Assembly (NCBI RefSeq): GCF_001261775.1
Contig: NZ_LN868537.1
Coordinates: 682,001-746,000, forward strand
Length of the DNA stretch: 64,000 nt
Direction: 5' to 3'
DNA from: Anaeromassilibacillus senegalensis
Lineage (GTDB): Bacteria; Bacillota; Clostridia; Oscillospirales; Acutalibacteraceae
A program made the translations under genes and the position numbers. Each line of letters starts with the position of its first letter. The stretch's first letter is position 1. Below are positions 1 to 64,000 of this stretch, piece after piece. Below the pieces are notes generated by a model that was not told the origin of the DNA, searched no databases, and worked only from the letters and a program-made list of their open reading frames with translations.

Positions 1-2
1 CC

Positions 3-431
3 CCCTCCCCCGCCGTTTCTGCACCAAAAGAACAGGAGACAATGCAGCCGCCATCTTCTCAGGAGGATCCTGCTCCGATGCAGCCGCTTCAAGTGAAAGT
101 GGGAACCCAAAGCTTTACCGCCACGCTCCATGACAATGAAACGACCCGCGCTCTTATACAAAAACTGCCTCTGACGCTTACCATGAGCGAAATGAACGGC
201 AATGAGAAATACCATTATTTCTCCGACACACTGCCCACCAGCGCCAGCCGGCCGGCCAGCATCCGTGCAGGCGACCTGATGCTTTTTGGCTCCGATTGCC
301 TGGTGCTGTTTTATGAGAACTTTTCCACCACTTACAGCTACACGCCATTGGGCAGTATTGACGATCCTGCCGGGCTTTCCGAAGCGTTGGGAACAGGTGA
401 TGTGCAGGTGGTTTTCCGGATCGCAGAATAA
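3..431 (+). CDS. Cyclophilin-like fold protein (5' end outside window)
   Basis: The reading frame is open from the first base, so the gene probably begins upstream; an internal ATG at 42 lies in a Pro/Ser/Glu-rich linker and has no ribosome site, so it is not a convincing start. The folded part (about residues 20-129 of the visible protein) has the pattern of small bacterial cyclophilin-like domains: a V-K-V-G-T-Q-S-F-T-A-T-L-H-D-N strand pair, then a sheet ending in D-L-M-L-F-G-S-D-C-L-V-L-F-Y and a G-D-V-Q-V-V-F-R-I C-terminus. The low-complexity linker suggests a secreted or lipid-anchored protein whose signal peptide lies outside the window. The substrate is unknown. The family assignment rests on recalled sequence pattern only. 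Confidence 0.6.
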   Translation, partial: PSPAVSAPKEQETMQPPSSQEDPAPMQPLQVKVGTQSFTATLHDNETTRALIQKLPLTLTMSEMNGNEKYHYFSDTLPTSASRPASIRAGDLMLFGSDCLVLFYENFSTTYSYTPLGSIDDPAGLSEALGTGDVQVVFRIAE

Positions 432-510
432 CAGCATTGCAATGAAATTTACTCCCACTGCAAAATACAGATCCGCCTTGGAGCTTTTTTGCTCTTATAT
501 AACAACATAG

Positions 511-557
511 AGAAAGAAGCGATCGTTTGGAGAAATTCCAAACGATCGCTTCTTTCT
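511..557. terminator. Perfect 21-bp inverted repeat, bidirectional terminator
   Basis: Positions 511-531 and 537-557 are exact inverted copies around a GAAAT loop. It lies between two convergent genes (ending at 431 and 565) and carries A/T-rich stem bases at both ends, as expected of a shared terminator. Confidence 0.75.
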
Positions 558-564
558 GCCACAT

Positions 565-975
565 TTATTCCTGCGCAAAGGACTGAATGGCAGCCACTGC
601 TTCCTCAATGTACCTGGTCAGCGGTTTTTCCACATTGCCCGCAACATGAATCCGGCACTTTTCTATTGGAATCAAAACTTTCTGGGCAGGGCTTCCGGAT
701 ACCGCGGCGGCCATCGCAGGCGTAATCTCTCCCCACATGGCATTTGCCATAATAATACCGATTGGACCGGCGATAACATCCGCCGACTTTGCATTGAAAA
801 TCGCAGGATTCTCGCCTGTTGCACCGACGCTCGCCCCCGCTTTCAGCATGGCGGAGGTTGCAAGCGAGTTGGTTCCCACTGCGACAATCTGCACCTGCGG
901 CATCGCCTGGCGAAGCTTCTCAATCAGGCATTTCCCGATTCCGCCGCCCTGTCCGTCGATCACTAAAATCTGCAT
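565..975 (-). CDS. DUF3842 family protein
   Basis: A 136-residue protein opening with a Rossmann-like nucleotide-binding pattern, M-Q-I-L-V-I-D-G-Q-G-G-G-I-G, followed by alternating strands and helices (IVAVGTNSLATSAMLKAG, GPIGIIMANAMWGE). This matches the DUF3842 family of Clostridia, whose function is not established. It starts 23 bp after the DUF1846 gene on the same strand, so the two are probably co-transcribed. The protein ends right at a long inverted repeat that serves as terminator. A role in nucleotide or cofactor sensing would be consistent with the fold but is only inference. Confidence 0.75.
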   Translation of the reverse strand: MQILVIDGQGGGIGKCLIEKLRQAMPQVQIVAVGTNSLATSAMLKAGASVGATGENPAIFNAKSADVIAGPIGIIMANAMWGEITPAMAAAVSGSPAQKVLIPIEKCRIHVAGNVEKPLTRYIEEAVAAIQSFAQE

Positions 976-998
976 CGTAACGGTTCCCGTCTTTCCTC

Positions 999-2486
999 TT
1001 ATTTATGGTAAAGCTTCTTTGTCTGGTATTTTGGCTCACAGGTCAGGTTCACGCCCAATTTTCGGAACGTCATCTCGTCTACCTGCGACAAAATCACAGA
1101 GGAATGCGCCTCACAGCCGCGCAGCCTGGCCAACTGCCGCAACGCAAGCTCCGCCGTGGGATTTGTCGCCGCGCAAATGGAAAGTGCGATCAGGATTTCG
1201 TCCGTATGCAGGCGCGGATTGATATTCCCCAGGTGGCGCGTCTTTAAATTCTGGATGGGTTCAATCACAATGGGGGAAATCAACGGCATGGTATGGCTGA
1301 TGCCGCCCAAATGCTTTAACGCGTTCAGCAGGACCGCGGCGGACGCGCCCAATAGAGACGAGGTTTTTCCCGTGATAATGGTGCCGTCACGCAGTTCGAT
1401 CGCCGCGGCGGGCATACCTGTCTCTTCCGCCCGTTTTAACGCGGGTGCCGCAACCTTCCGGTCCGCGACTGTCACGCCTGCCTGATTCATCAGGAGCTCC
1501 AGTTTAAAAACAGCCTCTTCCGTAATGCGGCCCTGTCTCTGCTCGCACATGGCGTGATAATACCGGCGGATGATCTCCTGCCGGGAGGCCTCTTTGCAGG
1601 CTTCGTCGTCTATAATACAATTGCCAACCATATTGACGCCCATATCCGTGGGCGAATGATACGGGCTGTTGCCTGCTATTTTCTCCAGGATCGCATTTAA
1701 CACCGGAAAGACCTCCACATCGCGGTTATAGTTTACGGTCGTTTCCCCATACGCCTCCAAATGGAATGGGTCGATCATATTGACATCATTCAGATCCGCT
1801 GTCGCCGCCTCATACGCCAGATTTACCGGATGCTTCAACGGCAGGTTCCAAATGGGAAAGGTCTCAAATTTCGCGTAGCCGGACTTGAGACCATGCTTGT
1901 ACTCATGATAAAGCTGAGAAAGGCAGGTTGCCATTTTTCCGCTGCCAGGTCCCGGCGCGGTCACAACAACCAGCGGACGGCTTGTCTCCACATACTGGTT
2001 TTTCCCAAATCCATCGTCGCTGACAATGTGCGCAATATTGGACGGATACCCTTCAATCGGATAGTGCAGATAGACCGGCACGTGCATTTTCTCCAGTAAA
2101 TTCCGGAACGCATCCGCCACCGGCTGGCCGGAATACTGTGCAATGACCACGCTTCCCACATAAAGGCCGATATCGCGGAATGCATCGATCAGGCGCAGCA
2201 CGTCGGCGTCGTAAGTAATTCCAATATCTCCGCGAATCTTACTTTTTTCTATATCCGCTGCATTAATGACAATGACAATTTCCACCTGGTCGGAAAGCTG
2301 AAGCAGCATCTTCATCTTACTGTCCGGCTGAAAGCCCGGCAGCACGCGCGATGCGTGATAATCGTCAAAAAGCTTGCCGCCCATTTCCAGATACAGCTTA
2401 TTATCAAACATATCAATTCGCTTCAAGATATGCTGCGATTGCAGCTCCAAATATTTGTCGTTATCAAATCCTACTTCTGCTTTCAT
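999..2486 (-). CDS. DUF1846 domain-containing protein
   Basis: A 495-residue cytoplasmic protein of the DUF1846 family, at the usual family length. Recognisable blocks are the N-terminal M-K-x-x-x-G-F-D-N-x-K-Y-L-x-L-Q-S, a P-loop-like A-P-G-P-G-S-G-K near residue 178, and long conserved C-terminal stretches. The family is widespread in Firmicutes and structurally characterised, but its biochemical role is not settled. The start ATG at 2486 follows GAGGT with a short spacer. The DUF3842 gene lies directly downstream, which suggests a two-gene operon. The Gly-rich P-loop may mean nucleotide or phosphate binding. Confidence 0.85.
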
Positions 2487-2591
2487 TTTTTACCTCACTC
2501 ATCCTTATACCCAAAAAGAGCAATATCGTATTTATTATAATAAAACAAAAAAGAGATTACAACTTGAATTTGGAAGTTTAGGAAAATTACC

Positions 2592-4931
2592 TTACCAAAA
2601 TTCGCGTAATTTCTCGCAAAGTTCTTCCCTATTTCTTACATATTGAGCATGCTGCCAATGAGGAGGGAACAGCGCACGGTAAGAACTCGTTGTAAAACGG
2701 CTGTCGATCAGCAATACGACACCGCGTTCCGACTCACCGCGAATGACGCGCCCGGCCGCCTGCTGCACCTTGTTCATTCCCGGAAACTGGTAGGCATAGG
2801 AGAATCCCATTCCGTTGACTTGATCATAATAGTCCCGCAAAATATTTTGCTCCACGTTGATCTGCGGGAGCCCGACGCCGATGATTGCCGTTCCAATCAG
2901 GCGGTCCCCCTGCAAATCCACACCCTCTGCATAGACGCCGCCCAAAACGCAGAATCCCAAAAGGGATTCCGAATCTGCCGTATCAAATTGCTCCAAAAAC
3001 TGCTCCCGTTCCACTTCTCCCATGCCGCTGCTCTGCAAAAGCGTGCGAACCTGCGGATAAACCGTCCGAAACACCTCATACACATCGTTCATATACCGGT
3101 AGGAGGGAAAATAGGCCATGTAATTGCCGCGCTTCTCCCGCATCATGGCATACAGCATGTCGGCAATCGGCCGCAAACTTTTCTCCCGGTCGTTGTACTT
3201 GGTACTGATCCCGCCCGCGATAAAAACGCCTAAGTTTTGTGCGTCAAATGGAGATGGTAACGCATATTTCTTTGAAGTCTCATCCCCACCCAAAACGGAA
3301 GCAAAATAGTCCAGCGGAGAAAAAGTAGCCGAAAACAGGATGGAGGAACTGCCCCGCTCCATTGCCTGGCGAAGCAGTGCGGACGGGTCCATGCACAGGA
3401 GTTTGACACGCACCTCGCTCCCCTGTACCGCAATGTAGGTCAAATAATGGTCGTCGTATAATTCCGTTATTTTAAGGAAAAAGCGGGCGTCAAAATAGCA
3501 TTGTAAAACCTCTTGAACCATTGATTCGCCCCGGTGGCGCTCCATCCACTCTTCCATACAATGAATAAACTGATGGAGCAGATGAACCAGCTCTTTGGGA
3601 AATTCTTTCTGCGTGATTCCCTTCTGTCCCAGTTCCTCACATTGCTTGCGCATGGAGAGCATTTCCGCGTTGACTTTTCCCAACGCCTGGTAAACGCGCT
3701 TGTTCTCTTTGCCAACCAGCCTTTTTGCCTCCAGAATCTGCGCTTTGCTGAGCAGAGCGGAATACATGGAACGAGAACGATCCACCAGATTATGTGCCTC
3801 ATCGATCAGGAACACAATCTTTTCTTTCTTACCGGAAAAGAACCGTTTTAAGTAAACCACCGGATCAAACAGATAATTATAGTCTCCAACGATCGCGTCG
3901 CACCAGAGGGATGCGTCCAAAGCCAGTTCAAACGGGCACACTTTATGCGTTTCCGCGTACAACGCGATCGTCTGCCGTGTCATTGCCTCTTCATGCTCCA
4001 GCAGATCATACAGGGCATCGTTGACGCGGTGATAGTATCCGTCCGCATACGGGCACGCTTCCGGATTGCAGTTTCGTTCTTCTAAAAAGCAGATTTTATC
4101 TTTTGCGGTCAGTGTGATCGTTTTGAGCCGCAGGCCGTTCTCCCTCATGCGAAGAAGCGCGTCTTCCGCCACCTGCCGAGTAATCGTCTTTGCCGTCAGA
4201 TAAAAAATGCGTTCCGTCTTATCCTCTCCCATCGCTTTTATCGCGGGAAATAAGGTGGACATGGTCTTTCCAATGCCTGTAGGCGCCTGGCAAAACAACA
4301 TACCGTCAGCTGCAATCGTACGGTAGACAGCCGCCGCAAGTTGCCTCTGTCCTGCCCGATAAGATGAAAAAGGAAACTTCAGTTCCTGTATGGATTGTTG
4401 TCTTACCGCAAGCCAACCCTGCTGCAACTGCGCCCATTTCTCATATTGATCCAAAAGGTCAAAATAGAACCTTTGCAATTCTTCCAACATAAAGATGCGC
4501 CGAAACACTTTGATCTGATCCGTGTCCACATGATAATAACGGAGCTGCACGGTTATTTTCTCCTGCTGATGCTGCACCCCATAAAAATAAGCGTAGCACA
4601 TGGCCTGTCCCCAATGTGCATGGTTAAAGTCTTCCGCGATCCGTTCCAAAGGGACCAAGGTTGTTTTGATTTCATCAATGACGATTCCTTCTTCGTTTGT
4701 AAGAATGCCATCCGCCCGTCCCTCAACCTGATAGGTGATTCCGTGGTGCTCGGCTGTATAGGACAAAAAAACTTCCGCCTGGTATCCTTCCCCTCCGGCT
4801 TTTTGCAGCTTACGGTGAATCCGCGCGCCCTCATCCGCCCGATTTATCCCGCCAAAGCGATTATCCAGACTTCCGCTGCGCAGGAGGAACTCCACTAAAT
4901 TTTTTACGGATATTTTCACTTGATTTTGCAT
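2592..4931 (-). CDS. RecB-type nuclease fused to XPD/DinG-family helicase
   Basis: A 779-residue two-domain DNA repair protein. Residues about 1-130 show the RecB/AddB-type PD-(D/E)XK nuclease signature: His39 (EGARIH), Asp74 (GRADG), Asp86/Glu87-Ile-Lys89 (IDEIKT) and Gln109-xxx-Tyr113. From about 190 on it is a superfamily 2 helicase: Walker A APTGIGKT near 216-223, four cysteines (ICFLEE, NCNPE, ACPY, VCPFE) placed like the XPD iron-sulphur cluster, a DEAH box (LIDEAHN), and C-terminal motifs with AAGRVIRGE. The start is taken at the ATG at 4931, behind AGGGGGGA with 7-nt spacing, not at the GTG seven codons upstream. It probably unwinds DNA 5' to 3' and trims it; its pathway is not known from context. 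Confidence 0.85.
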   Translation of the reverse strand: MQNQVKISVKNLVEFLLRSGSLDNRFGGINRADEGARIHRKLQKAGGEGYQAEVFLSYTAEHHGITYQVEGRADGILTNEEGIVIDEIKTTLVPLERIAEDFNHAHWGQAMCYAYFYGVQHQQEKITVQLRYYHVDTDQIKVFRRIFMLEELQRFYFDLLDQYEKWAQLQQGWLAVRQQSIQELKFPFSSYRAGQRQLAAAVYRTIAADGMLFCQAPTGIGKTMSTLFPAIKAMGEDKTERIFYLTAKTITRQVAEDALLRMRENGLRLKTITLTAKDKICFLEERNCNPEACPYADGYYHRVNDALYDLLEHEEAMTRQTIALYAETHKVCPFELALDASLWCDAIVGDYNYLFDPVVYLKRFFSGKKEKIVFLIDEAHNLVDRSRSMYSALLSKAQILEAKRLVGKENKRVYQALGKVNAEMLSMRKQCEELGQKGITQKEFPKELVHLLHQFIHCMEEWMERHRGESMVQEVLQCYFDARFFLKITELYDDHYLTYIAVQGSEVRVKLLCMDPSALLRQAMERGSSSILFSATFSPLDYFASVLGGDETSKKYALPSPFDAQNLGVFIAGGISTKYNDREKSLRPIADMLYAMMREKRGNYMAYFPSYRYMNDVYEVFRTVYPQVRTLLQSSGMGEVEREQFLEQFDTADSESLLGFCVLGGVYAEGVDLQGDRLIGTAIIGVGLPQINVEQNILRDYYDQVNGMGFSYAYQFPGMNKVQQAAGRVIRGESERGVVLLIDSRFTTSSYRALFPPHWQHAQYVRNREELCEKLREFW

Positions 4932-5094
4932 CGCAAGTCCCCCCTCTCCCACACGGTCTCTGCATCTCTTCCCTTAAATTGGAACCCACACAACGCAGCA
5001 TTCTGATTCGTCAGATTCCTACTATAAAACTTCTTAAGTATAACAGATAACAAAGCATTTTACCACGGATAAAAGCTGCTCTGTCAAAATGAAA

Positions 5095-5122
5095 CGCAGC
5101 CTCATCAAATTGTGAGGCTGCG
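5095..5122 (-). terminator. Hairpin downstream of the holin-like gene
   Basis: CGCAGCCTCA pairs with TGAGGCTGCG around a short loop; in the leftward direction it is followed by a T-rich stretch (TTTCATTTTG). It lies 12 bases after the stop of the gene at 5134. Confidence 0.65.
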
Positions 5123-5133
5123 AAATTTCAGGA

Positions 5134-5436
5134 TTATATAGACGGTTTTCCATTGCGCATACGCAGCAACATTTGATAGGCGCCGTTGCTGGCGGTACTG
5201 ATCAAAGCTGCGTTAAAAGGAATCAACGCCCAAACGTTCCAGGACTGCGTAAAGCCGCCCTTCGCCGCGGTAGCAATTCCCAGAATGAGCACGGCAATGA
5301 AATAACTTAACCACTGTGTCGGCATCTTTACCAACCCCTTTACATTTTTCAGCATTTGTGTAAAAAGGCCGGTAATGGCAGCCGCGCCGGCAAAGGACAG
5401 CAGGACATCCCATGTCAAAAACATACTAAAATCCAA
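5134..5436 (-). CDS. Small holin-like membrane protein
   Basis: A 100-residue, very hydrophobic protein with three probable membrane segments (about residues 9-28, 43-60 and 68-86) and a short basic tail. The start is TTG at 5436, chosen because AAGGAG lies 7 bases ahead of it. Size, layout and the 'MPTQWLSY' linker between helices resemble small holin-like proteins of clostridial phages, but no lysin, tail or other phage gene is nearby. It is a monocistron with its own terminator. It could equally be an orphan membrane protein of other function; the holin label is tentative. Confidence 0.5.
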   Translation of the reverse strand: MDFSMFLTWDVLLSFAGAAAITGLFTQMLKNVKGLVKMPTQWLSYFIAVLILGIATAAKGGFTQSWNVWALIPFNAALISTASNGAYQMLLRMRNGKPSI

Positions 5437-5457
5437 AATGATTCTCCTTGCTTAAGC

Positions 5458-5486
5458 AAGACAACCGCTAAAGCGGTTTTTGTCTT
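5458..5486. other. Stem-loop in the leader of the holin-like gene
   Basis: AAGACA-ACCGC-taaa-GCGGT-TTTTGTCTT forms a stem with an internal bulge. It lies about 22 bases ahead of the TTG start on the minus strand. Read rightward it would be followed by few T residues, so it is more likely a leader structure than a strong terminator. Confidence 0.4.
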
Positions 5487-5580
5487 TCATCTTTATAAAT
5501 GACGGACCGACGCTCTCCTTTCTTAACTCTCTATTGTATGAACTTAGAAAAAAATTGACCATCTGATCTTATTAAAGAGA

Positions 5581-5622
5581 AAACCGTATAAACAGCTTTT
5601 ACTTACGCTGTCATACGGTTTT
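5581..5622 (-). terminator. Intrinsic terminator of the Tet(M)-like gene
   Basis: AAACCGTAT/ATACGGTTT with an inner AACAGC/GCTGT stem. It lies about 20 bases beyond the stop at 5644 and carries T-rich sequence in the leftward direction; a run of eight T on the other strand makes it potentially bidirectional. Confidence 0.75.
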
Positions 5623-5643
5623 TTTTAATGTATGAATGTACAT

Positions 5644-8307
5644 TTAACTTCTTTTTTTAGGGGTGCTCAAGGCATCCCTAACTTTGATTGGCTTCATACG
5701 GAGCCGATTATTCGCCAGGATTTCTGAAATTTGGCCGTTGGCCTGCTCGATCTCCGCACGGAAACCGGTCGCGGAGAGCCGCAGCGCTCCGTGCCCTAAA
5801 ATGATCAGCTGTTCTGCCGCATCGGAGGTAGCGACACGGACACGGTACTTTCTTCCTATCTCCGCAGTCGTTTTTTCAATGTAGGCATCCGCCGTTTCCG
5901 CCTCTTTTGTATATACCACATAAATATTATGGTACCGCGACACTTCACCAATATTGCCGGGCACCTTATAAGCATCAAAAACAAGGATAACTTCACATTT
6001 ACGGAAGCCCTGATAGTTGCTGAGTAAATCCATCAGCGCCTGTCGCGCGGCACCAAGATTTTCCCACGCTGCCTCCTTCAATTCTTCCCAGGCAAAAATA
6101 ATGTTGTAACCATCCACCAACAAATACTCAGGGTCCATATTTCTTGGTGGAAGTTCAATATGCTCCTGTTGGTCTTCCTCCCTGTGTACAGGCCGCGGCA
6201 GAAACGCCCGCTGTTTGACGGGGCCATAAGTCTTTTCAAAAATGCTTTGCAGCTCTTTGTCCTGCTCCAGCGTACCGGCATAAGAGACGGAACGCGGCGC
6301 ACGTGTGGGAACTTGTTCTATCTCCGGCTCTCGCACCTCCTGATTGAAACCACTGTCCACATGCATGTGTTTCCGCACCTGGTCCCATTTGACAGTAAAG
6401 CCCGCGCCGTGCTCGCAAAATACAGAATCTGCCGGATGAACCAAATCCCGCTCACTTTCATACCCGATTTCTGCAATCACTTCATCCGGGTTATGGCATG
6501 TATCATATCCCGCTAAAACGCAGGATAGCCTTCCCCGGCCTTTGGTGTAGGATACCAGCTCCTTGGAATAGTCCCGCATACAGGCAACCGGAGCGAAACC
6601 GGTCAGGATCGCTTCTTCCCCTTCGGTTTCCGGCTGGGAAGCATTTCCGGACATTCGCTGCAGGTCAGCCATGGCACGCCCTACACATTCCACCGGAACT
6701 TCCAGACGGTAACGGTACCACGGCTCCAATAAAACACTTTTGGCACACATCAATCCCTGGCGCACCGCCCGATACGTCGCTTGGCGGAAATCTCCACCTT
6801 CCGTATGTTTCACGTGCGCGCGCCCTGCCATAAGCGTTATTTTCATATCGGTAATTGGAGAACCTGTCAATACACCCACATGAACGCGTTCTTCCAGATG
6901 CGTCAGAATCAGCCTCTGCCAATTGCGGTCCAGCACATCCTCGCTGCAAACCGTATCAAATTGCAGGCCGCTACCCCGCTCACCCGGCTCCAACAACAGA
7001 TGGACTTCCGCGTAATGCCGCAGTGGTTCAAAATGTCCGACACCCTCCACCGGTTCTGCGATCGTTTCCCGGTAAACAATGCTGCCTGTACCAAACTGAA
7101 CCTCCAATCCGAACCGTTCTGCAATCAACTTTTGCAGAATTTCCATCTGCACTTCACCCATCAGCTGAATATGAATTTCCCTCAGTATTTCATTCCAGAC
7201 AATGTGAAGCTGTGGGTCTTCCTCTTCCAGCTGGCGCAGTTTGAGCAACGCAATATGAGGATCGTACCCGTCCGGCAAAAGGACCTGATACGTAATGACT
7301 GGTTCCAGCACCGGTGGCTCAGACGCTTCTTCCGCACCCAAGGCTTCACCGGGATACGTCCGGCTCAATCCGGTCACCGCACAGACCGTTCCCGCCTGCA
7401 CTTCCTCCACTGCCCGAAATTTAGTTCCTGAGTAAATGCGAATCTGATCTATTTTTTCCTCCCAGATTTGGTCCGCCGCAAGCTCGTCCCTGCGGTTTGT
7501 CAGCGGCATGCGAACCCGCAGGCTCCCCCCCGTTACTTTTAAATAGGTCAGCCGGTTCCCCTGCGAATCCCGTGCAATCTTGTAAACTCTGGCGCCAAAA
7601 GCAGGCGGAAACGTTTTGCAGCAGGTATAGCGTTCCAACCCCTTTAAAAAGGCGTCTACTCCATCCAATTTCAGCGCAGAACCAAAATAGCAGGGAAAGA
7701 GCCTGCGCCGTGCAATTAAGTCGGTAATTTCCTCATCGGTAAATGTTTCTGTTGCTAAAAAGTGTTCCAGCGCCGATTCGTCGCACATCGCGATATTTTC
7801 CCAGAACTCCGCTGGGACCTGCCCCTCACTGAAATCCACGCAGCCGCCGTTGAGCCGCTTTAATTCCTGCAATAAAGCCGTCTGACCGGTTACAGGTAAA
7901 TCCATCTTGTTGACAAACAGAAAGGTCGGAATCTGATATTTATTTAAAAGCTGCCAGAGTGTCCGGGTATGGCCTTGCACCCCTGCGGTGCCGCTCACGA
8001 CCAACACCGCATAATCCAGCACCCGCAGTGTCCGTTCCATTTCGCTGGAAAAATCTACATGACCTGGCGTGTCGAGCAAAGTGATTTCCAGATTACCTAC
8101 AGAAAGCACCGCCTGCTTAGAGAAAATGGTAATCCCTCTCTCCCGTTCCAGCGACTCCGTATCCAGAAAAGCATTCTGATGGTCTACCCGGCCCAGCTTT
8201 TTCAGCTGTCCGCTTTGAAAAAGCATTGCTTCTGAAAGCGTGGTTTTCCCAGCGTCCACATGGGCAAGAATTCCCACCGCCAACTTTCTTTGCTCTTTAC
8301 ATTCCAT
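5644..8307 (-). CDS. Tet(M)/EF-G-like ribosomal GTPase with C-terminal NYN (YacP-like) domain
   Basis: An 887-residue translation-factor GTPase. The start is taken at the ATG at 8307 (MECKEQRK), behind AGGAG; an ATG 13 codons upstream has no ribosome site. Residues 15-22 are the G1 loop AHVDAGKT, followed by a switch region with RGITIFSKQ, DTPGHVDF (G3) and NKMD (G4). Domains II-V follow as in Tet(M)/Tet(O) ribosome-protection proteins. After about residue 725 it adds a YacP-type NYN RNase domain with acidic positions D732 (VDGYN), D778 (FDAYK), D807 (TAD) and D829 (TSD). Classic Tet(M) is about 640 residues and lacks this part. It probably acts on ribosomes, and cleavage of rRNA, tRNA or mRNA is inferred. 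Tetracycline resistance should not be assumed. Confidence 0.85.
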   Translation of the reverse strand: MECKEQRKLAVGILAHVDAGKTTLSEAMLFQSGQLKKLGRVDHQNAFLDTESLERERGITIFSKQAVLSVGNLEITLLDTPGHVDFSSEMERTLRVLDYAVLVVSGTAGVQGHTRTLWQLLNKYQIPTFLFVNKMDLPVTGQTALLQELKRLNGGCVDFSEGQVPAEFWENIAMCDESALEHFLATETFTDEEITDLIARRRLFPCYFGSALKLDGVDAFLKGLERYTCCKTFPPAFGARVYKIARDSQGNRLTYLKVTGGSLRVRMPLTNRRDELAADQIWEEKIDQIRIYSGTKFRAVEEVQAGTVCAVTGLSRTYPGEALGAEEASEPPVLEPVITYQVLLPDGYDPHIALLKLRQLEEEDPQLHIVWNEILREIHIQLMGEVQMEILQKLIAERFGLEVQFGTGSIVYRETIAEPVEGVGHFEPLRHYAEVHLLLEPGERGSGLQFDTVCSEDVLDRNWQRLILTHLEERVHVGVLTGSPITDMKITLMAGRAHVKHTEGGDFRQATYRAVRQGLMCAKSVLLEPWYRYRLEVPVECVGRAMADLQRMSGNASQPETEGEEAILTGFAPVACMRDYSKELVSYTKGRGRLSCVLAGYDTCHNPDEVIAEIGYESERDLVHPADSVFCEHGAGFTVKWDQVRKHMHVDSGFNQEVREPEIEQVPTRAPRSVSYAGTLEQDKELQSIFEKTYGPVKQRAFLPRPVHREEDQQEHIELPPRNMDPEYLLVDGYNIIFAWEELKEAAWENLGAARQALMDLLSNYQGFRKCEVILVFDAYKVPGNIGEVSRYHNIYVVYTKEAETADAYIEKTTAEIGRKYRVRVATSDAAEQLIILGHGALRLSATGFRAEIEQANGQISEILANNRLRMKPIKVRDALSTPKKRS

Positions 8308-8478
8308 ATATGATAAATTCTCCTTTTTAGGGGTAAAAGTTCCCATCTACTGTAACATACCCATCGCAAGTTTCTTTATTGTAAAGGGAAAAAAAGAAAA
8401 TGTCAAACAACGGCAGTTCATCTGATAAAACAGGGCCTCAGCCACTGCAAAAGGCAAGACGATTGGACGACTCCATAC

Positions 8479-8518
8479 AAAAGGGACGCAACGCCACGCA
8501 TGGCCTTGCATCCCTTTT
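8479..8518 (-). terminator. Terminator of the cysteine protease gene
   Basis: AAAAGGGA..GCAA..GCC pairs with GGC..TTGC..TCCCTTTT, with one mismatch and one wobble, ending in TTTT in the leftward direction, just past the stop at 8530. Confidence 0.7.
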
Positions 8519-8529
8519 AAAATATGATT

Positions 8530-11500
8530 TTATCCTATGACAACCGAACAATGCATCTGCGCCGCTTCGCCCGGCATCGTGGTATACACGCCTGTTTTCG
8601 TCCCCGGGGCGCCGACTGCCCAAATGCGGAAATAGTAGTCATTGCCGATCTTCGCTACAAATTGCGTTTTAAAGATATTTCCGTTGCCTACGGTAAAGCT
8701 TGGCATTGCGGTACTGCCATTTAAAACGGTCATTTTAAAGCAGTAAGCGCTTCCTCTTTTCAATGTAAACTCCATCGTTGTATCAGAGCGTACAGACGCT
8801 GGGGCAGGCACCGTTACCGTTGGTATTGTCAAAACCGGAACAGTTGGGGCAGTTGCCACGGCGGTTCCGTCCCCCGTTGTGTTAGAAGAGGTATCTCTTC
8901 TACTGCCTCCTCCACCGTTGCCACCGCCGCCTCCAGAAGAAGGCTTTTTCCCGTCCAATTGGCGCTGCTTATTAATAAGTGTCTCCGCCGCAGCATTCTT
9001 TTGATCCGGCGTCGCATCCAGATTTGCCTGGACTGCTTCCGCAGCCTTCAATGCCTCGTCAAACGCCGCTTTTACATCGGTTGTACCTTTGGTATAACGA
9101 TAATCGTTTTTAACCGCCTTCGCGCTGCTTATCGCCTGATCCAGCTTATTCGTTACAACACGAATTCCGTCCAACTGCTTCAACTTTTCCTGCAACGCTG
9201 TTTCTGCTGCAGCCATTTCCCTTAAAGCGGCTTGCTCATTCGCCAAAAGCTCTTCCGCATCCTTTAAAGCCTTATCAAAGGCTTCTTTTTTGCTTGCCGT
9301 TGCATAGGTATGCTCTGCTGTATTTTCAACCTCTTTTGCTTTAGTAATGGTTTCTTCCAGATTGTCCTTTACAAAATTTGCGCCGTCCAACTGCGCCTGC
9401 TTTTCCTGTAACTCTGCCGCTGCCGCCTTCATCTCTTCCAATGACGCACTCTGATTCTGCAAAAGCGCCTCCGCAGTGCTCAAGGCCTTGTCAAAGGCGG
9501 CTTTTTTCTCTGCGGTCGCATAGAAGTAATCATACGCATCTTTTGTTTCTTTTGCAGCAGACACTGCTTGGGTCAGATTTTCTTTTACAACCTCCGCACC
9601 ATCCAATCGCCCCTGCTTTTCTTGCAACGCAGTCATTGCCGTATCCATATCCTCAGGAGCCGCATCCTTATTTTGCAAAAGGCCCTCCGCTTTTTTCAGC
9701 GCCTCATCAAAGGCACTTTTCCTGCTTGCGGTTGCATCAGTATAAACGCATGTATTTTTAACTTCCGTTGCTTTAGCAATGGTTTCTCCCAGCTTGTTTT
9801 TTACAAAATTCGCGCCGTCCAGCTGCGCCTGCTTTTCCTGTAATTCTACTGCAGCCGCATCAAGCTTTTCCTGCGTTGCATCCAAGCTTTGTAAAAGCTC
9901 TTCCGCATCTTTTAAAGCCTGATCAAAAGCCGCTCTCTTCTCTGTATCCGCATAAACATAATTCAACGTACTTTGGGCCTTTTGGGCATTAGAAACCGCT
10001 TTTATCAGCGCATCTTTTTCGAGAAACGCCTCATGTCCATCGACAGTCAGCGCCTTTAAGCACACGTTTGCAAGCGTAACTTCACTTTTTCCATCTGAGC
10101 CATAAAGAGTTCCCTCATAATCCAAAATATCCAGCCAGTCTTCGCCGTCATAGCTGACAAAGCTTTCTCCTCTGCTGCAATCGGCTTCAGCCGTCACACC
10201 ATCACAATATCCGTTCAGCTCGCAGGCAATCGGATAGATGGTCTCATGATCCCACATTTGATCGGTGGTTCTGGGAATTTTCATCGTTACAACAACCGCA
10301 AACTTTTCACCTTCATAAACCGGAACCGGAGTGTCTAGCTCAATCGTGTGATAACCCGCGTACGGTTTTGAACCGGTTTGTTCTGTTTTGTACGCTTTTT
10401 TGCCGCTGGTTGGGTCGGCGTCATCCTGCAGATCGGTATAAACCTGAATAGAGTACGTGCAATCGTAGGTTGTTGTATAAAATGCCGCCGCTTTAATGGT
10501 CTCATTACCTGTTGCGGTAAACACATTGGACATTTTCATCGGTGCTGTGGGGTTATCCGCCAAGCCGAGCGTTGTACTCCAGCCGGTGCCGTCATACTGG
10601 TAATTGTGATCATACGGCTGGTCTGCGGAAGCGATGAACTGGCAGGTTTCAGAAATGGAACTGTCTTCATAGGAAAGATAGAAACAGCCATCCATCGAAT
10701 TGACATCGCCATCCAAGCCCCAGCTGTTGCGAATCAGCCAACCTCCGTCGTTTTTCGGCTGTCTCCCGGTTGTGCTGTTTTTAAAATAAGAAGCCGGAAT
10801 CGTGTCATCCCAACCAATAATCTGCACTGCATGGTCCAAATTTACCTTCTCAGGGCCATTATATGGCTGCATCACATATATTTCTTTATCAATTTTTTTA
10901 ATGTTATATTTACTGGGTTCTGCTGATTTGTATGATACAGAAACGCTGCTGCCATCCATCAGCACTTGTTTAATCGCGGCGCCGTTCCATTTTCCATCTT
11001 GATCTTTCGTCGGCAAATAATTGCTTTCCACCAAATAATAGGGAGCCACATAGTGGTATTCTTCTCCCACTTCTCCATATTTTTCGTCATTTTTTAAAAT
11101 GTATTGTCCGTTGACATAATTAAAATCATTGTAGCTTTCCGGATAAGGGACATCTTCTTCCAATTGGAAGCCAATTCTGGATAAGGTTGCATTTGCCATA
11201 AAGGTATTGCCGCCAAATTCATACCAGGGATATGCCATGTTCTTTGTTTTATCTGAGGAGTTACCCCAAGGCTGGAAGGTATCTCCTGCGGTACCATCCT
11301 CCGGCGCATCCGGGTTTGCTAAGCCGTTATAAGTGAAATACGCCAAATGACGCGGCGAAAAAACGACGTCATTCTCCGGAAATAATTCAGACTCAGCCGA
11401 ACCGGCCGCCGCAAATGCCCAGCAGGTTCCCCAACGGGTTTGATTTCGGGTTTCATCCCTTATCTCACCTTTATTGCGCATATCATAGGCTCTGGGGAAA

Positions 11501-11790
11501 CTTCTCGCTGCTCTTGCAAGTGTTTGGGGAACATAAGCCTGCTGCAAATAGGATGGATTCATAAACGGCTGTACATATCCAGAATGTTCGCGTTCCATTT
11601 CGCCCGTTTCTTCATCCCAATCCTCTTCCGATTCCGTCCATGCGGAATTTGGTACGCTGGCAGTGAACTGAGACGCGAGCTTTTCCGTAGATGTTTTCGC
11701 AAAGCTTGTCGTCACTGTCAAAGGACTGGCCATCATAGAAAGCGCCAATAAAAAAGAGGCTACTTTCCGGCTCTGTTTTGAAAAACGCAT
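8530..11790 (-). CDS. Secreted C1A (papain-like) cysteine protease with lectin-like and five FIVAR repeats
   Basis: A 1086-residue exported protein. Residues 1-31 are a signal peptide (basic start, hydrophobic core, cleavage near S-F-A-K). The protease domain (about 95-385) has the papain triad: Cys123 in WGTCWAF, His in LDHAVQIIGWDD and Asn in IRNSWG. A beta-rich region follows (about 390-590), like the lectin-like domain common after such proteases. Five copies of a roughly 70-residue helical FIVAR-type repeat (about 595-950) each end in L-Q-E-K-x-x-x-L-D-G. A Gly/Ser linker and a short beta domain close the protein. No LPXTG motif is visible, so it may be released or held by the repeats. 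ATG at 11790 has AAGGAAGTG ahead. It probably degrades host or dietary protein. Confidence 0.85.
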   Translation of the reverse strand: MRFSKQSRKVASFLLALSMMASPLTVTTSFAKTSTEKLASQFTASVPNSAWTESEEDWDEETGEMEREHSGYVQPFMNPSYLQQAYVPQTLARAARSFPRAYDMRNKGEIRDETRNQTRWGTCWAFAAAGSAESELFPENDVVFSPRHLAYFTYNGLANPDAPEDGTAGDTFQPWGNSSDKTKNMAYPWYEFGGNTFMANATLSRIGFQLEEDVPYPESYNDFNYVNGQYILKNDEKYGEVGEEYHYVAPYYLVESNYLPTKDQDGKWNGAAIKQVLMDGSSVSVSYKSAEPSKYNIKKIDKEIYVMQPYNGPEKVNLDHAVQIIGWDDTIPASYFKNSTTGRQPKNDGGWLIRNSWGLDGDVNSMDGCFYLSYEDSSISETCQFIASADQPYDHNYQYDGTGWSTTLGLADNPTAPMKMSNVFTATGNETIKAAAFYTTTYDCTYSIQVYTDLQDDADPTSGKKAYKTEQTGSKPYAGYHTIELDTPVPVYEGEKFAVVVTMKIPRTTDQMWDHETIYPIACELNGYCDGVTAEADCSRGESFVSYDGEDWLDILDYEGTLYGSDGKSEVTLANVCLKALTVDGHEAFLEKDALIKAVSNAQKAQSTLNYVYADTEKRAAFDQALKDAEELLQSLDATQEKLDAAAVELQEKQAQLDGANFVKNKLGETIAKATEVKNTCVYTDATASRKSAFDEALKKAEGLLQNKDAAPEDMDTAMTALQEKQGRLDGAEVVKENLTQAVSAAKETKDAYDYFYATAEKKAAFDKALSTAEALLQNQSASLEEMKAAAAELQEKQAQLDGANFVKDNLEETITKAKEVENTAEHTYATASKKEAFDKALKDAEELLANEQAALREMAAAETALQEKLKQLDGIRVVTNKLDQAISSAKAVKNDYRYTKGTTDVKAAFDEALKAAEAVQANLDATPDQKNAAAETLINKQRQLDGKKPSSGGGGGNGGGGSRRDTSSNTTGDGTAVATAPTVPVLTIPTVTVPAPASVRSDTTMEFTLKRGSAYCFKMTVLNGSTAMPSFTVGNGNIFKTQFVAKIGNDYYFRIWAVGAPGTKTGVYTTMPGEAAQMHCSVVIG

Positions 11791-12088
11791 CTTTACACTT
11801 CCTTTCCATAAATTCTAAATCAAAGATCTTACATTTAATTCCTGTTTAAATCTGTTATTTAACCTGTGATATTTCTAAATATATACCTATGTGTCAAATA
11901 TTGTCAACTTGAATTCCATCAGAACCAGATGAAATTTAGCACAATATTTCTTTCTAAATCTTAGCAAAAAGAGAAAAATAAGAATCAAATCATGGTGCTT
12001 TTGAAAGTTTTTTACAGCAATCTTTCTACTGTTTCAACAAAGTAAAGTGATAATACTTCACCTGTGGACATTTCCATACAGAAAATTT
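11791..12088 (-). promoter_or_regulatory. AT-rich upstream region with promoter of the protease gene
   Basis: This gene-free stretch contains a leftward promoter: -35 TTGACA (11902-11907) and -10 TATATT (11878-11883), 18 bases apart, about 90 bases ahead of the ATG. Nothing else recognisable is seen in it. Confidence 0.55.
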
Positions 12089-12132
12089 AAGGCTCTGATT
12101 TTACACACAATTTCGTGTAAAATCAGAGCCTT
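12089..12132. terminator. Perfect 18-bp-stem terminator after nagB
   Basis: AAGGCTCTGATTTTACAC and its exact inverse flank an 8-base loop, with TTTATTTT following on the plus strand and A/T-rich sequence on the other. It lies 21 bases past the nagB stop. Confidence 0.85.
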
Positions 12133-12153
12133 TATTTTGCCTGTTAATAAAAA

Positions 12154-12906
12154 TCAATCGATTGCAGAGGGACATTTTTCCCGAATAACCGCCATCGCCG
12201 CCTCGTCGCCAACCACGGTGACATCCGGATGCACCTGCAGGATCGACGCGGGAACCTCCGGCGTAATCGGTCCAAACAGGGACTCATAGAGAATTTCCGC
12301 TTTTCCCGCACCATTTGCAACCAGCAGAACCTTCTTTGCCCCCATAATCGCACCGATGCCCATTGTGACCGCATAGCGCGGCACTTCTTCTTTACTGGCA
12401 AAAAAACGGGCGTTTGCATCGATTGTTTTCTGCTTCAGAGTAACGCGGTGCGTCTCCTTAATAAAGCTCTCACTCGGCTCGTTAAAACCAATATGGCCGG
12501 TATTGCCAATGCCTAACAACTGCAGATCAATACCGCCCAGGCTATCAATTAATTTGTCATAGCGGTGGCCTTCCGCTGTAACATCCTTTGCCAAGCCATC
12601 CGGTACATGCGTATTTACCATTTGAATATTAATATGCTTGAAGAAGTTTTCCTTCATGTAGTAGTGATAGCTTTGCTCATGTTCCGGAGCCAGCCCGCAG
12701 TATTCATCCAGATTAACGCTGCGTACCTTTGTAAAGTCCACATCTCCCTTTTCATACCAGTCGATCAATTGGGAATATACCCCCAATGGTGTGGAACCTG
12801 TAGCAAGGCCAAGGACGGAATCCGGTTTTAAAATGACCTGAGCGGAAATGAGATTTGCGGCTTTCCTGCTCATTGCGGTGTAATCCGGTGCGCTGAAAAT
12901 CTTCAT
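12154..12906 (-). CDS. nagB: Glucosamine-6-phosphate deaminase
   Basis: A 250-residue enzyme converting glucosamine-6-phosphate to fructose-6-phosphate and ammonia, the last step of amino-sugar use. Typical NagB blocks are visible: LGLATGSTPLGVY (phosphate loop), VNLDEYCGL with the catalytic Asp, and LLGIGNTGHIGFNEP. The start is the ATG at 12906 (MKIFSAPDY), preceded by GGAAGG; the open frame extends 11 codons further without a ribosome site. It stands alone with its own promoter and terminator; nagA is not in the window. It opposes GlmS, encoded at 32.0-33.9 kb. Confidence 0.95.
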   Translation of the reverse strand: MKIFSAPDYTAMSRKAANLISAQVILKPDSVLGLATGSTPLGVYSQLIDWYEKGDVDFTKVRSVNLDEYCGLAPEHEQSYHYYMKENFFKHINIQMVNTHVPDGLAKDVTAEGHRYDKLIDSLGGIDLQLLGIGNTGHIGFNEPSESFIKETHRVTLKQKTIDANARFFASKEEVPRYAVTMGIGAIMGAKKVLLVANGAGKAEILYESLFGPITPEVPASILQVHPDVTVVGDEAAMAVIREKCPSAID

Positions 12907-12978
12907 ACAAACCTTCCTTTCGCGGCCGCAAACTGCCAACTTTTTTGACAGTGGCAGCCAATAAAATATTCTGCTTCT

Positions 12979-13007
12979 ATTATACCTTTTTTATCAGGAA
13001 TAGCAAC
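12979..13007 (-). promoter_or_regulatory. Promoter of nagB
   Basis: -35 TTGCTA (13002-13007) and -10 TATAAT (12979-12984), spaced 17 bases, on the minus strand 73 bases ahead of nagB. An inverted repeat CTGCCA/TGGCAG lies in the leader. Confidence 0.65.
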
Positions 13008-13086
13008 AGCGTAGGCCGTATATTTATTGCCCAATTTGCAAACAATTGTGACAAGATATGCAAACAGGAGGGTACAACACTACACT

Positions 13087-13491
13087 ATGAAAAAAGACGC
13101 TGTTTTATTCGCCACAGGAGGCATTATTTATCCCGCTTTGGAAATTGCCAGCCGTGGCTATAGCGATGTTTCCATGTCAATTGCAGGCGGTGTATGCCTC
13201 TGCCTGATCAACCGTTTTTGCAATGGCCCTTTTAAAAAGAAAAGCCTGTCCTTTAAATGCTGTGTCGGTTCCGGCATTATCACCTCTGTGGAGTTCTTGA
13301 CTGGCATTGTCGTCAACGTCCTGTTGAAGCAGAACGTATGGGATTATTCCAACCTTCCCCTCAATGTTTTGGGACAGGTCTGCCTTCCCTTTTCGATCCT
13401 CTGGTTTTTCATCACAATCCCTGCGTTGGGCCTCTGCGGATTATACGACAAAATAAAAGGAATTCCACACAGAAAGCGCATTGCCAAATAA
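13087..13491 (+). CDS. CmpB-type integral membrane protein (putative ABC-transporter permease family)
   Basis: A 134-residue membrane protein with four hydrophobic stretches (near residues 5-20, 27-42, 57-77 and 90-115). The conserved sequence from GGIIYPALEIASRGYSDVSMSI to WDYSNLPLNVLGQVCL matches the family often annotated as putative ABC transporter permease (PF06541-like). Function is unproven. AGGAGGG lies 14 bases ahead of the ATG at 13087; the frame is open 20 codons upstream without a better start. No partner ATPase gene is adjacent. Confidence 0.75.
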   Translation: MKKDAVLFATGGIIYPALEIASRGYSDVSMSIAGGVCLCLINRFCNGPFKKKSLSFKCCVGSGIITSVEFLTGIVVNVLLKQNVWDYSNLPLNVLGQVCLPFSILWFFITIPALGLCGLYDKIKGIPHRKRIAK

Positions 13492-13586
13492 AAACAGAAG
13501 CAAAGAAATTCCAATTCCTCTCAAATTGGCGGCGACAAAACGTTGATTTTATTGTATTGCTATGGTATAATATTTTTCGTTCATTC

Positions 13587-13673
13587 GCCGCTGTGGCGGA
13601 ATTGGCAGACGCAAGGGACTTAAAATCCCTCGGTGGAAACACTGTACCGGTTCGATCCCGGTCAGCGGCACCA
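13587..13673 (+). tRNA. tRNA-Leu (anticodon UAA)
   Basis: An 87-nt class II tRNA with encoded CCA. The acceptor arms GCCGCTG and CAGCGGC pair fully, with A as discriminator. The D arm carries AATTGGCAGACGC, the anticodon stem AGGGA/TCCCT encloses loop CTTAAAA (anticodon TAA), a variable arm is present, and the T loop reads GGTTCGATCCC. It is a single tRNA with its own terminator. Confidence 0.97.
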
Positions 13674-13711
13674 AAAGGCCTTGCAGAGTATTATGCTCTG
13701 CAAGGCCTTTT
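13674..13711 (+). terminator. Terminator directly after tRNA-Leu
   Basis: AAAGGCCTTGCAGAG and CTCTGCAAGGCCTTT form a 15-bp stem followed by T residues, starting at the base after the CCA end. Confidence 0.85.
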
Positions 13712-13737
13712 GTTTGAAATATCAGAAAATCATCTGG

Positions 13738-13932
13738 TTACAGGTCGTCTGCATCCTGGACGGGATACAGGTCGTCCTGGGGCGTGCCGGTATAGCTGCC
13801 GCCGACGTCCGAAAGGATGCTGCCTTTCCCCGTTTGTTTCATCATGGATGCTACTTTTTCGGCCTTCTGTTCTGCGCCGGACTTCTTCTTGGACTGCTTG
13901 TTTGCCAAGAGTCCGTTTTTTCCTTCTACCAT
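13738..13932 (-). CDS. Small hypothetical protein (64 aa)
   Basis: Not recognised. A lysine-rich N-terminal half (NKQSKKKSGAEQKAEKVASMMKQ) is followed by an acidic tail with SDVGGSYTGTPQDD and ending PVQDADDL. No signal peptide or membrane segment. The start is the ATG at 13932, behind GGGGTG; ten more in-frame codons upstream have no ribosome site. It lies 47 bp after tcdA on the same strand and could share its transcript. The conserved-looking C-terminus suggests a real short protein, not a chance frame. Confidence 0.55.
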   Translation of the reverse strand: MVEGKNGLLANKQSKKKSGAEQKAEKVASMMKQTGKGSILSDVGGSYTGTPQDDLYPVQDADDL

Positions 13933-13979
13933 AAAATCACCCCTATGGCAGTATTCCCTCATTCAGCAAGAATATGACT

Positions 13980-14708
13980 TTATGTAGCAGGCCGCATGCC
14001 TTCTGTCAAATCCATTACAACTGCCGAAGCCAGGATCAGTCCGGCAACAGACGGGACAAACGCCACACTGCCGGGAGTCTGACGTTTGGAGGAGTCCGTT
14101 TCTATTTCTTCCGCTTCTTCCCTTGGAGCAGGCTGTTCTTTGGAATATACAACCTTTAACGCCGGTATGTTTCTTTTCTTCAGTTCTCTGCGCATCACCC
14201 GGCAAAGCGGGCACACCGATGTATTGTAAATATCGGCAATTTCAAATTGTGTTGGGTCCAGCTTGTTTCCCGCGCCCATGCTGCTGATGATGGGAATTTG
14301 TTTTTCCCGGGCAATTTCTGCCAGCGCCAGTTTTGCGGAAATGGTATCCACCGCGTCTACAATGTAATCGCAGCCGTCTAAAAAGTCTGATGGCATTTCC
14401 GGCAGAAAAAACATGGAGTAGCATTCAATTTGAACCTCTGGATTGATTGCGCGGGCACGCTCCTTCATAACGTCCACCTTTTGCATGCCGATCGTCCGGT
14501 GATCCGCAATGATCTGCCGGTTGATATTGGTTAAGCTGACTGTGTCGTTGTCAATCAACAGCAGCCGTCCAATCCCCGTGCGTACCAAAGCCTCAACCGT
14601 ATAGCCTCCCACGCCTCCAATCCCAAAAACCGCGACACTGCACTCTTTTAACCGTTGGATGCTCCGCTTGCCAAGCAGCAGCTGGGATCTGGAAAATTCA
14701 TTCAGCAT
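13980..14708 (-). CDS. tcdA: tRNA threonylcarbamoyladenosine dehydratase (ThiF/E1-like)
   Basis: A 242-residue ThiF-family ATPase that cyclises the t6A37 modification of ANN-decoding tRNAs to ct6A. Visible are the nucleotide-binding GIGGVGGYTVEAL, the DNDTVSLTNINRQ motif and the YIVDAVDTISAK segment shared with E1 enzymes, plus the cysteine pair in CPLCR and the RRELKKR segment typical of the TcdA/YgdL subgroup. A strong AAGGAGA lies 8 bases ahead of the ATG. Its first codons overlap the end of the sugar transferase gene by 11 bases, so the two are translated from one message although functionally unrelated. Confidence 0.9.
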   Translation of the reverse strand: MLNEFSRSQLLLGKRSIQRLKECSVAVFGIGGVGGYTVEALVRTGIGRLLLIDNDTVSLTNINRQIIADHRTIGMQKVDVMKERARAINPEVQIECYSMFFLPEMPSDFLDGCDYIVDAVDTISAKLALAEIAREKQIPIISSMGAGNKLDPTQFEIADIYNTSVCPLCRVMRRELKKRNIPALKVVYSKEQPAPREEAEEIETDSSKRQTPGSVAFVPSVAGLILASAVVMDLTEGMRPAT

Positions 14709-15402
14709 GTTCGCTGTCTCCTTTTGATATAAATACGGCGATTACCGTCTGAAACAGAATACATATGTCTTTCCAAAATGAAATCTTCTTCATATATTCC
14801 AGATTCAAAGCCATTTTAGGCGGTAAAATTTTTTCGATATAAACTTCATCGGTATTTTCACAGGAACTGAGCAACGCGTCCTCATCCTTGAAGGCGATGC
14901 TGGCAGGCGCCGTTATACCCGGGCGAATCAACAGGGTAGCCATCTGCTCCGGCGTATAAATATCCACATATTTGCGTATTTCCGGACGGGGGCCGACCAG
15001 GCTCATCGAACCGTTCAATACATTTAACAGTTGAGATACCTCATCTAGCCGAAACTTACGGATCAAATGCCCCACCCTGGTAATACGCGGATCGTGTCCG
15101 ACGGTGATGGAAGGGCCAATTTGATCGGCATTTTGAACCATCGTGCGAAATTTGTAGATTCGAAAATCCTGATTGTATTTTCCCACCCGCACCTGGCGAT
15201 AGAAAACCGGCCCCTTGGAATCCAATTTGATTGCGGCAGCCAATAGTAACAGAAAAGGGGACAATATCGCCAACAAGATCATTGACACAAAAATATCAAA
15301 GGCGCGTTTTGCCGCCAGTGAGAATTTTCTCTTCTGCAAGCCTTCCCAATAGGCTTTTGTATATGTGTTCTGCATTTCTTCCGGTAAGTTTTCATAGCTC
15401 AC
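14698..15402 (-). CDS. Undecaprenyl-phosphate sugar (glycosyl-1-phosphate) transferase
   Basis: A 234-residue bacterial sugar transferase of the WcaJ/PglC type, attaching the first sugar-phosphate to undecaprenyl phosphate for surface glycan assembly. An N-terminal membrane helix (about KRAFDIFVSMILLAILSPFL) precedes the catalytic domain with the YKFRTM, DEVSQLLNVLNGSMSLVGPRPE and RPGITAPAS signatures. I place the start at GTG 15402, since GGGAG lies 8 bases ahead of it and an extended -10 promoter overlaps the longer open frame (up to 15483). No glycan cluster surrounds it, so the product is unknown. Confidence 0.85.
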   Translation of the reverse strand: MSYENLPEEMQNTYTKAYWEGLQKRKFSLAAKRAFDIFVSMILLAILSPFLLLLAAAIKLDSKGPVFYRQVRVGKYNQDFRIYKFRTMVQNADQIGPSITVGHDPRITRVGHLIRKFRLDEVSQLLNVLNGSMSLVGPRPEIRKYVDIYTPEQMATLLIRPGITAPASIAFKDEDALLSSCENTDEVYIEKILPPKMALNLEYMKKISFWKDICILFQTVIAVFISKGDSEHAE

Positions 15403-15432
15403 GGCATGATCTCCCATCCACATATTTTTATT

Positions 15433-15441
15433 ATTATAGCA
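15433..15441 (-). promoter_or_regulatory. Extended -10 promoter of the sugar transferase-tcdA operon
   Basis: TGC-TATAAT on the minus strand, about 30 bases ahead of the GTG start; the -35 region is weak, as is usual for extended -10 promoters. Confidence 0.5.
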
Positions 15442-15542
15442 TAAAAGTGCTTTGAGGAACAGATTTTGCCCGCTCTTTCTCATTGTTACTTCTTTTTTAA
15501 AGCGTTATTCACGAAAACCACAGAAAAAAAGCGCGTTCCTTA

Positions 15543-15572
15543 TTTACATTTTATATAAAAAAATGTTATACT
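15543..15572 (+). promoter_or_regulatory. Promoter of the glucokinase-galM operon
   Basis: TTTACA (15543-15548) and TATACT (15567-15572), 18 bases apart, about 80 bases ahead of the GGAGG of the glucokinase gene. Confidence 0.6.
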
Positions 15573-15662
15573 AAGTTGAGATATGATTTAACACGAGTTA
15601 TATATTGAATGAAGAAATGTTGCTGCTTAATTTCTATGTAAAAACACAAGGAGGTTTTTTTA

Positions 15663-16616
15663 ATGGCATATTATTTAGGAATTGATTTGGGCGGAACCAA
15701 TATCGCAGTAGGCGTTGTAGATGAAAACTATCAGATTATTGGAAGAGGAAAAAACAAGACAAAAGTCCCCTGCTCTTCGGAGGAAATGTGCGAACAGCTC
15801 GCCGTGACTGCCTTTGCTGCTCTGGAGGACGCCGGCATCTCTATCGACGACATTCCATGGGTTGGAATCGGAACCCCTGGTACGGTCGACCGCGACAACG
15901 GCGTTGTGGAGTTCTCCAACAACCTGTATTTTAACAACTTTCAGTTAAAACAAATGCTGCAAGAAAGAATGAAAAAGAACGTCATTGTCGAAAACGACGC
16001 CAACGCTGCGGCATATGGAGAGTTCAAGGCCGGCGCTTTGAAAGGCGCCAAAAACGGCCTTGCCATCACTTTGGGCACCGGCGTTGGCAGCGGCATTATC
16101 ATAGATGGAAAAATCTATGCCGGCACCAATCACTGTGCCGGTGAAATGGGACATACGGTCATCGTATTCAATGGCCGGCACTGCTCCTGCGGGCGCAACG
16201 GCTGTTGGGAGCGGTACTCTGCGGCAACCGGACTGATCATCAGCACCAAAGAAGCCATGATGGCAAATCCGGATAAGGAACAGCCGATCTGGAAGCTGGT
16301 GGATGGCGACATCGAAAAGGTCAGCGGACGGACCGCCTTTGACGCCATGCGGGCGGGCGATCCCATCGGCAAACAGGTGGTTGACGAATATATCGCGTAT
16401 CTTGGATGCGGTCTTGCCAACTGTGTCAATACCCTGCAGCCCGACATTCTCTGCATCGGCGGTGGTATCTGCAATGAAGGTGAGACCTTGCTGGCGCCCC
16501 TGCGCGAATACGTAGACAAAGAGCAGTACGGCGGCGCAAAAATCCGCACCAAGATCTGCAAAGCACAACTCGGCAACGATGCGGGCATTATCGGCGCCGC
16601 ACTGTTGGGAATCTGA
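15663..16616 (+). CDS. ROK-family glucokinase
   Basis: A 317-residue sugar kinase of the ROK family at normal length, phosphorylating glucose at C6 with ATP. The N-terminal phosphate loop GIDLGGTNIAVGV, the catalytic ENDANAAAYGEF, the glycine-rich TLGTGVGSGIIIDG and the zinc motif CSCGRNGCWE (with the upstream EMGHT histidine) are all intact. AAGGAGG lies 8 bases ahead of the ATG. galM follows 26 bp downstream, so the pair channels free glucose into glycolysis: mutarotation of the anomers, then phosphorylation. N-acetylmannosamine or allose kinases share the fold, but the GalM partner favours glucose. Confidence 0.9.
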   Translation: MAYYLGIDLGGTNIAVGVVDENYQIIGRGKNKTKVPCSSEEMCEQLAVTAFAALEDAGISIDDIPWVGIGTPGTVDRDNGVVEFSNNLYFNNFQLKQMLQERMKKNVIVENDANAAAYGEFKAGALKGAKNGLAITLGTGVGSGIIIDGKIYAGTNHCAGEMGHTVIVFNGRHCSCGRNGCWERYSAATGLIISTKEAMMANPDKEQPIWKLVDGDIEKVSGRTAFDAMRAGDPIGKQVVDEYIAYLGCGLANCVNTLQPDILCIGGGICNEGETLLAPLREYVDKEQYGGAKIRTKICKAQLGNDAGIIGAALLGI

Positions 16617-16642
16617 TAAATGATTTATTAGAGGGATGGAAT

Positions 16643-17701
16643 ATGAGCATTGAACAACATATCTTCGGCGAGATGCCGAACGGAACAAAAATTCATTTGT
16701 ACACATTAAAGAACAACCATAACGTTTCCATTCAAGTGATGGAATATGGCGCAAGAGTCGTCAGTATCCATGTTCCTGACAAGAATGGAACCTTTTCCAA
16801 TGTGGTGCTGAGCCACGACACCTTGGAAGAGTACCTTGCCGATGGAGATTTTCTGGGCGCCGCAGTGGGACGGTACGCAAACCGGATTGCTGACGGCACT
16901 GTCCGTATCGATGGAAACACCTACTCTCTGAGTCAGAATGAAAACGGCAATACGCTGCACGGCGGATTCCAGGGATTCCACCAAAAGGTATGGCAGGTAA
17001 AGGACAGTAACAACAGCGACGATGTCCCCTCAATTTCTTTTATCTATCACAGTCCTGACGGAGAAGAAGGATTCCCCGGAAACCTGGATGTCACCATTAA
17101 GTATACCCTCTCCACGGACAACGCGCTGGTGATCGACTACGAAGCAAGAACGGACACGGCTACACTTGTCAACCTGACTAACCACAGCTTCTTTAATCTA
17201 TCCGGAGACCCGGGGCAAGACATTCTCTCCCACGAGCTGCAAGTCAACGCGGATTCTATTACAGTTGCCGGAAGCGGACTGATCCCCACCGGTGTTTTCT
17301 CTCCCGTCGCAAACACCGCCGCGGATTTCAGGCAGGCCAAACCGATCGGTCGTGACATTCACGCGGAAGAACCTCTGCTGCTGCAATGCGGTGGATATGA
17401 CCACAACTTCGTCCTGTCCGCTGAGAGTGGTATTAAGAAAGCTGCGGAGGTATATGAGCCTGTCAGCGGCCGTGTGATGGAGACCTTCACGGATATGCCG
17501 GGCATGCAGCTTTACACAGCAAACGGCTTCCCGGAGAATGTGTATGCCAGCGACGGAGTTCCGTTACAGGCGCACCATGCGTTTTGTCTGGAAACCCAGT
17601 TTTATCCGGACTCCCCGCATCATTCCAATTTCCCCAGCGCCGTACTGACCCCCGCAGACGTATATCGCCACACGACGATTTATAAGTTTTCTGTGCGGTA
17701 A
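16643..17701 (+). CDS. galM: Aldose 1-epimerase (galactose mutarotase)
   Basis: A 352-residue cytosolic epimerase interconverting alpha and beta anomers of glucose and galactose. Family signatures are GAAVGRYANRIADG, NTLHGGFQGFHQKVW (with the conserved HGG), LVNLTNHSFFNL with the catalytic His, and the C-terminal LETQFYPDSPHH with the catalytic Glu. The ATG at 16643 follows GAGGG. It is second in the operon with the ROK glucokinase and ends in a strong terminator. Length and active-site blocks are complete. Confidence 0.93.
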   Translation: MSIEQHIFGEMPNGTKIHLYTLKNNHNVSIQVMEYGARVVSIHVPDKNGTFSNVVLSHDTLEEYLADGDFLGAAVGRYANRIADGTVRIDGNTYSLSQNENGNTLHGGFQGFHQKVWQVKDSNNSDDVPSISFIYHSPDGEEGFPGNLDVTIKYTLSTDNALVIDYEARTDTATLVNLTNHSFFNLSGDPGQDILSHELQVNADSITVAGSGLIPTGVFSPVANTAADFRQAKPIGRDIHAEEPLLLQCGGYDHNFVLSAESGIKKAAEVYEPVSGRVMETFTDMPGMQLYTANGFPENVYASDGVPLQAHHAFCLETQFYPDSPHHSNFPSAVLTPADVYRHTTIYKFSVR

Positions 17702-17718
17702 CAAACGACTAAAATATC

Positions 17719-17761
17719 AAAAACAGCTGTATGCAAATATGATTGCATACAGCTGTTTTTT
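17719..17761 (+). terminator. Terminator of the glucokinase-galM operon
   Basis: AAAACAGCTGTATGCAA and its exact inverse around a 6-base loop, followed by TTTTTTG. Confidence 0.9.
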
Positions 17762-17765
17762 GTAC

Positions 17766-18077
17766 ACTAAAGCCCACGGCTGTACCGGGGAGTTTCAAAA
17801 AAGCATTAGCGTTCAGTAGAAAAAGCAGAGAATTAAACAGACAATACGTGAGTAAATAAATATTCTATATAAAAACGGTTATAGCGAACGTTTGCGTTAG
17901 GGAAGTGTGGCAGACGCTGACGTTAGGGAGTGAACCGCTCTAATTTGGTTGGCCGTCCCATTTTTTCTTGTCCAATCCGTTCCCTCACTTTGGAACATCC
18001 TAAATATAGCCTATAAGATATCCTAAAGTCAATAGATTTATGGCAACAATTATTATATTAAAATTAGGGTTAACAGC
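17766..18077. other. Gene-free spacer between galM and the guaA-island junction
   Basis: No coding frame is supported here. Two short imperfect direct repeats, GCGTTAGGGAAGTG (about 17894-17907) and ACGTTAGGGAGTG (about 17920-17932), are the only structure seen; they look like debris of an older insertion. Confidence 0.4.
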
Positions 18078-18118
18078 AAAAAATCCCGAAAGCCTGTTGC
18101 ATCAGCAAGCATCCGGGA
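18078..18118 (-). terminator. Displaced original terminator of the second guaA gene
   Basis: On the minus strand TCCCGGATGCTTG pairs with CAGGCTTTCGGGA (one mismatch, two wobbles) and is followed by TTTTTT. It lies 11 bases beyond a codon string GAG-GTC-GAG-TGG-GAA-TAA-like end (V-E-W-E-stop) that mimics the GuaA C-terminus but has no gene in front. This fits a terminator cut off from guaA by island insertion. Confidence 0.65.
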
Positions 18119-18129
18119 CTTTCTTATTT

Positions 18130-18139
18130 ATTCCCACTC
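18130..18139. other. Left attachment site (attL) of the guaA island
   Basis: ATTCCCACTC is identical to the last codons of the second guaA (29004-29013). The two copies bound the island as direct repeats. Confidence 0.6.
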
Positions 18140-18326
18140 GACTTCTATTTCGTTTTAAATGGTAATTATATGTATTTTTTAATTCTCTTTTGTTGTTGAT
18201 TTTTGCAAAATGACACGCACTTTATCCGCATTATCTAAAACTTTTGTAGCTAAAATGTAGCCAGCGATTTTCATTCACCTCAACACCTACAAGCCACTGG
18301 ATACGATTAAAGTAGATAAATAGCTT
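18140..18326 (+). other. Coding debris at the left end of the island
   Basis: Short broken rightward frames are seen, for example one ending H-L-N-T-Y-K-P-L-D-T-I-K-V-D-K-stop at about 18320, directly before a terminator. This is where an integrase gene would be expected, but the remnant is too short to identify. Confidence 0.3.
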
Positions 18327-18364
18327 AACAAATAGCATCTCTTTTGAGGTGCTATTTGTTTTTG
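18327..18364 (+). terminator. Terminator ahead of the restriction locus
   Basis: AACAAATAGCATCTC pairs with GAGGTGCTATTTGTT around TTTT and is followed by a T run; it would insulate the restriction genes from upstream transcription. Confidence 0.75.
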
Positions 18365-18422
18365 CCTAATTCTCTTTATCATCATCAAATTGTGCGAAAT
18401 CCCTATTTTTTAGTGCAATTTA

Positions 18423-18431
18423 TGCTATAAT
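18423..18431 (+). promoter_or_regulatory. Extended -10 promoter of the restriction locus
   Basis: TGC-TATAAT lies 20 bases ahead of the GGAGGG ribosome site of the HTH gene; no good -35 is seen, as is normal with the TGN extension. Confidence 0.55.
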
Positions 18432-18458
18432 ATATTTTTAAGAAACGGAGGGTTTTAT

Positions 18459-18650
18459 ATGAGTGAACTATCAAAACCGGAACCATGGGTAAACACAAAA
18501 GAAATCGCCGAGCACATGGGTGTCACTGTGGAAACTGTTCGTAAGTGGATTAAGCTTGAAAAAATACCTTGCCACCGCATCGGTAAGCTTTGGAAGTTTA
18601 AAGTCAGCGAGGTTGACGAGTGGGTGACAAGCGGACAGGCAACCGAGTAG
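18459..18650 (+). CDS. MerR/excisionase-type helix-turn-helix protein
   Basis: A 63-residue DNA-binding protein of the HTH_17/excisionase class: VNTKEIAEHMGVTVETVRKW is the helix-turn-helix and the wing carries PCHRIGKLWKF. Such proteins often sit directly ahead of hsdM, probably acting as controllers of restriction-modification expression; others act as excisionases of mobile elements. Here it is first in the locus, 130 bp ahead of hsdM on the same strand, behind its own promoter and GGAGGG. Either role fits the context. Confidence 0.8.
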   Translation: MSELSKPEPWVNTKEIAEHMGVTVETVRKWIKLEKIPCHRIGKLWKFKVSEVDEWVTSGQATE

Positions 18651-18780
18651 TCGGCCATACAGAAAACGCCCATTTTACTGGCCGCCATAAATTCATGATA
18701 GTATATGACAACACAAAATTCAGCGAGCTCAGCCCTAAAGGTTTGAGAATTGCTCAGTACGATTATATGGAGGAATAAAA

Positions 18781-20328
18781 ATGTCAAGTGCAGCACAGAG
18801 AGCCGAACTGCAATCTAAAATATGGAAAATAGCCAATGATGTTCGTGGCTCCGTAGATGGATGGGATTTTAAGCAATATGTTTTAGGAACACTTTTTTAT
18901 CGTTTTATCAGCGAAAATTTTTCTAACTACATCGAAGGCGGCGATGAGAGCGTTAAGTATGCAGAGCTTGACGATAGCATCATCACCAAAGAAATTAAAG
19001 AGGATGCTATCAAGACGAAGGGTTATTTTATCTACCCCAGTCAGCTGTTTGCCAACATTGCTAAAAACGCAAATACCAATGACAGCTTAAATACCGAATT
19101 GAAAGCAATCTTTGATACCATTGAAAGTTCAGCCAACGGATATCCTTCGGAACTGGATATCAAAGGCTTATTTGCCGATTTCGATACCACCAGCAACCGC
19201 TTGGGAAATACAGTCAAAGACAAAAACAGTCGTTTAGCCGCTGTTATAAAAGGCGTGGAAGAGCTGGATTTTGGCAAGTTTGAGGATAACCAAATTGATC
19301 TCTTCGGTGATGCCTATGAATTTTTGATCTCCAATTATGCTGCCAATGCGGGCAAGTCAGGGGGAGAATTTTTCACGCCTCAAAGCGTTTCAAAGCTGAT
19401 TGCAAAGCTGGCCATCCACAAGCAGACAACGATCAACAAGATTTACGACCCTGCTGCCGGTTCTGGCTCGCTGCTGTTGCAAGCAAAAAAGCAATTTGAT
19501 GCTCACATTATTGAAGACGGCTTCTTTGGACAGGAAATCAATCACACAACCTATAACCTTGCCCGCATGAATATGTTTTTGCATAATGTTAACTATGATA
19601 AATTCAATATTGCACTGGGCAACACTTTGACAGACCCTCAGTTTGGCAGCGACAAGCCCTTTGATGCCATTGTGTCCAACCCGCCATATTCCATCAACTG
19701 GATTGGCAGTGATGACCCAACCCTCATTAACGATGACCGCTTTGCCCCTGCCGGTGTTCTTGCACCAAAGTCGAAAGCGGACTTTGCCTTTGTGCTCCAT
19801 AGCCTGAGCTATCTTTCCGGCAAAGGGCGGGCGGCTATCGTCTGCTTCCCTGGTATCTTTTACCGTGGTGGTGCAGAGCAGAAAATCAGACAGTATCTCA
19901 TTGACAACAACTTTGTGGAAACGGTTATCTCGCTGGCTCCAAACCTTTTTTACGGCACCTCTATTGCTGTTAATATCTTGGTTTTGTCCAAACACAAGAG
20001 CGACACAAAAGTGCAATTCATTGATGCCAGCGGTGAAGACTTTTATAAAAAAGAGACCAATAACAATGTGCTGACAGAAGACCATATTGAAAAAATCCTC
20101 ACGCTGTTTGACCGAAAGGAAGACATTGACTATGTAGCAAAGTCTGTGGATAAGGATAAAATTGCGGAAGAAAATTACAATCTTTCCGTAAGCTCTTATG
20201 TAGAGGCTAAAGACACCAGAGAAGTCATTGATATCAATGTGCTGAACGCAGAAATTAAAACAACCGTTGCAAAAATTGATAGGCTTCGTGCTGAGATCGA
20301 TGAGATCATTGCGGAAATCGAGGTGTGA
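18781..20328 (+). CDS. hsdM: Type I restriction-modification system, DNA methyltransferase subunit
   Basis: A 515-residue N6-adenine methyltransferase, modification subunit of a type I system. The N-terminal helical HsdM domain (about 8-150) precedes a gamma-class catalytic domain: SAM motif I DPAAGSGS at 223-230 and catalytic NPPY at 300-303. The C-terminal coiled coil (about 470-515) ends in [14 protein letters not shown] and would contact HsdS. GGAGG lies 7 bases ahead of the ATG. Its stop overlaps the GTG/ATG start region of hsdS, so translation is coupled. The overall layout resembles type IC (EcoR124I-like) HsdM. Confidence 0.96.
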
Positions 20329-20330
20329 GC

Positions 20331-21521
20331 ATGAGTAGATTAGATGAGCTGATAAAGGAACTTTGTCCAGATGGAGTGGAGTGTGCTCCACTTGAAGAAT
20401 GCTGTAATATCTTAGATAGACAGCGTAAGCCTGTTACAAAGTCAGCGAGAGAAATAGGCCAATACCCTTATTATGGTGCAAATGGAATTCAAGACTATGT
20501 TTCGGAGTATATTTTTGACGGTACATTTGTTTTAGTTGGTGAAGATGGTAGCGTCATAACTAAAAATGGTAATCCAGTTGTCACATGGGCTAAAGGGAAA
20601 ATATGGGTCAATAATCATGCTCATATTATTGAAGAAAGGGATGGAGTTTTATTAAGATACTTGTACCACTTTATCCAGACAGTTGATGTTACACCATTGA
20701 TTCATGGCAACATTCCCAAACTTACAGGTGGCGACTTTAAAGCAATCCTAATCCCCCTCCCCCCTCTCCCTGTGCAAGAGGAAATTATCCGCATATTAGA
20801 CAATTTCACGGAGCTTACAGCGGAGCTTACAGCGGAGCTTACAGCGAGAAAAAAACAGTATGAATATTATAGGGATAGTTTGCTGTTGCGGAACAACAAC
20901 ATTTCTATGGTTCCATTAAAAACCGTAGTAAAGAGAAGCTGTTCGGGAGGAACTCCCACAAAAGGAAATAGCTCGTACTATGATAATGGGGATATTCCTT
21001 GGTTACGTACCCAAGATGTGAAGTTTAATGAAATATATGAAATAGATAGCTTTATAACAGAAGAAGCGGTAGCAAAAACATCTGCCAAATGGATCCCCTC
21101 TAACTGCGTTATTATAGCTATTTCAGGAGCAACGGCTGGACGATGTGCAATTAATAAAATACCTACAACCACCAATCAGCACTGCCTAAACTTGGAGATT
21201 GACGATTCAAAAGCTCTATATAAATATGTTTTCTATTGCGTTTATAGTCAATACGAGGAATTGATTTCAAAAAAACAAGGGGCAAGAGGTGACTTAAACT
21301 CATCGTTGGTATTGAGTCTTGATATCCCTATTCCATACCCAAACGATGTAGAAAAATCACTTGCCGAGCAACAACGCATTGTCGACATCCTTGACCGCTT
21401 CGATACTCTTTGCAACGACATTTCAAGCGGTCTGCCCGCCGAGATAAAGGCAAGGCAGCAACAATATGAATACTACCGTGATAAGCTGCTTGCCTTTCCA
21501 AAGGCTGAATTAGAGGTGTAG
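20331..21521 (+). CDS. hsdS: Type I restriction-modification system, specificity subunit with TAEL repeat
   Basis: A 396-residue specificity subunit with two target-recognition domains (about 15-150 and 205-345), each followed by a conserved helix. The helices contain near-identical [14 protein letters not shown] and [14 protein letters not shown], showing the internal duplication. The central helix contains ELTA repeated three times, exactly the feature that sets the length of the non-specific spacer in EcoR124-type enzymes. The start is ATG 20331 behind GAGGTG; a GTG two codons upstream overlaps the hsdM stop. The recognition sequence cannot be deduced by eye. Confidence 0.95.
20811..20846 (+). 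repeat. Three perfect 12-bp tandem repeats in hsdS (Thr-Ala-Glu-Leu)
   Basis: GAGCTTACAGCG occurs three times in direct succession, in frame, in the central conserved helix of HsdS. Slippage by whole units would keep the frame and change the distance between the two half-sites recognised. Confidence 0.95.
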
Positions 21522-21522
21522 T

Positions 21523-22740
21523 ATGGGAAAAAGTTTAAATGAAATCGCACAAGAGCTAAAAAACAATAATAAAAAGGTACAGCTAATTTACGCCTTCAAT
21601 GGAACCGGCAAAACAAGACTCTCCAAAGAGTTTAAAGAATTAGTTGCGCCTAAAGGCGATGTAGAAATCGAGGATACAGGATTAGCGAACAAGAAAATTA
21701 TTTACTATAATGCCTTTACTGAGGATTTGTTTTACTGGGACAATGATTTAGTGAATGATACTGAGCCGAAGCTTAAAATACAACCAAATGTTTTTACGCA
21801 CTGGGTCTTTGTAGACCAAGGACAAGAGTTAAACATCAGCAAAAATTTTCAATATTATACAGATGAAAAATTAACACCTCACCTTAATGCACAATATACT
21901 ACTAAAAATGATGGAGGAAAAGATTTTATAGTACCAGCCTTTTCAGAAGTTACGTTTTCCTATGAGCGTGGCAATGAAGATTTTTCAGAAAACATTAAAA
22001 TATCAAAAGGTGAAGAAAGCTGTTTTATCTGGAGTGTTTTTTATTCACTGCTTAAACAAGTGGTGGAAGTTCTTAATATTGATAAGGATAGTATAGACCA
22101 AGAACGGGAAACAGATAGTTTTGATAATTTGGAATATGTATTTATTGATGACCCCGTGACTTCATTAGATGAAAATCACTTAATTGAATTTGCAGTGGAT
22201 TTAGCTGAAATAATCAAGGAAAGTATATCTGACTTGAAATTTATTATCACTACGCATAACCCTCTTTTTTACAATGTGCTTAGCAATGAATTTAATAATA
22301 ATAATAAAAAAACAGGTTATAATCCTAACAAGCATTTTAAGAAGCTCTGTCTGACAAAGACTGAAGACTCCACTTATGAAATAAACAGCTCCAATGACTC
22401 ACCATTTTCTTATCACCTGTTTTTATTAAATGAAATTCAAAAAGCCGTTGAAACTGGGCAAATATACAAATATCATTTCAATTTTATGCGTAATATTTTA
22501 GAAAAGACATCAACCTTCTTAGGGTATGATGTTTGGGGCGATTTGCTATCCCCTGTCAAAGGTGATAAAGAAGCGTACATAAAAAGAATCCTAAACTTGT
22601 CAAGTCATTCAAAACACTCAGCTGAAGAAATTGTTATGATTACAGACGATGACAAGCGAGCACTAACAAATCTTGTTAAGGAAATTTCAGCAATATACAG
22701 ATTTAACGGCAAGCAAAATAAATACGGTGAGGAGGTTTGA
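21523..22740 (+). CDS. PrrC-like anticodon nuclease candidate (ABC-type ATPase)
   Basis: A 405-residue protein between hsdS and hsdR, with one base between it and the hsdS stop. The N-terminal part is an AAA_13/ABC-like ATPase: Walker A NGTGKT (26-31), signature-like ISKGEES (160-166), Walker B and D-loop [11 protein letters not shown] (206-216) and switch His245 in TTHNP. The C-terminal part has Arg323-x3-Glu327 (RNILE) and Ser-His362 (SSHS). PrrC of E. coli, also about 400 residues and also between hsdS and hsdR of a type IC system, uses Arg320-Glu324-His356 to cut tRNA-Lys. I infer a latent anticodon nuclease silenced by the restriction complex. Function is unproven; an unrelated SMC-like defence ATPase is the alternative. 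The gene is strikingly A/T-rich. Confidence 0.75.
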
Positions 22741-22742
22741 AA

Positions 22743-25700
22743 ATGTCCGAGTTTAACATAATCGCTGAATCTAACAACTTTATCGTTTTAGATAAATATA
22801 CAAAGATTGAGCAGCAAGGTGCCAGCTACCAAACCGAAGCGGATTTAGAGCGTGAGCTCATTGCCGATTTGGTGAACCAAGGCTACGACCATCTACCAAA
22901 GCTCACGACCCCAAAGGCAATGCTTGAAAATGTCCGGGTGCAACTGCAACTGCTGAACAAGATGGAGTTTTCGGATGACGAGTGGAAGCGTTTTTGTGAG
23001 GAGTACTTAGATAAACCAATTGACAGCCACATCGACAAGACACGCAAAATTCATAACGATTATATCTACGACTTTGTTTTTGACGATGGACATATCCAAA
23101 ACATTTATCTGGTGGACAAAAAGGATATCGCAAAAAATAAGCTGCAAGTCATTTCACAATTTGAACAAACCGGAACCCACGCCAACCGATATGATGTTAC
23201 CATTTTAGTCAATGGGCTTCCGTTGGTTCAAGTTGAGCTAAAAAAACGTGGAATTGCAATCAAAGAAGCGTTCAACCAAGTAAATAGATATAGCAAGGAG
23301 AGTTTTAATTCGGAAAACTCTCTGTTTAAGTATCTGCAACTCTTTGTTATCTCCAATGGAACCGATAGCCGCTATTTTGCAAACACGACAAAGCGAGATA
23401 AAAACAGCTTTGATTTTACGATGAACTGGGCAAAGTCAGACAATGCACTGATTAAAGATTTGAAGGATTTTACGGCAACATTCTTTCAAAAAAACACATT
23501 GCTCAGTGTGCTTCTGCTATACTCTGTTTTTGACAGCAGCGACAATCTGCTCATCATGCGCCCTTATCAGATTGCCGCAACAGAACGAATTTTGTGGAAG
23601 ATTAAAAGCTCCTACTACGCTAAGAAATGGCGCACCACGGAAAGCGGCGGATACATTTGGCATACCACCGGCAGCGGAAAAACACTGACAAGCTTTAAAG
23701 CCGCACGCCTTGCCACCGAGCTGGATTTTATCGACAAAGTGTTCTTTGTTGTGGACAGAAAAGACTTGGACTATCAGACGATGAAAGAGTATCAGCGTTT
23801 TTCTCCCGACAGCGTAAACGGCTCTGAAAACACCGCTGGGTTAAAGCGCAACATTGAAAAAGATGACAATAAAATCATTGTGACTACCATTCAAAAGCTG
23901 AATCATCTGATGAAAAGCGAAGCGGATTTGCCTATTTATAACAAGCAGGTCGTTTTCATTTTTGACGAAGCACATCGCTCACAGTTTGGCGAAGCGCAAA
24001 AAAATATTCACAAGAAGTTCAAACAGTATTACCAGTTTGGGTTCACCGGCACCCCCATCTTCCCCGAAAATGCTCTTGGCGCCGAAACCACGGCTTCTGT
24101 GTTTGGGCGTGAATTGCACTCCTATGTTATCACTGATGCCATCAGAGATGAAAAAGTGCTTAAGTTTAAGGTTGATTATAACGATGTTCGCCCCAAGTTC
24201 AAATCAATTGAAATGGAGCAGGACGAGAAAAAGCTGACTGCTGCCGAAACAAAAGAGGCACTGCTGCACCCTGAAAGAATCAAAGAGATTTCACAGTATA
24301 TTTTGAATAATTTTAGGGTGAAAACACATCGTTCCCATGCAGGGGCAAAAGGGTTCAATGCCATGTTCGCTGTAAGCAGCGTTGATGCGGCAAAGCTCTA
24401 CTACGAGGCACTGAATGACTTGCAAAAGGAAAGCGAAAAACCTCTCAGAATTGCAACGATTTTTTCTTTTGCGGCCAACGAAGAACAAAATGCCATTGGT
24501 GAAATTGTTGACGAAACATTTGAACCCACCGCTATGGATAGCAGTGCAAAAGAGTTCCTAACTTACGCTATTAGCAATTATAATACTATGTTCAAAACGA
24601 ACTTCGGCGTGGAAAGCAAGGAGTTTCAAAATTATTATCGTGACCTTGCAAACCGTGTAAGAAAACAGGAAATTGATCTTTTAATTGTGGTTGGAATGTT
24701 TTTGACGGGCTTTGATGCACCAACTCTAAACACGCTCTTTGTTGATAAAAACCTTCGTTACCACGGTTTGATTCAAGCATTTTCAAGAACGAACCGTATT
24801 TATGATTCCACAAAGACCTTTGGAAATATTGTTACTTTCCGAGATTTGGAGAAAGCTACCGTTGATGCCATCACTCTTTTTGGCGATACCAATACTAAAA
24901 ATGTTGTGCTTGAGAAGAGCTATAACGAATATATGCAAGGCTTTACCGACATTGCTACCGGCGAAGCCCGTCGTGGCTATGTGGAACTGGTAAAAGAGTT
25001 AAATGAACGCTTTCCTAATGTCGACGAAATCGTAACAGAGAAGGATAAAAAAGATTTTTCCAAGTTATTTGGTGAGTATTTGCGAGTTGAAAATATCCTT
25101 CAAAACTATGATGAGTTTGCGAGCTTGAAAGCATTACAGTCGGTTGATTTGCATGACCCTCAAGCCGTTGAAGCGTTCAAGTCTGCCCACTATGTAAGCG
25201 ATGAGGAAATTGCAGCTATGCAAGAAATCGCCGTGCCGGAAGAAAGAATTATTCAAGATTATCGTTCTACCTATAATGATATTCGTGATTGGCTCCGCAA
25301 AGAAGGTGCTGGTAAGGAAAAAGAGGCATCCTCGATTGACTGGGATGATGTTGTCTTTGAGGTTGACCTCTTAAAATCACAAGAGATAAATCTGGATTAT
25401 ATTCTCGAACTCATCTTTGAGAAAAATAAAAAGCTGCAAAATAAAGAAACCTTGGTTGATGATGTGCGTCGTCTCATCCGTTCAAGTGTAGGCAATCGTG
25501 CAAAAGAAAGTTTGGTGGTTGATTTTATCAATCAAACAGATTTAGATAAAATCGAAGATAAGGCAAGTATCATAGATGCCTTTTTTTCGTTTGCTCAAGC
25601 TGAGCAATTAAGAGAAGCGGAAGAATTGATTCATGCTGAAGAGCTCAACCAAGATGCTGCAAGGCGCTACATCCTCACATCGTTGAAGAAGGAGTACGCC

Positions 25701-25841
25701 AGTGAAAACGGAACAGAACTCAATGAAGTTTTGCCTAAAATGAGCCCGCTGAACCCTAAGTATTTAACGAAAAAGCAAACCGTATTTCAGAAAATAGCTG
25801 CCTTTGTCGAAAAGTTTAAAGGTGTGGGCGGCTCGATATAG
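22743..25841 (+). CDS. hsdR: Type I restriction endonuclease, R (translocase/nuclease) subunit
   Basis: A 1032-residue motor subunit. The nuclease motif is Asp151...Glu165-x-Lys167 (VELK). The SF2 translocase has Walker A HTTGSGKT (Lys313), DEAH at 408-411, FTGTPIF, and a C-terminal helicase half with [20 protein letters not shown] and QAFSRTNR. By count these positions coincide with those I recall for EcoR124I HsdR (D151, E165, K167, K313), which supports type IC. The start is ATG 22743, behind GAGGAGG with 7-nt spacing, 2 bases after the preceding stop. It cleaves unmethylated DNA far from the recognition site after ATP-driven translocation. All motifs are intact. Confidence 0.96.
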
Positions 25842-25903
25842 GGTAAGGATTTGTATTAAAAGACCAGAATGGAATTTCTACGTAAGGCGTAATGGCAAGC
25901 AAT

Positions 25904-25930
25904 GCACGGGTATATACCTTCCGTGCTTTT
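25904..25930 (+). terminator. Hairpin with T run after hsdR
   Basis: GCACGG pairs with CCGTGC, followed by TTTTT; outer bases CAAGCAA/TTGCTTG can extend the structure. Confidence 0.55.
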
Positions 25931-25957
25931 TGCTTGTTGGTGCATTACCCCAAACCC

Positions 25958-25990
25958 CAAAAGGACAGAGCATTTTGCTCTGTCCTTTTA
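25958..25990. terminator. Strong terminator between hsdR and the relaxase remnant
   Basis: AAAAGGACAGAGCA and its exact inverse around a short T loop, ending in TTTT; works in both directions between convergent genes. Confidence 0.8.
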
Positions 25991-26041
25991 AGCTGCTATG
26001 CGTCTGCTACGTCCGCCTTACGGCGTGCTATTTTTTAAAGA

Positions 26042-27448
26042 TTATCGTTCATCCTGCGACATGAGTTTTGTCGTTTTTGTTGGCTGCTGCACATTCAAAA
26101 TCCAATCAATATTATGCTTCGCCATCTGCAAATCCACCATCTCCTGCCGAGCCTGTTTGTACTCAGCATAGAGTTTGTTTTTTGTGAAGACAGTGTATCA
26201 TATTCCGTTTTTTGTGCATCCATAGACGGCAACTTTTCCAGCCCAAGCTTATCAAATTCTTGCTTGGCAGTCTTATGTAATAGTAGGTCAGATTCATGTG
26301 CTGCCAAAAACTTTTTGCTATATCCCGACTGCCGATACTGCACATAAATATCACGGGTTTTGCGATAGGTGTCAATGCTCTTTTGCAGGCTGGTAATTTC
26401 AGAAAGTCGCTTTTCATTCGCCTTAATTTTATCCGAAAGCATATCAAACCGCCGCCCTGCCTCCTCCTCCTTTGCAGATAAAACCTCGTAATCATCCAAT
26501 CCATTTTCCTGCAAATAAATCAGAGTTTTTGCAGCCTCTTTGAGATTAAAAGTCTTTGCCCACTTTTCATATCCGAACCTTTGCCTTGTTGTATCTTCGC
26601 TTCAATGTCAATAAGCATGTTCGGCTTTTTACCGGCAGGAGAAAGAGCCTTTTTCTTCGCCATAGGTTTTACAATCTGCTCACACTCAAGCCGTTTTAAA
26701 AGTTCGTGTACTGTATAATTCTCACCCAAAGAATCCAGGCGGATAAACCGCTTTCCCTGCGGCAGCTTCACCGCTAAGTGTGCCTTGTGCTTTACTTCGC
26801 AACCAGCTTTACGTAGAGCATCCTTTAATTCCTCTAAGGTCAAACTTTGTTCAAGGTTTGCATCAATCAGCTCTGCTAAACTCTCCCGAAGCGTAGGCTG
26901 TTTTTCATCACCAATCCATGTGCCATAACTGCCACGGCTCTGCTTTGGCTTCTCAATAATGGACAGCCCATTTTCTGCACATAGCCTATCTGAAATCTTT
27001 CGAATGGCAAAGCTGAATCCCCAGAAGTTGCGAAACTTTTTGGTGTAATCCAGCGCAGTAGAATTAAAGATAATGTGCGAGTGGACATGAGACTTGTCCA
27101 CATGAGTACAAACCAGAAAAGCGTGTTTTCCCTTGGTCAGCGACATAGCAAGATCATAGCAAATCTTGTTGGCGGTGGCAGGGTCAATCTCGCCGGTCTC
27201 AAAGCTCTGCCGCAAGTGGTAGGCAATAATATTACGCTCCCCTTGGTCTCTGCCGGTGAGCTGTGCATATTGCCGCTTGGATAGCAAAAACTCCTAATCC
27301 GCCATCATAGGGTCGCATTCATAAGAGGAATTCCATTCACCATCATCAGTCTTTTCTGGATTTTCTACATAATCCGTAGACTTGCCCAGTGCCGTTGCCA
27401 CACTTCGCCCTTTGCCAGTGTGCAGGGGCATTATCTTGTTGTTGCCAT
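26042..27448 (-). pseudogene. Broken MobA/VirD2-type relaxase
   Basis: The translated pieces give a relaxase that once nicked the transfer origin of a mobilisable element: MPLHTGKGRSVATALGKSTDYV at the N-terminus, the metal-binding HVDKSHVHSHIIFN block, and a long coiled C-terminus. At least four lesions are visible. A base is missing between ATGGCAACAACAAGA and the codons for MPLHTG (about 27433). TAG replaces a codon, probably CAG, at 27294-27296. A base is lost near 26575, before the codons for YEKWAKTFN. A further shift occurs near 26183, before those for AEYKQARQEM. The frame then runs to the natural stop at 26042. The gene is leftward, convergent with hsdR. Confidence 0.85.
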
Positions 27449-27509
27449 ATACACCTCCATAAAAATTGTGGGGCGGAGCATTGCCATATCGCATTGCCCG
27501 CCCCTTGGT

Positions 27510-27595
27510 TTATCTCAACTTTGACAAGGATTTGAGTACCTCTCCAAAGTCGGATTTAATGGAATCCATCTGATTTGGAGTATACCCCGAAAAAC
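27510..27595 (-). pseudogene. C-terminal stub of a gene upstream of the relaxase
   Basis: Reading leftward, 28 codons ending TPNQMDSIKSDFGEVLKSLSKLR-stop are in frame up to the edge of the IS3 element. The position directly ahead of the relaxase is where MobC-type mobilisation accessory genes normally lie. The rest of the gene has been lost or replaced by the IS. Confidence 0.5.
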
Positions 27596-27654
27596 GGACA
27601 GTGAAATAAAACACCTCCTGTTGTAGAATAGGAACTACAGCAGGAGGTGTTGTC

Positions 27655-27957
27655 ATGTCCAGACAATATGCAAAAGTAGTATTTTTAAGTGAGGAAATAT
27701 TACGCCGAAAAGCAGCAGGAGAAACCGATCGAGAGATCGGTAAGAGCTACGGATTGACAAAGGAACAGGTTTATAAATTGGTAAAACGTCAACGCCGCAA
27801 GACTCATCTAATTGCCAGCGGCTATGTCCCACAACCCAAAGGTCGGCCATGCAAGAATCCGGAAAATGAGGAACAGCGCCGTAATAGTGAAGTGATTCAG
27901 CTGCGGATGCAGGTAGAACTGCTCCGAAATTTTCTGTCCGAAGCTGGAAGGAGGTGA
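27655..27957 (+). CDS. IS3-family transposase OrfA
   Basis: A 100-residue helix-turn-helix protein (ILRRKAAGETDREIGKSYGLTKEQVYKLVKRQ) with a leucine-rich C-terminus (RNSEVIQLRMQVELLRNFL) for oligomerisation with OrfB. The start follows AGGAGGTG. In IS3 elements OrfA binds the ends and OrfAB arises by frameshift; since OrfB is broken here, the protein is probably non-functional for transposition but could inhibit related elements. Confidence 0.8.
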   Translation: MSRQYAKVVFLSEEILRRKAAGETDREIGKSYGLTKEQVYKLVKRQRRKTHLIASGYVPQPKGRPCKNPENEEQRRNSEVIQLRMQVELLRNFLSEAGRR

Positions 27958-27960
27958 GGT

Positions 27961-28793
27961 TGAAGTATCGTGTCATTGAACGATTCCGTAGGAAATTTCT
28001 CATTGAAGCCATGTGCCGTTTATTTTAAGTATCTCGCAGCGGTTATTACGATTAGCGAAAACGACAAGGCAAGCCCGCAAGAGATCAATGGCTCATGGAA
28101 CTCATTCTTGACTGTCAGCAGCGCTGCAAACAAACCTACGGCGTTGGATTCAGCGCCATACCGGCAAGAATGTCAATTTGAAAGCCATTTTGCGCATCAT
28201 GCGTAAATTCGACTTGCTTTGCTCAGATACGCCGCCGCAAGCTCTATACGCACTACAAACAGGCGGTACACAAATACCCGAATCTGCTGAGGAGAGCTTT
28301 CAACCAGCCATTACCCAACCAATTCTGCGTGACCGATATTATTACTTACATCTCTATGGCTAAGGGAATTCTGTATCTATATGCCGTGATTGATCTGTGC
28401 GGTAAATTGGTCCTGGCCTACTGCGTCGGCAGCGACATGACTGCCTCACTTGTTACGGACACCATACGCGACGTATGGCAAAAAGAAAAGGTCGCTGATG
28501 GACTTTCCCTCCACAGCGACCAAGGGTCTCAATACACCTCACAAGCATACTTTGACCTAAGTCAAGAATATCACTTTCGCCCCTCAATGTCCAGCCCTGG
28601 ATGCCCCTATGGCAACACCGCCATGGAAAATTTCTTCGGTACGCTCAAGACCGAGTGTCTGTACCGCATGAAGTTTTCCTGCCGTTCTGAGGTCAAACAG
28701 GCCGTTGCCGAATACGTTCAGTTCTACAATTTTGAGCGCATCAATTTGATAAGCGGCCTCACTCCGTTTGAAATCTGGAGCAAGGCCGCGTAA
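27961..28793 (+). pseudogene. Broken IS3-family transposase OrfB (DDE integrase)
   Basis: The translation begins KYRVIERFRRKFLIEAMCRLF, then hits TAA (28026-28028) and TAG (28052-28054) in frame. Further frame changes occur before the catalytic core resumes. The core is recognisable from DRYYYLHLYG/VTDI through LHSDQGSQYTS to GNTAMENFFGTLKTE and FYNFERINL, ending IWSKAA. Two stops plus shifts make it inactive. Confidence 0.85.
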
Positions 28794-28923
28794 TCCAGCG
28801 CTATTCTACGATAGGGTGTTTTTTTATTTGTCCGCTCACCAGGGAGCTGTCCAGTTGTCGTTCAGCAGGGCGGTTTTGCTTGTCCCTTGCAATCATTCTC
28901 TTGAGTACCGGGCCGACACGAAG

Positions 28924-28943
28924 TAGTATCAATTTAGTATCAA
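28924..28943. repeat. Two TAGTATCAA direct repeats next to the right attachment site
   Basis: TAGTATCAA at 28924-28932 and 28935-28943, 11 bp apart and about 60 bp inside the island end. They are followed by an ACAGGC/GCCTGT hairpin (28954-28972). The helical-turn spacing resembles integrase arm or excisionase sites. Confidence 0.4.
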
Positions 28944-29001
28944 GCGGCAAAGTGACAGGCCAAAAAGCCTGTATTCATGCGGCTTTGCGCCCTTTCGGAC
29001 T

Positions 29002-30306
29002 TCATTCCCACTCAATGGTGGCCGTAGGCTTTGGAGAAAGATCGTAGCAAACGCGATTGACCCCCTTGACCTCTTTCAATATCCGGTTTGTGATCTTCTG
29101 CAATACCGGCCAGTCGATGGTCTCAATGGTCGCCGTCATGGCATCGATGGTGTTAACCGCACGGATAATGACCGGGTATTCAAAACAGCGGGCACTGTCG
29201 CGGACACCAACCGATTTAAAATCCGGAACAACCGTGAAATACTGCCAGACCTTCTTGTCCAGCCCTGCAATATGGAACTCTTCCCGCAAAATGGCGTCTG
29301 ACTCCCGTACTGCCTCCAAGCGATCCCTGGTGATCGCACCCAAACAGCGCACACCCAAGCCGGGACCCGGGAACGGCTGCCGATACACCATCTCCGCCGG
29401 TAAGCCAAGCTCTACGCCGCAGGCACGCACTTCGTCTTTAAACAGCTGACGAAGCGGCTCAACCAGCTCAAATTTGAGGTCTTCCGGCAGACCGCCCACA
29501 TTGTGGTGAGATTTCACCATTTTGGCGGTTTTGGTTCCACTCTCAACAATATCCGGGTAGATGGTTCCCTGCGCCAGGAAATCGATTCCCTCCAGCTTGC
29601 GTGCTTCTTCTTCGAACACACGGATAAACTCCGCACCGATGATCTTACGCTTTTGCTCAGGATCAGCAACATCCGCCAGCTTGGAGAGAAAACGCTCAGA
29701 AGCGTCTACATATACCAGGTTGGCATTTAGCTGATTGCGGAAAACAGAAACAACCTGTTCCGGCTCTCCTTTTCTCAGCAAGCCGTGATTGACATGGACA
29801 CAGGTGAGCTGCTCCCCGATCGCTTTCAGCAATAGTGCTGCGACAACGGAGCTGTCCACACCGCCGGAAAGCGCAAGCAGCACCTTTCGGTCCCCCACCT
29901 GACGGCGGACCAGCTCGATCTGATCGGCGATAAAGTTTTTCATATTCCAGTTGGCTTCTGCTTTACAGATGTCAAACACAAAGGGCTTTAGCGCATCGCA
30001 GAGCGATGCTTCATCCTCCGGAAGCTTGTCCATCATTTGTTCGGCTTTACCGTTGTGTGCAATGGAGAGAATCGGCAGACCGCAACCGTAAAGCTCCTCC
30101 AATACATCGATCTGCATGCCGTCCACCACATTGTTCGGGCCGCCGTTTAAAATAATACCCTTGGCATTTGGCAGTGCCTTGAGTTCACTCGCGGTCATAT
30201 CATGGGGATAAATTTCACTGTACACGCCAAGACTGCGAATCGCACGTGCTACCGTCGTATTTTCCGTACTACCAAGGTCCAAAATAACAATCATATCCTG
30301 TTTCAT
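29002..30306 (-). CDS. GMP synthase paralogue with degenerate glutaminase domain
   Basis: A 434-residue protein. The C-terminal 310 residues are a normal GuaA synthetase: PP-loop SGGVDSS at 147-153, [23 protein letters not shown] and the C-terminal TIEWE. The N-terminal glutamine amidotransferase part is shortened to about 95 residues, and the nucleophile motif P-V-L-G-I-C-Y-G-x-Q reads P-I-L-S-I-A-H-N-G-K, with Ala83 for Cys and no His/Glu block. It could aminate XMP only with free ammonia, or with a partner glutaminase such as the full GuaA next to it. The start is ATG 30306, behind GGAAGGAGA; nine more in-frame codons upstream are unlikely. Its last codons host the island attachment site. 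Confidence 0.85.
   Translation of the reverse strand: MKQDMIVILDLGSTENTTVARAIRSLGVYSEIYPHDMTASELKALPNAKGIILNGGPNNVVDGMQIDVLEELYGCGLPILSIAHNGKAEQMMDKLPEDEASLCDALKPFVFDICKAEANWNMKNFIADQIELVRRQVGDRKVLLALSGGVDSSVVAALLLKAIGEQLTCVHVNHGLLRKGEPEQVVSVFRNQLNANLVYVDASERFLSKLADVADPEQKRKIIGAEFIRVFEEEARKLEGIDFLAQGTIYPDIVESGTKTAKMVKSHHNVGGLPEDLKFELVEPLRQLFKDEVRACGVELGLPAEMVYRQPFPGPGLGVRCLGAITRDRLEAVRESDAILREEFHIAGLDKKVWQYFTVVPDFKSVGVRDSARCFEYPVIIRAVNTIDAMTATIETIDWPVLQKITNRILKEVKGVNRVCYDLSPKPTATIEWE
29004..29013. other. Right attachment site (attR) inside the guaA C-terminal codons
   Basis: ATTCCCACTC, on the minus strand encoding the final E-W-E of GuaA, repeats the left boundary at 18130-18139. Confidence 0.6.
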
Positions 30307-30342
30307 CTGGTCTCCTTCCTGCTCCGCGCACATGATTCCAGT

Positions 30343-30374
30343 ATGTTGGTTCCGTGCGGAGCCACCACCAACAT
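30343..30374 (-). other. Intercistronic hairpin between the two guaA genes
   Basis: ATGTTGG and CCAACAT close an inner GC-rich stem; there is no T run, so it is probably an mRNA-processing or stability element. Confidence 0.45.
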
Positions 30375-30415
30375 CCCATCTATACTGATGCTCTTTACAT
30401 CTCTAATTGAAAATC

Positions 30416-31954
30416 CTACTCCCATTCAATGGTTGCCGGCGGCTTACTCGTGATATCATAAACTACGCGGTTGACATTCTTTACCTCATTAATGATCCGG
30501 CTGCTGGCAGATTCCAACACATCATACGGAATACGCGCCCAATCGGCCGTCATGAAATCCGTGGTAGTCACACCGCGCAGTGCGATGGTATTGTCATAGG
30601 TCCTTCCATCACCCATCACGCCGACGCTCTTAATTCCGGTCAGTACTGCAAAATACTGATTGACTTTGCGATCCCAGCCCGCTTTGGCAATCTCCTCACG
30701 GAAGATCGCGTCCGCATCCTGAAGGATTTCCAGCTTGTCCTTTGTAACGTCGCCCATGATACGGATGCCAAGCCCGGGACCTGGGAACGGCTGCCGCCAC
30801 ACCAGATTTTCCGGAATTCCCAGCTCCAAACCGACCCGGCGCACCTCATCTTTAAAGAGGTCGCGCAGAGGCTCGATGATTCCTTCAAAACCCACGTCCT
30901 CCGGCAATCCGCCGACGTTGTGGTGGCTCTTAATGGTTGCAGCCTCCCCTTCGCCGCTTTCCACCACATCCGGATAAATGGTCCCCTGACAGAGATACTC
31001 GATTCTCCCCAGTTTTCCGGATTCCTCTTCAAACACGCGGATAAACTCTTCTCCAATGATTTTACGCTTTTGTTCCGGTTCCTCCACGCCCTTCAAACGA
31101 TCCAGAAAACGGTCCTGTGCATTGACACGAATCAAATTCATATCAAATTGCTGCCGGAAGACGCGCTCCACCTCATCGCCTTCGTTCTTCCGGAGCATTC
31201 CGTGATCAACGAAGATACAGGTCAGGTTTTTCCCGACCGCCTTGTGTACCAGCACAGCCGCCACGGAGGAATCCACGCCGCCGGAAAGCGCACAGAGAAC
31301 TCGCTTATCTCCAACGGTTTCTTTAATTTGCTGAATTGTCTCCTTGGCAAAGGAAGACATCACCCAATCCTTGGAGCAGCCACAGATATGATAGAGAAAA
31401 TTTTTCAGCATGTCCATTCCATAGACGGAATGTTCCACCTCCGGGTGAAACTGAAACGCATAAAGGCGCCTGCTGTCGTCTGCCATAGCGGCGACCGGAC
31501 ACGCGTCGCTTGTTGCGGCGACTGCAAAGCCGGTTGGAACTGCGGAAATATAGTCCGTATGGCTCATCCAGCAAACCGACTCCTCCGGGACTCCCTGAAA
31601 CAGCGCCGCTTCTCCCTGAACACGCACAGGCGTTTTTCCATACTCGCGAACCTCGGAGCTGCTGACTTCTCCCCCCAGGAGATAGGCCATCAGCTGTGCG
31701 CCGTAGCAAATTCCGAGCACCGGAATTCCCAGGGAAAAAATCTCCTTCTCGCAAACCGGCGCACCCTCCGCATAGACCGAATTGGGGCCACCGGAAAAGA
31801 TCACGCCCTTATACCCCGCGTCCGCGATTTGTTTTGCCGGCGTTTTATAAGACTTAATCTCACAGTACACATTGCAGTCGCGCACTCTGCGCGCAATCAG
31901 CTGGCTGTACTGTCCGCCAAAGTCTAAAATCAGGACTGTTTCATTTTTCAACAT
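30416..31954 (-). CDS. guaA: GMP synthase (glutamine-hydrolysing)
   Basis: A complete 512-residue GuaA converting XMP, ATP and glutamine to GMP. The class I amidotransferase domain has [11 protein letters not shown] with the nucleophilic Cys and [10 protein letters not shown] with His and Glu. The synthetase domain has [30 protein letters not shown] and the TIEWE end. AAGGAGA lies 10 bases ahead of the ATG. It follows glmS in the leftward purine run and is followed by a second, truncated-glutaminase paralogue. Confidence 0.97.
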
Positions 31955-31980
31955 ACTGAATTTTCTCCTTATTCAGGAAA

Positions 31981-32006
31981 CTTCTGTACCTGTAACGATA
32001 CAGAAG
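31981..32006 (-). other. Intercistronic hairpin between glmS and guaA
   Basis: CTTCTGTA and TACAGAAG form a perfect 8-bp stem around a 10-base loop, without a T run. Confidence 0.45.
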
Positions 32007-32031
32007 CTTCCCCTTAACATCTAATCTTTGC

Positions 32032-33858
32032 TTATTCTACCGTGACCGACTTTGCCAGATTGCGCGGCTTGTCGATGTCGCAGCCCTTCATAGAAGCCAC
32101 ATAATAGGCGAAGAGCTGCAACGGAATCACCGTCAAAGAAGGCAGCATAACATCATTTGTCTGCGGAATATAAAACACATCATCCGCGGTCTGTTCGATC
32201 TGCGTATTGTTCTCCGTCGTCATTCCCAGAACCACCGCGCCGCGCGCCTTGACCTCCTTGACATTGCTCATCATCTTATCGAACAGCTTCTGATGGGTCG
32301 CCAGCGCAATAACCAACGTCCCTTCCTCCACCAGAGAAATGGTTCCATGCTTTAGTTCTCCCGCCGCATATGCATCGGAGTGAATATAGGAAATCTCCTT
32401 TAGCTTCAGGGAGCCCTCCAGAGACATGGCATAGTCCAGATTTCTGCCGATGAAGAAAACATCCTTTGCATTAAAATGCCGGGACGCCAGGTACTGAATG
32501 TTTTCCTTATGCTGCAAAATCTGCTCAATCTTGTCCGGAAGCGTCTGGAGCTCCGCAAGAAATGCACGGTACTCTTCCTCCGTCACTTTCCCCAAGAGGT
32601 CTGCCATATAGATCGCCAGCAAGTATACCACCGCAAGCTGCGTACTATACGCTTTTGTAGTGGCAACGGCAATTTCTGGCCCCGCCCAGGTATAAATGAC
32701 GTCGTCAGAATCGTTGGCGATGGAGCTGCCCACCACGTTGACAATGGAGAGGATTCGCGCGCCAAGGCGCTTTGCTTCACGCAGGGCCGCCAGCGTATCC
32801 GCCGTTTCGCCGGACTGGCTGATGACCAGCACCAGTGTCTTCTCGTCGATGATCGGCTGACGGTAACGGAACTCGGAAGCAACGTCCACCTCCACCGGAA
32901 TGCGGGTCATCTTCTCCAATACATACTTTGCCACCATTCCCACATGGTAAGCGGAACCGCACGCCACGATAAAGATTTTCTGGAACGCTTTGAGGTCCTC
33001 CGCCGTCAGGCTGATGTTATCCAACACCACACGGCCCTCTTTGATACGCGGAGAGATGGTATCGCGGACCGCCTTGGGCTGCTCCATGATCTCCTTGGCC
33101 ATGAAATGCTCATAGCCGCCTTTCTCCGCCGCAGAGACATCCCAGTCGATGTAGACCGGCTCCTTTGGAACCAGTTCCTGGTCCATATCGTAAATCGAAA
33201 CGCCTTCGCGCTTGATGACCGCAATTTCATTGTCATTTAAACGATAGATATTGCGCGTTTTATTGAGAATGGCGGGTACATCGGACGCGATGAAATTTTC
33301 GCCTTCCCCAAGGCCGATGATCAACGGGCTGTCCTTGCGGACCGCAATCAACTGATCTGGCGCGTCCGCGCAGATGATGCCCAACGCATAGGAACCTTCC
33401 ACCTTCTGCAGCACTTTGATCACCGCATCCAGAATATTACCTTTGTAGTAGTATTCCAGCAGCTGCGCGACAACCTCCGTATCCGTTTCAGAAACAAACG
33501 AAACGCCGCGGCGGACCAGATGGTCCTTCAGCGCCATATAGTTTTCAATAATGCCGTTGTGCACCACGGCAAATTTTCCGGAGTCGCTCACCTGCGGATG
33601 AGAATTGATATCCGACGGCGCGCCGTGCGTCGCCCAACGGGTATGCCCAATACCGATACACCCCGGCACGTCTTTGCCGTCGTGAATCAAATCCTTTAGT
33701 ACCTGCAACCGCCCCTTCGCTTTGACCACCCGCAGCGACGTGCCGTCATAAACGGCCACACCCGCGGAATCGTAGCCGCGGTATTCCAGCTTTTCCAAAC
33801 CCTTGAGCAAAAAAGGCGCCGACTGATCTTCGCCGATGTATCCCACAATACCACACAT
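32032..33858 (-). CDS. glmS: Glutamine-fructose-6-phosphate aminotransferase (isomerising)
   Basis: A 608-residue enzyme making glucosamine-6-phosphate for peptidoglycan. The N-terminal Ntn glutaminase begins Met-Cys-Gly-Ile-Val-Gly, with Cys2 as nucleophile after Met removal; two SIS sugar-isomerase domains follow (SQSGETADTLAALR; GRNLDYAMSLEGSLKLKE) and the end is the conserved PRNLAKSVTVE. It lies between purA and guaA, among glutamine-using purine enzymes. There is only a 46-bp gap upstream, so no glmS ribozyme is present and end-product control by self-cleavage is not expected here. Confidence 0.97.
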   Translation of the reverse strand: MCGIVGYIGEDQSAPFLLKGLEKLEYRGYDSAGVAVYDGTSLRVVKAKGRLQVLKDLIHDGKDVPGCIGIGHTRWATHGAPSDINSHPQVSDSGKFAVVHNGIIENYMALKDHLVRRGVSFVSETDTEVVAQLLEYYYKGNILDAVIKVLQKVEGSYALGIICADAPDQLIAVRKDSPLIIGLGEGENFIASDVPAILNKTRNIYRLNDNEIAVIKREGVSIYDMDQELVPKEPVYIDWDVSAAEKGGYEHFMAKEIMEQPKAVRDTISPRIKEGRVVLDNISLTAEDLKAFQKIFIVACGSAYHVGMVAKYVLEKMTRIPVEVDVASEFRYRQPIIDEKTLVLVISQSGETADTLAALREAKRLGARILSIVNVVGSSIANDSDDVIYTWAGPEIAVATTKAYSTQLAVVYLLAIYMADLLGKVTEEEYRAFLAELQTLPDKIEQILQHKENIQYLASRHFNAKDVFFIGRNLDYAMSLEGSLKLKEISYIHSDAYAAGELKHGTISLVEEGTLVIALATHQKLFDKMMSNVKEVKARGAVVLGMTTENNTQIEQTADDVFYIPQTNDVMLPSLTVIPLQLFAYYVASMKGCDIDKPRNLAKSVTVE

Positions 33859-33904
33859 AACAAATCCCCCTTATGCGGGCCCCAATCCCGCATGTCTTTC
33901 AAAA

Positions 33905-35182
33905 TTATCTGTAGATAATATCTTCGCGGGCCGGACCATTGGAAACAATCTTGACCGGCACACCAATCGCCTGTTCCGCAAACTCGATGTACTTTCGTGC
34001 ATTTTCCGGCAAATCCTCATACTTTTTAATGCCGCGGATGTCACAGTTCCAGCCGGGCAGTGTCTCCAGAATCGGCTTGCACCGCTTCAGCTGCGCCGTC
34101 GTCGGGAAGTAATCGATCCGCTTGCCGTCGAGCTCGTAAGCCACGCAGACCGGGATTTCTTCCAGATAGCCCAGCGCGTCCAAAACGGTAAACGCCACAC
34201 ATGTCGCCCCCTGTGCCTGGCAGCCATACCGTGAAGCAACCAAATCCAGCCAGCCCATACGGCGCGGACGTCCGGTGGTTGCGCCGTATTCGCCGCCGTC
34301 GCCGCCTCTGCGGCGCAACTCGTCAGCTTCTTCCCCAAAAATTTCGCTGACAAACTCGCCGGCTCCCACTGCACTGGAATACGCCTTCACAACGGTAATG
34401 ATTTCCTTGATCTCATATGGCGGAACGCCGGCTCCCACTGCGCCGTAACCGGCCAGCGTGGAACTGGAGGTCACCATGGGATAGATCCCGAAATCCGGAT
34501 CCTTCAAGGCGCCCAGCTGGCCCTCCAGCAGAATGTGTTTCCCTTCCTTGACTGCATTTTGCAGCAAGGTAAAAGTATCTGCCACATAAGGCGCCAAAAG
34601 CGCCTTATACTCCATCAGCTTGCTGTATACCTCATCCACTGTCAGTTCCGGCTGATGATACAAATCTTTATATAATACGTTTTTCAGGGTAATAACATGC
34701 TCAATTTTTTCCTTTAAACTGTCCTCGTCGTTAAAAAGCTCACTGACCTGAAAACCGATTTTTGCAAATTTATCGGAATAAAATGGGGCTATACCGGACT
34801 TTGTGGAACCAAAGGACTTGGAAGAAAGGCGCGCTTCTTCAAAGCTGTCCAGCGCCACATGATACGGCATGACCACCTGCGCGCGGTCGGAAACCAAAAT
34901 ATTGGGCTTCGGCACGCCGCGCTCTTCCAAGGATTTTAATTCCTTAATAAAGTTCTCCACGCTCAGCGCTACGCCGTTGCCAATAATATTGGTAATATGG
35001 CCATAGAATACACCGGATGGAAGCTGATGCAGCGCAAATTTTCCGTAGTTGTTAATGATGGTATGTCCCGCATTGCTGCCGCCCTGAAAGCGGATGACAA
35101 TATCGGACTGCGCGGCCTCCACGTCGGTGATTTTGCCCTTGCCCTCGTCACCCCAGTTGGCGCCCACAATCGCTGTTACCAT
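33905..35182 (-). CDS. purA: Adenylosuccinate synthetase
   Basis: A 425-residue GTP-dependent enzyme joining IMP and aspartate. GANWGDEGKGKITD at the N-terminus holds the catalytic Asp and phosphate loop; QGGSNAGHTI, the SSSTLAGYGAVGAG segment and TTGRPRRMGWLD are conserved blocks. The first codon is ATG at 35182 behind AGGTG. It is in the leftward purine operon between purB and glmS. Length is normal. Confidence 0.96.
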   Translation of the reverse strand: MVTAIVGANWGDEGKGKITDVEAAQSDIVIRFQGGSNAGHTIINNYGKFALHQLPSGVFYGHITNIIGNGVALSVENFIKELKSLEERGVPKPNILVSDRAQVVMPYHVALDSFEEARLSSKSFGSTKSGIAPFYSDKFAKIGFQVSELFNDEDSLKEKIEHVITLKNVLYKDLYHQPELTVDEVYSKLMEYKALLAPYVADTFTLLQNAVKEGKHILLEGQLGALKDPDFGIYPMVTSSSTLAGYGAVGAGVPPYEIKEIITVVKAYSSAVGAGEFVSEIFGEEADELRRRGGDGGEYGATTGRPRRMGWLDLVASRYGCQAQGATCVAFTVLDALGYLEEIPVCVAYELDGKRIDYFPTTAQLKRCKPILETLPGWNCDIRGIKKYEDLPENARKYIEFAEQAIGVPVKIVSNGPAREDIIYR

Positions 35183-35232
35183 AGATTTACACCTGCCTTT
35201 TCATTCTGTGCGCTTCCGCGCAAAACCAGATT

Positions 35233-35258
35233 CCGCCGCCTCTGAAAAGGGGCGGCGG
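35233..35258 (-). other. GC-rich intercistronic hairpin between purB and purA
   Basis: CCGCCGCC pairs with GGCGGCGG around a 10-base loop; no T run follows in the leftward direction. Confidence 0.5.
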
Positions 35259-35282
35259 CTCGAACTCCGCATATTTGCGGGA

Positions 35283-36713
35283 TTATAAAGAAATCTCCGC
35301 TTTTTCGGTCGGAATGGACACATAGTCCGCCAGAGCAGACTGCACGGTATTCCGAACAAACTCCTCCGTCTGCATCGGCGCACAGCCCACATATTTTTCC
35401 GGACTGACGATGCCCTGTAACTCCTCCAGCGTAACGCCGAAGATCGGATCGCCGGCGATGCGGGACAGAAGATCGTTTTCCCCGCCCTCTTCCTTGATTA
35501 CCTTGGAAGCTGCCATGGAATGCACACGGACATGCTCATGGAGCTGCTGGCGGTCTGCACCGCGCTTAGCCGCGTCCATCATGATATTTTCCGTCGCCAT
35601 GAACGGAAGCTCCCGGCGAAGATGCTGCTCAATCACCTTTGGATAGACTACCAGTCCATCCGCCACATTGCTGTAGAGGTTCAGAATGCCATCCACCGCA
35701 AGGAAAGCTTCCGGGACACTGATGCGCTTGTTGGCGGAGTCGTCCAGCGTGCGCTCAAACCACTGTGTGGCTTCTGTCATTGCGGGATTCAAGCTGTCCG
35801 CGATCACATAGCGGGCAAGCGACGCGATGCGCTCGGAACGCATCGGATTGCGCTTATACGCCATCGCAGAGGAACCAATTTGATTTTTCTCAAACGGCTC
35901 TTCCACCTCTTTGAGATGCTGCAGCAGGCGGATGTCATTGGAGAACTTTGCCGCACTCTGCGCAATGCCGCTCAAAACGGAAAGCACCTGGCTGTCCAGC
36001 TTGCGGGAATACGTCTGGCCGGAAACGGCATAACAGCTCGCATAGCCCATCTTCTCCGCAATTTTACGGTCCAGCGCTTTGACCTTTTCATAGTCTCCGT
36101 CAAACAGTTCCAGGAAGCTTGCCTGCGTGCCGGTCGTCCCTTTGGAACCGAGCAGCTTTGCCTTGCCAAGCTGATATTCCACATCCTCCAGATCCATCAG
36201 CAGATCCTGGATCCACAGGGTTGCGCGCTTTCCGACGGTGGTCGGCTGCGCGGGCTGGAAGTGGGTAAACGCCAGCGTGGGCAGGTCTTTATACCGCATG
36301 GCAAAATCAGAAAGGACACGGATGACGCTCACCAATTTGTTGCGCACCAGCTTCAGGGCATCCATCATGATGATGATATCGGTATTATCGCCCACATAGC
36401 AGGAGGTTGCGCCCAAATGGATGATCGCACGCGCGTTGGGACACTGCTCTCCATATGCATACACATGGGACATGACGTCGTGGCGCACCACCTTTTCGCG
36501 CGCCTCCGCCACCTCGTAGTTGATGTCTTCGGCATGCGCCTTCAACTCGTCAATCTGCTCCTGCGTAATGGGAAGGCCAAGTTCTTTCTCGGTCTCCGCC
36601 AGGGCGATCCACAGCCTGCGCCAGGTGCGGAATTTTTTATCCGGAGAAAACAGAAACTTCATCTCCGGGTCCGCGTAGCGGGAGGACAACGGGGATTCGT
36701 ATGTATTCTTCAA
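35283..36713 (-). CDS. purB: Adenylosuccinate lyase
   Basis: A 476-residue fumarase-superfamily lyase acting twice in purine synthesis (SAICAR to AICAR, adenylosuccinate to AMP). The signature loop is GSSAMAYKRNPMRSE; HLGATSCYVGDNTD and THFQPAQPTTVGKRA carry catalytic His residues. I assign the start to TTG 36713, since GGGAGG sits 8 bases ahead of it; the longer frame begins inside that ribosome site. It follows purF by 14 bp. The length agrees with the longer PurB subgroup of Clostridia. Confidence 0.95.
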   Translation of the reverse strand: MKNTYESPLSSRYADPEMKFLFSPDKKFRTWRRLWIALAETEKELGLPITQEQIDELKAHAEDINYEVAEAREKVVRHDVMSHVYAYGEQCPNARAIIHLGATSCYVGDNTDIIIMMDALKLVRNKLVSVIRVLSDFAMRYKDLPTLAFTHFQPAQPTTVGKRATLWIQDLLMDLEDVEYQLGKAKLLGSKGTTGTQASFLELFDGDYEKVKALDRKIAEKMGYASCYAVSGQTYSRKLDSQVLSVLSGIAQSAAKFSNDIRLLQHLKEVEEPFEKNQIGSSAMAYKRNPMRSERIASLARYVIADSLNPAMTEATQWFERTLDDSANKRISVPEAFLAVDGILNLYSNVADGLVVYPKVIEQHLRRELPFMATENIMMDAAKRGADRQQLHEHVRVHSMAASKVIKEEGGENDLLSRIAGDPIFGVTLEELQGIVSPEKYVGCAPMQTEEFVRNTVQSALADYVSIPTEKAEISL

Positions 36714-36727
36714 TCTGGCAACCTCCC

Positions 36728-38173
36728 TCAATCTTTCCGGATGGGTTCGCAGTATTTATTTTCTTTGGACGCCAGGGAATGGGTCGGGATCGGCGCGGGA
36801 TAATTGCCGGAGAAGCACGCGTCGCAGTAGTGACCCAGCGCGCCGTTTGTTCCCAGCATCTTCGGCAGGTTTTCCAGAGAAAGGAATTCAATGGAATCCG
36901 CAAACGACATCTTGCCAATTTCCTCTACCGTATGATGGCAGGCAATCAGATCGTCCTTGGACGGAATGTCCGTGCCAAAATAACACGGCCACAGGAACGG
37001 CGGAGAACTGATGCGCAGATGCACTTCCTTGGCGCCGGCGTCCTTCAGCATGGAAACAATATGCGCGCAGGTGGTGCCGCGTACAATGGAATCGTCCAGC
37101 ATCACGACGCGTTTTCCCTTTACCGCGCTGACAATGGAGTTCAATTTGATGCGTACGCTGCGCTCGCGGGCCGCCTGGTCCGGCTTGATGAACGTACGGC
37201 CAATATAGCCGTTTTTCATGATGCCCTTCTGGAACGGAATACCGGACTCCTCGCTGTAGCCGATTGCAGCATCTACACCGGATTCCGGTACGCCGATGAC
37301 CATATCGGCCTCCACCGGGTGCTGGCGGGCCAGCAGCCGGCCGGCCTCCTTGCGGGCTTCGTAAACACTGATGCCATCCACCATACTGTCGGTTCTGGCA
37401 AAGTAAATGTATTCAAAAACACAAAGGGATTTTTTCGTCTGCACCGGCAGCATAATGGAACGGAGACCGTCCGCGTCCACCACAACTACTTCGCCGGGCT
37501 CCACATCGCGGACAAAGTCCGCGCCGCACGCGTCGAGCGCGCAGGTCTCGGAAGCAATCACATAGGTATTTTCAACCTTGCCGATACAGAGCGGACGGAA
37601 GCCGTTGGGATCACGCGCTGCAATCAGCTTCTGCGGACTCATTACGATCATGGAATAGGAGCCGTGCACCTTCGGCATCGCGCGGCAAACGGCCTCTTCA
37701 ATGGAGGATGCTTCCACACGCTCCCGGGCGATCATGTACGCAATGACTTCCGAATCGACGGTCGTCTGAAAAATGCAGCCGCGGTGCTCCAGCTCATGGC
37801 GCAGCTCATATGCGTTGCTGAGGTTTCCGTTGTGCGCAATCGCAAGCGTCCCCTTGATGTAACGCATGACCAGCGGCTGGGAGTTCTCCCGCGCACTGGC
37901 GCCCGCGGTGGAATAGCGGACATGTCCAACCGATATCTGCCCAACCAGGCTATTCAAAATCTTATCGTCAAACGCTTCCGTCACCAGCCCCATTTCCTTA
38001 TAGCAGGAAATAACGCCGTTGTTGTTGACCGCAATGCCGCAGCTCTCCTGTCCTCTGTGCTGCAGCGCCAGCAGGCCGTTATAGGTGGCATAAGCCGGGT
38101 TCAAAGCGCCGTCCGGGGAGTATACGCCAAAGACGCCGCACTCCTCGTGCGGTTTCGAGAAATCATAATCCAT
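36728..38173 (-). CDS. purF: Amidophosphoribosyltransferase
   Basis: A 481-residue first enzyme of purine synthesis, transferring glutamine amide to PRPP. A short propeptide (MDYDFSKPHEE) precedes the catalytic Cys12 in ECGVFG, as in the Bacillus-type enzyme, which is processed and holds an iron-sulphur cluster. The PRPP loop is VMLDDSIVRGTT. Cysteines suited to the cluster occur near the C-terminus (ACHHT, HYCDACFSG). The ATG at 38173 follows AGGGA. It lies 14 bp ahead of purB and 87 bp after purC. Confidence 0.96.
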   Translation of the reverse strand: MDYDFSKPHEECGVFGVYSPDGALNPAYATYNGLLALQHRGQESCGIAVNNNGVISCYKEMGLVTEAFDDKILNSLVGQISVGHVRYSTAGASARENSQPLVMRYIKGTLAIAHNGNLSNAYELRHELEHRGCIFQTTVDSEVIAYMIARERVEASSIEEAVCRAMPKVHGSYSMIVMSPQKLIAARDPNGFRPLCIGKVENTYVIASETCALDACGADFVRDVEPGEVVVVDADGLRSIMLPVQTKKSLCVFEYIYFARTDSMVDGISVYEARKEAGRLLARQHPVEADMVIGVPESGVDAAIGYSEESGIPFQKGIMKNGYIGRTFIKPDQAARERSVRIKLNSIVSAVKGKRVVMLDDSIVRGTTCAHIVSMLKDAGAKEVHLRISSPPFLWPCYFGTDIPSKDDLIACHHTVEEIGKMSFADSIEFLSLENLPKMLGTNGALGHYCDACFSGNYPAPIPTHSLASKENKYCEPIRKD

Positions 38174-38219
38174 TACAGATCCCTTCAAAATCTCACCATC
38201 CTAAATTATTTCTCAAACA

Positions 38220-38239
38220 AAGCCCGGTTGCACGGGCTT
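38220..38239 (-). terminator. Weak terminator-like hairpin between purC and purF
   Basis: AAGCCCG and CGGGCTT form a 7-bp stem followed leftward by TTTGTTTG; it may reduce read-through into purF. Confidence 0.4.
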
Positions 38240-38260
38240 GCTCCATGCCAATTTTTCGTC

Positions 38261-38968
38261 TTAGAGCCCGATTCTCTTCATCATTTCCGCATAGGCTTCT
38301 TCTACGCCGCCCATATCTCTGCGGAAGCGGTCCTTGTCCAGTTTTTCCTTGGTATCGGCATCCCAGAAACGGCAGGTATCGGGGGAAATCTCATCTGCCA
38401 GAATGATTTTGCCGTCCGGCGTCTTACCGAATTCCAGTTTGAAGTCCACCAGAATAACATTGAGCTGCTTGAAGTACTCTTTCATAACCTCGTTGACCTT
38501 GAACGCCATCTTCTTGATGGTATCAATTTCTTCCTGCGTTGCCAGATTCAACGCCAGCGCATGATAATCGTTAATCAGCGGGTCGCCCAGATCGTCGTTT
38601 TTATAGGAAAATTCGATGGTCGGCTGCGCAAACTCGATGCCCTCTTCCACGCCAAAGCGCTTTGCAAAGGAGCCGGCGGAAATATTGCGAATGATAACCT
38701 CCAGCGGAACAATCTCGACTTTTTTCACAACCGTCTCGCGGTCGCTCAGCTCTTCCACAAAGTGCGTGTCGACGCCCTGTTTTTCCAGCAGCTGGAACAT
38801 GCAGTTGGACATACGGTTATTGACGACGCCCTTGCCGACAATGGTGCCCTTCTTCTGGCCATTGAACGCGGTTGCATCGTCTTTATAATCCACGATGCAA
38901 AGATTCGGATCCTCTGTGGCAAATACTTTTTTGGCTTTTCCCTCATAGAGCTGTTCACATTTTTTCAT
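38261..38968 (-). CDS. purC: Phosphoribosylaminoimidazole-succinocarboxamide synthase (SAICAR synthetase)
   Basis: A 235-residue ATP-dependent ligase adding aspartate to CAIR. Conserved blocks are [23 protein letters not shown]-type ([17 protein letters not shown]), [17 protein letters not shown] and [14 protein letters not shown]. It follows carB by 85 bp in the same direction and leads into purF, purB and purA. Length and blocks are normal for the bacterial monofunctional enzyme. Confidence 0.97.
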
Positions 38969-39023
38969 GATGACGTCCCCCTGTTATAGTTCATTTCAAA
39001 TTAACATGTATAAAACAGGTATT

Positions 39024-39045
39024 GCCGGGAGTAAAAACTCCCGGC
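39024..39045 (-). other. Perfect intercistronic hairpin between carB and purC
   Basis: GCCGGGAGT and ACTCCCGGC form a 9-bp stem with an AAAA loop; leftward it is not followed by a strong T run. Confidence 0.5.
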
Positions 39046-39053
39046 GAAACCGG

Positions 39054-42000
39054 TTAGATAAAATTCAGGAAACTGGATACCTTGGTGATATCGATGACGG
39101 AGAGCTGCGTCGTGTCCACATTCTGCGCGCAGGTCAGGAACGCGTTCGCCGTATCCAGAGAGGTCAGGCAGGGAATGCCCGCCTCTACCGCGTTGCGGCG
39201 GATCAGATAGCCGTCGCGGTTATGCGAAACGCCCTTGGAAGGCGTATTGATCACCAGATTGATCTTACCGGACAGGATATGGTCCAGAATGTCCGGCTTT
39301 TCCGCGCCGATTTTGTTGGTACGGATGGTCGGGATTCCGTTGTCGTTCAGGAACGAAGAGGTTCCGGCTGTCGCGTAAATGGTCCAGCCCAGCTCATAGA
39401 GGCCGCGCGCAATGGGCAGAACCTCCTGCTTATCGCTGTTCTTGACCGTAATGATGGCGTTGCCGTGCTTGATCATGTGCGTACCCGCACCATAGAAGGA
39501 CTTAATCAGCGCCTCGTCAAAGGTGCGCGCCACGCCGAGCACTTCGCCGGTGGACTTCATCTCCGGTCCGAGATTGACATCCGCGCCGTACAGCTTTTCA
39601 AAGGAGAACACCGGCATCTTAATGGCGATGAGGTCCTTTTCCGCCTGAAGGCCGTATTCGTAGCCCATCTCCGGCAGGGTCTTGCCGAAGAACGTGCCAA
39701 CTGCCAGCGGAACGATCGGGATATCCGTCACCTTGCTGATATACGGCACCGTACGGGACGAACGCGGGTTTGCCTCGATGACATAGACCTCATTGTCCTT
39801 GACGATAAACTGGATGTTCAACAGGCCCTTGACCTTCAATGCCTTTGCAAGACGGCGGGTATACTCCACAATGATATCCTGCATGTCTTTGGAAACACCG
39901 ATCGCCGGGTAGACGGAAATACTGTCTCCGGAGTGAACGCCGGCGCGCTCGATATGCTGCATGATGCCCGGAATAACGGAATCCACGCCGTCGCAGACCG
40001 CGTCGACCTCGACCTCCGTGCCCATGATGTATTTATCGACCAGAATCGGATGCTCCTGCGCGATCTGGTTGATGATCCCGATGTCCTCAATCACATCCTC
40101 ATCGCTGTAGGCGATGTGCATGCCCTGACCGCCCAACACATAGGACGGACGCACCAGAACCGGATAGCCAAGCTCGTTGGCCGCCGCAAGGGCTTCCGCA
40201 CAGGTAAACACGGTGCGGCCCGCTGCACGCGGAATCTCGCACTCGTTGAGTATCGCGTCGAAACGCTCTCTGTCTTCCGCGGCGTCGATGCTGTCAAAGG
40301 AGGTGCCCAGAATCGGGACGCCCATTGCCTCGATCGCACCGGCAAGCTTAATGGCAGTCTGTCCGCCGAACTGAACCACAGCGCCGTCCGGCTTTTCCAG
40401 CTCCACCACATGGAGCACATCCTCCGGGGTCAGCGGCTCAAAATACAGCTTGTCCGCAATATCGAAGTCCGTACTGACGGTCTCCGGGTTATTGTTCATA
40501 ATAATGGTTTCGTATCCCAGGTCGCGCAGCGCCCAGACGCTGTGGACGGAGCAGAAGTCGAATTCGATGCCCTGTCCAATACGGATCGGGCCGGAACCGA
40601 TGACCAGCACCTTTTTGCGGTCGCTTCTGCATACGGATTCGTTCTCCGCACCATAGCTGGAATAATAATACGGTGTGGCCGCGTCAAACTCCGCCGCGCA
40701 GGTGTCCACCATTTTATAGACAGGCTTAATATTCCACTCGTTCTCCAGCGCGCGGATTTCCTCCACGGACTTGCCGCTCAACTCGGAAATGGTCTGATCG
40801 AGGAATCCGTAGTCCTTCGCTTTATAGAGCAGCGCACGGTCCAGCTCTTCGCCCGCCAACGCTTTTTCCACATTGATGATTTCCACCAGCTTGTCCAGGA
40901 ACCACAGATCGATCTTGGTGATGTGGTGAATTTCCTCCGCGGTAAATCCGCGGCGCAACGCCTCCGCCAGAACAAACAGCCGGCGGTCGTCCACCACATG
41001 GAGGCGTTCCGCCAGAACGTCGTCGGTCAGGCTCTTCAGGTTCTTGTCAATCAAGCTGGTCATATTGATTTCCAGGCCGCGCACGGACTTCATTAGCGCG
41101 GATTCAAAGGTCGGCGCAATGCCCATGACCTCGCCCGTCGCCTTCATCTGCGTGCCCAGCAACCGCTTCGCGTTCTGGAATTTATCGAACGGCCACTTCG
41201 GAATCTTGACAACGCAGTAGTCCAGCGTCGGCTCGAAGCAGGCGTATGTCTTCTGTGTAATCGCGTTCTGGATTTCATCGAGCGTGTAGCCCAGCGCAAT
41301 CTTGGATGCGACCTTCGCGATCGGGTAGCCGGTTGCCTTGGAAGCCAGTGCGGAGGAACGGCTCACACGCGGGTTCACTTCAATGACGCAGTATTCAAAG
41401 CTGTTCGGGTTCAGCGCAAACTGCACGTTGCAGCCGCCTTCCACCTTCAGCTCGGTGATGATATCCAGTGCCGCACTGCGCAGCATCTGGGTTTCCTTGT
41501 CCGCCAGCGTCTGGCAGGGCGCCACAACGATGGAGTCGCCCGTATGAACGCCGACCGGATCAAAGTTTTCCATATTACAAACCGTGATGCAGTTGCCGTT
41601 CTTGTCGCGCATCACTTCATATTCAATTTCCTTCCAGCCGGAAATGCAGCGCTCGATCAGCACCTGATGCACACGGCTGCGGTGCAGGCCTAAAGACGCG
41701 ATGGAAATCAGCTGTTCGCGGTCATACGCGATGCCGCCGCCGCTGCCGCCCAGCGTATACGCCGGACGCACGACCACCGGATATCCGATGCGGTCCGCCA
41801 CCTGCAGGCAGCGGTCCAGATCCTCCGCAATCTCGCTCTCCGCGCAGGGCTGGTGGATGCGCTCCATCGCCTCTTTAAAGAGCTCGCGGTCCTCCGCCAT
41901 GCGGATCGTGTCCGCGCTGGTGCCGATCATCTCTACGTTGTGCTCTTTCAGGAAACCGGATTCCTCCAGCTCCACCGCCAGATTCAACGCATTCTGGCCG

Positions 42001-42272
42001 CCCAGAGTCGGCAGAATGCTGTCCGGCTTCTCTTTGATGATGACTTTCTTGATCGTCTCGACCGTCAGCGGCTCGATATAGACTTTGTCCGCGATCTGCT
42101 TGTCCGTCATAATGGTCGCCGGGTTGGAGTTAATCAGAACGACCTCGACGCCCTCTTCCCGGATGGCACGGCAGGCCTGTGTGCCCGCGTAGTCAAACTC
42201 CGCAGCCTGTCCGATAATAATCGGGCCGGAGCCGATGATGACAACCTTTTTAATCTCTTTTCTCTTGCTCAT
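39054..42272 (-). CDS. carB: Carbamoyl-phosphate synthase, large subunit
   Basis: A 1072-residue enzyme with the characteristic internal duplication: two ATP-grasp halves, each opening with a dinucleotide-like IIGSGPIIIGQAAEFDYAG and VIGSGPIRIGQGIEFDFCS, then an oligomerisation segment and a C-terminal MGS-like allosteric domain (from about 930). It makes carbamoyl phosphate for pyrimidines and arginine from the ammonia released by CarA. Its ATG overlaps the carA stop by 4 bases (ATGA), so the subunits are made together. It is linked with the purine genes, not with pyr genes. Confidence 0.97.
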   Translation of the reverse strand: MSKRKEIKKVVIIGSGPIIIGQAAEFDYAGTQACRAIREEGVEVVLINSNPATIMTDKQIADKVYIEPLTVETIKKVIIKEKPDSILPTLGGQNALNLAVELEESGFLKEHNVEMIGTSADTIRMAEDRELFKEAMERIHQPCAESEIAEDLDRCLQVADRIGYPVVVRPAYTLGGSGGGIAYDREQLISIASLGLHRSRVHQVLIERCISGWKEIEYEVMRDKNGNCITVCNMENFDPVGVHTGDSIVVAPCQTLADKETQMLRSAALDIITELKVEGGCNVQFALNPNSFEYCVIEVNPRVSRSSALASKATGYPIAKVASKIALGYTLDEIQNAITQKTYACFEPTLDYCVVKIPKWPFDKFQNAKRLLGTQMKATGEVMGIAPTFESALMKSVRGLEINMTSLIDKNLKSLTDDVLAERLHVVDDRRLFVLAEALRRGFTAEEIHHITKIDLWFLDKLVEIINVEKALAGEELDRALLYKAKDYGFLDQTISELSGKSVEEIRALENEWNIKPVYKMVDTCAAEFDAATPYYYSSYGAENESVCRSDRKKVLVIGSGPIRIGQGIEFDFCSVHSVWALRDLGYETIIMNNNPETVSTDFDIADKLYFEPLTPEDVLHVVELEKPDGAVVQFGGQTAIKLAGAIEAMGVPILGTSFDSIDAAEDRERFDAILNECEIPRAAGRTVFTCAEALAAANELGYPVLVRPSYVLGGQGMHIAYSDEDVIEDIGIINQIAQEHPILVDKYIMGTEVEVDAVCDGVDSVIPGIMQHIERAGVHSGDSISVYPAIGVSKDMQDIIVEYTRRLAKALKVKGLLNIQFIVKDNEVYVIEANPRSSRTVPYISKVTDIPIVPLAVGTFFGKTLPEMGYEYGLQAEKDLIAIKMPVFSFEKLYGADVNLGPEMKSTGEVLGVARTFDEALIKSFYGAGTHMIKHGNAIITVKNSDKQEVLPIARGLYELGWTIYATAGTSSFLNDNGIPTIRTNKIGAEKPDILDHILSGKINLVINTPSKGVSHNRDGYLIRRNAVEAGIPCLTSLDTANAFLTCAQNVDTTQLSVIDITKVSSFLNFI

Positions 42273-43345
42273 ATGCGGCTCCCTCCCATCAAATCAATAA
42301 ATCGGTCAAACAAGAATCCGGTATCCAGAGGACCGGAGGAAGCTTCCGGGTGGAACTGCACGGTGAACACCTTGCCGTTTTTATAATTCAAACCTTCAAC
42401 GCTGCCGTCGTTCATGCTGATAAAGCTGACGTCCGCAACGGCAGGGTTCACGGAATCGGCGTTAACAACGAAGCCGTGGTTCTGAGAGGAAATGTAGACC
42501 CGGTTGGTAGAAAGGTCTTTCACAGGGTGGTTAATGCCTCTGTGTCCGTATTTCAGCTTATATGTATCGCAGCCCTGTGACAACGCCATGAGCTGATGTC
42601 CCAGGCAGATGCCAAAGGTCGGAATCCCGTGCGCATAGATGCGCTTGAGCTCCGCAATTGATTTTGCGCAGGCCTGCGGGTCGCCAGGGCCGTTGCTGAG
42701 CATCACACCGTCCGGCGCAAAGGCCAGGTAATCTTCCAGCGTTGCGTCGTACGGGAAGCATTTGACCGTACAGCCGCGCTTCACCAGGCAGCGGATAATG
42801 TTGTGCTTGACGCCGTAATCCGCCAAAGCGACTTTTATCGGACCATCGCCGTAGAGTTTCCCCTCGCGGTCGCTGACCGCCGGCACGTGGGATTCCAGTA
42901 CAAACGCTTCAATCTGCTTTTTCATGGAATCGAGATCGACCTTGTCACCGTACGCGATCATGCCGCGCATGGTGCCGCTCTCGCGCAGAACGCGTGTCAG
43001 CGCACGGGTGTCCACGCCGCAGAGGCCCGGAACCTTGTTCTGCTTCAGATAAGTGTCCAGATCCACATCGCAGCGGAAATTACTTGCGATACCGGAGACA
43101 GAGCGCACAATAAACGCGCCCAGCCACGGTTTTGTAGACTCCGCATCGTCGTAGCAGATTCCATAATTGCCGACAAGCGGATACGTCATGACAACGCCCT
43201 GCCCCGCATACGACGGGTCCGTGAGGAGCTCGGTATACCCGCACATTGCGGAGTTGAATACGACCTCACATACGACGTCGTGTTCATAACCAAAGCCCGT
43301 GCCCTCAAATGTCATGCCATTTTCGAGCATAAGGAGTGCTTTCAT
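42269..43345 (-). CDS. carA: Carbamoyl-phosphate synthase, small (glutaminase) subunit
   Basis: A 358-residue glutamine amidotransferase subunit. The CPSase small-chain N-terminal domain (GTGFGYEHDVVCEVVFNSAMCGYTE) is followed by a class I GATase with TFGICLGHQLMAL (Cys nucleophile) and VQFHPEASSGP (His, Glu). Channels ammonia to CarB, whose gene overlaps its stop codon. It begins 106 bp after dapL. Confidence 0.97.
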   Translation of the reverse strand: MKALLMLENGMTFEGTGFGYEHDVVCEVVFNSAMCGYTELLTDPSYAGQGVVMTYPLVGNYGICYDDAESTKPWLGAFIVRSVSGIASNFRCDVDLDTYLKQNKVPGLCGVDTRALTRVLRESGTMRGMIAYGDKVDLDSMKKQIEAFVLESHVPAVSDREGKLYGDGPIKVALADYGVKHNIIRCLVKRGCTVKCFPYDATLEDYLAFAPDGVMLSNGPGDPQACAKSIAELKRIYAHGIPTFGICLGHQLMALSQGCDTYKLKYGHRGINHPVKDLSTNRVYISSQNHGFVVNADSVNPAVADVSFISMNDGSVEGLNYKNGKVFTVQFHPEASSGPLDTGFLFDRFIDLMGGSRI

Positions 43346-43406
43346 TCAATCACCAACCGTTTCTTTTTATTCAGGGTCCCGTTCTCGGGATATTTACAGC
43401 CAAATG

Positions 43407-43432
43407 GCCCCGGACTCCAAACGGAGCGGGGC
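43407..43432 (-). other. Strong hairpin between dapL and carA
   Basis: GCCCCG..CTCC and GGAG..CGGGGC pair in the leftward transcript about 60 bases ahead of carA, followed by a smaller CCCG/CGGG hairpin. There is no T run and I cannot match a PyrR box with confidence. Confidence 0.45.
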
Positions 43433-43451
43433 TGACTTTGTCACCATTCGA

Positions 43452-44669
43452 TCAGCTGAACGCTTCCACGATCTTCTGCACAGCTTTTTCGGTATTCTCT
43501 TTTGTATTAAAGGAAGTCAATCGGAAGAAGCCTTCCCCGCCGGCGCCAAATCCGGAGCCCGGCGTGCCGACAATGCCCGCCTTCTGCAGCAACAGGTCAA
43601 AGAATTCCCAGGAGGTCATACCCGCCGGTGTTTTCAACCACACATACGGGGAATTGACGCCGCCGTACACGGTGAACCCGGCCTTCTGCAGTCCCTCACG
43701 AATAATCTTTGCATTATTGAGATAATAAGCGATATTCGCGCGCACTTCCTTCTGACCCTCCTCGGAATAGACCGCTTCCGCACCGCGCTGCACCACATAG
43801 GAAACACCGTTCATCTTGGTGGACTGGCGTCTGTCCCAAAGCTGATTCAGGGAAACGCCGTCGTATACCAACTCCTTCGGAATAACACTGAACGCACAAC
43901 GTGTCCCGGTAAAACCGGCAGTCTTGGAGAAGCTGCGGAATTCAATGGCGCACTTCTTTGCACCCTCCACCTCATAGATGCTGTGCGGCATCTCCGGCTC
44001 GGTTATAAAGGCCTCATAGGCCGCATCGTAGAGAATAATAGACTGGTTCGCCAGCGCGTAATCCACCCATATTTTCAACTCTGCCTTGGTGATGCCGACG
44101 CCAGAGGGATTGTTCGGGAAACAGAGGTAGATCATATCCACCGGCTGCGCGGGCAGCTCCGGCAGAAAATTGTTTTCTTCCTTGCAGGGCATATAGACAA
44201 TTTTGTTCCAGCCCCTGCCTTCTTCGTAGTCGCCGGCGCGGCCGGCCATCGCGTTGGTATCCACATAGACGGGATAAACCGGATCGCAAACCGCCACGAC
44301 GTTGTCTATTCCGAAAATGTCGCCAATGCTGCCGGTATCACTCTTTGCACCGTCGCTGACAAAGATTTCATCCGCGGAAATATCGACCCCACGCGCCTGA
44401 AAATCATGCTTTGCAATCGCGTCTCTCAGGAAGGCATAGCCCGCCTCCGGGCCGTAGCCGCGGAACGTTTCCGCCTCCCCCATTTCCTCAGCGGCATCAC
44501 ACATAGCCTTCACAACCGCCTTCGGCAGCGGGCGCGTCACGTCGCCGATGCCCAGACGGATGATCTCCATATCCGGATTCTGCTCGGTAAACGCGTTTAC
44601 CTTATTTTTAATATCTACAAACAGATAACTTGCGGGAAGCTTTACAAAATTCTGGTTGACCTTCAACAA
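43452..44669 (-). CDS. dapL: LL-diaminopimelate aminotransferase
   Basis: A 405-residue class I PLP aminotransferase converting tetrahydrodipicolinate directly to LL-diaminopimelate, bypassing the acylated intermediates of lysine synthesis. Blocks: [24 protein letters not shown], and the PLP lysine in [13 protein letters not shown]; the DapL-specific N-terminus [13 protein letters not shown] is present. The start is TTG at 44669 (a second TTG follows directly), with AAGGGGG about 14 bases upstream. dapF lies 68 bp upstream on the same strand and performs the next step. Confidence 0.96.
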
Positions 44670-44737
44670 ATGAAAAAACCCCCTTTTCGTCTGACTTTTT
44701 CTTTTTCTGCTCTTATATGACCCAATAGGATATTATA

Positions 44738-45574
44738 TCAGATTTCTATGGTCCCGTCAAAAACAAACGTGGCGGGTCCTTCCATAAAGACGTCGTTTGT
44801 CTGTTCGTCCCAATCGACCACCAAATCGCCGCCCTTCAGATGGACGGTCACCCGGCGGCCGGTTCTGCCATTCAAGGCGGACGCCACCGCACTGGCACAG
44901 GCGCCGGTCCCGCAGGCCCAGGTTTCTCCGGAGCCGCGCTCCCAGACACGCATCTGGATTTCCTCCGGGCTGATCACCCGCACAAATTCCATATTGACCT
45001 GCTCGGGAAACATTTCATGGTGTTCCATCTCCGGGCCGAATCGCGGGAGGTCCAATCCATCCACATCCTCCACAAAGGTCACGCAGTGCGGATTTCCCAT
45101 CGAGACGCAGGTGATATACCAGATATTTCCGGACGGAGATTGTACCGCCTCGTTGATTACCCGTTCTTTCAGAAATTGTACCGGAATTTTCGCAGCCTCC
45201 AGTTCCGGCGGGCCCATATTGACACGCACGGAAGAAACTGTTCCATCCTGGATATTTAAATGGAGCGTTTTAATCCCGCTCCGGGTTTCCACCTGAAGAA
45301 CATCCTTTTTGACAAGCCCCCGGTCGTAGACATATTTCCCCACGCAGCGAATGCCGTTGCCGCACATCATACCGATGGAGCCGTCTGCATTGAACATCTC
45401 CATTTTGCAGTCCGCCACATCGGAAGGCTGGATTAAAATCAGGCCGTCCGAACCCACGCCAAAATGGCGGTCACTCAACCGTACAGCCAGCTCCGACGGA
45501 TGCGCGGGCGTCTGCTGGAAGCAGTTTACATAAATATAGTCGTTGCCAATGCCATGCATTTTTGTAAATTGCAT
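44738..45574 (-). CDS. dapF: Diaminopimelate epimerase
   Basis: A 278-residue PLP-independent epimerase converting LL- to meso-diaminopimelate for lysine and peptidoglycan. Both active-site cysteines are visible: NADGSIGMMCGNGIRC (first) and WACGTGACASAVA (second). The N-terminal F-T-K-M-H-G-I-G-N-D-Y is diagnostic. AAAGGGGAAC precedes the ATG. It heads a leftward run with dapL. Confidence 0.97.
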   Translation of the reverse strand: MQFTKMHGIGNDYIYVNCFQQTPAHPSELAVRLSDRHFGVGSDGLILIQPSDVADCKMEMFNADGSIGMMCGNGIRCVGKYVYDRGLVKKDVLQVETRSGIKTLHLNIQDGTVSSVRVNMGPPELEAAKIPVQFLKERVINEAVQSPSGNIWYITCVSMGNPHCVTFVEDVDGLDLPRFGPEMEHHEMFPEQVNMEFVRVISPEEIQMRVWERGSGETWACGTGACASAVASALNGRTGRRVTVHLKGGDLVVDWDEQTNDVFMEGPATFVFDGTIEI

Positions 45575-45846
45575 TTTTTGTTCCCCTTTCTGTCCGGTTG
45601 GAAACCGTTGGCATTATGAGGACGCACTCAACGTTTCCAAAACCTGCATCACGGTTTCACATATTTTTCTGCCGGAATTCATACTGCGCTTCTGCAAAAG
45701 CGGTGCGCAGCGGGTTCTGACATGTTGCAACAAAGAATCAAATTTTCCTTGCATTCTCAATATTCGCATTCGCAACTATAATATTCCTCACGTTTTCCTA
45801 TTCCAATCCGGTTGAACGCCTGCAAAAGGGATGTTCTAATGATAGA
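45575..45846 (-). other. Spacer between glnA and dapF with a doubtful 51-codon frame
   Basis: A leftward frame 45614-45769 (starting MRILRMQGKFDSLLQ) has GAGGA about 15 bases upstream, which is too far for a good ribosome site. It has no recognisable similarity and could be chance. No clear terminator for glnA is seen. Confidence 0.25.
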
Positions 45847-47178
45847 TTAAAACTTATTCAGATAGCGCTCAATTTCCCACTGGGAAACGCGCGTGGTGTA
45901 TTCCTTCCACTCATGACGCTTCGCCTCTACATACTTGCTGAAGACATGATCGCCCAGCACCTCTTTGACAAACGGGTCCGCTTCCATGCAGTCGACCGCT
46001 TCAATCAGGTCCGCAGGCAGGTTCTCAATACCGCTCGCAATGCGGTCTTTCTCTTTCATGTCGTAGATATTGACGGATACCGGGTCCGGCGGCGTCAGCT
46101 TATTTTTAATGCCTTCCAAGCCCGCCTGCAGAAGCAACGCAAACACCAGGTATGGGTTGCAGGCCGGGTCCGGGGAGCGGAGTTCTACGCGCGTACCCAC
46201 GCCGCGGGTATCCGGCACACGGATCAGCGCGCTGCGGTTGCTGGTGGTCCAGGCAATATAGCAGGGTGCTTCATAACCGGGCACCAGTCTTTTATAAGAA
46301 TTGACCAGCGGATTGGTCAGCGCGCAGATGCTCTTGACATGCTTGTCGATACCAGCAATAAAGTGATGGGCGATTTCGCTCAGGCCCGATTCCGAATCGG
46401 GATCATAAAACGCGTTTTTACCGTCTTTAAACAACGACATGTTGGTATGCATACCGGAGCCGCACTGCCCATAAACAGGCTTTGGCATAAAGGTGGCGCA
46501 CAGGCCGTGGGAATCCGCTGCAGACTTTACCACCATTTTAAAGGTAAGAATATTATCTGCGGCGGAGAGCGCCTCGCTGTATTTAAAGTCAATTTCATGT
46601 TGGGCAATTGCCACCTCGTGGTGGGAAGCTTCAATTTCAAAGCCCATTTCCTCCAGCGTCAGGCAGATATCGCGGCGGCAGCTCTCTCCCAGATCGGAGG
46701 GGCCCATATCAAAATAGCCTGCCGTGTCGTGCGTGATGGTGGTGGGATGACCGTATTCATCCGTATTGAACAGGAAAAATTCGCACTCAGGGCCGACATT
46801 GAAACTGTATCCCATATCCGCGGCCTCTTTGAGCGCCTTTTTGAGGATATAGCGCGGATCGCCTTCAAAGGGCGTGCCGTCCGGCTTATACACATCGCAG
46901 ATCACACGCGCAATCCTGCCGCGCTGCGTATGCCAGGGTAAAATGACGAAGGTGTCCAGGTCCGGCCAAAGGTACATATCGGACTCTTCAATACGCACAA
47001 AGCCCTCAATGGAAGAACCATCAAACATGCATTTGTTGTCCAGCGCTTTTTCAATCTGGCTTGTTGTGATTGCAACATTTTTCAGTGTACCAAAGATGTC
47101 TGTAAACTGCATCCGGATAAATTTTACGTCGTTTTCCCGGATGATCCTGATGATGTCTTCCTTGGTGTATTTGCTCAA
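45847..47178 (-). CDS. glnA: Glutamine synthetase, type I
   Basis: A 443-residue GSI of the short (alpha) Gram-positive type, making glutamine from glutamate, ammonia and ATP. Blocks: [44 protein letters not shown], the ATP region [17 protein letters not shown], and [12 protein letters not shown]. No adenylylation-site insertion region is evident. The start is TTG 47178, with AGGGGGA 8 bases ahead. It has its own sigma-A promoter and a leader containing a terminator-like hairpin. gdhA is divergently transcribed, forming an ammonium-assimilation locus. Confidence 0.97.
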
Positions 47179-47192
47179 AGCCGTATCCCCCT

Positions 47193-47238
47193 AAAAATAA
47201 AAATAACAAGGCTGTTCCTGAATGCAGAACCTCCTTGT
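47193..47238 (-). terminator. Attenuator-type terminator in the glnA leader
   Basis: In the glnA leader ACAAGG..GGTTCTG pairs with CAGGAAC..CCTTGT and is followed by TATTTTTATTTTT, ending just ahead of the AGGGGGA ribosome site. A smaller GGCTG/CAGCC hairpin (47249-47265) lies upstream. Transcription would stop before glnA unless the hairpin is prevented. Confidence 0.6.
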
Positions 47239-47279
47239 CAAATTACTGTGGCTGCGAAAATCAGCCGTATATCGTTTTT

Positions 47280-47308
47280 ATTTTATTCTATTTGACAGGT
47301 TGTGTCAA
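47280..47308 (-). promoter_or_regulatory. Promoter of glnA with overlapping palindrome
   Basis: Perfect -35 TTGACA (47303-47308) and -10 TAAAAT (47280-47285), 17 bases apart. The -35 is half of a TTGACA-n5-TGTCAA palindrome (47292-47308), a plausible repressor site. Confidence 0.65.
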
Positions 47309-47440
47309 TCATTTTTACGGGGCAGGATTCAATTTATGTTTATGCACAAATTTTGAAAATTATTCCTTCGATTTCCGGCGAAAACACAGGCATCATGCAA
47401 CATCCACTCTGTTTTCCTGCAAAACCCTTGAAAAAACTTT

Positions 47441-47489
47441 GATTTTCCTCCAAGAAAATCTTGAAAAAGCGGTATCTATATGCTAAACT
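47441..47489 (+). promoter_or_regulatory. Promoter and operator-like palindrome of gdhA
   Basis: TTGAAA (47461-47466) and TAAACT (47484-47489), spaced 17. GATTTTC-n6-GAAAATC (47441-47460) directly abuts the -35, a typical activator or repressor position. About 130 bases of leader follow before gdhA. Confidence 0.5.
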
Positions 47490-47604
47490 GTTGAAGTAAA
47501 AAAAACGAAGCCTGCAAACTGCCGTTTTTTCATGCATATGTAAAATGTCATTCTGCTCCGCGCGGCGGACCGTGGCTTTGCGGGTACACAATGAATGGAA
47601 ATGA

Positions 47605-48957
<1,353 letters not shown>

Positions 48958-49056
48958 TCGGGGCTTTTTATATCGTCTCATATTGCAATGATTCCCGCGC
49001 TGCTGGCGAGGTGTGCGCGGTTTGAACCAACCAACCATATCCGGTATTGTAGAAGA

Positions 49057-49101
49057 AGTAGCGGTTATGTGGGTTTTATTCCCGCATAGCCGCTATTTTT
49101 C
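49057..49101 (+). terminator. Terminator of gdhA
   Basis: TAGCGGTTATGTGGG pairs with CCCGCATAGCCGCTA (G-U pairs included), then TTTTT. Confidence 0.75.
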
Positions 49102-49169
49102 TGTCTGTCCGGATTTGTTTGCCGCTTTACAGGAGGCGGAACAAAATATATTAGAAATGGGTGCAGAAC

Positions 49170-50210
49170 ATGGAAATGGAAAAAGCAACGGACAACAAGG
49201 CACTTCAGTTGGTAAAGAAATTTTTTCAGCGGTATTTCATCGATGCGATGAGCGCAATGGCGCTGGGCCTGTTTTCCTCCCTCATCATTGGACTGATCAT
49301 GTCCCAGCTGAGTAAGATTCCCTTTCTCTCCTTTCTGGAGCCGTATTCCGCAATGGCGGCTGCGTCCTCTCCCGTAGTCGGTTCCGCCATCGGTGCGGCA
49401 ATTGCCTGGGGACTGAAATCCAAGCCCCTGGTGGTGTTTTCCTGCGTGGTATGCGGCGCGTTCGGCTATCAGGCCGGTGGTCCTGTGGGGGCATACGTTG
49501 CAGCGGTTGTCGGCGCGGAGCTGGCACGATTGGTCAGTGGTAAAACCAAGGTGGATATTGTGGTAACGCCAATGGTGACGATCATTACCGGCAGCATCGC
49601 CGGCCAGTTGGTCGGCCCTTACATCCAGAGCTTCATGAGCGGACTGGGTGCGGTTATCAACCACGCGACGGAGCTCTCCCCCCTGCCGATGGGTATTTTA
49701 GTCTCCGCAATCGTCGGCATGGTTTTGACCGCACCGATCAGTTCCGCGGCGCTCTGCATCATGCTGGACCTCAATGGGCTTGCCGCGGGCGCTGCTGTGG
49801 TCGGCTGTTCCGCCCAGATGATCGGATTCGCCGTAGCGAGCTTCCGCGAAAACAAATGGGGCGGCCTGCTCTCTCAGGGAATCGGAACCTCCATGCTGCA
49901 ATTCAGCAACATTATGCGCAAACCGCAGATCTGGATTGCACCCACGCTGGCCAGCGCGATCCTCGGCCCCATCTCCACCTGTGTATTTCAAATGACCAAC
50001 ACCGCGACCGGAGCCGGCATGGGCACCAGCGGACTGGTGGGCCAGTTCGGCGCATTTGCCGCGATGAGTGGAACCATGCCGCAATGGCAGATCTGGGTCG
50101 AGGTGCTTTTGATGCACTTTATCGCGCCCGCCATCCTGACTCTGATAATTGATTTTGCCCTGCGCAAAATTGGATGGATCAAAGAAGGCGATATGAAAAT
50201 TAACGTATAA
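49170..50210 (+). CDS. PTS_EIIC-type membrane permease
   Basis: A 346-residue membrane protein with about eight to ten hydrophobic segments, rich in Gly and Ala, matching the stand-alone PTS EIIC-like family (PF13303 type): LGLFSSLIIGLIMSQLSKIP, SSPVVGSAIGAAIAWGLKSKPLV (in part), ALCIMLDLNGLAAGAAVVGCSAQM and MGTSGLVGQFGAFAA. No IIA or IIB gene is near, so it may partner with distant subunits or act without phosphorylation. The start is uncertain: ATG 49170 or 49176 follow only weak ribosome sites, and a GTG at 49161 is in frame. It is monocistronic. Confidence 0.8.
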   Translation: MEMEKATDNKALQLVKKFFQRYFIDAMSAMALGLFSSLIIGLIMSQLSKIPFLSFLEPYSAMAAASSPVVGSAIGAAIAWGLKSKPLVVFSCVVCGAFGYQAGGPVGAYVAAVVGAELARLVSGKTKVDIVVTPMVTIITGSIAGQLVGPYIQSFMSGLGAVINHATELSPLPMGILVSAIVGMVLTAPISSAALCIMLDLNGLAAGAAVVGCSAQMIGFAVASFRENKWGGLLSQGIGTSMLQFSNIMRKPQIWIAPTLASAILGPISTCVFQMTNTATGAGMGTSGLVGQFGAFAAMSGTMPQWQIWVEVLLMHFIAPAILTLIIDFALRKIGWIKEGDMKINV

Positions 50211-50217
50211 ACGAACG

Positions 50218-50246
50218 GAAGCCGCTCACGTTTGTGAGCGGCTTTT
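50218..50246. terminator. Terminator between the PTS permease and hisF
   Basis: GAAGCCGCTCAC and GTGAGCGGCTTTTC, a 10-bp stem with a GTTT loop, shared by convergent genes. Confidence 0.8.
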
Positions 50247-50260
50247 CATTTTCTCTGCAT

Positions 50261-51019
50261 TTACTTTCTGACCGATATCCCCCTGCCCGTCAAGTAAGTT
50301 TTCAATTCCGGTATGCTGATTTCTCCAAAGTGGAACAGAGATGCGGCAAGAACCGCATCCGCTTTCCCCTCGGTAAACGCGTCATAAAAGTGCTCCAGTT
50401 TTCCGGCTCCGCCGGATGCAATAACCGGAATATTGACGCTTTCCGAAACAGCGGCGGTCAGTTCCAAATCATATCCATTCTTTACGCCGTCACAGTCCAT
50501 GCTGGTCAGCAGAATTTCCCCCGCACCCAGACGCGCCGCCTTCTTTGCCCATTCTATGGCATCCAGTCCGGTATCCACACGGCCGCCATTCAGGTAAACA
50601 GTCCATCCGCCCTCCGGCTTCCGTTTCGCGTCGATCGCACACACCACACACTGGCTGCCAAATTTTGCAGCCGCTTCGCCGATCACCGCGGGGTTTTTAA
50701 TCGCTGCGGAATTGACGGAAACCTTGTCCGCGCCTGCACGCAGCAGGGCTGTAAAATCGTCCACAGTGCGGATGCCGCCTCCCACTGTAAAAGGGATAAA
50801 AATACAATCCGCCACCTTACTGACAATATCCAATATGATGCCCCGCGCCTGCGCAGAAGCGGTGATGTCCAGCAGCACCAGCTCATCCGCTCCCTGGCGA
50901 TCATATTCTTTTGCGGCTTCCACCGGATCTCCGGCATCCACCAGATTGACAAAATTGGTCCCTTTCACCACACGTCCGTTATTGACGTCCAAACATGGAA
51001 TGATTCTTTTTGCATACAT
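50261..51019 (-). CDS. hisF: Imidazole glycerol phosphate synthase, cyclase subunit
   Basis: A 252-residue (beta/alpha)8 barrel: [17 protein letters not shown] with the catalytic Asp, [25 protein letters not shown] with the second Asp, and PVIASGGAG phosphate loop. Uses ammonia from HisH to close the imidazole ring of histidine and release AICAR, which feeds purine synthesis. Its start lies 13 bp after hisH. The rest of the histidine operon is not in the window, so hisHF form a split-off pair. Confidence 0.97.
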
Positions 51020-51032
51020 GGCGTCTTCCTCC

Positions 51033-51650
51033 TCAGTTCCGGTCTATCAGGGAAACAAAGTTTTTCAACATCTTCAATCCCGTGCGTCCGCTCTTCTCCG
51101 GATGGAATTGCGTGGCAAAGAGATTGCCTTTTTGAACAGCGGCGTCAATCTCCACGCCATATTCCGTCGTTGCGGAAACGACGTCGCGGTCTTCCGCATG
51201 CAAATAGTACGAGTGAACAAAGTACACATATGGATTTGCTTCCAAGTTTTGAAAAATCCCTTCCGGCTTACGGATGTTTAAAGAATTCCATCCAATGTGG
51301 GGAATCTTTAATTGGTCCTTTTCCGGGATTCTGCAAATTTGTCCTTTCAGTACACCTAACCCGGAAATACCGGGGTCCTCTTCGCTTCCTTCAAACAAAA
51401 GATGTAAGCCCAGACAGATCCCCAAAAACGGCTTCCCGCTTTCAATAAAATCCAGTGCCGGCTGGACCATTCCCGACTGGTTTAAACATCGCATGGAGTC
51501 GCCAAACGCACCCACTCCCGGCAAAATTGCTGCCGATGCTTCCTTCAGCTCCTCTTTGTCCGCCGTCACTTTCACCTCACAGCCTATATAATGAAACGCT
51601 TTTACCACGCTTTGCAGATTCCCCGCCCCGTAGTCAATCACCGCTATCAT
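51033..51650 (-). CDS. hisH: Imidazole glycerol phosphate synthase, glutamine amidotransferase subunit
   Basis: A 205-residue class I amidotransferase. N-terminal [15 protein letters not shown], oxyanion [10 protein letters not shown], nucleophile [16 protein letters not shown] and catalytic His-Pro-Glu in [10 protein letters not shown] are intact. I start it at ATG 51650 behind AGGGGGA; 13 further in-frame codons upstream lack a ribosome site. It supplies ammonia to HisF, encoded next in the operon. Confidence 0.97.
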
Positions 51651-51880
51651 TGCTGTTCCCCCTGTCTTTTCATGTTCATGTACTTTCACACATTGCTAAG
51701 CTAAACTATCATTTATTTTACCATTCGCGTGACAAAAAGGCAAACATTTTGTAAAATAAAGTTCCCGTATATTGATTGGCAGGCACATGGGCATTTTTTA
51801 CCGTATCGGTACATACTCTCTTATTGGCCCCTGATCAAGCAAGCGGACAATATGAATGATAATAGGATGAGGGTAGAAAA

Positions 51881-52468
51881 ATGGATTACATATCTTTAGT
51901 TGGAATTGCGGTCGGACTCTCCATGGACGCCTTTGCAGTGTCCATTACAAACGGCGCCGTCACCAAACAGGTCGACGCCAAATTTGTAGCAAAACTGGCG
52001 GTAAGCTTCGGTCTTTTTCAGGCCGGAATGCCCATGATTGGCTGGGCCATTGGTAAAGCCGGCGAAGGCCTGATCAGCAGCGTGGACCACTGGATCGCCC
52101 TTATTTTATTGGCCTATATTGGCATCCAAATGCTGCTGGAAGCGCGCAAAAAACGAAAAGAAGGCGCTGTGGAATGTCAAAGAGAGGCGATTGGCTTTAA
52201 AACCGTCATGGCGCTGGCGGTCGCAACCAGTATTGACGCACTCGCCACCGGTATCATCCTACCGACCGCCGTCGGTGCGGCCACTCTCCCGGCAATGCTG
52301 CTGTCTGTGTCTTTAATCGGTCTCATCACGTTCCTTTTATCCACATGCGGGATTGCAATCGGAAAAAAATTTGGCACACTGTTCTGCAATAAGGCAGAGG
52401 TCATTGGCGGAATCGTTCTGATTGGAATTGGATGCAAAATATTTCTGGAACACATGTTTATCCTTTGA
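51881..52468 (+). CDS. mntP: Manganese efflux pump MntP
   Basis: A 195-residue inner-membrane protein with six hydrophobic helices in two repeated halves. The conserved acidic positions are visible: GLSMDAFAVSITNG in helix 1 and VATSIDALATGI in helix 4. MntP exports excess Mn(II). The ATG at 51881 is preceded by AGGATGAGGG. I looked for the yybP-ykoY manganese riboswitch in the 230 bases upstream and do not see its conserved core, so regulation is unclear. The gene is monocistronic. Confidence 0.9.
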   Translation: MDYISLVGIAVGLSMDAFAVSITNGAVTKQVDAKFVAKLAVSFGLFQAGMPMIGWAIGKAGEGLISSVDHWIALILLAYIGIQMLLEARKKRKEGAVECQREAIGFKTVMALAVATSIDALATGIILPTAVGAATLPAMLLSVSLIGLITFLLSTCGIAIGKKFGTLFCNKAEVIGGIVLIGIGCKIFLEHMFIL

Positions 52469-52539
52469 AAACAATTGCAGGCGACTTTGTCTAAAAGCGA
52501 TAAATCTACAGATTCCTACCGGAAAAGCGGGATTCTCCC

Positions 52540-52567
52540 TTGAATTTCTCCCTCAGTATGATATAAT
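52540..52567 (+). promoter_or_regulatory. Promoter of the CoA-transferase gene
   Basis: TTGAAT (52540-52545) and TATAAT (52562-52567), 16 bases apart, 50 bases ahead of the ATG. Confidence 0.65.
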
Positions 52568-52617
52568 ATTAACAAGCAAACAAACAGCTGAAAAGAAGTT
52601 TAATGGGAGGACTGCTC

Positions 52618-54177
52618 ATGTCTGTAAAAGTATTGACTGCCAGAGAGGCAGCGGATCTGATCCCCAATGGAGTAAACCTGGCGACAAATGGATTCATTGG
52701 CGCTTCCTTTCCGGAAGAAATCGCCATGGCGGTTGAGCAGCGCTTTTTGGAGACGGGCGCTCCGAATGATCTGACTTTGCTTTTTTGCGCCGCGCAAGGC
52801 GATTCAAAGGATAAAGGCCTGAATCATTTTGCCCACGAAGGAATGGTGCGCCGTGCGATCGGCGGCCACTGGGGACTTGCTCCCAAGCTCGGCAAAATGG
52901 TTGCAGAAAACAAAATTATTGCATACGATTTCCCGCAGGGCGTCACAGCACACATGTTCCGTGATGCGGCCGCGCATAAACCCGGTACCATCACGCATGT
53001 TGGCCTGGGTACGTTCGTCGATCCCCGCCTGCTGGGCGGCAAGCTGAACGATCTCACCAGAGAGCAGGAAGATCTGGTAGAGCTGATGGAAATCGGCGGC
53101 AAGGAATATCTATTCTATAAAAACCAGCCGGTAAACTTTGCAATTATCTCCGGCACCTATGCTGATGAAGACGGCAACATTTCCATGGAGCATCTGGGCG
53201 TCAAAGCGGAAGCCCTGGTGGTCGCGCAGGCCTGTAAAAACTCCGGCGGTATCGTTGTCGCGCAGGTGGAACGCGTGGTCAAGGCCGGCTCTCTGGACCC
53301 GCAGAAGGTAGAAGTTCCCGGCATTTTGGTCGACGCTGTTGTGGTTGTCAGCGACATGAAATATCACATGCAGACATTCGGCACCCAGTACAACCCTGGA
53401 TTTTCCGGTGAACACCGCATGGGCGCCGGTGAATTTACCCCCGCTCCCATGTCCCCGAAAAAGATTATTGCACGCCGCGCCGCGCTGGAACTCAAAAAGA
53501 ACGGCGTCGTCAATCTGGGGATCGGTATCCCGGAGTATATTTCTTCCGTGGCAACAGAGGAAGGCATTTTGAACGACTTCACTTTGACGGTAGAATCCGG
53601 CCTAACCGGCGGCAGCCCGCAGAGCGGCCTGGACTTTGGCGCCAGCCTTAACCCGCGCTGCATCATGTCCCAGCCTTCCATGTTCGACTTCTATCAGGGC
53701 GGCGGTCTGGACCAGGCGTTCCTTGGCTTCGCCGAGGGTGATACCGAAGGAAACGTGAACGTTTCCAAATTTGGCGTAAAATTGCCGGGCTGCGGCGGAT
53801 TTATCGATATCTCCCAGAACGCCAAACAGCTCTTCTTCTGCGGTACTTTCACGGCAAAGGGATTGAAAACCGAGGTCAAAGACGGTGCCCTTCATATCCT
53901 CTCTGACGGCAGCATTGATAAGTTTAAGACCGATCTGGAACACATCACATTCAGCGCTAAAACCGCCAAGAAGAATCGTCAGCCGGTTATGTACATTACA
54001 GAACGCGCTGTTTTCGAGCTCAAAGAGGACGGCCTCACCCTGATCGAATACGCGCCCGGCGTTGATATTGAAAAAGATATCTTTGCACACATGCCGCAAA
54101 AGCCACTTGTCTCTTCTGATTTAAAACCGATGGACGCACGTATTTTTAACGAAGATAAAATGGGCTTGTCCAAATAA
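52618..54177 (+). CDS. Acyl-CoA:acetate/propionate-type CoA-transferase (family I, fused subunits)
   Basis: A 519-residue family I CoA-transferase with the alpha and beta halves fused, like YdiF and propionate CoA-transferase. The N-half has VNLATNGFIGASFPEEIA and the glycine-rich G-G-H-W-G-L region; the catalytic glutamate is Glu326 in TVESGLTGG, preceded by NLGIGIPEY. It swaps CoA between acetate and short acyl-CoAs. The butyryl-CoA operon lies less than 10 kb away, so butyryl-CoA:acetate exchange is a reasonable guess, although lactate or propionate CoA transfer is equally possible from sequence. The start is ATG 52618 behind GGGAGGA. It has its own promoter and terminator. Confidence 0.88.
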   Translation: MSVKVLTAREAADLIPNGVNLATNGFIGASFPEEIAMAVEQRFLETGAPNDLTLLFCAAQGDSKDKGLNHFAHEGMVRRAIGGHWGLAPKLGKMVAENKIIAYDFPQGVTAHMFRDAAAHKPGTITHVGLGTFVDPRLLGGKLNDLTREQEDLVELMEIGGKEYLFYKNQPVNFAIISGTYADEDGNISMEHLGVKAEALVVAQACKNSGGIVVAQVERVVKAGSLDPQKVEVPGILVDAVVVVSDMKYHMQTFGTQYNPGFSGEHRMGAGEFTPAPMSPKKIIARRAALELKKNGVVNLGIGIPEYISSVATEEGILNDFTLTVESGLTGGSPQSGLDFGASLNPRCIMSQPSMFDFYQGGGLDQAFLGFAEGDTEGNVNVSKFGVKLPGCGGFIDISQNAKQLFFCGTFTAKGLKTEVKDGALHILSDGSIDKFKTDLEHITFSAKTAKKNRQPVMYITERAVFELKEDGLTLIEYAPGVDIEKDIFAHMPQKPLVSSDLKPMDARIFNEDKMGLSK

Positions 54178-54195
54178 ACAGATGATAATGGATCA

Positions 54196-54240
54196 AATAA
54201 GAGTGATTCCCCCGCCTTTGGCGGGGGAATCACTCTTATT
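54196..54240 (+). terminator. Perfect 21-bp-stem terminator of the CoA-transferase gene
   Basis: Positions 54196-54216 and 54220-54240 are exact inverse copies around TTT, flanked by A/T-rich sequence on both sides. Confidence 0.9.
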
Positions 54241-54286
54241 TATTAAAAATTTTTTATATGTGACATCCATTGTAGTAGAGTCCATT

Positions 54287-55513
54287 TTACTGGTTTACCG
54301 CATCTTCCTGATAGAACGCAAAACGGTCTCTCCCTAAACGCTTTGCCGTATAAAGCGCCTGATCCACCATTTGAAAAAGTGTTTCAAAATTTGCACCATC
54401 TTCCGGGTAAAGCGCAACCCCAATTGAGCAGGATAGCGGATAGCCATATTTCTTTCCAACCTCCGCGTTGTGAAAAACATTGATAATCCTGTTACAGCAA
54501 TTGCAAATCCCATCCCGTGGAAAAATAGGCCTTCCTTTCAATAAAACAATATATTCATCCCCGCCAAAACGGCCAATGATGTCATCTTTTCGGAATAAAT
54601 CATCTAATTTTTGGGCTATTTCCTGTATGACCTCATCCCCTACCTGATGCCCCAACGTATCATTGACCCTCTTAAAGTGGTCAATGTCAATGAGGAGCAG
54701 GACGCAGGATTGCTCAGGCTCCCCGGCAAGGACCTGCCGAATACGTGTTTCCGCCGTCAGCTTATTATATAACCCTGTCGAGTCGCGCTGCGCCATTTCG
54801 CGTAGGCCCTCCGACTCCCTTTTTAATTTATCAATATTCAGCCTTCGCCCTAAGATTTTTTCCGGTTTCCCCTCTCGATCGCCCAAAACAATGCCGCGGA
54901 GCTGTGTCCACTCGTAAGCATCGCAGATCCGTGAGTATAACCGAAGCTGAACCTCCTTCAGCTCCCCAACACATTGAGGCCCCCGGAAAAAATTATAAAA
55001 CAAGTCCGCTTCATCCGGATGGACCACCTTGCGGTCGATTGTACCCTGTACAAATTGTTCCCCGCTCGCCAAAATATTCCAGTCGTTGGAATCACAAATT
55101 GTATCATTTTTCAAATCAAATTCAAAAATTACATCATTGGAAAGCTTGGCCATAAGTCGATAGCGTTGCTCCGAAAACTCCAACTGGTTCCGTACCCGCT
55201 CGTACTCCTTTTGAATCAAGCCACCCATTTCCAGTAAATCGGCGGTTGCTCCCTCTGTAACCACCTCTTGGCCTTCCGGATAAACCAGATGGACAAATGT
55301 ATTGCGCAGTTTTTTTAAAGGATCGATATGCCACTGGTAAAACAGGATTCCCACAAGAATTCCGATCCCCATCAATGTCAAAAGCAAGCCCCAAATAATC
55401 CAAACAAAAGTACTTCCCTCTCGCAGGTGGATCGTTGTATACACAATCAAAATCAATAAAATCAAACTTTCCGCACACCTCAACAGATGGACCGTTAACC
55501 GCTTTTTTTTCAT
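54287..55513 (-). CDS. Membrane-bound diguanylate cyclase (GGDEF)
   Basis: A 408-residue signalling enzyme making cyclic di-GMP. Two membrane helices (about 12-30 and 36-59) are followed by a linker, a PAS-like domain (about 115-230) and a GGDEF domain (about 240-400). The active-site loop is GGDEY (317-321), which is functional in many cyclases; an inhibitory RxxD site (308-311) sits five residues ahead; LIDIDHFKRVND binds metal. Active and product-inhibited behaviour is therefore expected. No EAL or PilZ partner is near. The ligand is unknown; there is no large extracellular loop, so sensing is probably internal. Confidence 0.9.
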   Translation of the reverse strand: MKKKRLTVHLLRCAESLILLILIVYTTIHLREGSTFVWIIWGLLLTLMGIGILVGILFYQWHIDPLKKLRNTFVHLVYPEGQEVVTEGATADLLEMGGLIQKEYERVRNQLEFSEQRYRLMAKLSNDVIFEFDLKNDTICDSNDWNILASGEQFVQGTIDRKVVHPDEADLFYNFFRGPQCVGELKEVQLRLYSRICDAYEWTQLRGIVLGDREGKPEKILGRRLNIDKLKRESEGLREMAQRDSTGLYNKLTAETRIRQVLAGEPEQSCVLLLIDIDHFKRVNDTLGHQVGDEVIQEIAQKLDDLFRKDDIIGRFGGDEYIVLLKGRPIFPRDGICNCCNRIINVFHNAEVGKKYGYPLSCSIGVALYPEDGANFETLFQMVDQALYTAKRLGRDRFAFYQEDAVNQ

Positions 55514-55587
55514 ACCTACCCCGCACGCCTTTCAAACATTCTGTTTTTCCATTATACTACAAAACCAATATTTTTCTTCATTAATTA

Positions 55588-56399
55588 TCATAAAAGGCGG
55601 GATAAATTTATAAAAAGCCATAAAAGAACCCCCTTCTGCACTCTGAACTGAACAGGTCCATATTGTATGGACAACACAAAAAAGGGCCCCTGATAGGAAA
55701 AAGCAAGGATTGGGTGGAGAGGCGGTGCCTCTCCAGTTTTTAACTGGATGCGCTCATGGTTGTAGAAGTAGATGAAGCGATCGATCATGTCATTGGCCTC
55801 CTGATAGGAAGCGGGCTTGTGGCGGTAGATGCATTCCGTCTTGAGAATGGAGAAGAAGTTTTCTGCCATAGCGTTGTCATAACAGTTGCCCCGCCTTGAC
55901 ATGAACGGCGCAATGTCGTATTCCTGAGTCAGGTTGAAGTATGCCTGAGAGGTGTACTGAAATTCCTGGTCGCTGTGGAGGTACAACTCCGCAGCGACTT
56001 TCTTTTTCTCACCCTTCATGGCAAAACGAATCGCATCCAACACCAAATTTACCGTCTGCTGCGTCCCGGTCTTGTAAGCCACAATGCGGCTGTTGTTGAG
56101 GTCGTGAATTATGGACAGGTACAACACACCTTGCTTTGTATAGATGTAAGAGATGTCCGTTACCCATTTGCTGTCAGGCCTATCTGCATGTAAATCTCTG
56201 TTCAGCAGGTTTTTGGATTTATGTACTTGCTGCCAGCTTGCGAAGCTTCTCTCGCTGTCGCTTCAGTAGTCTTTTGACTTACATAATTGTCCTTGAATCC
56301 GAACTGTTCCGCCACTTCACGCTGGCTTTTTCCTACTGCTATCATTGCCTCGATCTCCGGCAACAGCATTTGTACATGTGTATCATTGCGTTTTTCCAT
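55588..56399 (-). pseudogene. Internally deleted IS3-family transposase
   Basis: An OrfA start (MEKRNDTHVQMLLPEIEAMIAVGKSQREVAEQFG, in part) runs for about 60 codons, then a different frame continues directly with the OrfB catalytic part (NRDLHADRPDSKWVTDISYIY, LYLHSDQEFQYTS, NAMAENFFSILKTECIY). The end of orfA and the start of orfB are missing. The frame reads out of the element at its left end into unrelated sequence, so the natural stop is also lost. Confidence 0.8.
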
Positions 56400-56490
56400 G
56401 ACAATACCCCCTGATGTAGTCTATCTTCCTACATCAGGGGGTACTTTATCACTGTCCATTTTTACTGGACCTGTTCATTTCGCAGAAGGG
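55631..56490 (-). mobile_element. IS3-family remnant (about 0.86 kb)
   Basis: The ends carry inverted CCCTTCTGC and GAACAGGTCCA blocks (left near 55631-55661, right near 56466-56490). It is shorter than normal IS3 elements because of an internal deletion. It lies between the diguanylate cyclase gene and the end of the butyrate operon. Confidence 0.65.
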
Positions 56491-56508
56491 TGTTTTGTTA
56501 CCCAGAAG

Positions 56509-57525
56509 TTACGCGTTGCGAAGCGCCAGTTCTTCTTTCAGCTTCTCTGTGAAGATCGGCAGAACCTTTGCAACATCGCCAACAATTCCGTAATCCGCCA
56601 CCTCAAAGATCGGGGCGTTTTCGTCCTTATTGATTGCAATGATCACATCGGAATCCTCCATGCCGGCGAGATGCTGGATTGCGCCGGAAATACCACACGC
56701 AATATAGAGGTTCGGACGGACCGTTTTACCGGTTTGGCCAACCTGAACATCCTTTTCCGCCCAGCCTGCGTCCACACAGGCTCTGGACGCGCTGACCTCG
56801 CCGCCAATAACGTCGGCCAGATCCTGCAGCAGCTTGAAGTTCTCCGGGCAGCCAACGCCGCGGCCACCGGAAATCAGAATCTTTGCATCCTGAATGTCAA
56901 TCTTATCGCTGACCTTCTTGATGACTTCCAGAACTTCCACGTTCTTATTATTCGGCTCAAAGCCGGGATTGAAAACTTCCACCGGGCAGGAAGCACCGTC
57001 GACCGGCTTAATCTTCTGCATCACGCCAGGGCGGACCGTCGCCATCTGCGGACGATGCTCCGGACACACGATGGTCGCCATAATGTTGCCGCCAAACGCC
57101 GGTCTGGTCATCTTCAGGTTCTTGTTCTCCGGATCGATTTCCAGCTTCGTGCAGTCTGCGGTCAGACCGGTATGCACTCTGGCAGACACACGCGGTGCCA
57201 GGTCGCGGCCGATCGCCGTTGCACCGTAGAGCACCACAGCGGGCTTATACTTCTCAATCACATTGTACATCGCATGGGTATAAGGCTCTGTGGTATAGGG
57301 CTCCAAAGCCTTATCATCCACCAGGACAACCTTGTCCGCGCCGTAGCGGGCAAGCTTCGGACACAGCTCTTCCACCTGATAGCCAAGCAGAACAGCGGTG
57401 ACTTCGGTTCCCAGGTCGGCGGCAAGCTCCTTCGCTTTGCCGAGCAACTCATATGAAACGCCGGTAATTTTATTATCAACCTGCTGGACAAATACAAATA
57501 CGCCTTGATAATCCTGAATATTCAT
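56509..57525 (-). CDS. etfA: Electron-transfer flavoprotein, alpha subunit
   Basis: A 338-residue FAD-binding subunit. The C-terminal FAD motif is clear: GGRGVGCPENFKLLQDLAD, ASRACVDAGWAEKDVQVGQTGKTV and YIACGISGAIQHLAGM. With EtfB and Bcd it forms the electron-bifurcating complex that couples crotonyl-CoA reduction by NADH to ferredoxin reduction. The start is ATG 57525 (MNIQDYQGV). It is last in the butyrate operon; no clear terminator separates it from the IS3 remnant. Confidence 0.96.
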   Translation of the reverse strand: MNIQDYQGVFVFVQQVDNKITGVSYELLGKAKELAADLGTEVTAVLLGYQVEELCPKLARYGADKVVLVDDKALEPYTTEPYTHAMYNVIEKYKPAVVLYGATAIGRDLAPRVSARVHTGLTADCTKLEIDPENKNLKMTRPAFGGNIMATIVCPEHRPQMATVRPGVMQKIKPVDGASCPVEVFNPGFEPNNKNVEVLEVIKKVSDKIDIQDAKILISGGRGVGCPENFKLLQDLADVIGGEVSASRACVDAGWAEKDVQVGQTGKTVRPNLYIACGISGAIQHLAGMEDSDVIIAINKDENAPIFEVADYGIVGDVAKVLPIFTEKLKEELALRNA

Positions 57526-57582
57526 TATTTTGCTCACCACTTTCAATTACTGAATGATATAAAAACGAATTCACACGGCAGA

Positions 57583-58368
57583 CTAGATGATGAATTTTTC
57601 CTTGAGCTTCTCAATCATGTAATCCGCGGACTCTTCCGGGTCAAGCTGGACAACCGTGCCAGCCGCCTTCAAGCTCTTTGTGAATGTCTGGAAAACTCTG
57701 GTCGGTGAGCCTTTCAGGCCGATATTTGCCTGGTCAACCTGAATGTCTTTCAGGCCCCAAACCTTGACTTCTTTTTCTCTGTATGCATCGAAGATACCGC
57801 CCGGCGTCATGTAACGCGGCTTGTTCAGCTCGGTCAGGGCGGTGATCAGGCAAGGCATTTTCGCTTTCACGATGTGATAGCGGTCCTCATACTGACGCTT
57901 GACAATGACGGAATCGCCCTCCACCTGAATATCCTCCGCATAGCTGATGTTCGGGATGCCGAGGTGCTCGGAAATCTGCGGGCCGACCTGTGCGGTATCG
58001 CCGTCGATCGCCTGGCGGCCTGTGATAATCAGGTCATACTTGAGGTTCTTGATCGCCGCTGCAATCGTTGTGGAGGTCGCCCAGGTGTCGGCGCCGCCGA
58101 ACGCTCTGTCGGAAACGAGGATTGCCTCATCTGCGCCCATTGCCAGCGCCTCACGCAGCGCGGCGTCCGCCTGCGGGGGACCCATGGAAACAACCGTAAT
58201 ATGTGCGCCCTGAGCGTCCTTCAGACGCAGAGCGGCTTCCAGACCCGCCTTATCATCCGGATTGATGATACTCGGCACGCCGTCACGGATCAGGGTACCG
58301 GTGACGGGGTCCAGCTTAACTTCATTGGTATTCGGAACCTGCTTAATGCAAACTACGATATTCAACAA
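57583..58368 (-). CDS. etfB: Electron-transfer flavoprotein, beta subunit
   Basis: A 261-residue subunit with VVCIKQVPNTNEVKLDPVTGTLIRDG at the N-terminus and the GRQAIDGDTAQVGPQISEHLGIPN signature typical of the beta chain. In bifurcating ETFs this subunit binds the FAD that accepts NADH electrons. It is 57 bp ahead of etfA and 26 bp after bcd. Confidence 0.96.
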   Translation of the reverse strand: MLNIVVCIKQVPNTNEVKLDPVTGTLIRDGVPSIINPDDKAGLEAALRLKDAQGAHITVVSMGPPQADAALREALAMGADEAILVSDRAFGGADTWATSTTIAAAIKNLKYDLIITGRQAIDGDTAQVGPQISEHLGIPNISYAEDIQVEGDSVIVKRQYEDRYHIVKAKMPCLITALTELNKPRYMTPGGIFDAYREKEVKVWGLKDIQVDQANIGLKGSPTRVFQTFTKSLKAAGTVVQLDPEESADYMIEKLKEKFII

Positions 58369-58394
58369 ATTTCACTCCTTTTGGCCTTTATCGA

Positions 58395-59534
58395 CTATTT
58401 AATTACGTTAGAGGAAATAACCATGCGCTGCACTTCGCTGGTGCCTTCGTAGATCTCTGTGATCTTGGCATCGCGCATCATGCGCTCAACCGGATATTCT
58501 CTCGTGTAACCATAGCCGCCGTGGAGCTGTACCGCTTTGGTGGTTACTTCCATCGCTACTTCCGCGGCATACAATTTCGCCATCGCAGCCTCTACGGAGA
58601 AACGCTTCTGCGTGTCCTTCGCAACCGCCGCGCGGTATACCAGATAACGGGCTGCTTCAATCTTGGTCGCCATATCGGCAATCTGGAACTGTGTATTCTG
58701 GAACTTCGCAATCGGTCTGCCGAACTGCTTTCTTTCCTTGACATAATTGACGGTCTCTTCCAGCGCACCCTCCGCAATGCCGAGCGCCTGCGCCGCGATA
58801 CCGATACGGCCGCCGTCCAGGGTCTGCATGGCAATGCCGAAGCCCTTGCCTTCCTGACCGAGGAGGTTTTCCTTCGGAACAATGCAGTTCTCAAAGATCA
58901 GCTCCGTGGTAGAGGAACCGCGGATACCCATCTTCTTTTCTTTGGTACCGATCTTAAAGCCCGGGAATTCCTTCTCCACGATGAACGCGGAAATCCCCTT
59001 TGTGCCTTTGCTCTTGTCGGTCATTGCAAAGATAATATAAATATCGGCCTTGCCGCCGTTGGTGATAAAGATTTTGCTGCCGTTGAGGACATAGTGGTCG
59101 CCCTCAAGAACCGCCTTGGTCTGCTGGCCGGAAGCGTCCGTGCCCGCGCCCGGCTCTGTCAGTCCGAATGCACCCAGCTTCTCGCCGGAAACCAGCGGGC
59201 GGAGATATTTTTCTTTCTGCGCCGGAGTACCAAACTTTTTGATCGGGTCCGCGCCCAGGGACGTATGTGCGGAGACGATAACGCCGGTGGTACCGCAAAC
59301 CTTGGAAAGCTCTTCCACGCAGAGCACATAAGTCAGCGTGTCGCAGCCCTGGCCGCCGAATTCCTTCGGCATCGGAATGCCCAGGAAACCGAGCTTCTGC
59401 ATTTTCGCAACGGTTTCAGCCGGAAAACGCTCCGTCTCGTCTACTTCCTGCGCAAGGGGCTTTACTTCATTTTCCGCAAACTCTCTGAAGAGCGTACGGG
59501 CCATTTCTTGTTCTTTGCTCAGTACGAAATCCAT
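58395..59534 (-). CDS. bcd: Butyryl-CoA dehydrogenase
   Basis: A 379-residue acyl-CoA dehydrogenase. FAD/substrate blocks AFGLTEPGAGTDASG and IFITNGGKADIYI, and the C-terminal catalytic glutamate in ITEIYEGTSEVQRM, are present. It reduces crotonyl-CoA to butyryl-CoA in complex with EtfAB. AGGAACAGGT lies ahead of the ATG. Position fourth in thl-crt-hbd-bcd-etfB-etfA supports the short-chain assignment. Confidence 0.95.
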   Translation of the reverse strand: MDFVLSKEQEMARTLFREFAENEVKPLAQEVDETERFPAETVAKMQKLGFLGIPMPKEFGGQGCDTLTYVLCVEELSKVCGTTGVIVSAHTSLGADPIKKFGTPAQKEKYLRPLVSGEKLGAFGLTEPGAGTDASGQQTKAVLEGDHYVLNGSKIFITNGGKADIYIIFAMTDKSKGTKGISAFIVEKEFPGFKIGTKEKKMGIRGSSTTELIFENCIVPKENLLGQEGKGFGIAMQTLDGGRIGIAAQALGIAEGALEETVNYVKERKQFGRPIAKFQNTQFQIADMATKIEAARYLVYRAAVAKDTQKRFSVEAAMAKLYAAEVAMEVTTKAVQLHGGYGYTREYPVERMMRDAKITEIYEGTSEVQRMVISSNVIK

Positions 59535-59573
59535 ACCTGTTCCTCCAAATTCAAATTTACGCCAAACAATTTC

Positions 59574-60413
59574 TTATCTGGTGTAATCGTAGAATCCCTT
59601 GCCGGTCTTCTGGCCGAGCTTGCCGGCGCGGACCATTTTTCTGAGCAACGGATGCGGACGGTACTTCGAATCGCCCGTCTCAGCCTGCAGAACCTCCATG
59701 ATCGCCAGGCAGACATCCAGGCCGATCAGATCGCCCAGAGCGAGCGGGCCCATCGGATGGTTTGCACCGAGCTTCATCGCGGTATCGATCCCCTCAACAG
59801 AAGCGACGCCCTCTGCGTAGATGCCGACTGCTTCGTTGATCATCGGGATCAGGATTCTGTTGACAACAAAGCCAGCCGCTTCGTTGACCTGCACCGGGGT
59901 CTTGCCGATGCTCTCGGAGATTTCAATAACCTTCTTCACGGTCTCTTCCGGCGTAGTCTCACCGGCGATGACCTCCACCAGCTTCATAACAGGAGCCGGA
60001 TTGAAGAAATGCATGCCGACAACCGCTCTGTCAAGGCCGTTGGAAATCTCTGTAATGGACAGGGAGGATGTATTGGTAGCGAAGATGCAGTCCTTCTTGC
60101 AGATGGCTTCCAGCTGCTTGAAGATTTCTTTCTTCAGCTCCATTTTTTCCAGAGCGGCTTCCACAACGAGGTCGCAGTCTGCGACGATCTCATTGGTACC
60201 GGTGGTGATTTTCGCCAGGATTGCATCCGCGGCAGCCTGCTCCATTTTGCCCTTTGCAACTCTCTTATTGAGGCCCTTTGCAATCTTTGCCTTGCCGCCT
60301 TCTGCCCACTCCGCCTTTACGTCGCAGAGCTTTACTTCATACCCTTCGGTCTGTGCAAATGCCTGTGCAATGCCGGAGCCCATGGTGCCTGCGCCAATAA
60401 CGCCAATTTTCAT
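59574..60413 (-). CDS. hbd: 3-hydroxybutyryl-CoA dehydrogenase
   Basis: A 279-residue NAD(P)-dependent enzyme reducing acetoacetyl-CoA. Rossmann motif [36 protein letters not shown] with the catalytic His, and [18 protein letters not shown] are intact. AGGAGG lies 7 bases ahead of the ATG. A 191-bp gap with a hairpin separates it from crt, unlike the tight spacing elsewhere in the operon. Confidence 0.96.
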
Positions 60414-60506
60414 AATGAAAAACCTCCTGAATCATTGTTGATTATGTTAAAATCCCGTATAAAAGGCTGCATCACAACGGAAAAACACAAATTAGCTGAA
60501 CTTGGT

Positions 60507-60535
60507 GATTTCCCCCGCTAAAAGCAGGGGAAATC
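60507..60535 (-). other. Hairpin in the crt-hbd gap
   Basis: GATTTCCCCTGC pairs with GCGGGGGAAATC (one G-U) around a TTTTA loop; no T run follows leftward, so it may mark mRNA processing or partial termination. Confidence 0.45.
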
Positions 60536-60604
60536 AGTCTTAAAATTCTACCGATATTTTGTATAAACCATGCGTTGTGACACAAACCTGCTGCGGAAAC
60601 GAAC

Positions 60605-61381
60605 TTATCGATTTACAAACGGTTCCGGCTTGCGCTTTTCAACAAAAGCGGTCATGCCGTTCTTCTGATCCTCCGTCTCGAAGCAGCTGCCAAAGAGCTT
60701 CTCTTCGATGACGATTGCTTCGTCGATGTTGACCTGGAGACCGTCATTGACAGCCTTCTTGGAAGCACGGACCGCGATCGGAGCGTTTCTCGCGATCTTC
60801 TCCGCCAGCTTCATCGCCGCGCCCATCAGCTCATCCGCCGGATACACCGCGTTGACAAGGCCAAGGCTGAGCGCTTCGTCCGCCTTCACCTTTGTGCCGG
60901 CATACAGCATTTCCTTCGCCTTGCCGACATTGATTGTACGGGCCAGTCTCTGCGTACCGCCAAAACCGGGGGTGATACCCAGACCGGTTTCCGGCTGTGC
61001 GAATACCGCGTTCTCGGAAGCCAGGCGGATGTCGCAGCTCAAGGACAGCTCACAGCCGCCGCCGAGCGCAAAGCCGTTGACAGCCGCGATCACCGGAATC
61101 GGCAGGGTCTCCAGCTTGCGGAACACGTCGTTGCCCTTTTTGCCGAAGGCTTCGCCTTCCGCCTTGGTCAGGGTGCTCATCTCTCCGATATCCGCACCGG
61201 CGACAAAGGACTTCTGGCCCGCGCCGGTGAGAACCACACAGCGAGTCGCGTCAAGATCAATCGCATCAATTGCCGCTTCCAGATCGGCCAGGACCTCGGA
61301 ATTCAATGCATTCAGAGCCTTTTCGCGGTCGATGGTCATAACGCCCACAAAGCCCGTCTGCTCATATTTCACAAAGCTCAT
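60605..61381 (-). CDS. crt: 3-hydroxybutyryl-CoA dehydratase (crotonase)
   Basis: A 258-residue enoyl-CoA hydratase dehydrating 3-hydroxybutyryl-CoA to crotonyl-CoA. Oxyanion-hole segments KSFVAGADIGEM and GFALGGGCELSLSCD, and the catalytic glutamates in GGCELSLSCDIRLASENAVFA (first) and QPETGLGITPGFGGTQRL (second), are visible. It lies 17 bp after thlA. Confidence 0.95.
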   Translation of the reverse strand: MSFVKYEQTGFVGVMTIDREKALNALNSEVLADLEAAIDAIDLDATRCVVLTGAGQKSFVAGADIGEMSTLTKAEGEAFGKKGNDVFRKLETLPIPVIAAVNGFALGGGCELSLSCDIRLASENAVFAQPETGLGITPGFGGTQRLARTINVGKAKEMLYAGTKVKADEALSLGLVNAVYPADELMGAAMKLAEKIARNAPIAVRASKKAVNDGLQVNIDEAIVIEEKLFGSCFETEDQKNGMTAFVEKRKPEPFVNR

Positions 61382-61398
61382 GTTTTAATCGCTCCTAA

Positions 61399-62583
61399 TT
61401 ATTTGTAGTTCTTCACGATTGCCGCAACGCCCATGCCGCCGCCTACGCAAAGGGTGGCAAGGCCGTACTGGGAATCTCTCTTCTGCAGCTCATGCAGCAG
61501 GGTGACCAGGATTCTGGCACCGGAAGCGCCGACCGGATGGCCCAGAGCGATTGCGCCGCCGTTGACGTTTACCTTGGACATGTCGAGTTCCAGATCCTTC
61601 GCAACGGCGAGGGACTGTGCCGCGAACGCCTCGTTTGCTTCGATGAGGTCCATGTCGGCAACATTCAGGCCGGCCTTTGCCATCGCCTTGTTGGTTGCGG
61701 CAACCGGGCCGATACCCATAATGGACGGCTCAACGCCTGCGGAAGCACCGGCAACCCACTCTGCCATCGGGGTGACGCCGAGTTCCTTGGCCTTCTCTTC
61801 GCTCATCACAACGATCGCAGCAGCGCCGTCGTTGATGCCGGAAGCGTTTGCAGCGGTTACGCTGCCGTCCGCCTTGAACGCCGGGCGCAGCTTTGCGATG
61901 CCTTCTGCTGTGACGCCGGCACGCGGGCCTTCGTCCTTTGCAAACATAACAGTTTCCTTCTTAACCTTGACCGGGACTGGAACGATCTCATCGTCAAAGC
62001 GGCCTTCCGCCTGCGCCTTCTCGCACTTCTGCTGGCTGGCAGCGGCGAACTCATCCTGCATCTCGCGGGTCAGGCCGTACTTCTCCGCCACATTCTCAGC
62101 GGTGATGCCCATGTGGTAGCCGTTGAACGCATCGGTCAACGCGTCGTTTACCATAGTGTCGATGATCGTAGCGTTGTTCATACGATAGCCAAAACGGGCC
62201 TGGGTCATTGCATACGGAGCGGAGGACATGTTCTCCATACCACCGGCGACAACGATGTCCGCTTCGCCAGCCGCGATCATCGCCGCAGCCATGTTCACGC
62301 ATTTCAGGCCGGAACCACATACGTTATTAACGGTCAGAGCCGGAACTTCAATCGGAACGCCCGCGTTCACAGAGGCCTGGCGCGCAACGTTCTGACCCAG
62401 AGCGCCCTGCAGAACACAGCCCATCAGAACTTCATCAACCTGCTCCGGAGCGACGTTCGCTCTCTTCAGAGCTTCCTTGATAACGATGGAACCAAGTGTG
62501 GCAGCCGGGACATTGGCCAAAGAGCCGCCCATTTTACCGATTGCAGTACGCACAGCACCTGCTAACACGATTTTTCTAGACAT
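61399..62583 (-). CDS. thlA: Acetyl-CoA acetyltransferase (thiolase)
   Basis: A 394-residue biosynthetic thiolase condensing two acetyl-CoA. The acyl-cysteine is in [12 protein letters not shown], the catalytic His in [13 protein letters not shown] and the second Cys in [10 protein letters not shown]. The start is ATG 62583 (MSRKIVLAG) behind GGAGGA. It is first in the butyrate operon, behind a promoter overlapped by a Rex-like site. Confidence 0.96.
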
Positions 62584-62661
62584 GATTTTGTTCCTCCATT
62601 TCATTATTCACTAACCCGTTTGTTTGGCTGGATCAGCGGGTTAATCATTGACTTAAGGTGT

Positions 62662-62696
62662 ATGTTAAATATATCACAATCCTGAAGATTATGCAA
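62662..62696 (-). promoter_or_regulatory. Promoter of the butyrate operon with a Rex-like operator
   Basis: -35 TTGCAT (62691-62696) and -10 TATATT (62668-62673), spaced 17. TTGTGATATATTTAACAT (62662-62679, minus strand) matches 11 of the 14 fixed positions of the Rex consensus TTGTTAA-n4-TTAACAA and covers the -10. An AACCCG/CGGGTT inverted repeat lies in the leader. Confidence 0.55.
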
Positions 62697-62919
62697 GAGC
62701 TTCCACCGGGGAAAATGAGAAAATGCGCATTCTTGTCAGAAATTTGCCATAAATTGTCCCGCCTCAGCACAGCCTTGTTCAAATTGCTGAATGTCGAAAA
62801 ACCGCACGAAAAGAAAACGTTAAAAAATTAACTTACAGCTTCTCTGCGGCTTTATAACGCATTTTGTCGCATATTTGGAACATACTAATTTTCAGTTGAA
62901 TACAGAAAGGAGGCAGTTT

Positions 62920-63111
62920 ATGCCAACCGACTTTCAAAACTTTATAAATACCGACGAGCAGGCGCGGAAATATTACCTTTCCCTGCCCGAATACCTGCGG
63001 GAAATCGTCAGCCGCGAGGAAAATCACATCCGGTCATACGAGGAACTCAAGCGTCACGCCGACTATCTGATGGAGCACAACAACTATGCGGACGGCGATT
63101 TTTATGGATGA
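62920..63111 (+). CDS. Small hypothetical protein (63 aa)
   Basis: Not recognised. A helical, charged protein (MPTDFQNFINTDEQARKYYL; SREENHIRSYEELKRHADYLME). GAAAGGAGG lies 7 bases ahead of ATG 62920, a strong ribosome site. The last 8 bases overlap the next small gene. The core Y-Y-L-S-L-P-E-Y-L-R-E-I resembles F-F-M-A-L-P-D-D-L-Q-A-A of its neighbour, so the two may be diverged tandem copies. Confidence 0.6.
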   Translation: MPTDFQNFINTDEQARKYYLSLPEYLREIVSREENHIRSYEELKRHADYLMEHNNYADGDFYG

Positions 63112-63289
63112 CAAACTGTATCAATATCTGAGATCCCACGAGGAGGTAAACCGTTTCTTTATGGCACTGCCGGACGACCTGCAGGCTGCCATGTCCGGGC
63201 AGGCAGAGGTTACCCCACAAACCAAACCCTACCTGGCCTATATTAACCTGCTTATGGATTCAGAAAACGACGGTTCTACTTTTGCGTAA
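63104..63289 (+). CDS. Small hypothetical protein (61 aa), overlapping the preceding gene
   Basis: Not recognised. Begins MDDKLYQYLRSHEEVNRFFM and contains an A-L-P-D-D-L-Q motif like the upstream protein. Its ATG lies inside the last codons of the preceding gene (ATGGATGA), an arrangement for coupled translation. No membrane segment or signal peptide. A promoter begins directly after its stop. Confidence 0.55.
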   Translation: MDDKLYQYLRSHEEVNRFFMALPDDLQAAMSGQAEVTPQTKPYLAYINLLMDSENDGSTFA

Positions 63290-63292
63290 TGA

Positions 63293-63391
63293 TTGCAAAA
63301 AGCGCCTTTTAGAGGTATAATGAAAAACATGATTCCAGCGGTGGAGCGTGTTCTGAAAAACGCAGCCTCTTGCGGCTGTGTTTTTCTTTTG
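63293..63391 (+). promoter_or_regulatory. Promoter and terminator-containing leader of asnA
   Basis: TTGCAA (63293-63298) and TATAAT (63316-63321), spaced 17. About 35 bases further ACGCAGCC/GGCTGTGT forms a hairpin with a TTTTTCTTTT tail (63357-63391). GCGTGTT upstream could pair with AAAACGC and block the hairpin, so attenuation is possible; alternatively the hairpin ends the two small genes. Confidence 0.4.
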
Positions 63392-63420
63392 CCCCCGCGA
63401 CAGAAAGGATTGTTGCTGAC

Positions 63421-64000
63421 ATGGCTTTGAGCAATTTGATTCTACCCAAGGATTACTCTTCCAAGCTCGATATTATAGAGACGGAAATTGCGATCAAACT
63501 CGCAAAGGACACCTTTGAGCGGGAGCTGGCCTCCGCCCTATCCCTCACCCGTGTTTCCGCTCCGCTCTTTGTCCGGCCGGAAACCGGCCTGAACGACGAC
63601 CTGAACGGTGTCGAGCGGCCTGTTCAATTTGACGTAGCAGAGATTCACGCGGACGTACAGATCGTGCATTCCCTGGCAAAATGGAAGCGCATGGCGCTGG
63701 CCCGCTACGGCTTCACCGCCGGAACCGGTCTGTATACCGATATGAATGCCATCCGCCGCGATGAGGAACTGGACAATCTGCATTCCGTATATGTGGACCA
63801 GTGGGACTGGGAAAAGGTCATCACAAAAGAAGAGCGCGTGATGGAAACCCTGCAAAACACCGTACACGGCATCATGGGCGCATTACATAAAACCCAGATG
63901 GCATTAAAGGAACGCTTTCCATCCCTTGATTGCTTTATTCCCGAGGAAATCACCTTTGTCACCAGCCAGGAGCTGGAAGACCGTTATCCCGACCTGACGC
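63421..64000 (+). CDS. asnA: Aspartate-ammonia ligase (3' end outside window)
   Basis: The first 193 residues of an ammonia-dependent asparagine synthetase, usually about 330 residues, a class II aminoacyl-tRNA synthetase relative. Signature stretches are SSKLDIIETEIAIKLAKDTF, LTRVSAPLFVRPETGLNDDL, ERPVQFDV, HSLAKWKRMAL and NAIRRDEELDNLHSVYVDQW. ATG 63421 is preceded by AAAGGA at a long spacing. It uses free ammonia, consistent with the ammonium-assimilation genes at 46-49 kb. The gene continues past the window edge. Confidence 0.95.
   Translation, partial: MALSNLILPKDYSSKLDIIETEIAIKLAKDTFERELASALSLTRVSAPLFVRPETGLNDDLNGVERPVQFDVAEIHADVQIVHSLAKWKRMALARYGFTAGTGLYTDMNAIRRDEELDNLHSVYVDQWDWEKVITKEERVMETLQNTVHGIMGALHKTQMALKERFPSLDCFIPEEITFVTSQELEDRYPDLT

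Follow-up and report, generated by a model that had tools for sequence, protein, structure and literature searches.

The window, that is, the whole stretch of 64,000 nucleotides analysed here, carries a prrC gene lodged between hsdS and hsdR in what its profile matches and motifs indicate to be a complete type IC restriction-modification operon. The genes and features of the locus, by window position, are the following.

18459..18650, plus strand: gene for a 63-aa helix-turn-helix protein just upstream of hsdM (Pfam HTH_17, E 2e-13)
18781..20328, plus strand: hsdM, type IC methyltransferase subunit, 515 aa (TIGR00497, E 5e-196; EcoR124 HsdM 7bst over residues 1-514)
20325..21521, plus strand: hsdS, specificity subunit, 398 aa (Pfam Methylase_S in two stretches; PADLOC Specificity_I)
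20811..20846, plus strand: spacer repeat in hsdS, three perfect 12-bp units GAGCTTACAGCG (from the sequence; coordinates computed from the reading frame)
21523..22740, plus strand: prrC, putative PrrC-family anticodon nuclease, 405 aa (PADLOC PrrC, E 8.6e-139; AAA_13; motifs and triad)
22360..22737, plus strand: putative C-terminal tRNA-recognition and HEPN-type nuclease part of PrrC, about residues 280-405 (D292, R323, E327, R355, H362)
22743..25841, plus strand, ATG start inferred: hsdR, type IC restriction/translocase subunit (TIGR00348, E 2e-203; EcoR124_C; EcoR124I HsdR 2w00 over residues 7-1034)

The hsd genes and prrC

The prrC frame is intact from its ATG to a stop codon within 21523-22740 and encodes 405 residues, while its reverse complement contained many stops in the one frame read. 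A sequence-only reading of this DNA had proposed a 405-residue ABC-like ATPase between hsdS and hsdR, and we found it there, on the strand and at the coordinates given. The Walker A motif that it placed at residues 26-31 is present as NGTGKT, and the ABC motif at 206-216 is present as the Walker B/D-loop. Beyond that reading, a signature SKGEE at 161-165 and an H-loop histidine, H245, complete the set of ABC-type NTPase motifs. A stretch of 15 residues in the N-domain (61-75) is near-invariant in the aligned relatives and may be the PrrC box. The only Pfam match of the protein was AAA_13; NCBIfam gave no match, a direct sequence search of the PDB returned nothing, and a PDB profile search yielded no more than weak matches to Rad50 (E 0.18 and 0.25).

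The reading frames of hsdM, hsdS and hsdR are all open. HsdM and HsdR passed the NCBIfam cut-offs of TIGR00497 and TIGR00348, respectively, and HsdS was identified by Pfam and PADLOC only. HsdR keeps the motifs TTGSGKT, DEAH and ELKK. By sequence the Hsd proteins are of type IC and EcoR124I-like, HsdM and HsdR matching that enzyme over nearly their full length; in contrast to this locus, EcoR124I is described in PMC3014915 as being without an anticodon nuclease. The gene junctions are tight and, by eye, preceded by plausible ribosome-binding sites. The hsdS stop lies one base ahead of the prrC ATG. The listed hsdR start, TTG 22737, overlaps prrC; ATG 22743, preceded by GAGGAGG at the prrC end, is the likelier start.

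The three hsdS units GAGCTTACAGCG encode ELTA, so that the protein holds two complete TAEL words. The role of such TAEL-type spacer repeats in type IC HsdS proteins is taken from PMC3874165. Two or three tandem TAEL words were located by a pattern search in 42 of 67 HsdS proteins, that of the window included. At the 12-bp repeats (20811-20846) unequal crossing-over could give the recognition sequence a different spacing. Upstream of hsdM, the HTH_17 protein encoded at 18459..18650 is a possible regulator. In a comparison of six loci, conserved DNA in this region was found in L012 only, at 18290-18496, a stretch that reaches no more than 38 bases into the HTH_17 gene.

Two pieces of other genes lie beside the operon, a relaxase fragment (26520-27287, minus strand) and part of an IS3-type transposase (28329-28793, plus strand; profile positions 223-358 of 369), and both are mobile-element remnants.

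PrrC relatives and their operons

The PADLOC PrrC model matched the window protein with E = 8.6e-139, the next family reaching 1.4e-13, and matched all 71 proteins of our working alignment. A scan of genome contigs revealed 449 stretches encoding relatives. With such a score and so many relatives the prrC frame is not a chance one. According to the record titles, the relatives belong to Bacillota, Proteobacteria, Bacteroidetes, Chloroflexi and other groups. PrrC matches were also found in 113 of 72,556 plasmid records and, at E 1e-5, in none of 50,697 phage records. At the DNA level 20 of 5,426 E. coli genomes were matched, in none of them over more than 80% of the gene, and two of the 98 host relatives searched carry PrrC, the host itself counted. 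By 2008 at the latest, PrrC orthologues linked to type IC systems had been described from distant bacteria; their size range is 341-416 aa (PMC2610378), and the window protein, with 405 residues and no zinc-hook insert, falls inside this range. Judged by its sequence, it is a clear and ordinary member of the known PrrC family. PMC2610378, PMC3014915, PMC3710099 and PMC11555353 have already described this family, the way it is linked to the operon and the role presumed for it; the window adds a well-preserved PrrC operon to the known set.

The order hsdM-hsdS-prrC-hsdR that links PrrC to type IC hsd loci is found in the window. For a comparison of gene context we used 86 loci: the window copy, the best 80 of the 449 genome loci and five annotated loci. 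In this set HsdR lies downstream of PrrC in all 86, within 50 bases in 81 of them; the distance is larger in L024, L051, L074 and L079, where a gene intervenes, and in L018, where HsdR was partly matched. HsdS lies upstream of PrrC in 85 of the 86 loci and HsdM in 79, and six of the seven without HsdM have less than 1.2 kb of upstream DNA. One locus, L011 of Neglectibacter timonensis, keeps prrC and hsdR with no hsdM within 6 kb upstream (L011 1-6000); by eye its hsdS looks shortened and stands beside integrase- and resolvase-like genes. The L011 arrangement, a PrrC with no methylase next to it, would allow silencing to be tested in a natural setting.

Among the 67 of these 86 loci with all four genes at full length, PrrC distances correlated with those of HsdR (r 0.74), HsdM (r 0.67) and HsdS (r 0.32), and none of 999 permutations matched any of the three values, although the loci are related and were picked by similarity, so that P values and permutation counts overstate their independence. 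Based on these distances, PrrC appears to evolve with the shared subunits HsdM and HsdR more than with the target choice of HsdS, as would be expected if PrrC docks on the Hsd complex.

The presence of prrC in these operons is optional. Two E. coli plasmid loci, both on plasmids that we take to be P1-like, have common upstream neighbours, the same pdcA and Doc/Phd-type genes adjoining hsdM (L083 2776-9865 and L162 2034-8096). L083 contains prrC, whereas in L162 prrC is absent and 121 bp separate hsdS from hsdR; the two are 97% identical on the hsdM side and 92% on the hsdR side. This natural pair lends itself to asking what difference PrrC makes to a nearly identical restriction enzyme. Similarly, prrC is absent from the Lactococcus plasmid locus L161, whose HsdR is 86% identical to that of the window. 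PrrC was found in 113 plasmid records and HsdR relatives in 1,117, of which 997 reach at least 60% identity, these counts coming from separate searches with different E limits and not being paired by record. Among the fetched loci the closest HsdM and HsdR proteins (90-94%) sit in Pectinatus, Neglectibacter and clostridial genomes; the operon was therefore likely acquired horizontally.

The insert is also AT-rich. In the 73 of the 85 other loci that were compared, the window being left out, prrC was AT-richer than its hsdM and hsdR neighbours in 72, L083 being the exception in total GC, and in 66 at third positions. In the window the third-position GC is 0.30 for prrC versus 0.47 and 0.44 for hsdM and hsdR. 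Such AT-richness may keep prrC expression low.

The slot between hsdS and hsdR also holds other cargo. It is occupied by an annotated RhuM gene alone in L163 (3976-5007), and genes behind PrrC were named by eye as RhuM-like in L079 (7393-8427), Fic-like in L051 (7454-8440), Bro-N-like in L024 (7255-8163) and DUF1016-like in L074 (7182-8327). Effectors of type IC systems in general seem to use this slot as a docking place.

The putative nuclease part

For residue comparisons we aligned 88 proteins, those of the window, the best 80 of the 449 genome loci, the five annotated loci and two plasmid loci; all are distinct and they form 79 groups below 95% identity. The E. coli residues D287, R320, E324 and H356 are described in PMC3014915 and PMC2610378. 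L083, annotated as an E. coli 'anticodon nuclease', has D290, R323, E327 and H359, the published numbers plus 3; on account of this annotation and spacing, and of its recognition peptide, we used it as the E. coli PrrC type, a stand-in for the EcoPrrC reference.

The sequence-only reading had named Arg323-x3-Glu327 and Ser361-His362 in the window protein as a likely PrrC triad. Both lie at those positions, and in the alignment R323, E327 and H362 match the triad of the E. coli type and are invariant in the 88 proteins (best 80 of 449, the window and seven added). The ATPase part of the window protein is 63.5% identical to that of L083. The position of D292, which aligns with D290 of L083 and thus with the wobble-base contact D287, is Asp in 87 of the same 88 proteins and Glu in one.

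A further pair, R355 and H362, is invariant in all 88 at the exact spacing R355-x6-H362, which has the form Rx4-6H given in PMC3710099 as the motif of catalytic HEPN domains. R355, absent from the earlier list, is thus a further candidate catalytic residue. The alignment supplies concrete residues for mutation, R355 included.

The predicted structures point in the same direction with less weight. AlphaFold, with an alignment of 71 of the 86 proteins, modelled the whole protein at a mean pLDDT of 75, with Walker A (18-35) and residues 363-369, just behind H362, below 50. For predicted residues ~1-300 the best structural matches were Rad50/SMC heads (best Z 9.2). Predicted residues 292-396 resembled the HEPN protein 2hsb with Z 7.2 (rmsd 3.9, 103 aligned), in a range, below about 13, where helical bundles can be alike by chance. 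The C-terminal domain modelled alone, at a low-confidence pLDDT of 63, had 1ylm as its best match (Z 7.6, rmsd 3.4, 99 aligned). Seven of its top 12 structural rows (Z 5.9-7.6) have titles naming HEPN or MntA-HpeT; four further rows, 1ylm, 5yep, 1wty and 7bxo, we take to be HEPN-type, and the unrelated protein 2j9w stands among the same 12. Foldseek gave no match for this domain below 0.001, the best being 0.45. With a low-confidence domain model, Z values in the chance range, 2j9w among the rows and this empty Foldseek search, the fold comparison is consistent with the published PrrC HEPN assignment, weakly by itself and not conclusively.

Probable target tRNA and interpretation

We looked for the presumed substrate in the host. 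Its assembly of 12 contigs yielded 44 tRNA genes, all typed, among them one tRNA-Lys gene (UUU), a missed further copy being possible though unlikely. As E. coli reference we used lysT of MG1655. The loop CTTTTAA and the three inner stem pairs of the host tRNA-Lys are equal to those of lysT; the two outer stem pairs are C-G in the host versus G-T and T-A in E. coli, and the host anticodon stem is the more stable. A tRNA-Lys search of 47 E. coli genomes gave partial and weak matches only. In the window, an anticodon-arm pattern match at 26544-26554 (minus strand) was rejected as a tRNA, because ARAGORN found none in the stretch and the match lies inside the relaxase frame. According to PMC3014915, E. 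coli PrrC is inhibited by a stable stem; an enzyme adapted to the host tRNA may therefore be needed. With a single tRNA-Lys gene in the host, cleavage should be easy to read.

The window locus resembles EcoprrI, the E. coli PrrC system (hsdM-hsdS-prrC-hsdR), in gene order, protein size, ABC motifs, the Arg-Glu-His triad, the Asp wobble contact and type IC Hsd partners. The window protein and L083 are 55% identical over 369 aligned positions (48% by blastp). The difference lies in the C-terminal nuclease part, with 38% identity, and in a recognition stretch that, in 86 of the 88 proteins (best 80 of 449, the window and seven added), is two residues shorter than KYGDSNKSFSYH of the E. coli type; L083 and L168 have the longer form. 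The specificity could thus have shifted. The appearance of E. coli PrrC as an outlier in the nuclease part was discounted as due in part to how the rows were selected: 80 of the 86 had been picked for likeness to the window protein.

A second reference is PrrC170 of Klebsiella, also a PrrC in a type I locus and described in PMC11555353 as 35% identical to EcoPrrC, causing growth arrest and targeting tRNA-Lys. The locus L167 of K. quasipneumoniae resembles it and keeps the triad and the Asp; its PrrC shares 35.4% identity with L083 and 32.4% with the window protein. Its order is hsdR, a TrlF-family gene, an RNA-binding-domain gene, hsdS, PrrC and hsdM, with two extra genes between hsdR and hsdS, whereas PrrC170 is described as a system of four genes (PMC11555353). 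L167 fits PrrC170 better, in identity and in having the relative order R-S-PrrC-M, than does L086, a Klebsiella type that we rejected in this role because it is about 56% identical to L083, not 35%. Since this Klebsiella locus resembling PrrC170 (L169 4145-14882) encodes a TrlF-family ATPase and an RNA-binding-domain protein between hsdR and hsdS, PrrC is found in a type I system with a different gene arrangement as well. PMC2610378 mentions unpublished results of similar activity for the proteins of Haemophilus influenzae and Streptococcus mutans. The E. coli type and PrrC170, both reported to act on tRNA-Lys, flank the window protein in sequence, and by this analogy tRNA-Lys is the best-supported and likely target.

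Taken together, we favour, with a probability of about 0.82, that the locus encodes a latent anticodon nuclease of the PrrC type in a complete type IC operon, which would be silenced by the Hsd proteins, triggered by phage and directed at tRNA-Lys. The integrity of the gene, its family, the catalytic and wobble-contact residues, the operon architecture and the single tRNA-Lys with its loop can be read directly from the DNA; cleavage, target, silencing and trigger we infer from the E. coli and Klebsiella relatives. Silencing by Hsd and triggering by phage are known from E. coli PrrC (PMC3014915, PMC2610378). In the resting cell, PrrC would probably be bound, inactive, to the HsdR2M2S complex. 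A phage product or other stress would compromise the restriction enzyme sitting on unmodified DNA; the ABC-type NTPase domain would then change state and the C-terminal HEPN-type domain be released. Released PrrC would cut tRNA-Lys 5' of the wobble base and stop translation, ending the infection together with cell growth. As one tRNA-Lys gene was found in the genome, such a cut would stop the translation of lysine codons.

The strongest competing explanation is a genuine PrrC nuclease, likewise held silent by Hsd, whose main target is another tRNA recognized through the diverged stretch. The low identity of the C-terminal part relative to the ATPase part, the shorter recognition stretch and the stabler stem of the host tRNA-Lys would fit it, and PrrC substrates may vary according to PMC3014915; yet 87 of 88 proteins, the divergent Klebsiella L167 included, retain the equivalent of D287, and the host tRNA-Lys has the loop and inner stem pairs of that of E. 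coli, so we regard it as unlikely. A wider reading, in which the window protein belongs to a large PrrC class that would have in common with E. coli PrrC the Hsd-facing ATPase part and differ in a diverged nuclease part and in its release by phage factors of its own hosts, seems to us equally unlikely. The target of such a class may be a tRNA-Lys with a stabler stem or other modifications, or another tRNA; if this were true, the sensor coupled to restriction would be partly separable from the effector that cuts tRNA, and that effector would be tunable.

That prrC is an unexpressed or decaying passenger of a mobile remnant might be suspected from the adjoining relaxase and transposase pieces and from its AT-richness, but it is improbable, as all four genes are open with their motifs kept, the junctions are tight with plausible ribosome-binding sites (by eye), and the same AT-richness relative to the neighbouring genes is seen in 72 of 73 other loci. 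Least probable of all is that the protein is RloC, or that it is a Rad50-like/AAA_13 ATPase of a general kind, part of the restriction locus and devoid of nuclease function, for which AAA_13 as sole Pfam match and the Rad50/SMC heads over ~residues 1-300 could be invoked: RloC shares the ABC ATPase and an Arg-x3-Glu...His nuclease part but is about twice as long (658-897 aa) with a zinc-hook coiled-coil insert (PMC2610378), whereas the window protein has no such insert, two Cys and no CxxC in 405 aa and is thus not RloC, its catalytic residues are intact, and the PADLOC PrrC model leads the next family by more than 100 orders of magnitude.

Farther along the window, two adjacent genes on the minus strand (29002-31954) were named by eye as guaA-like, with products of 443 and 512 aa; in the first of them the glutaminase part seems, by eye, to be shortened.
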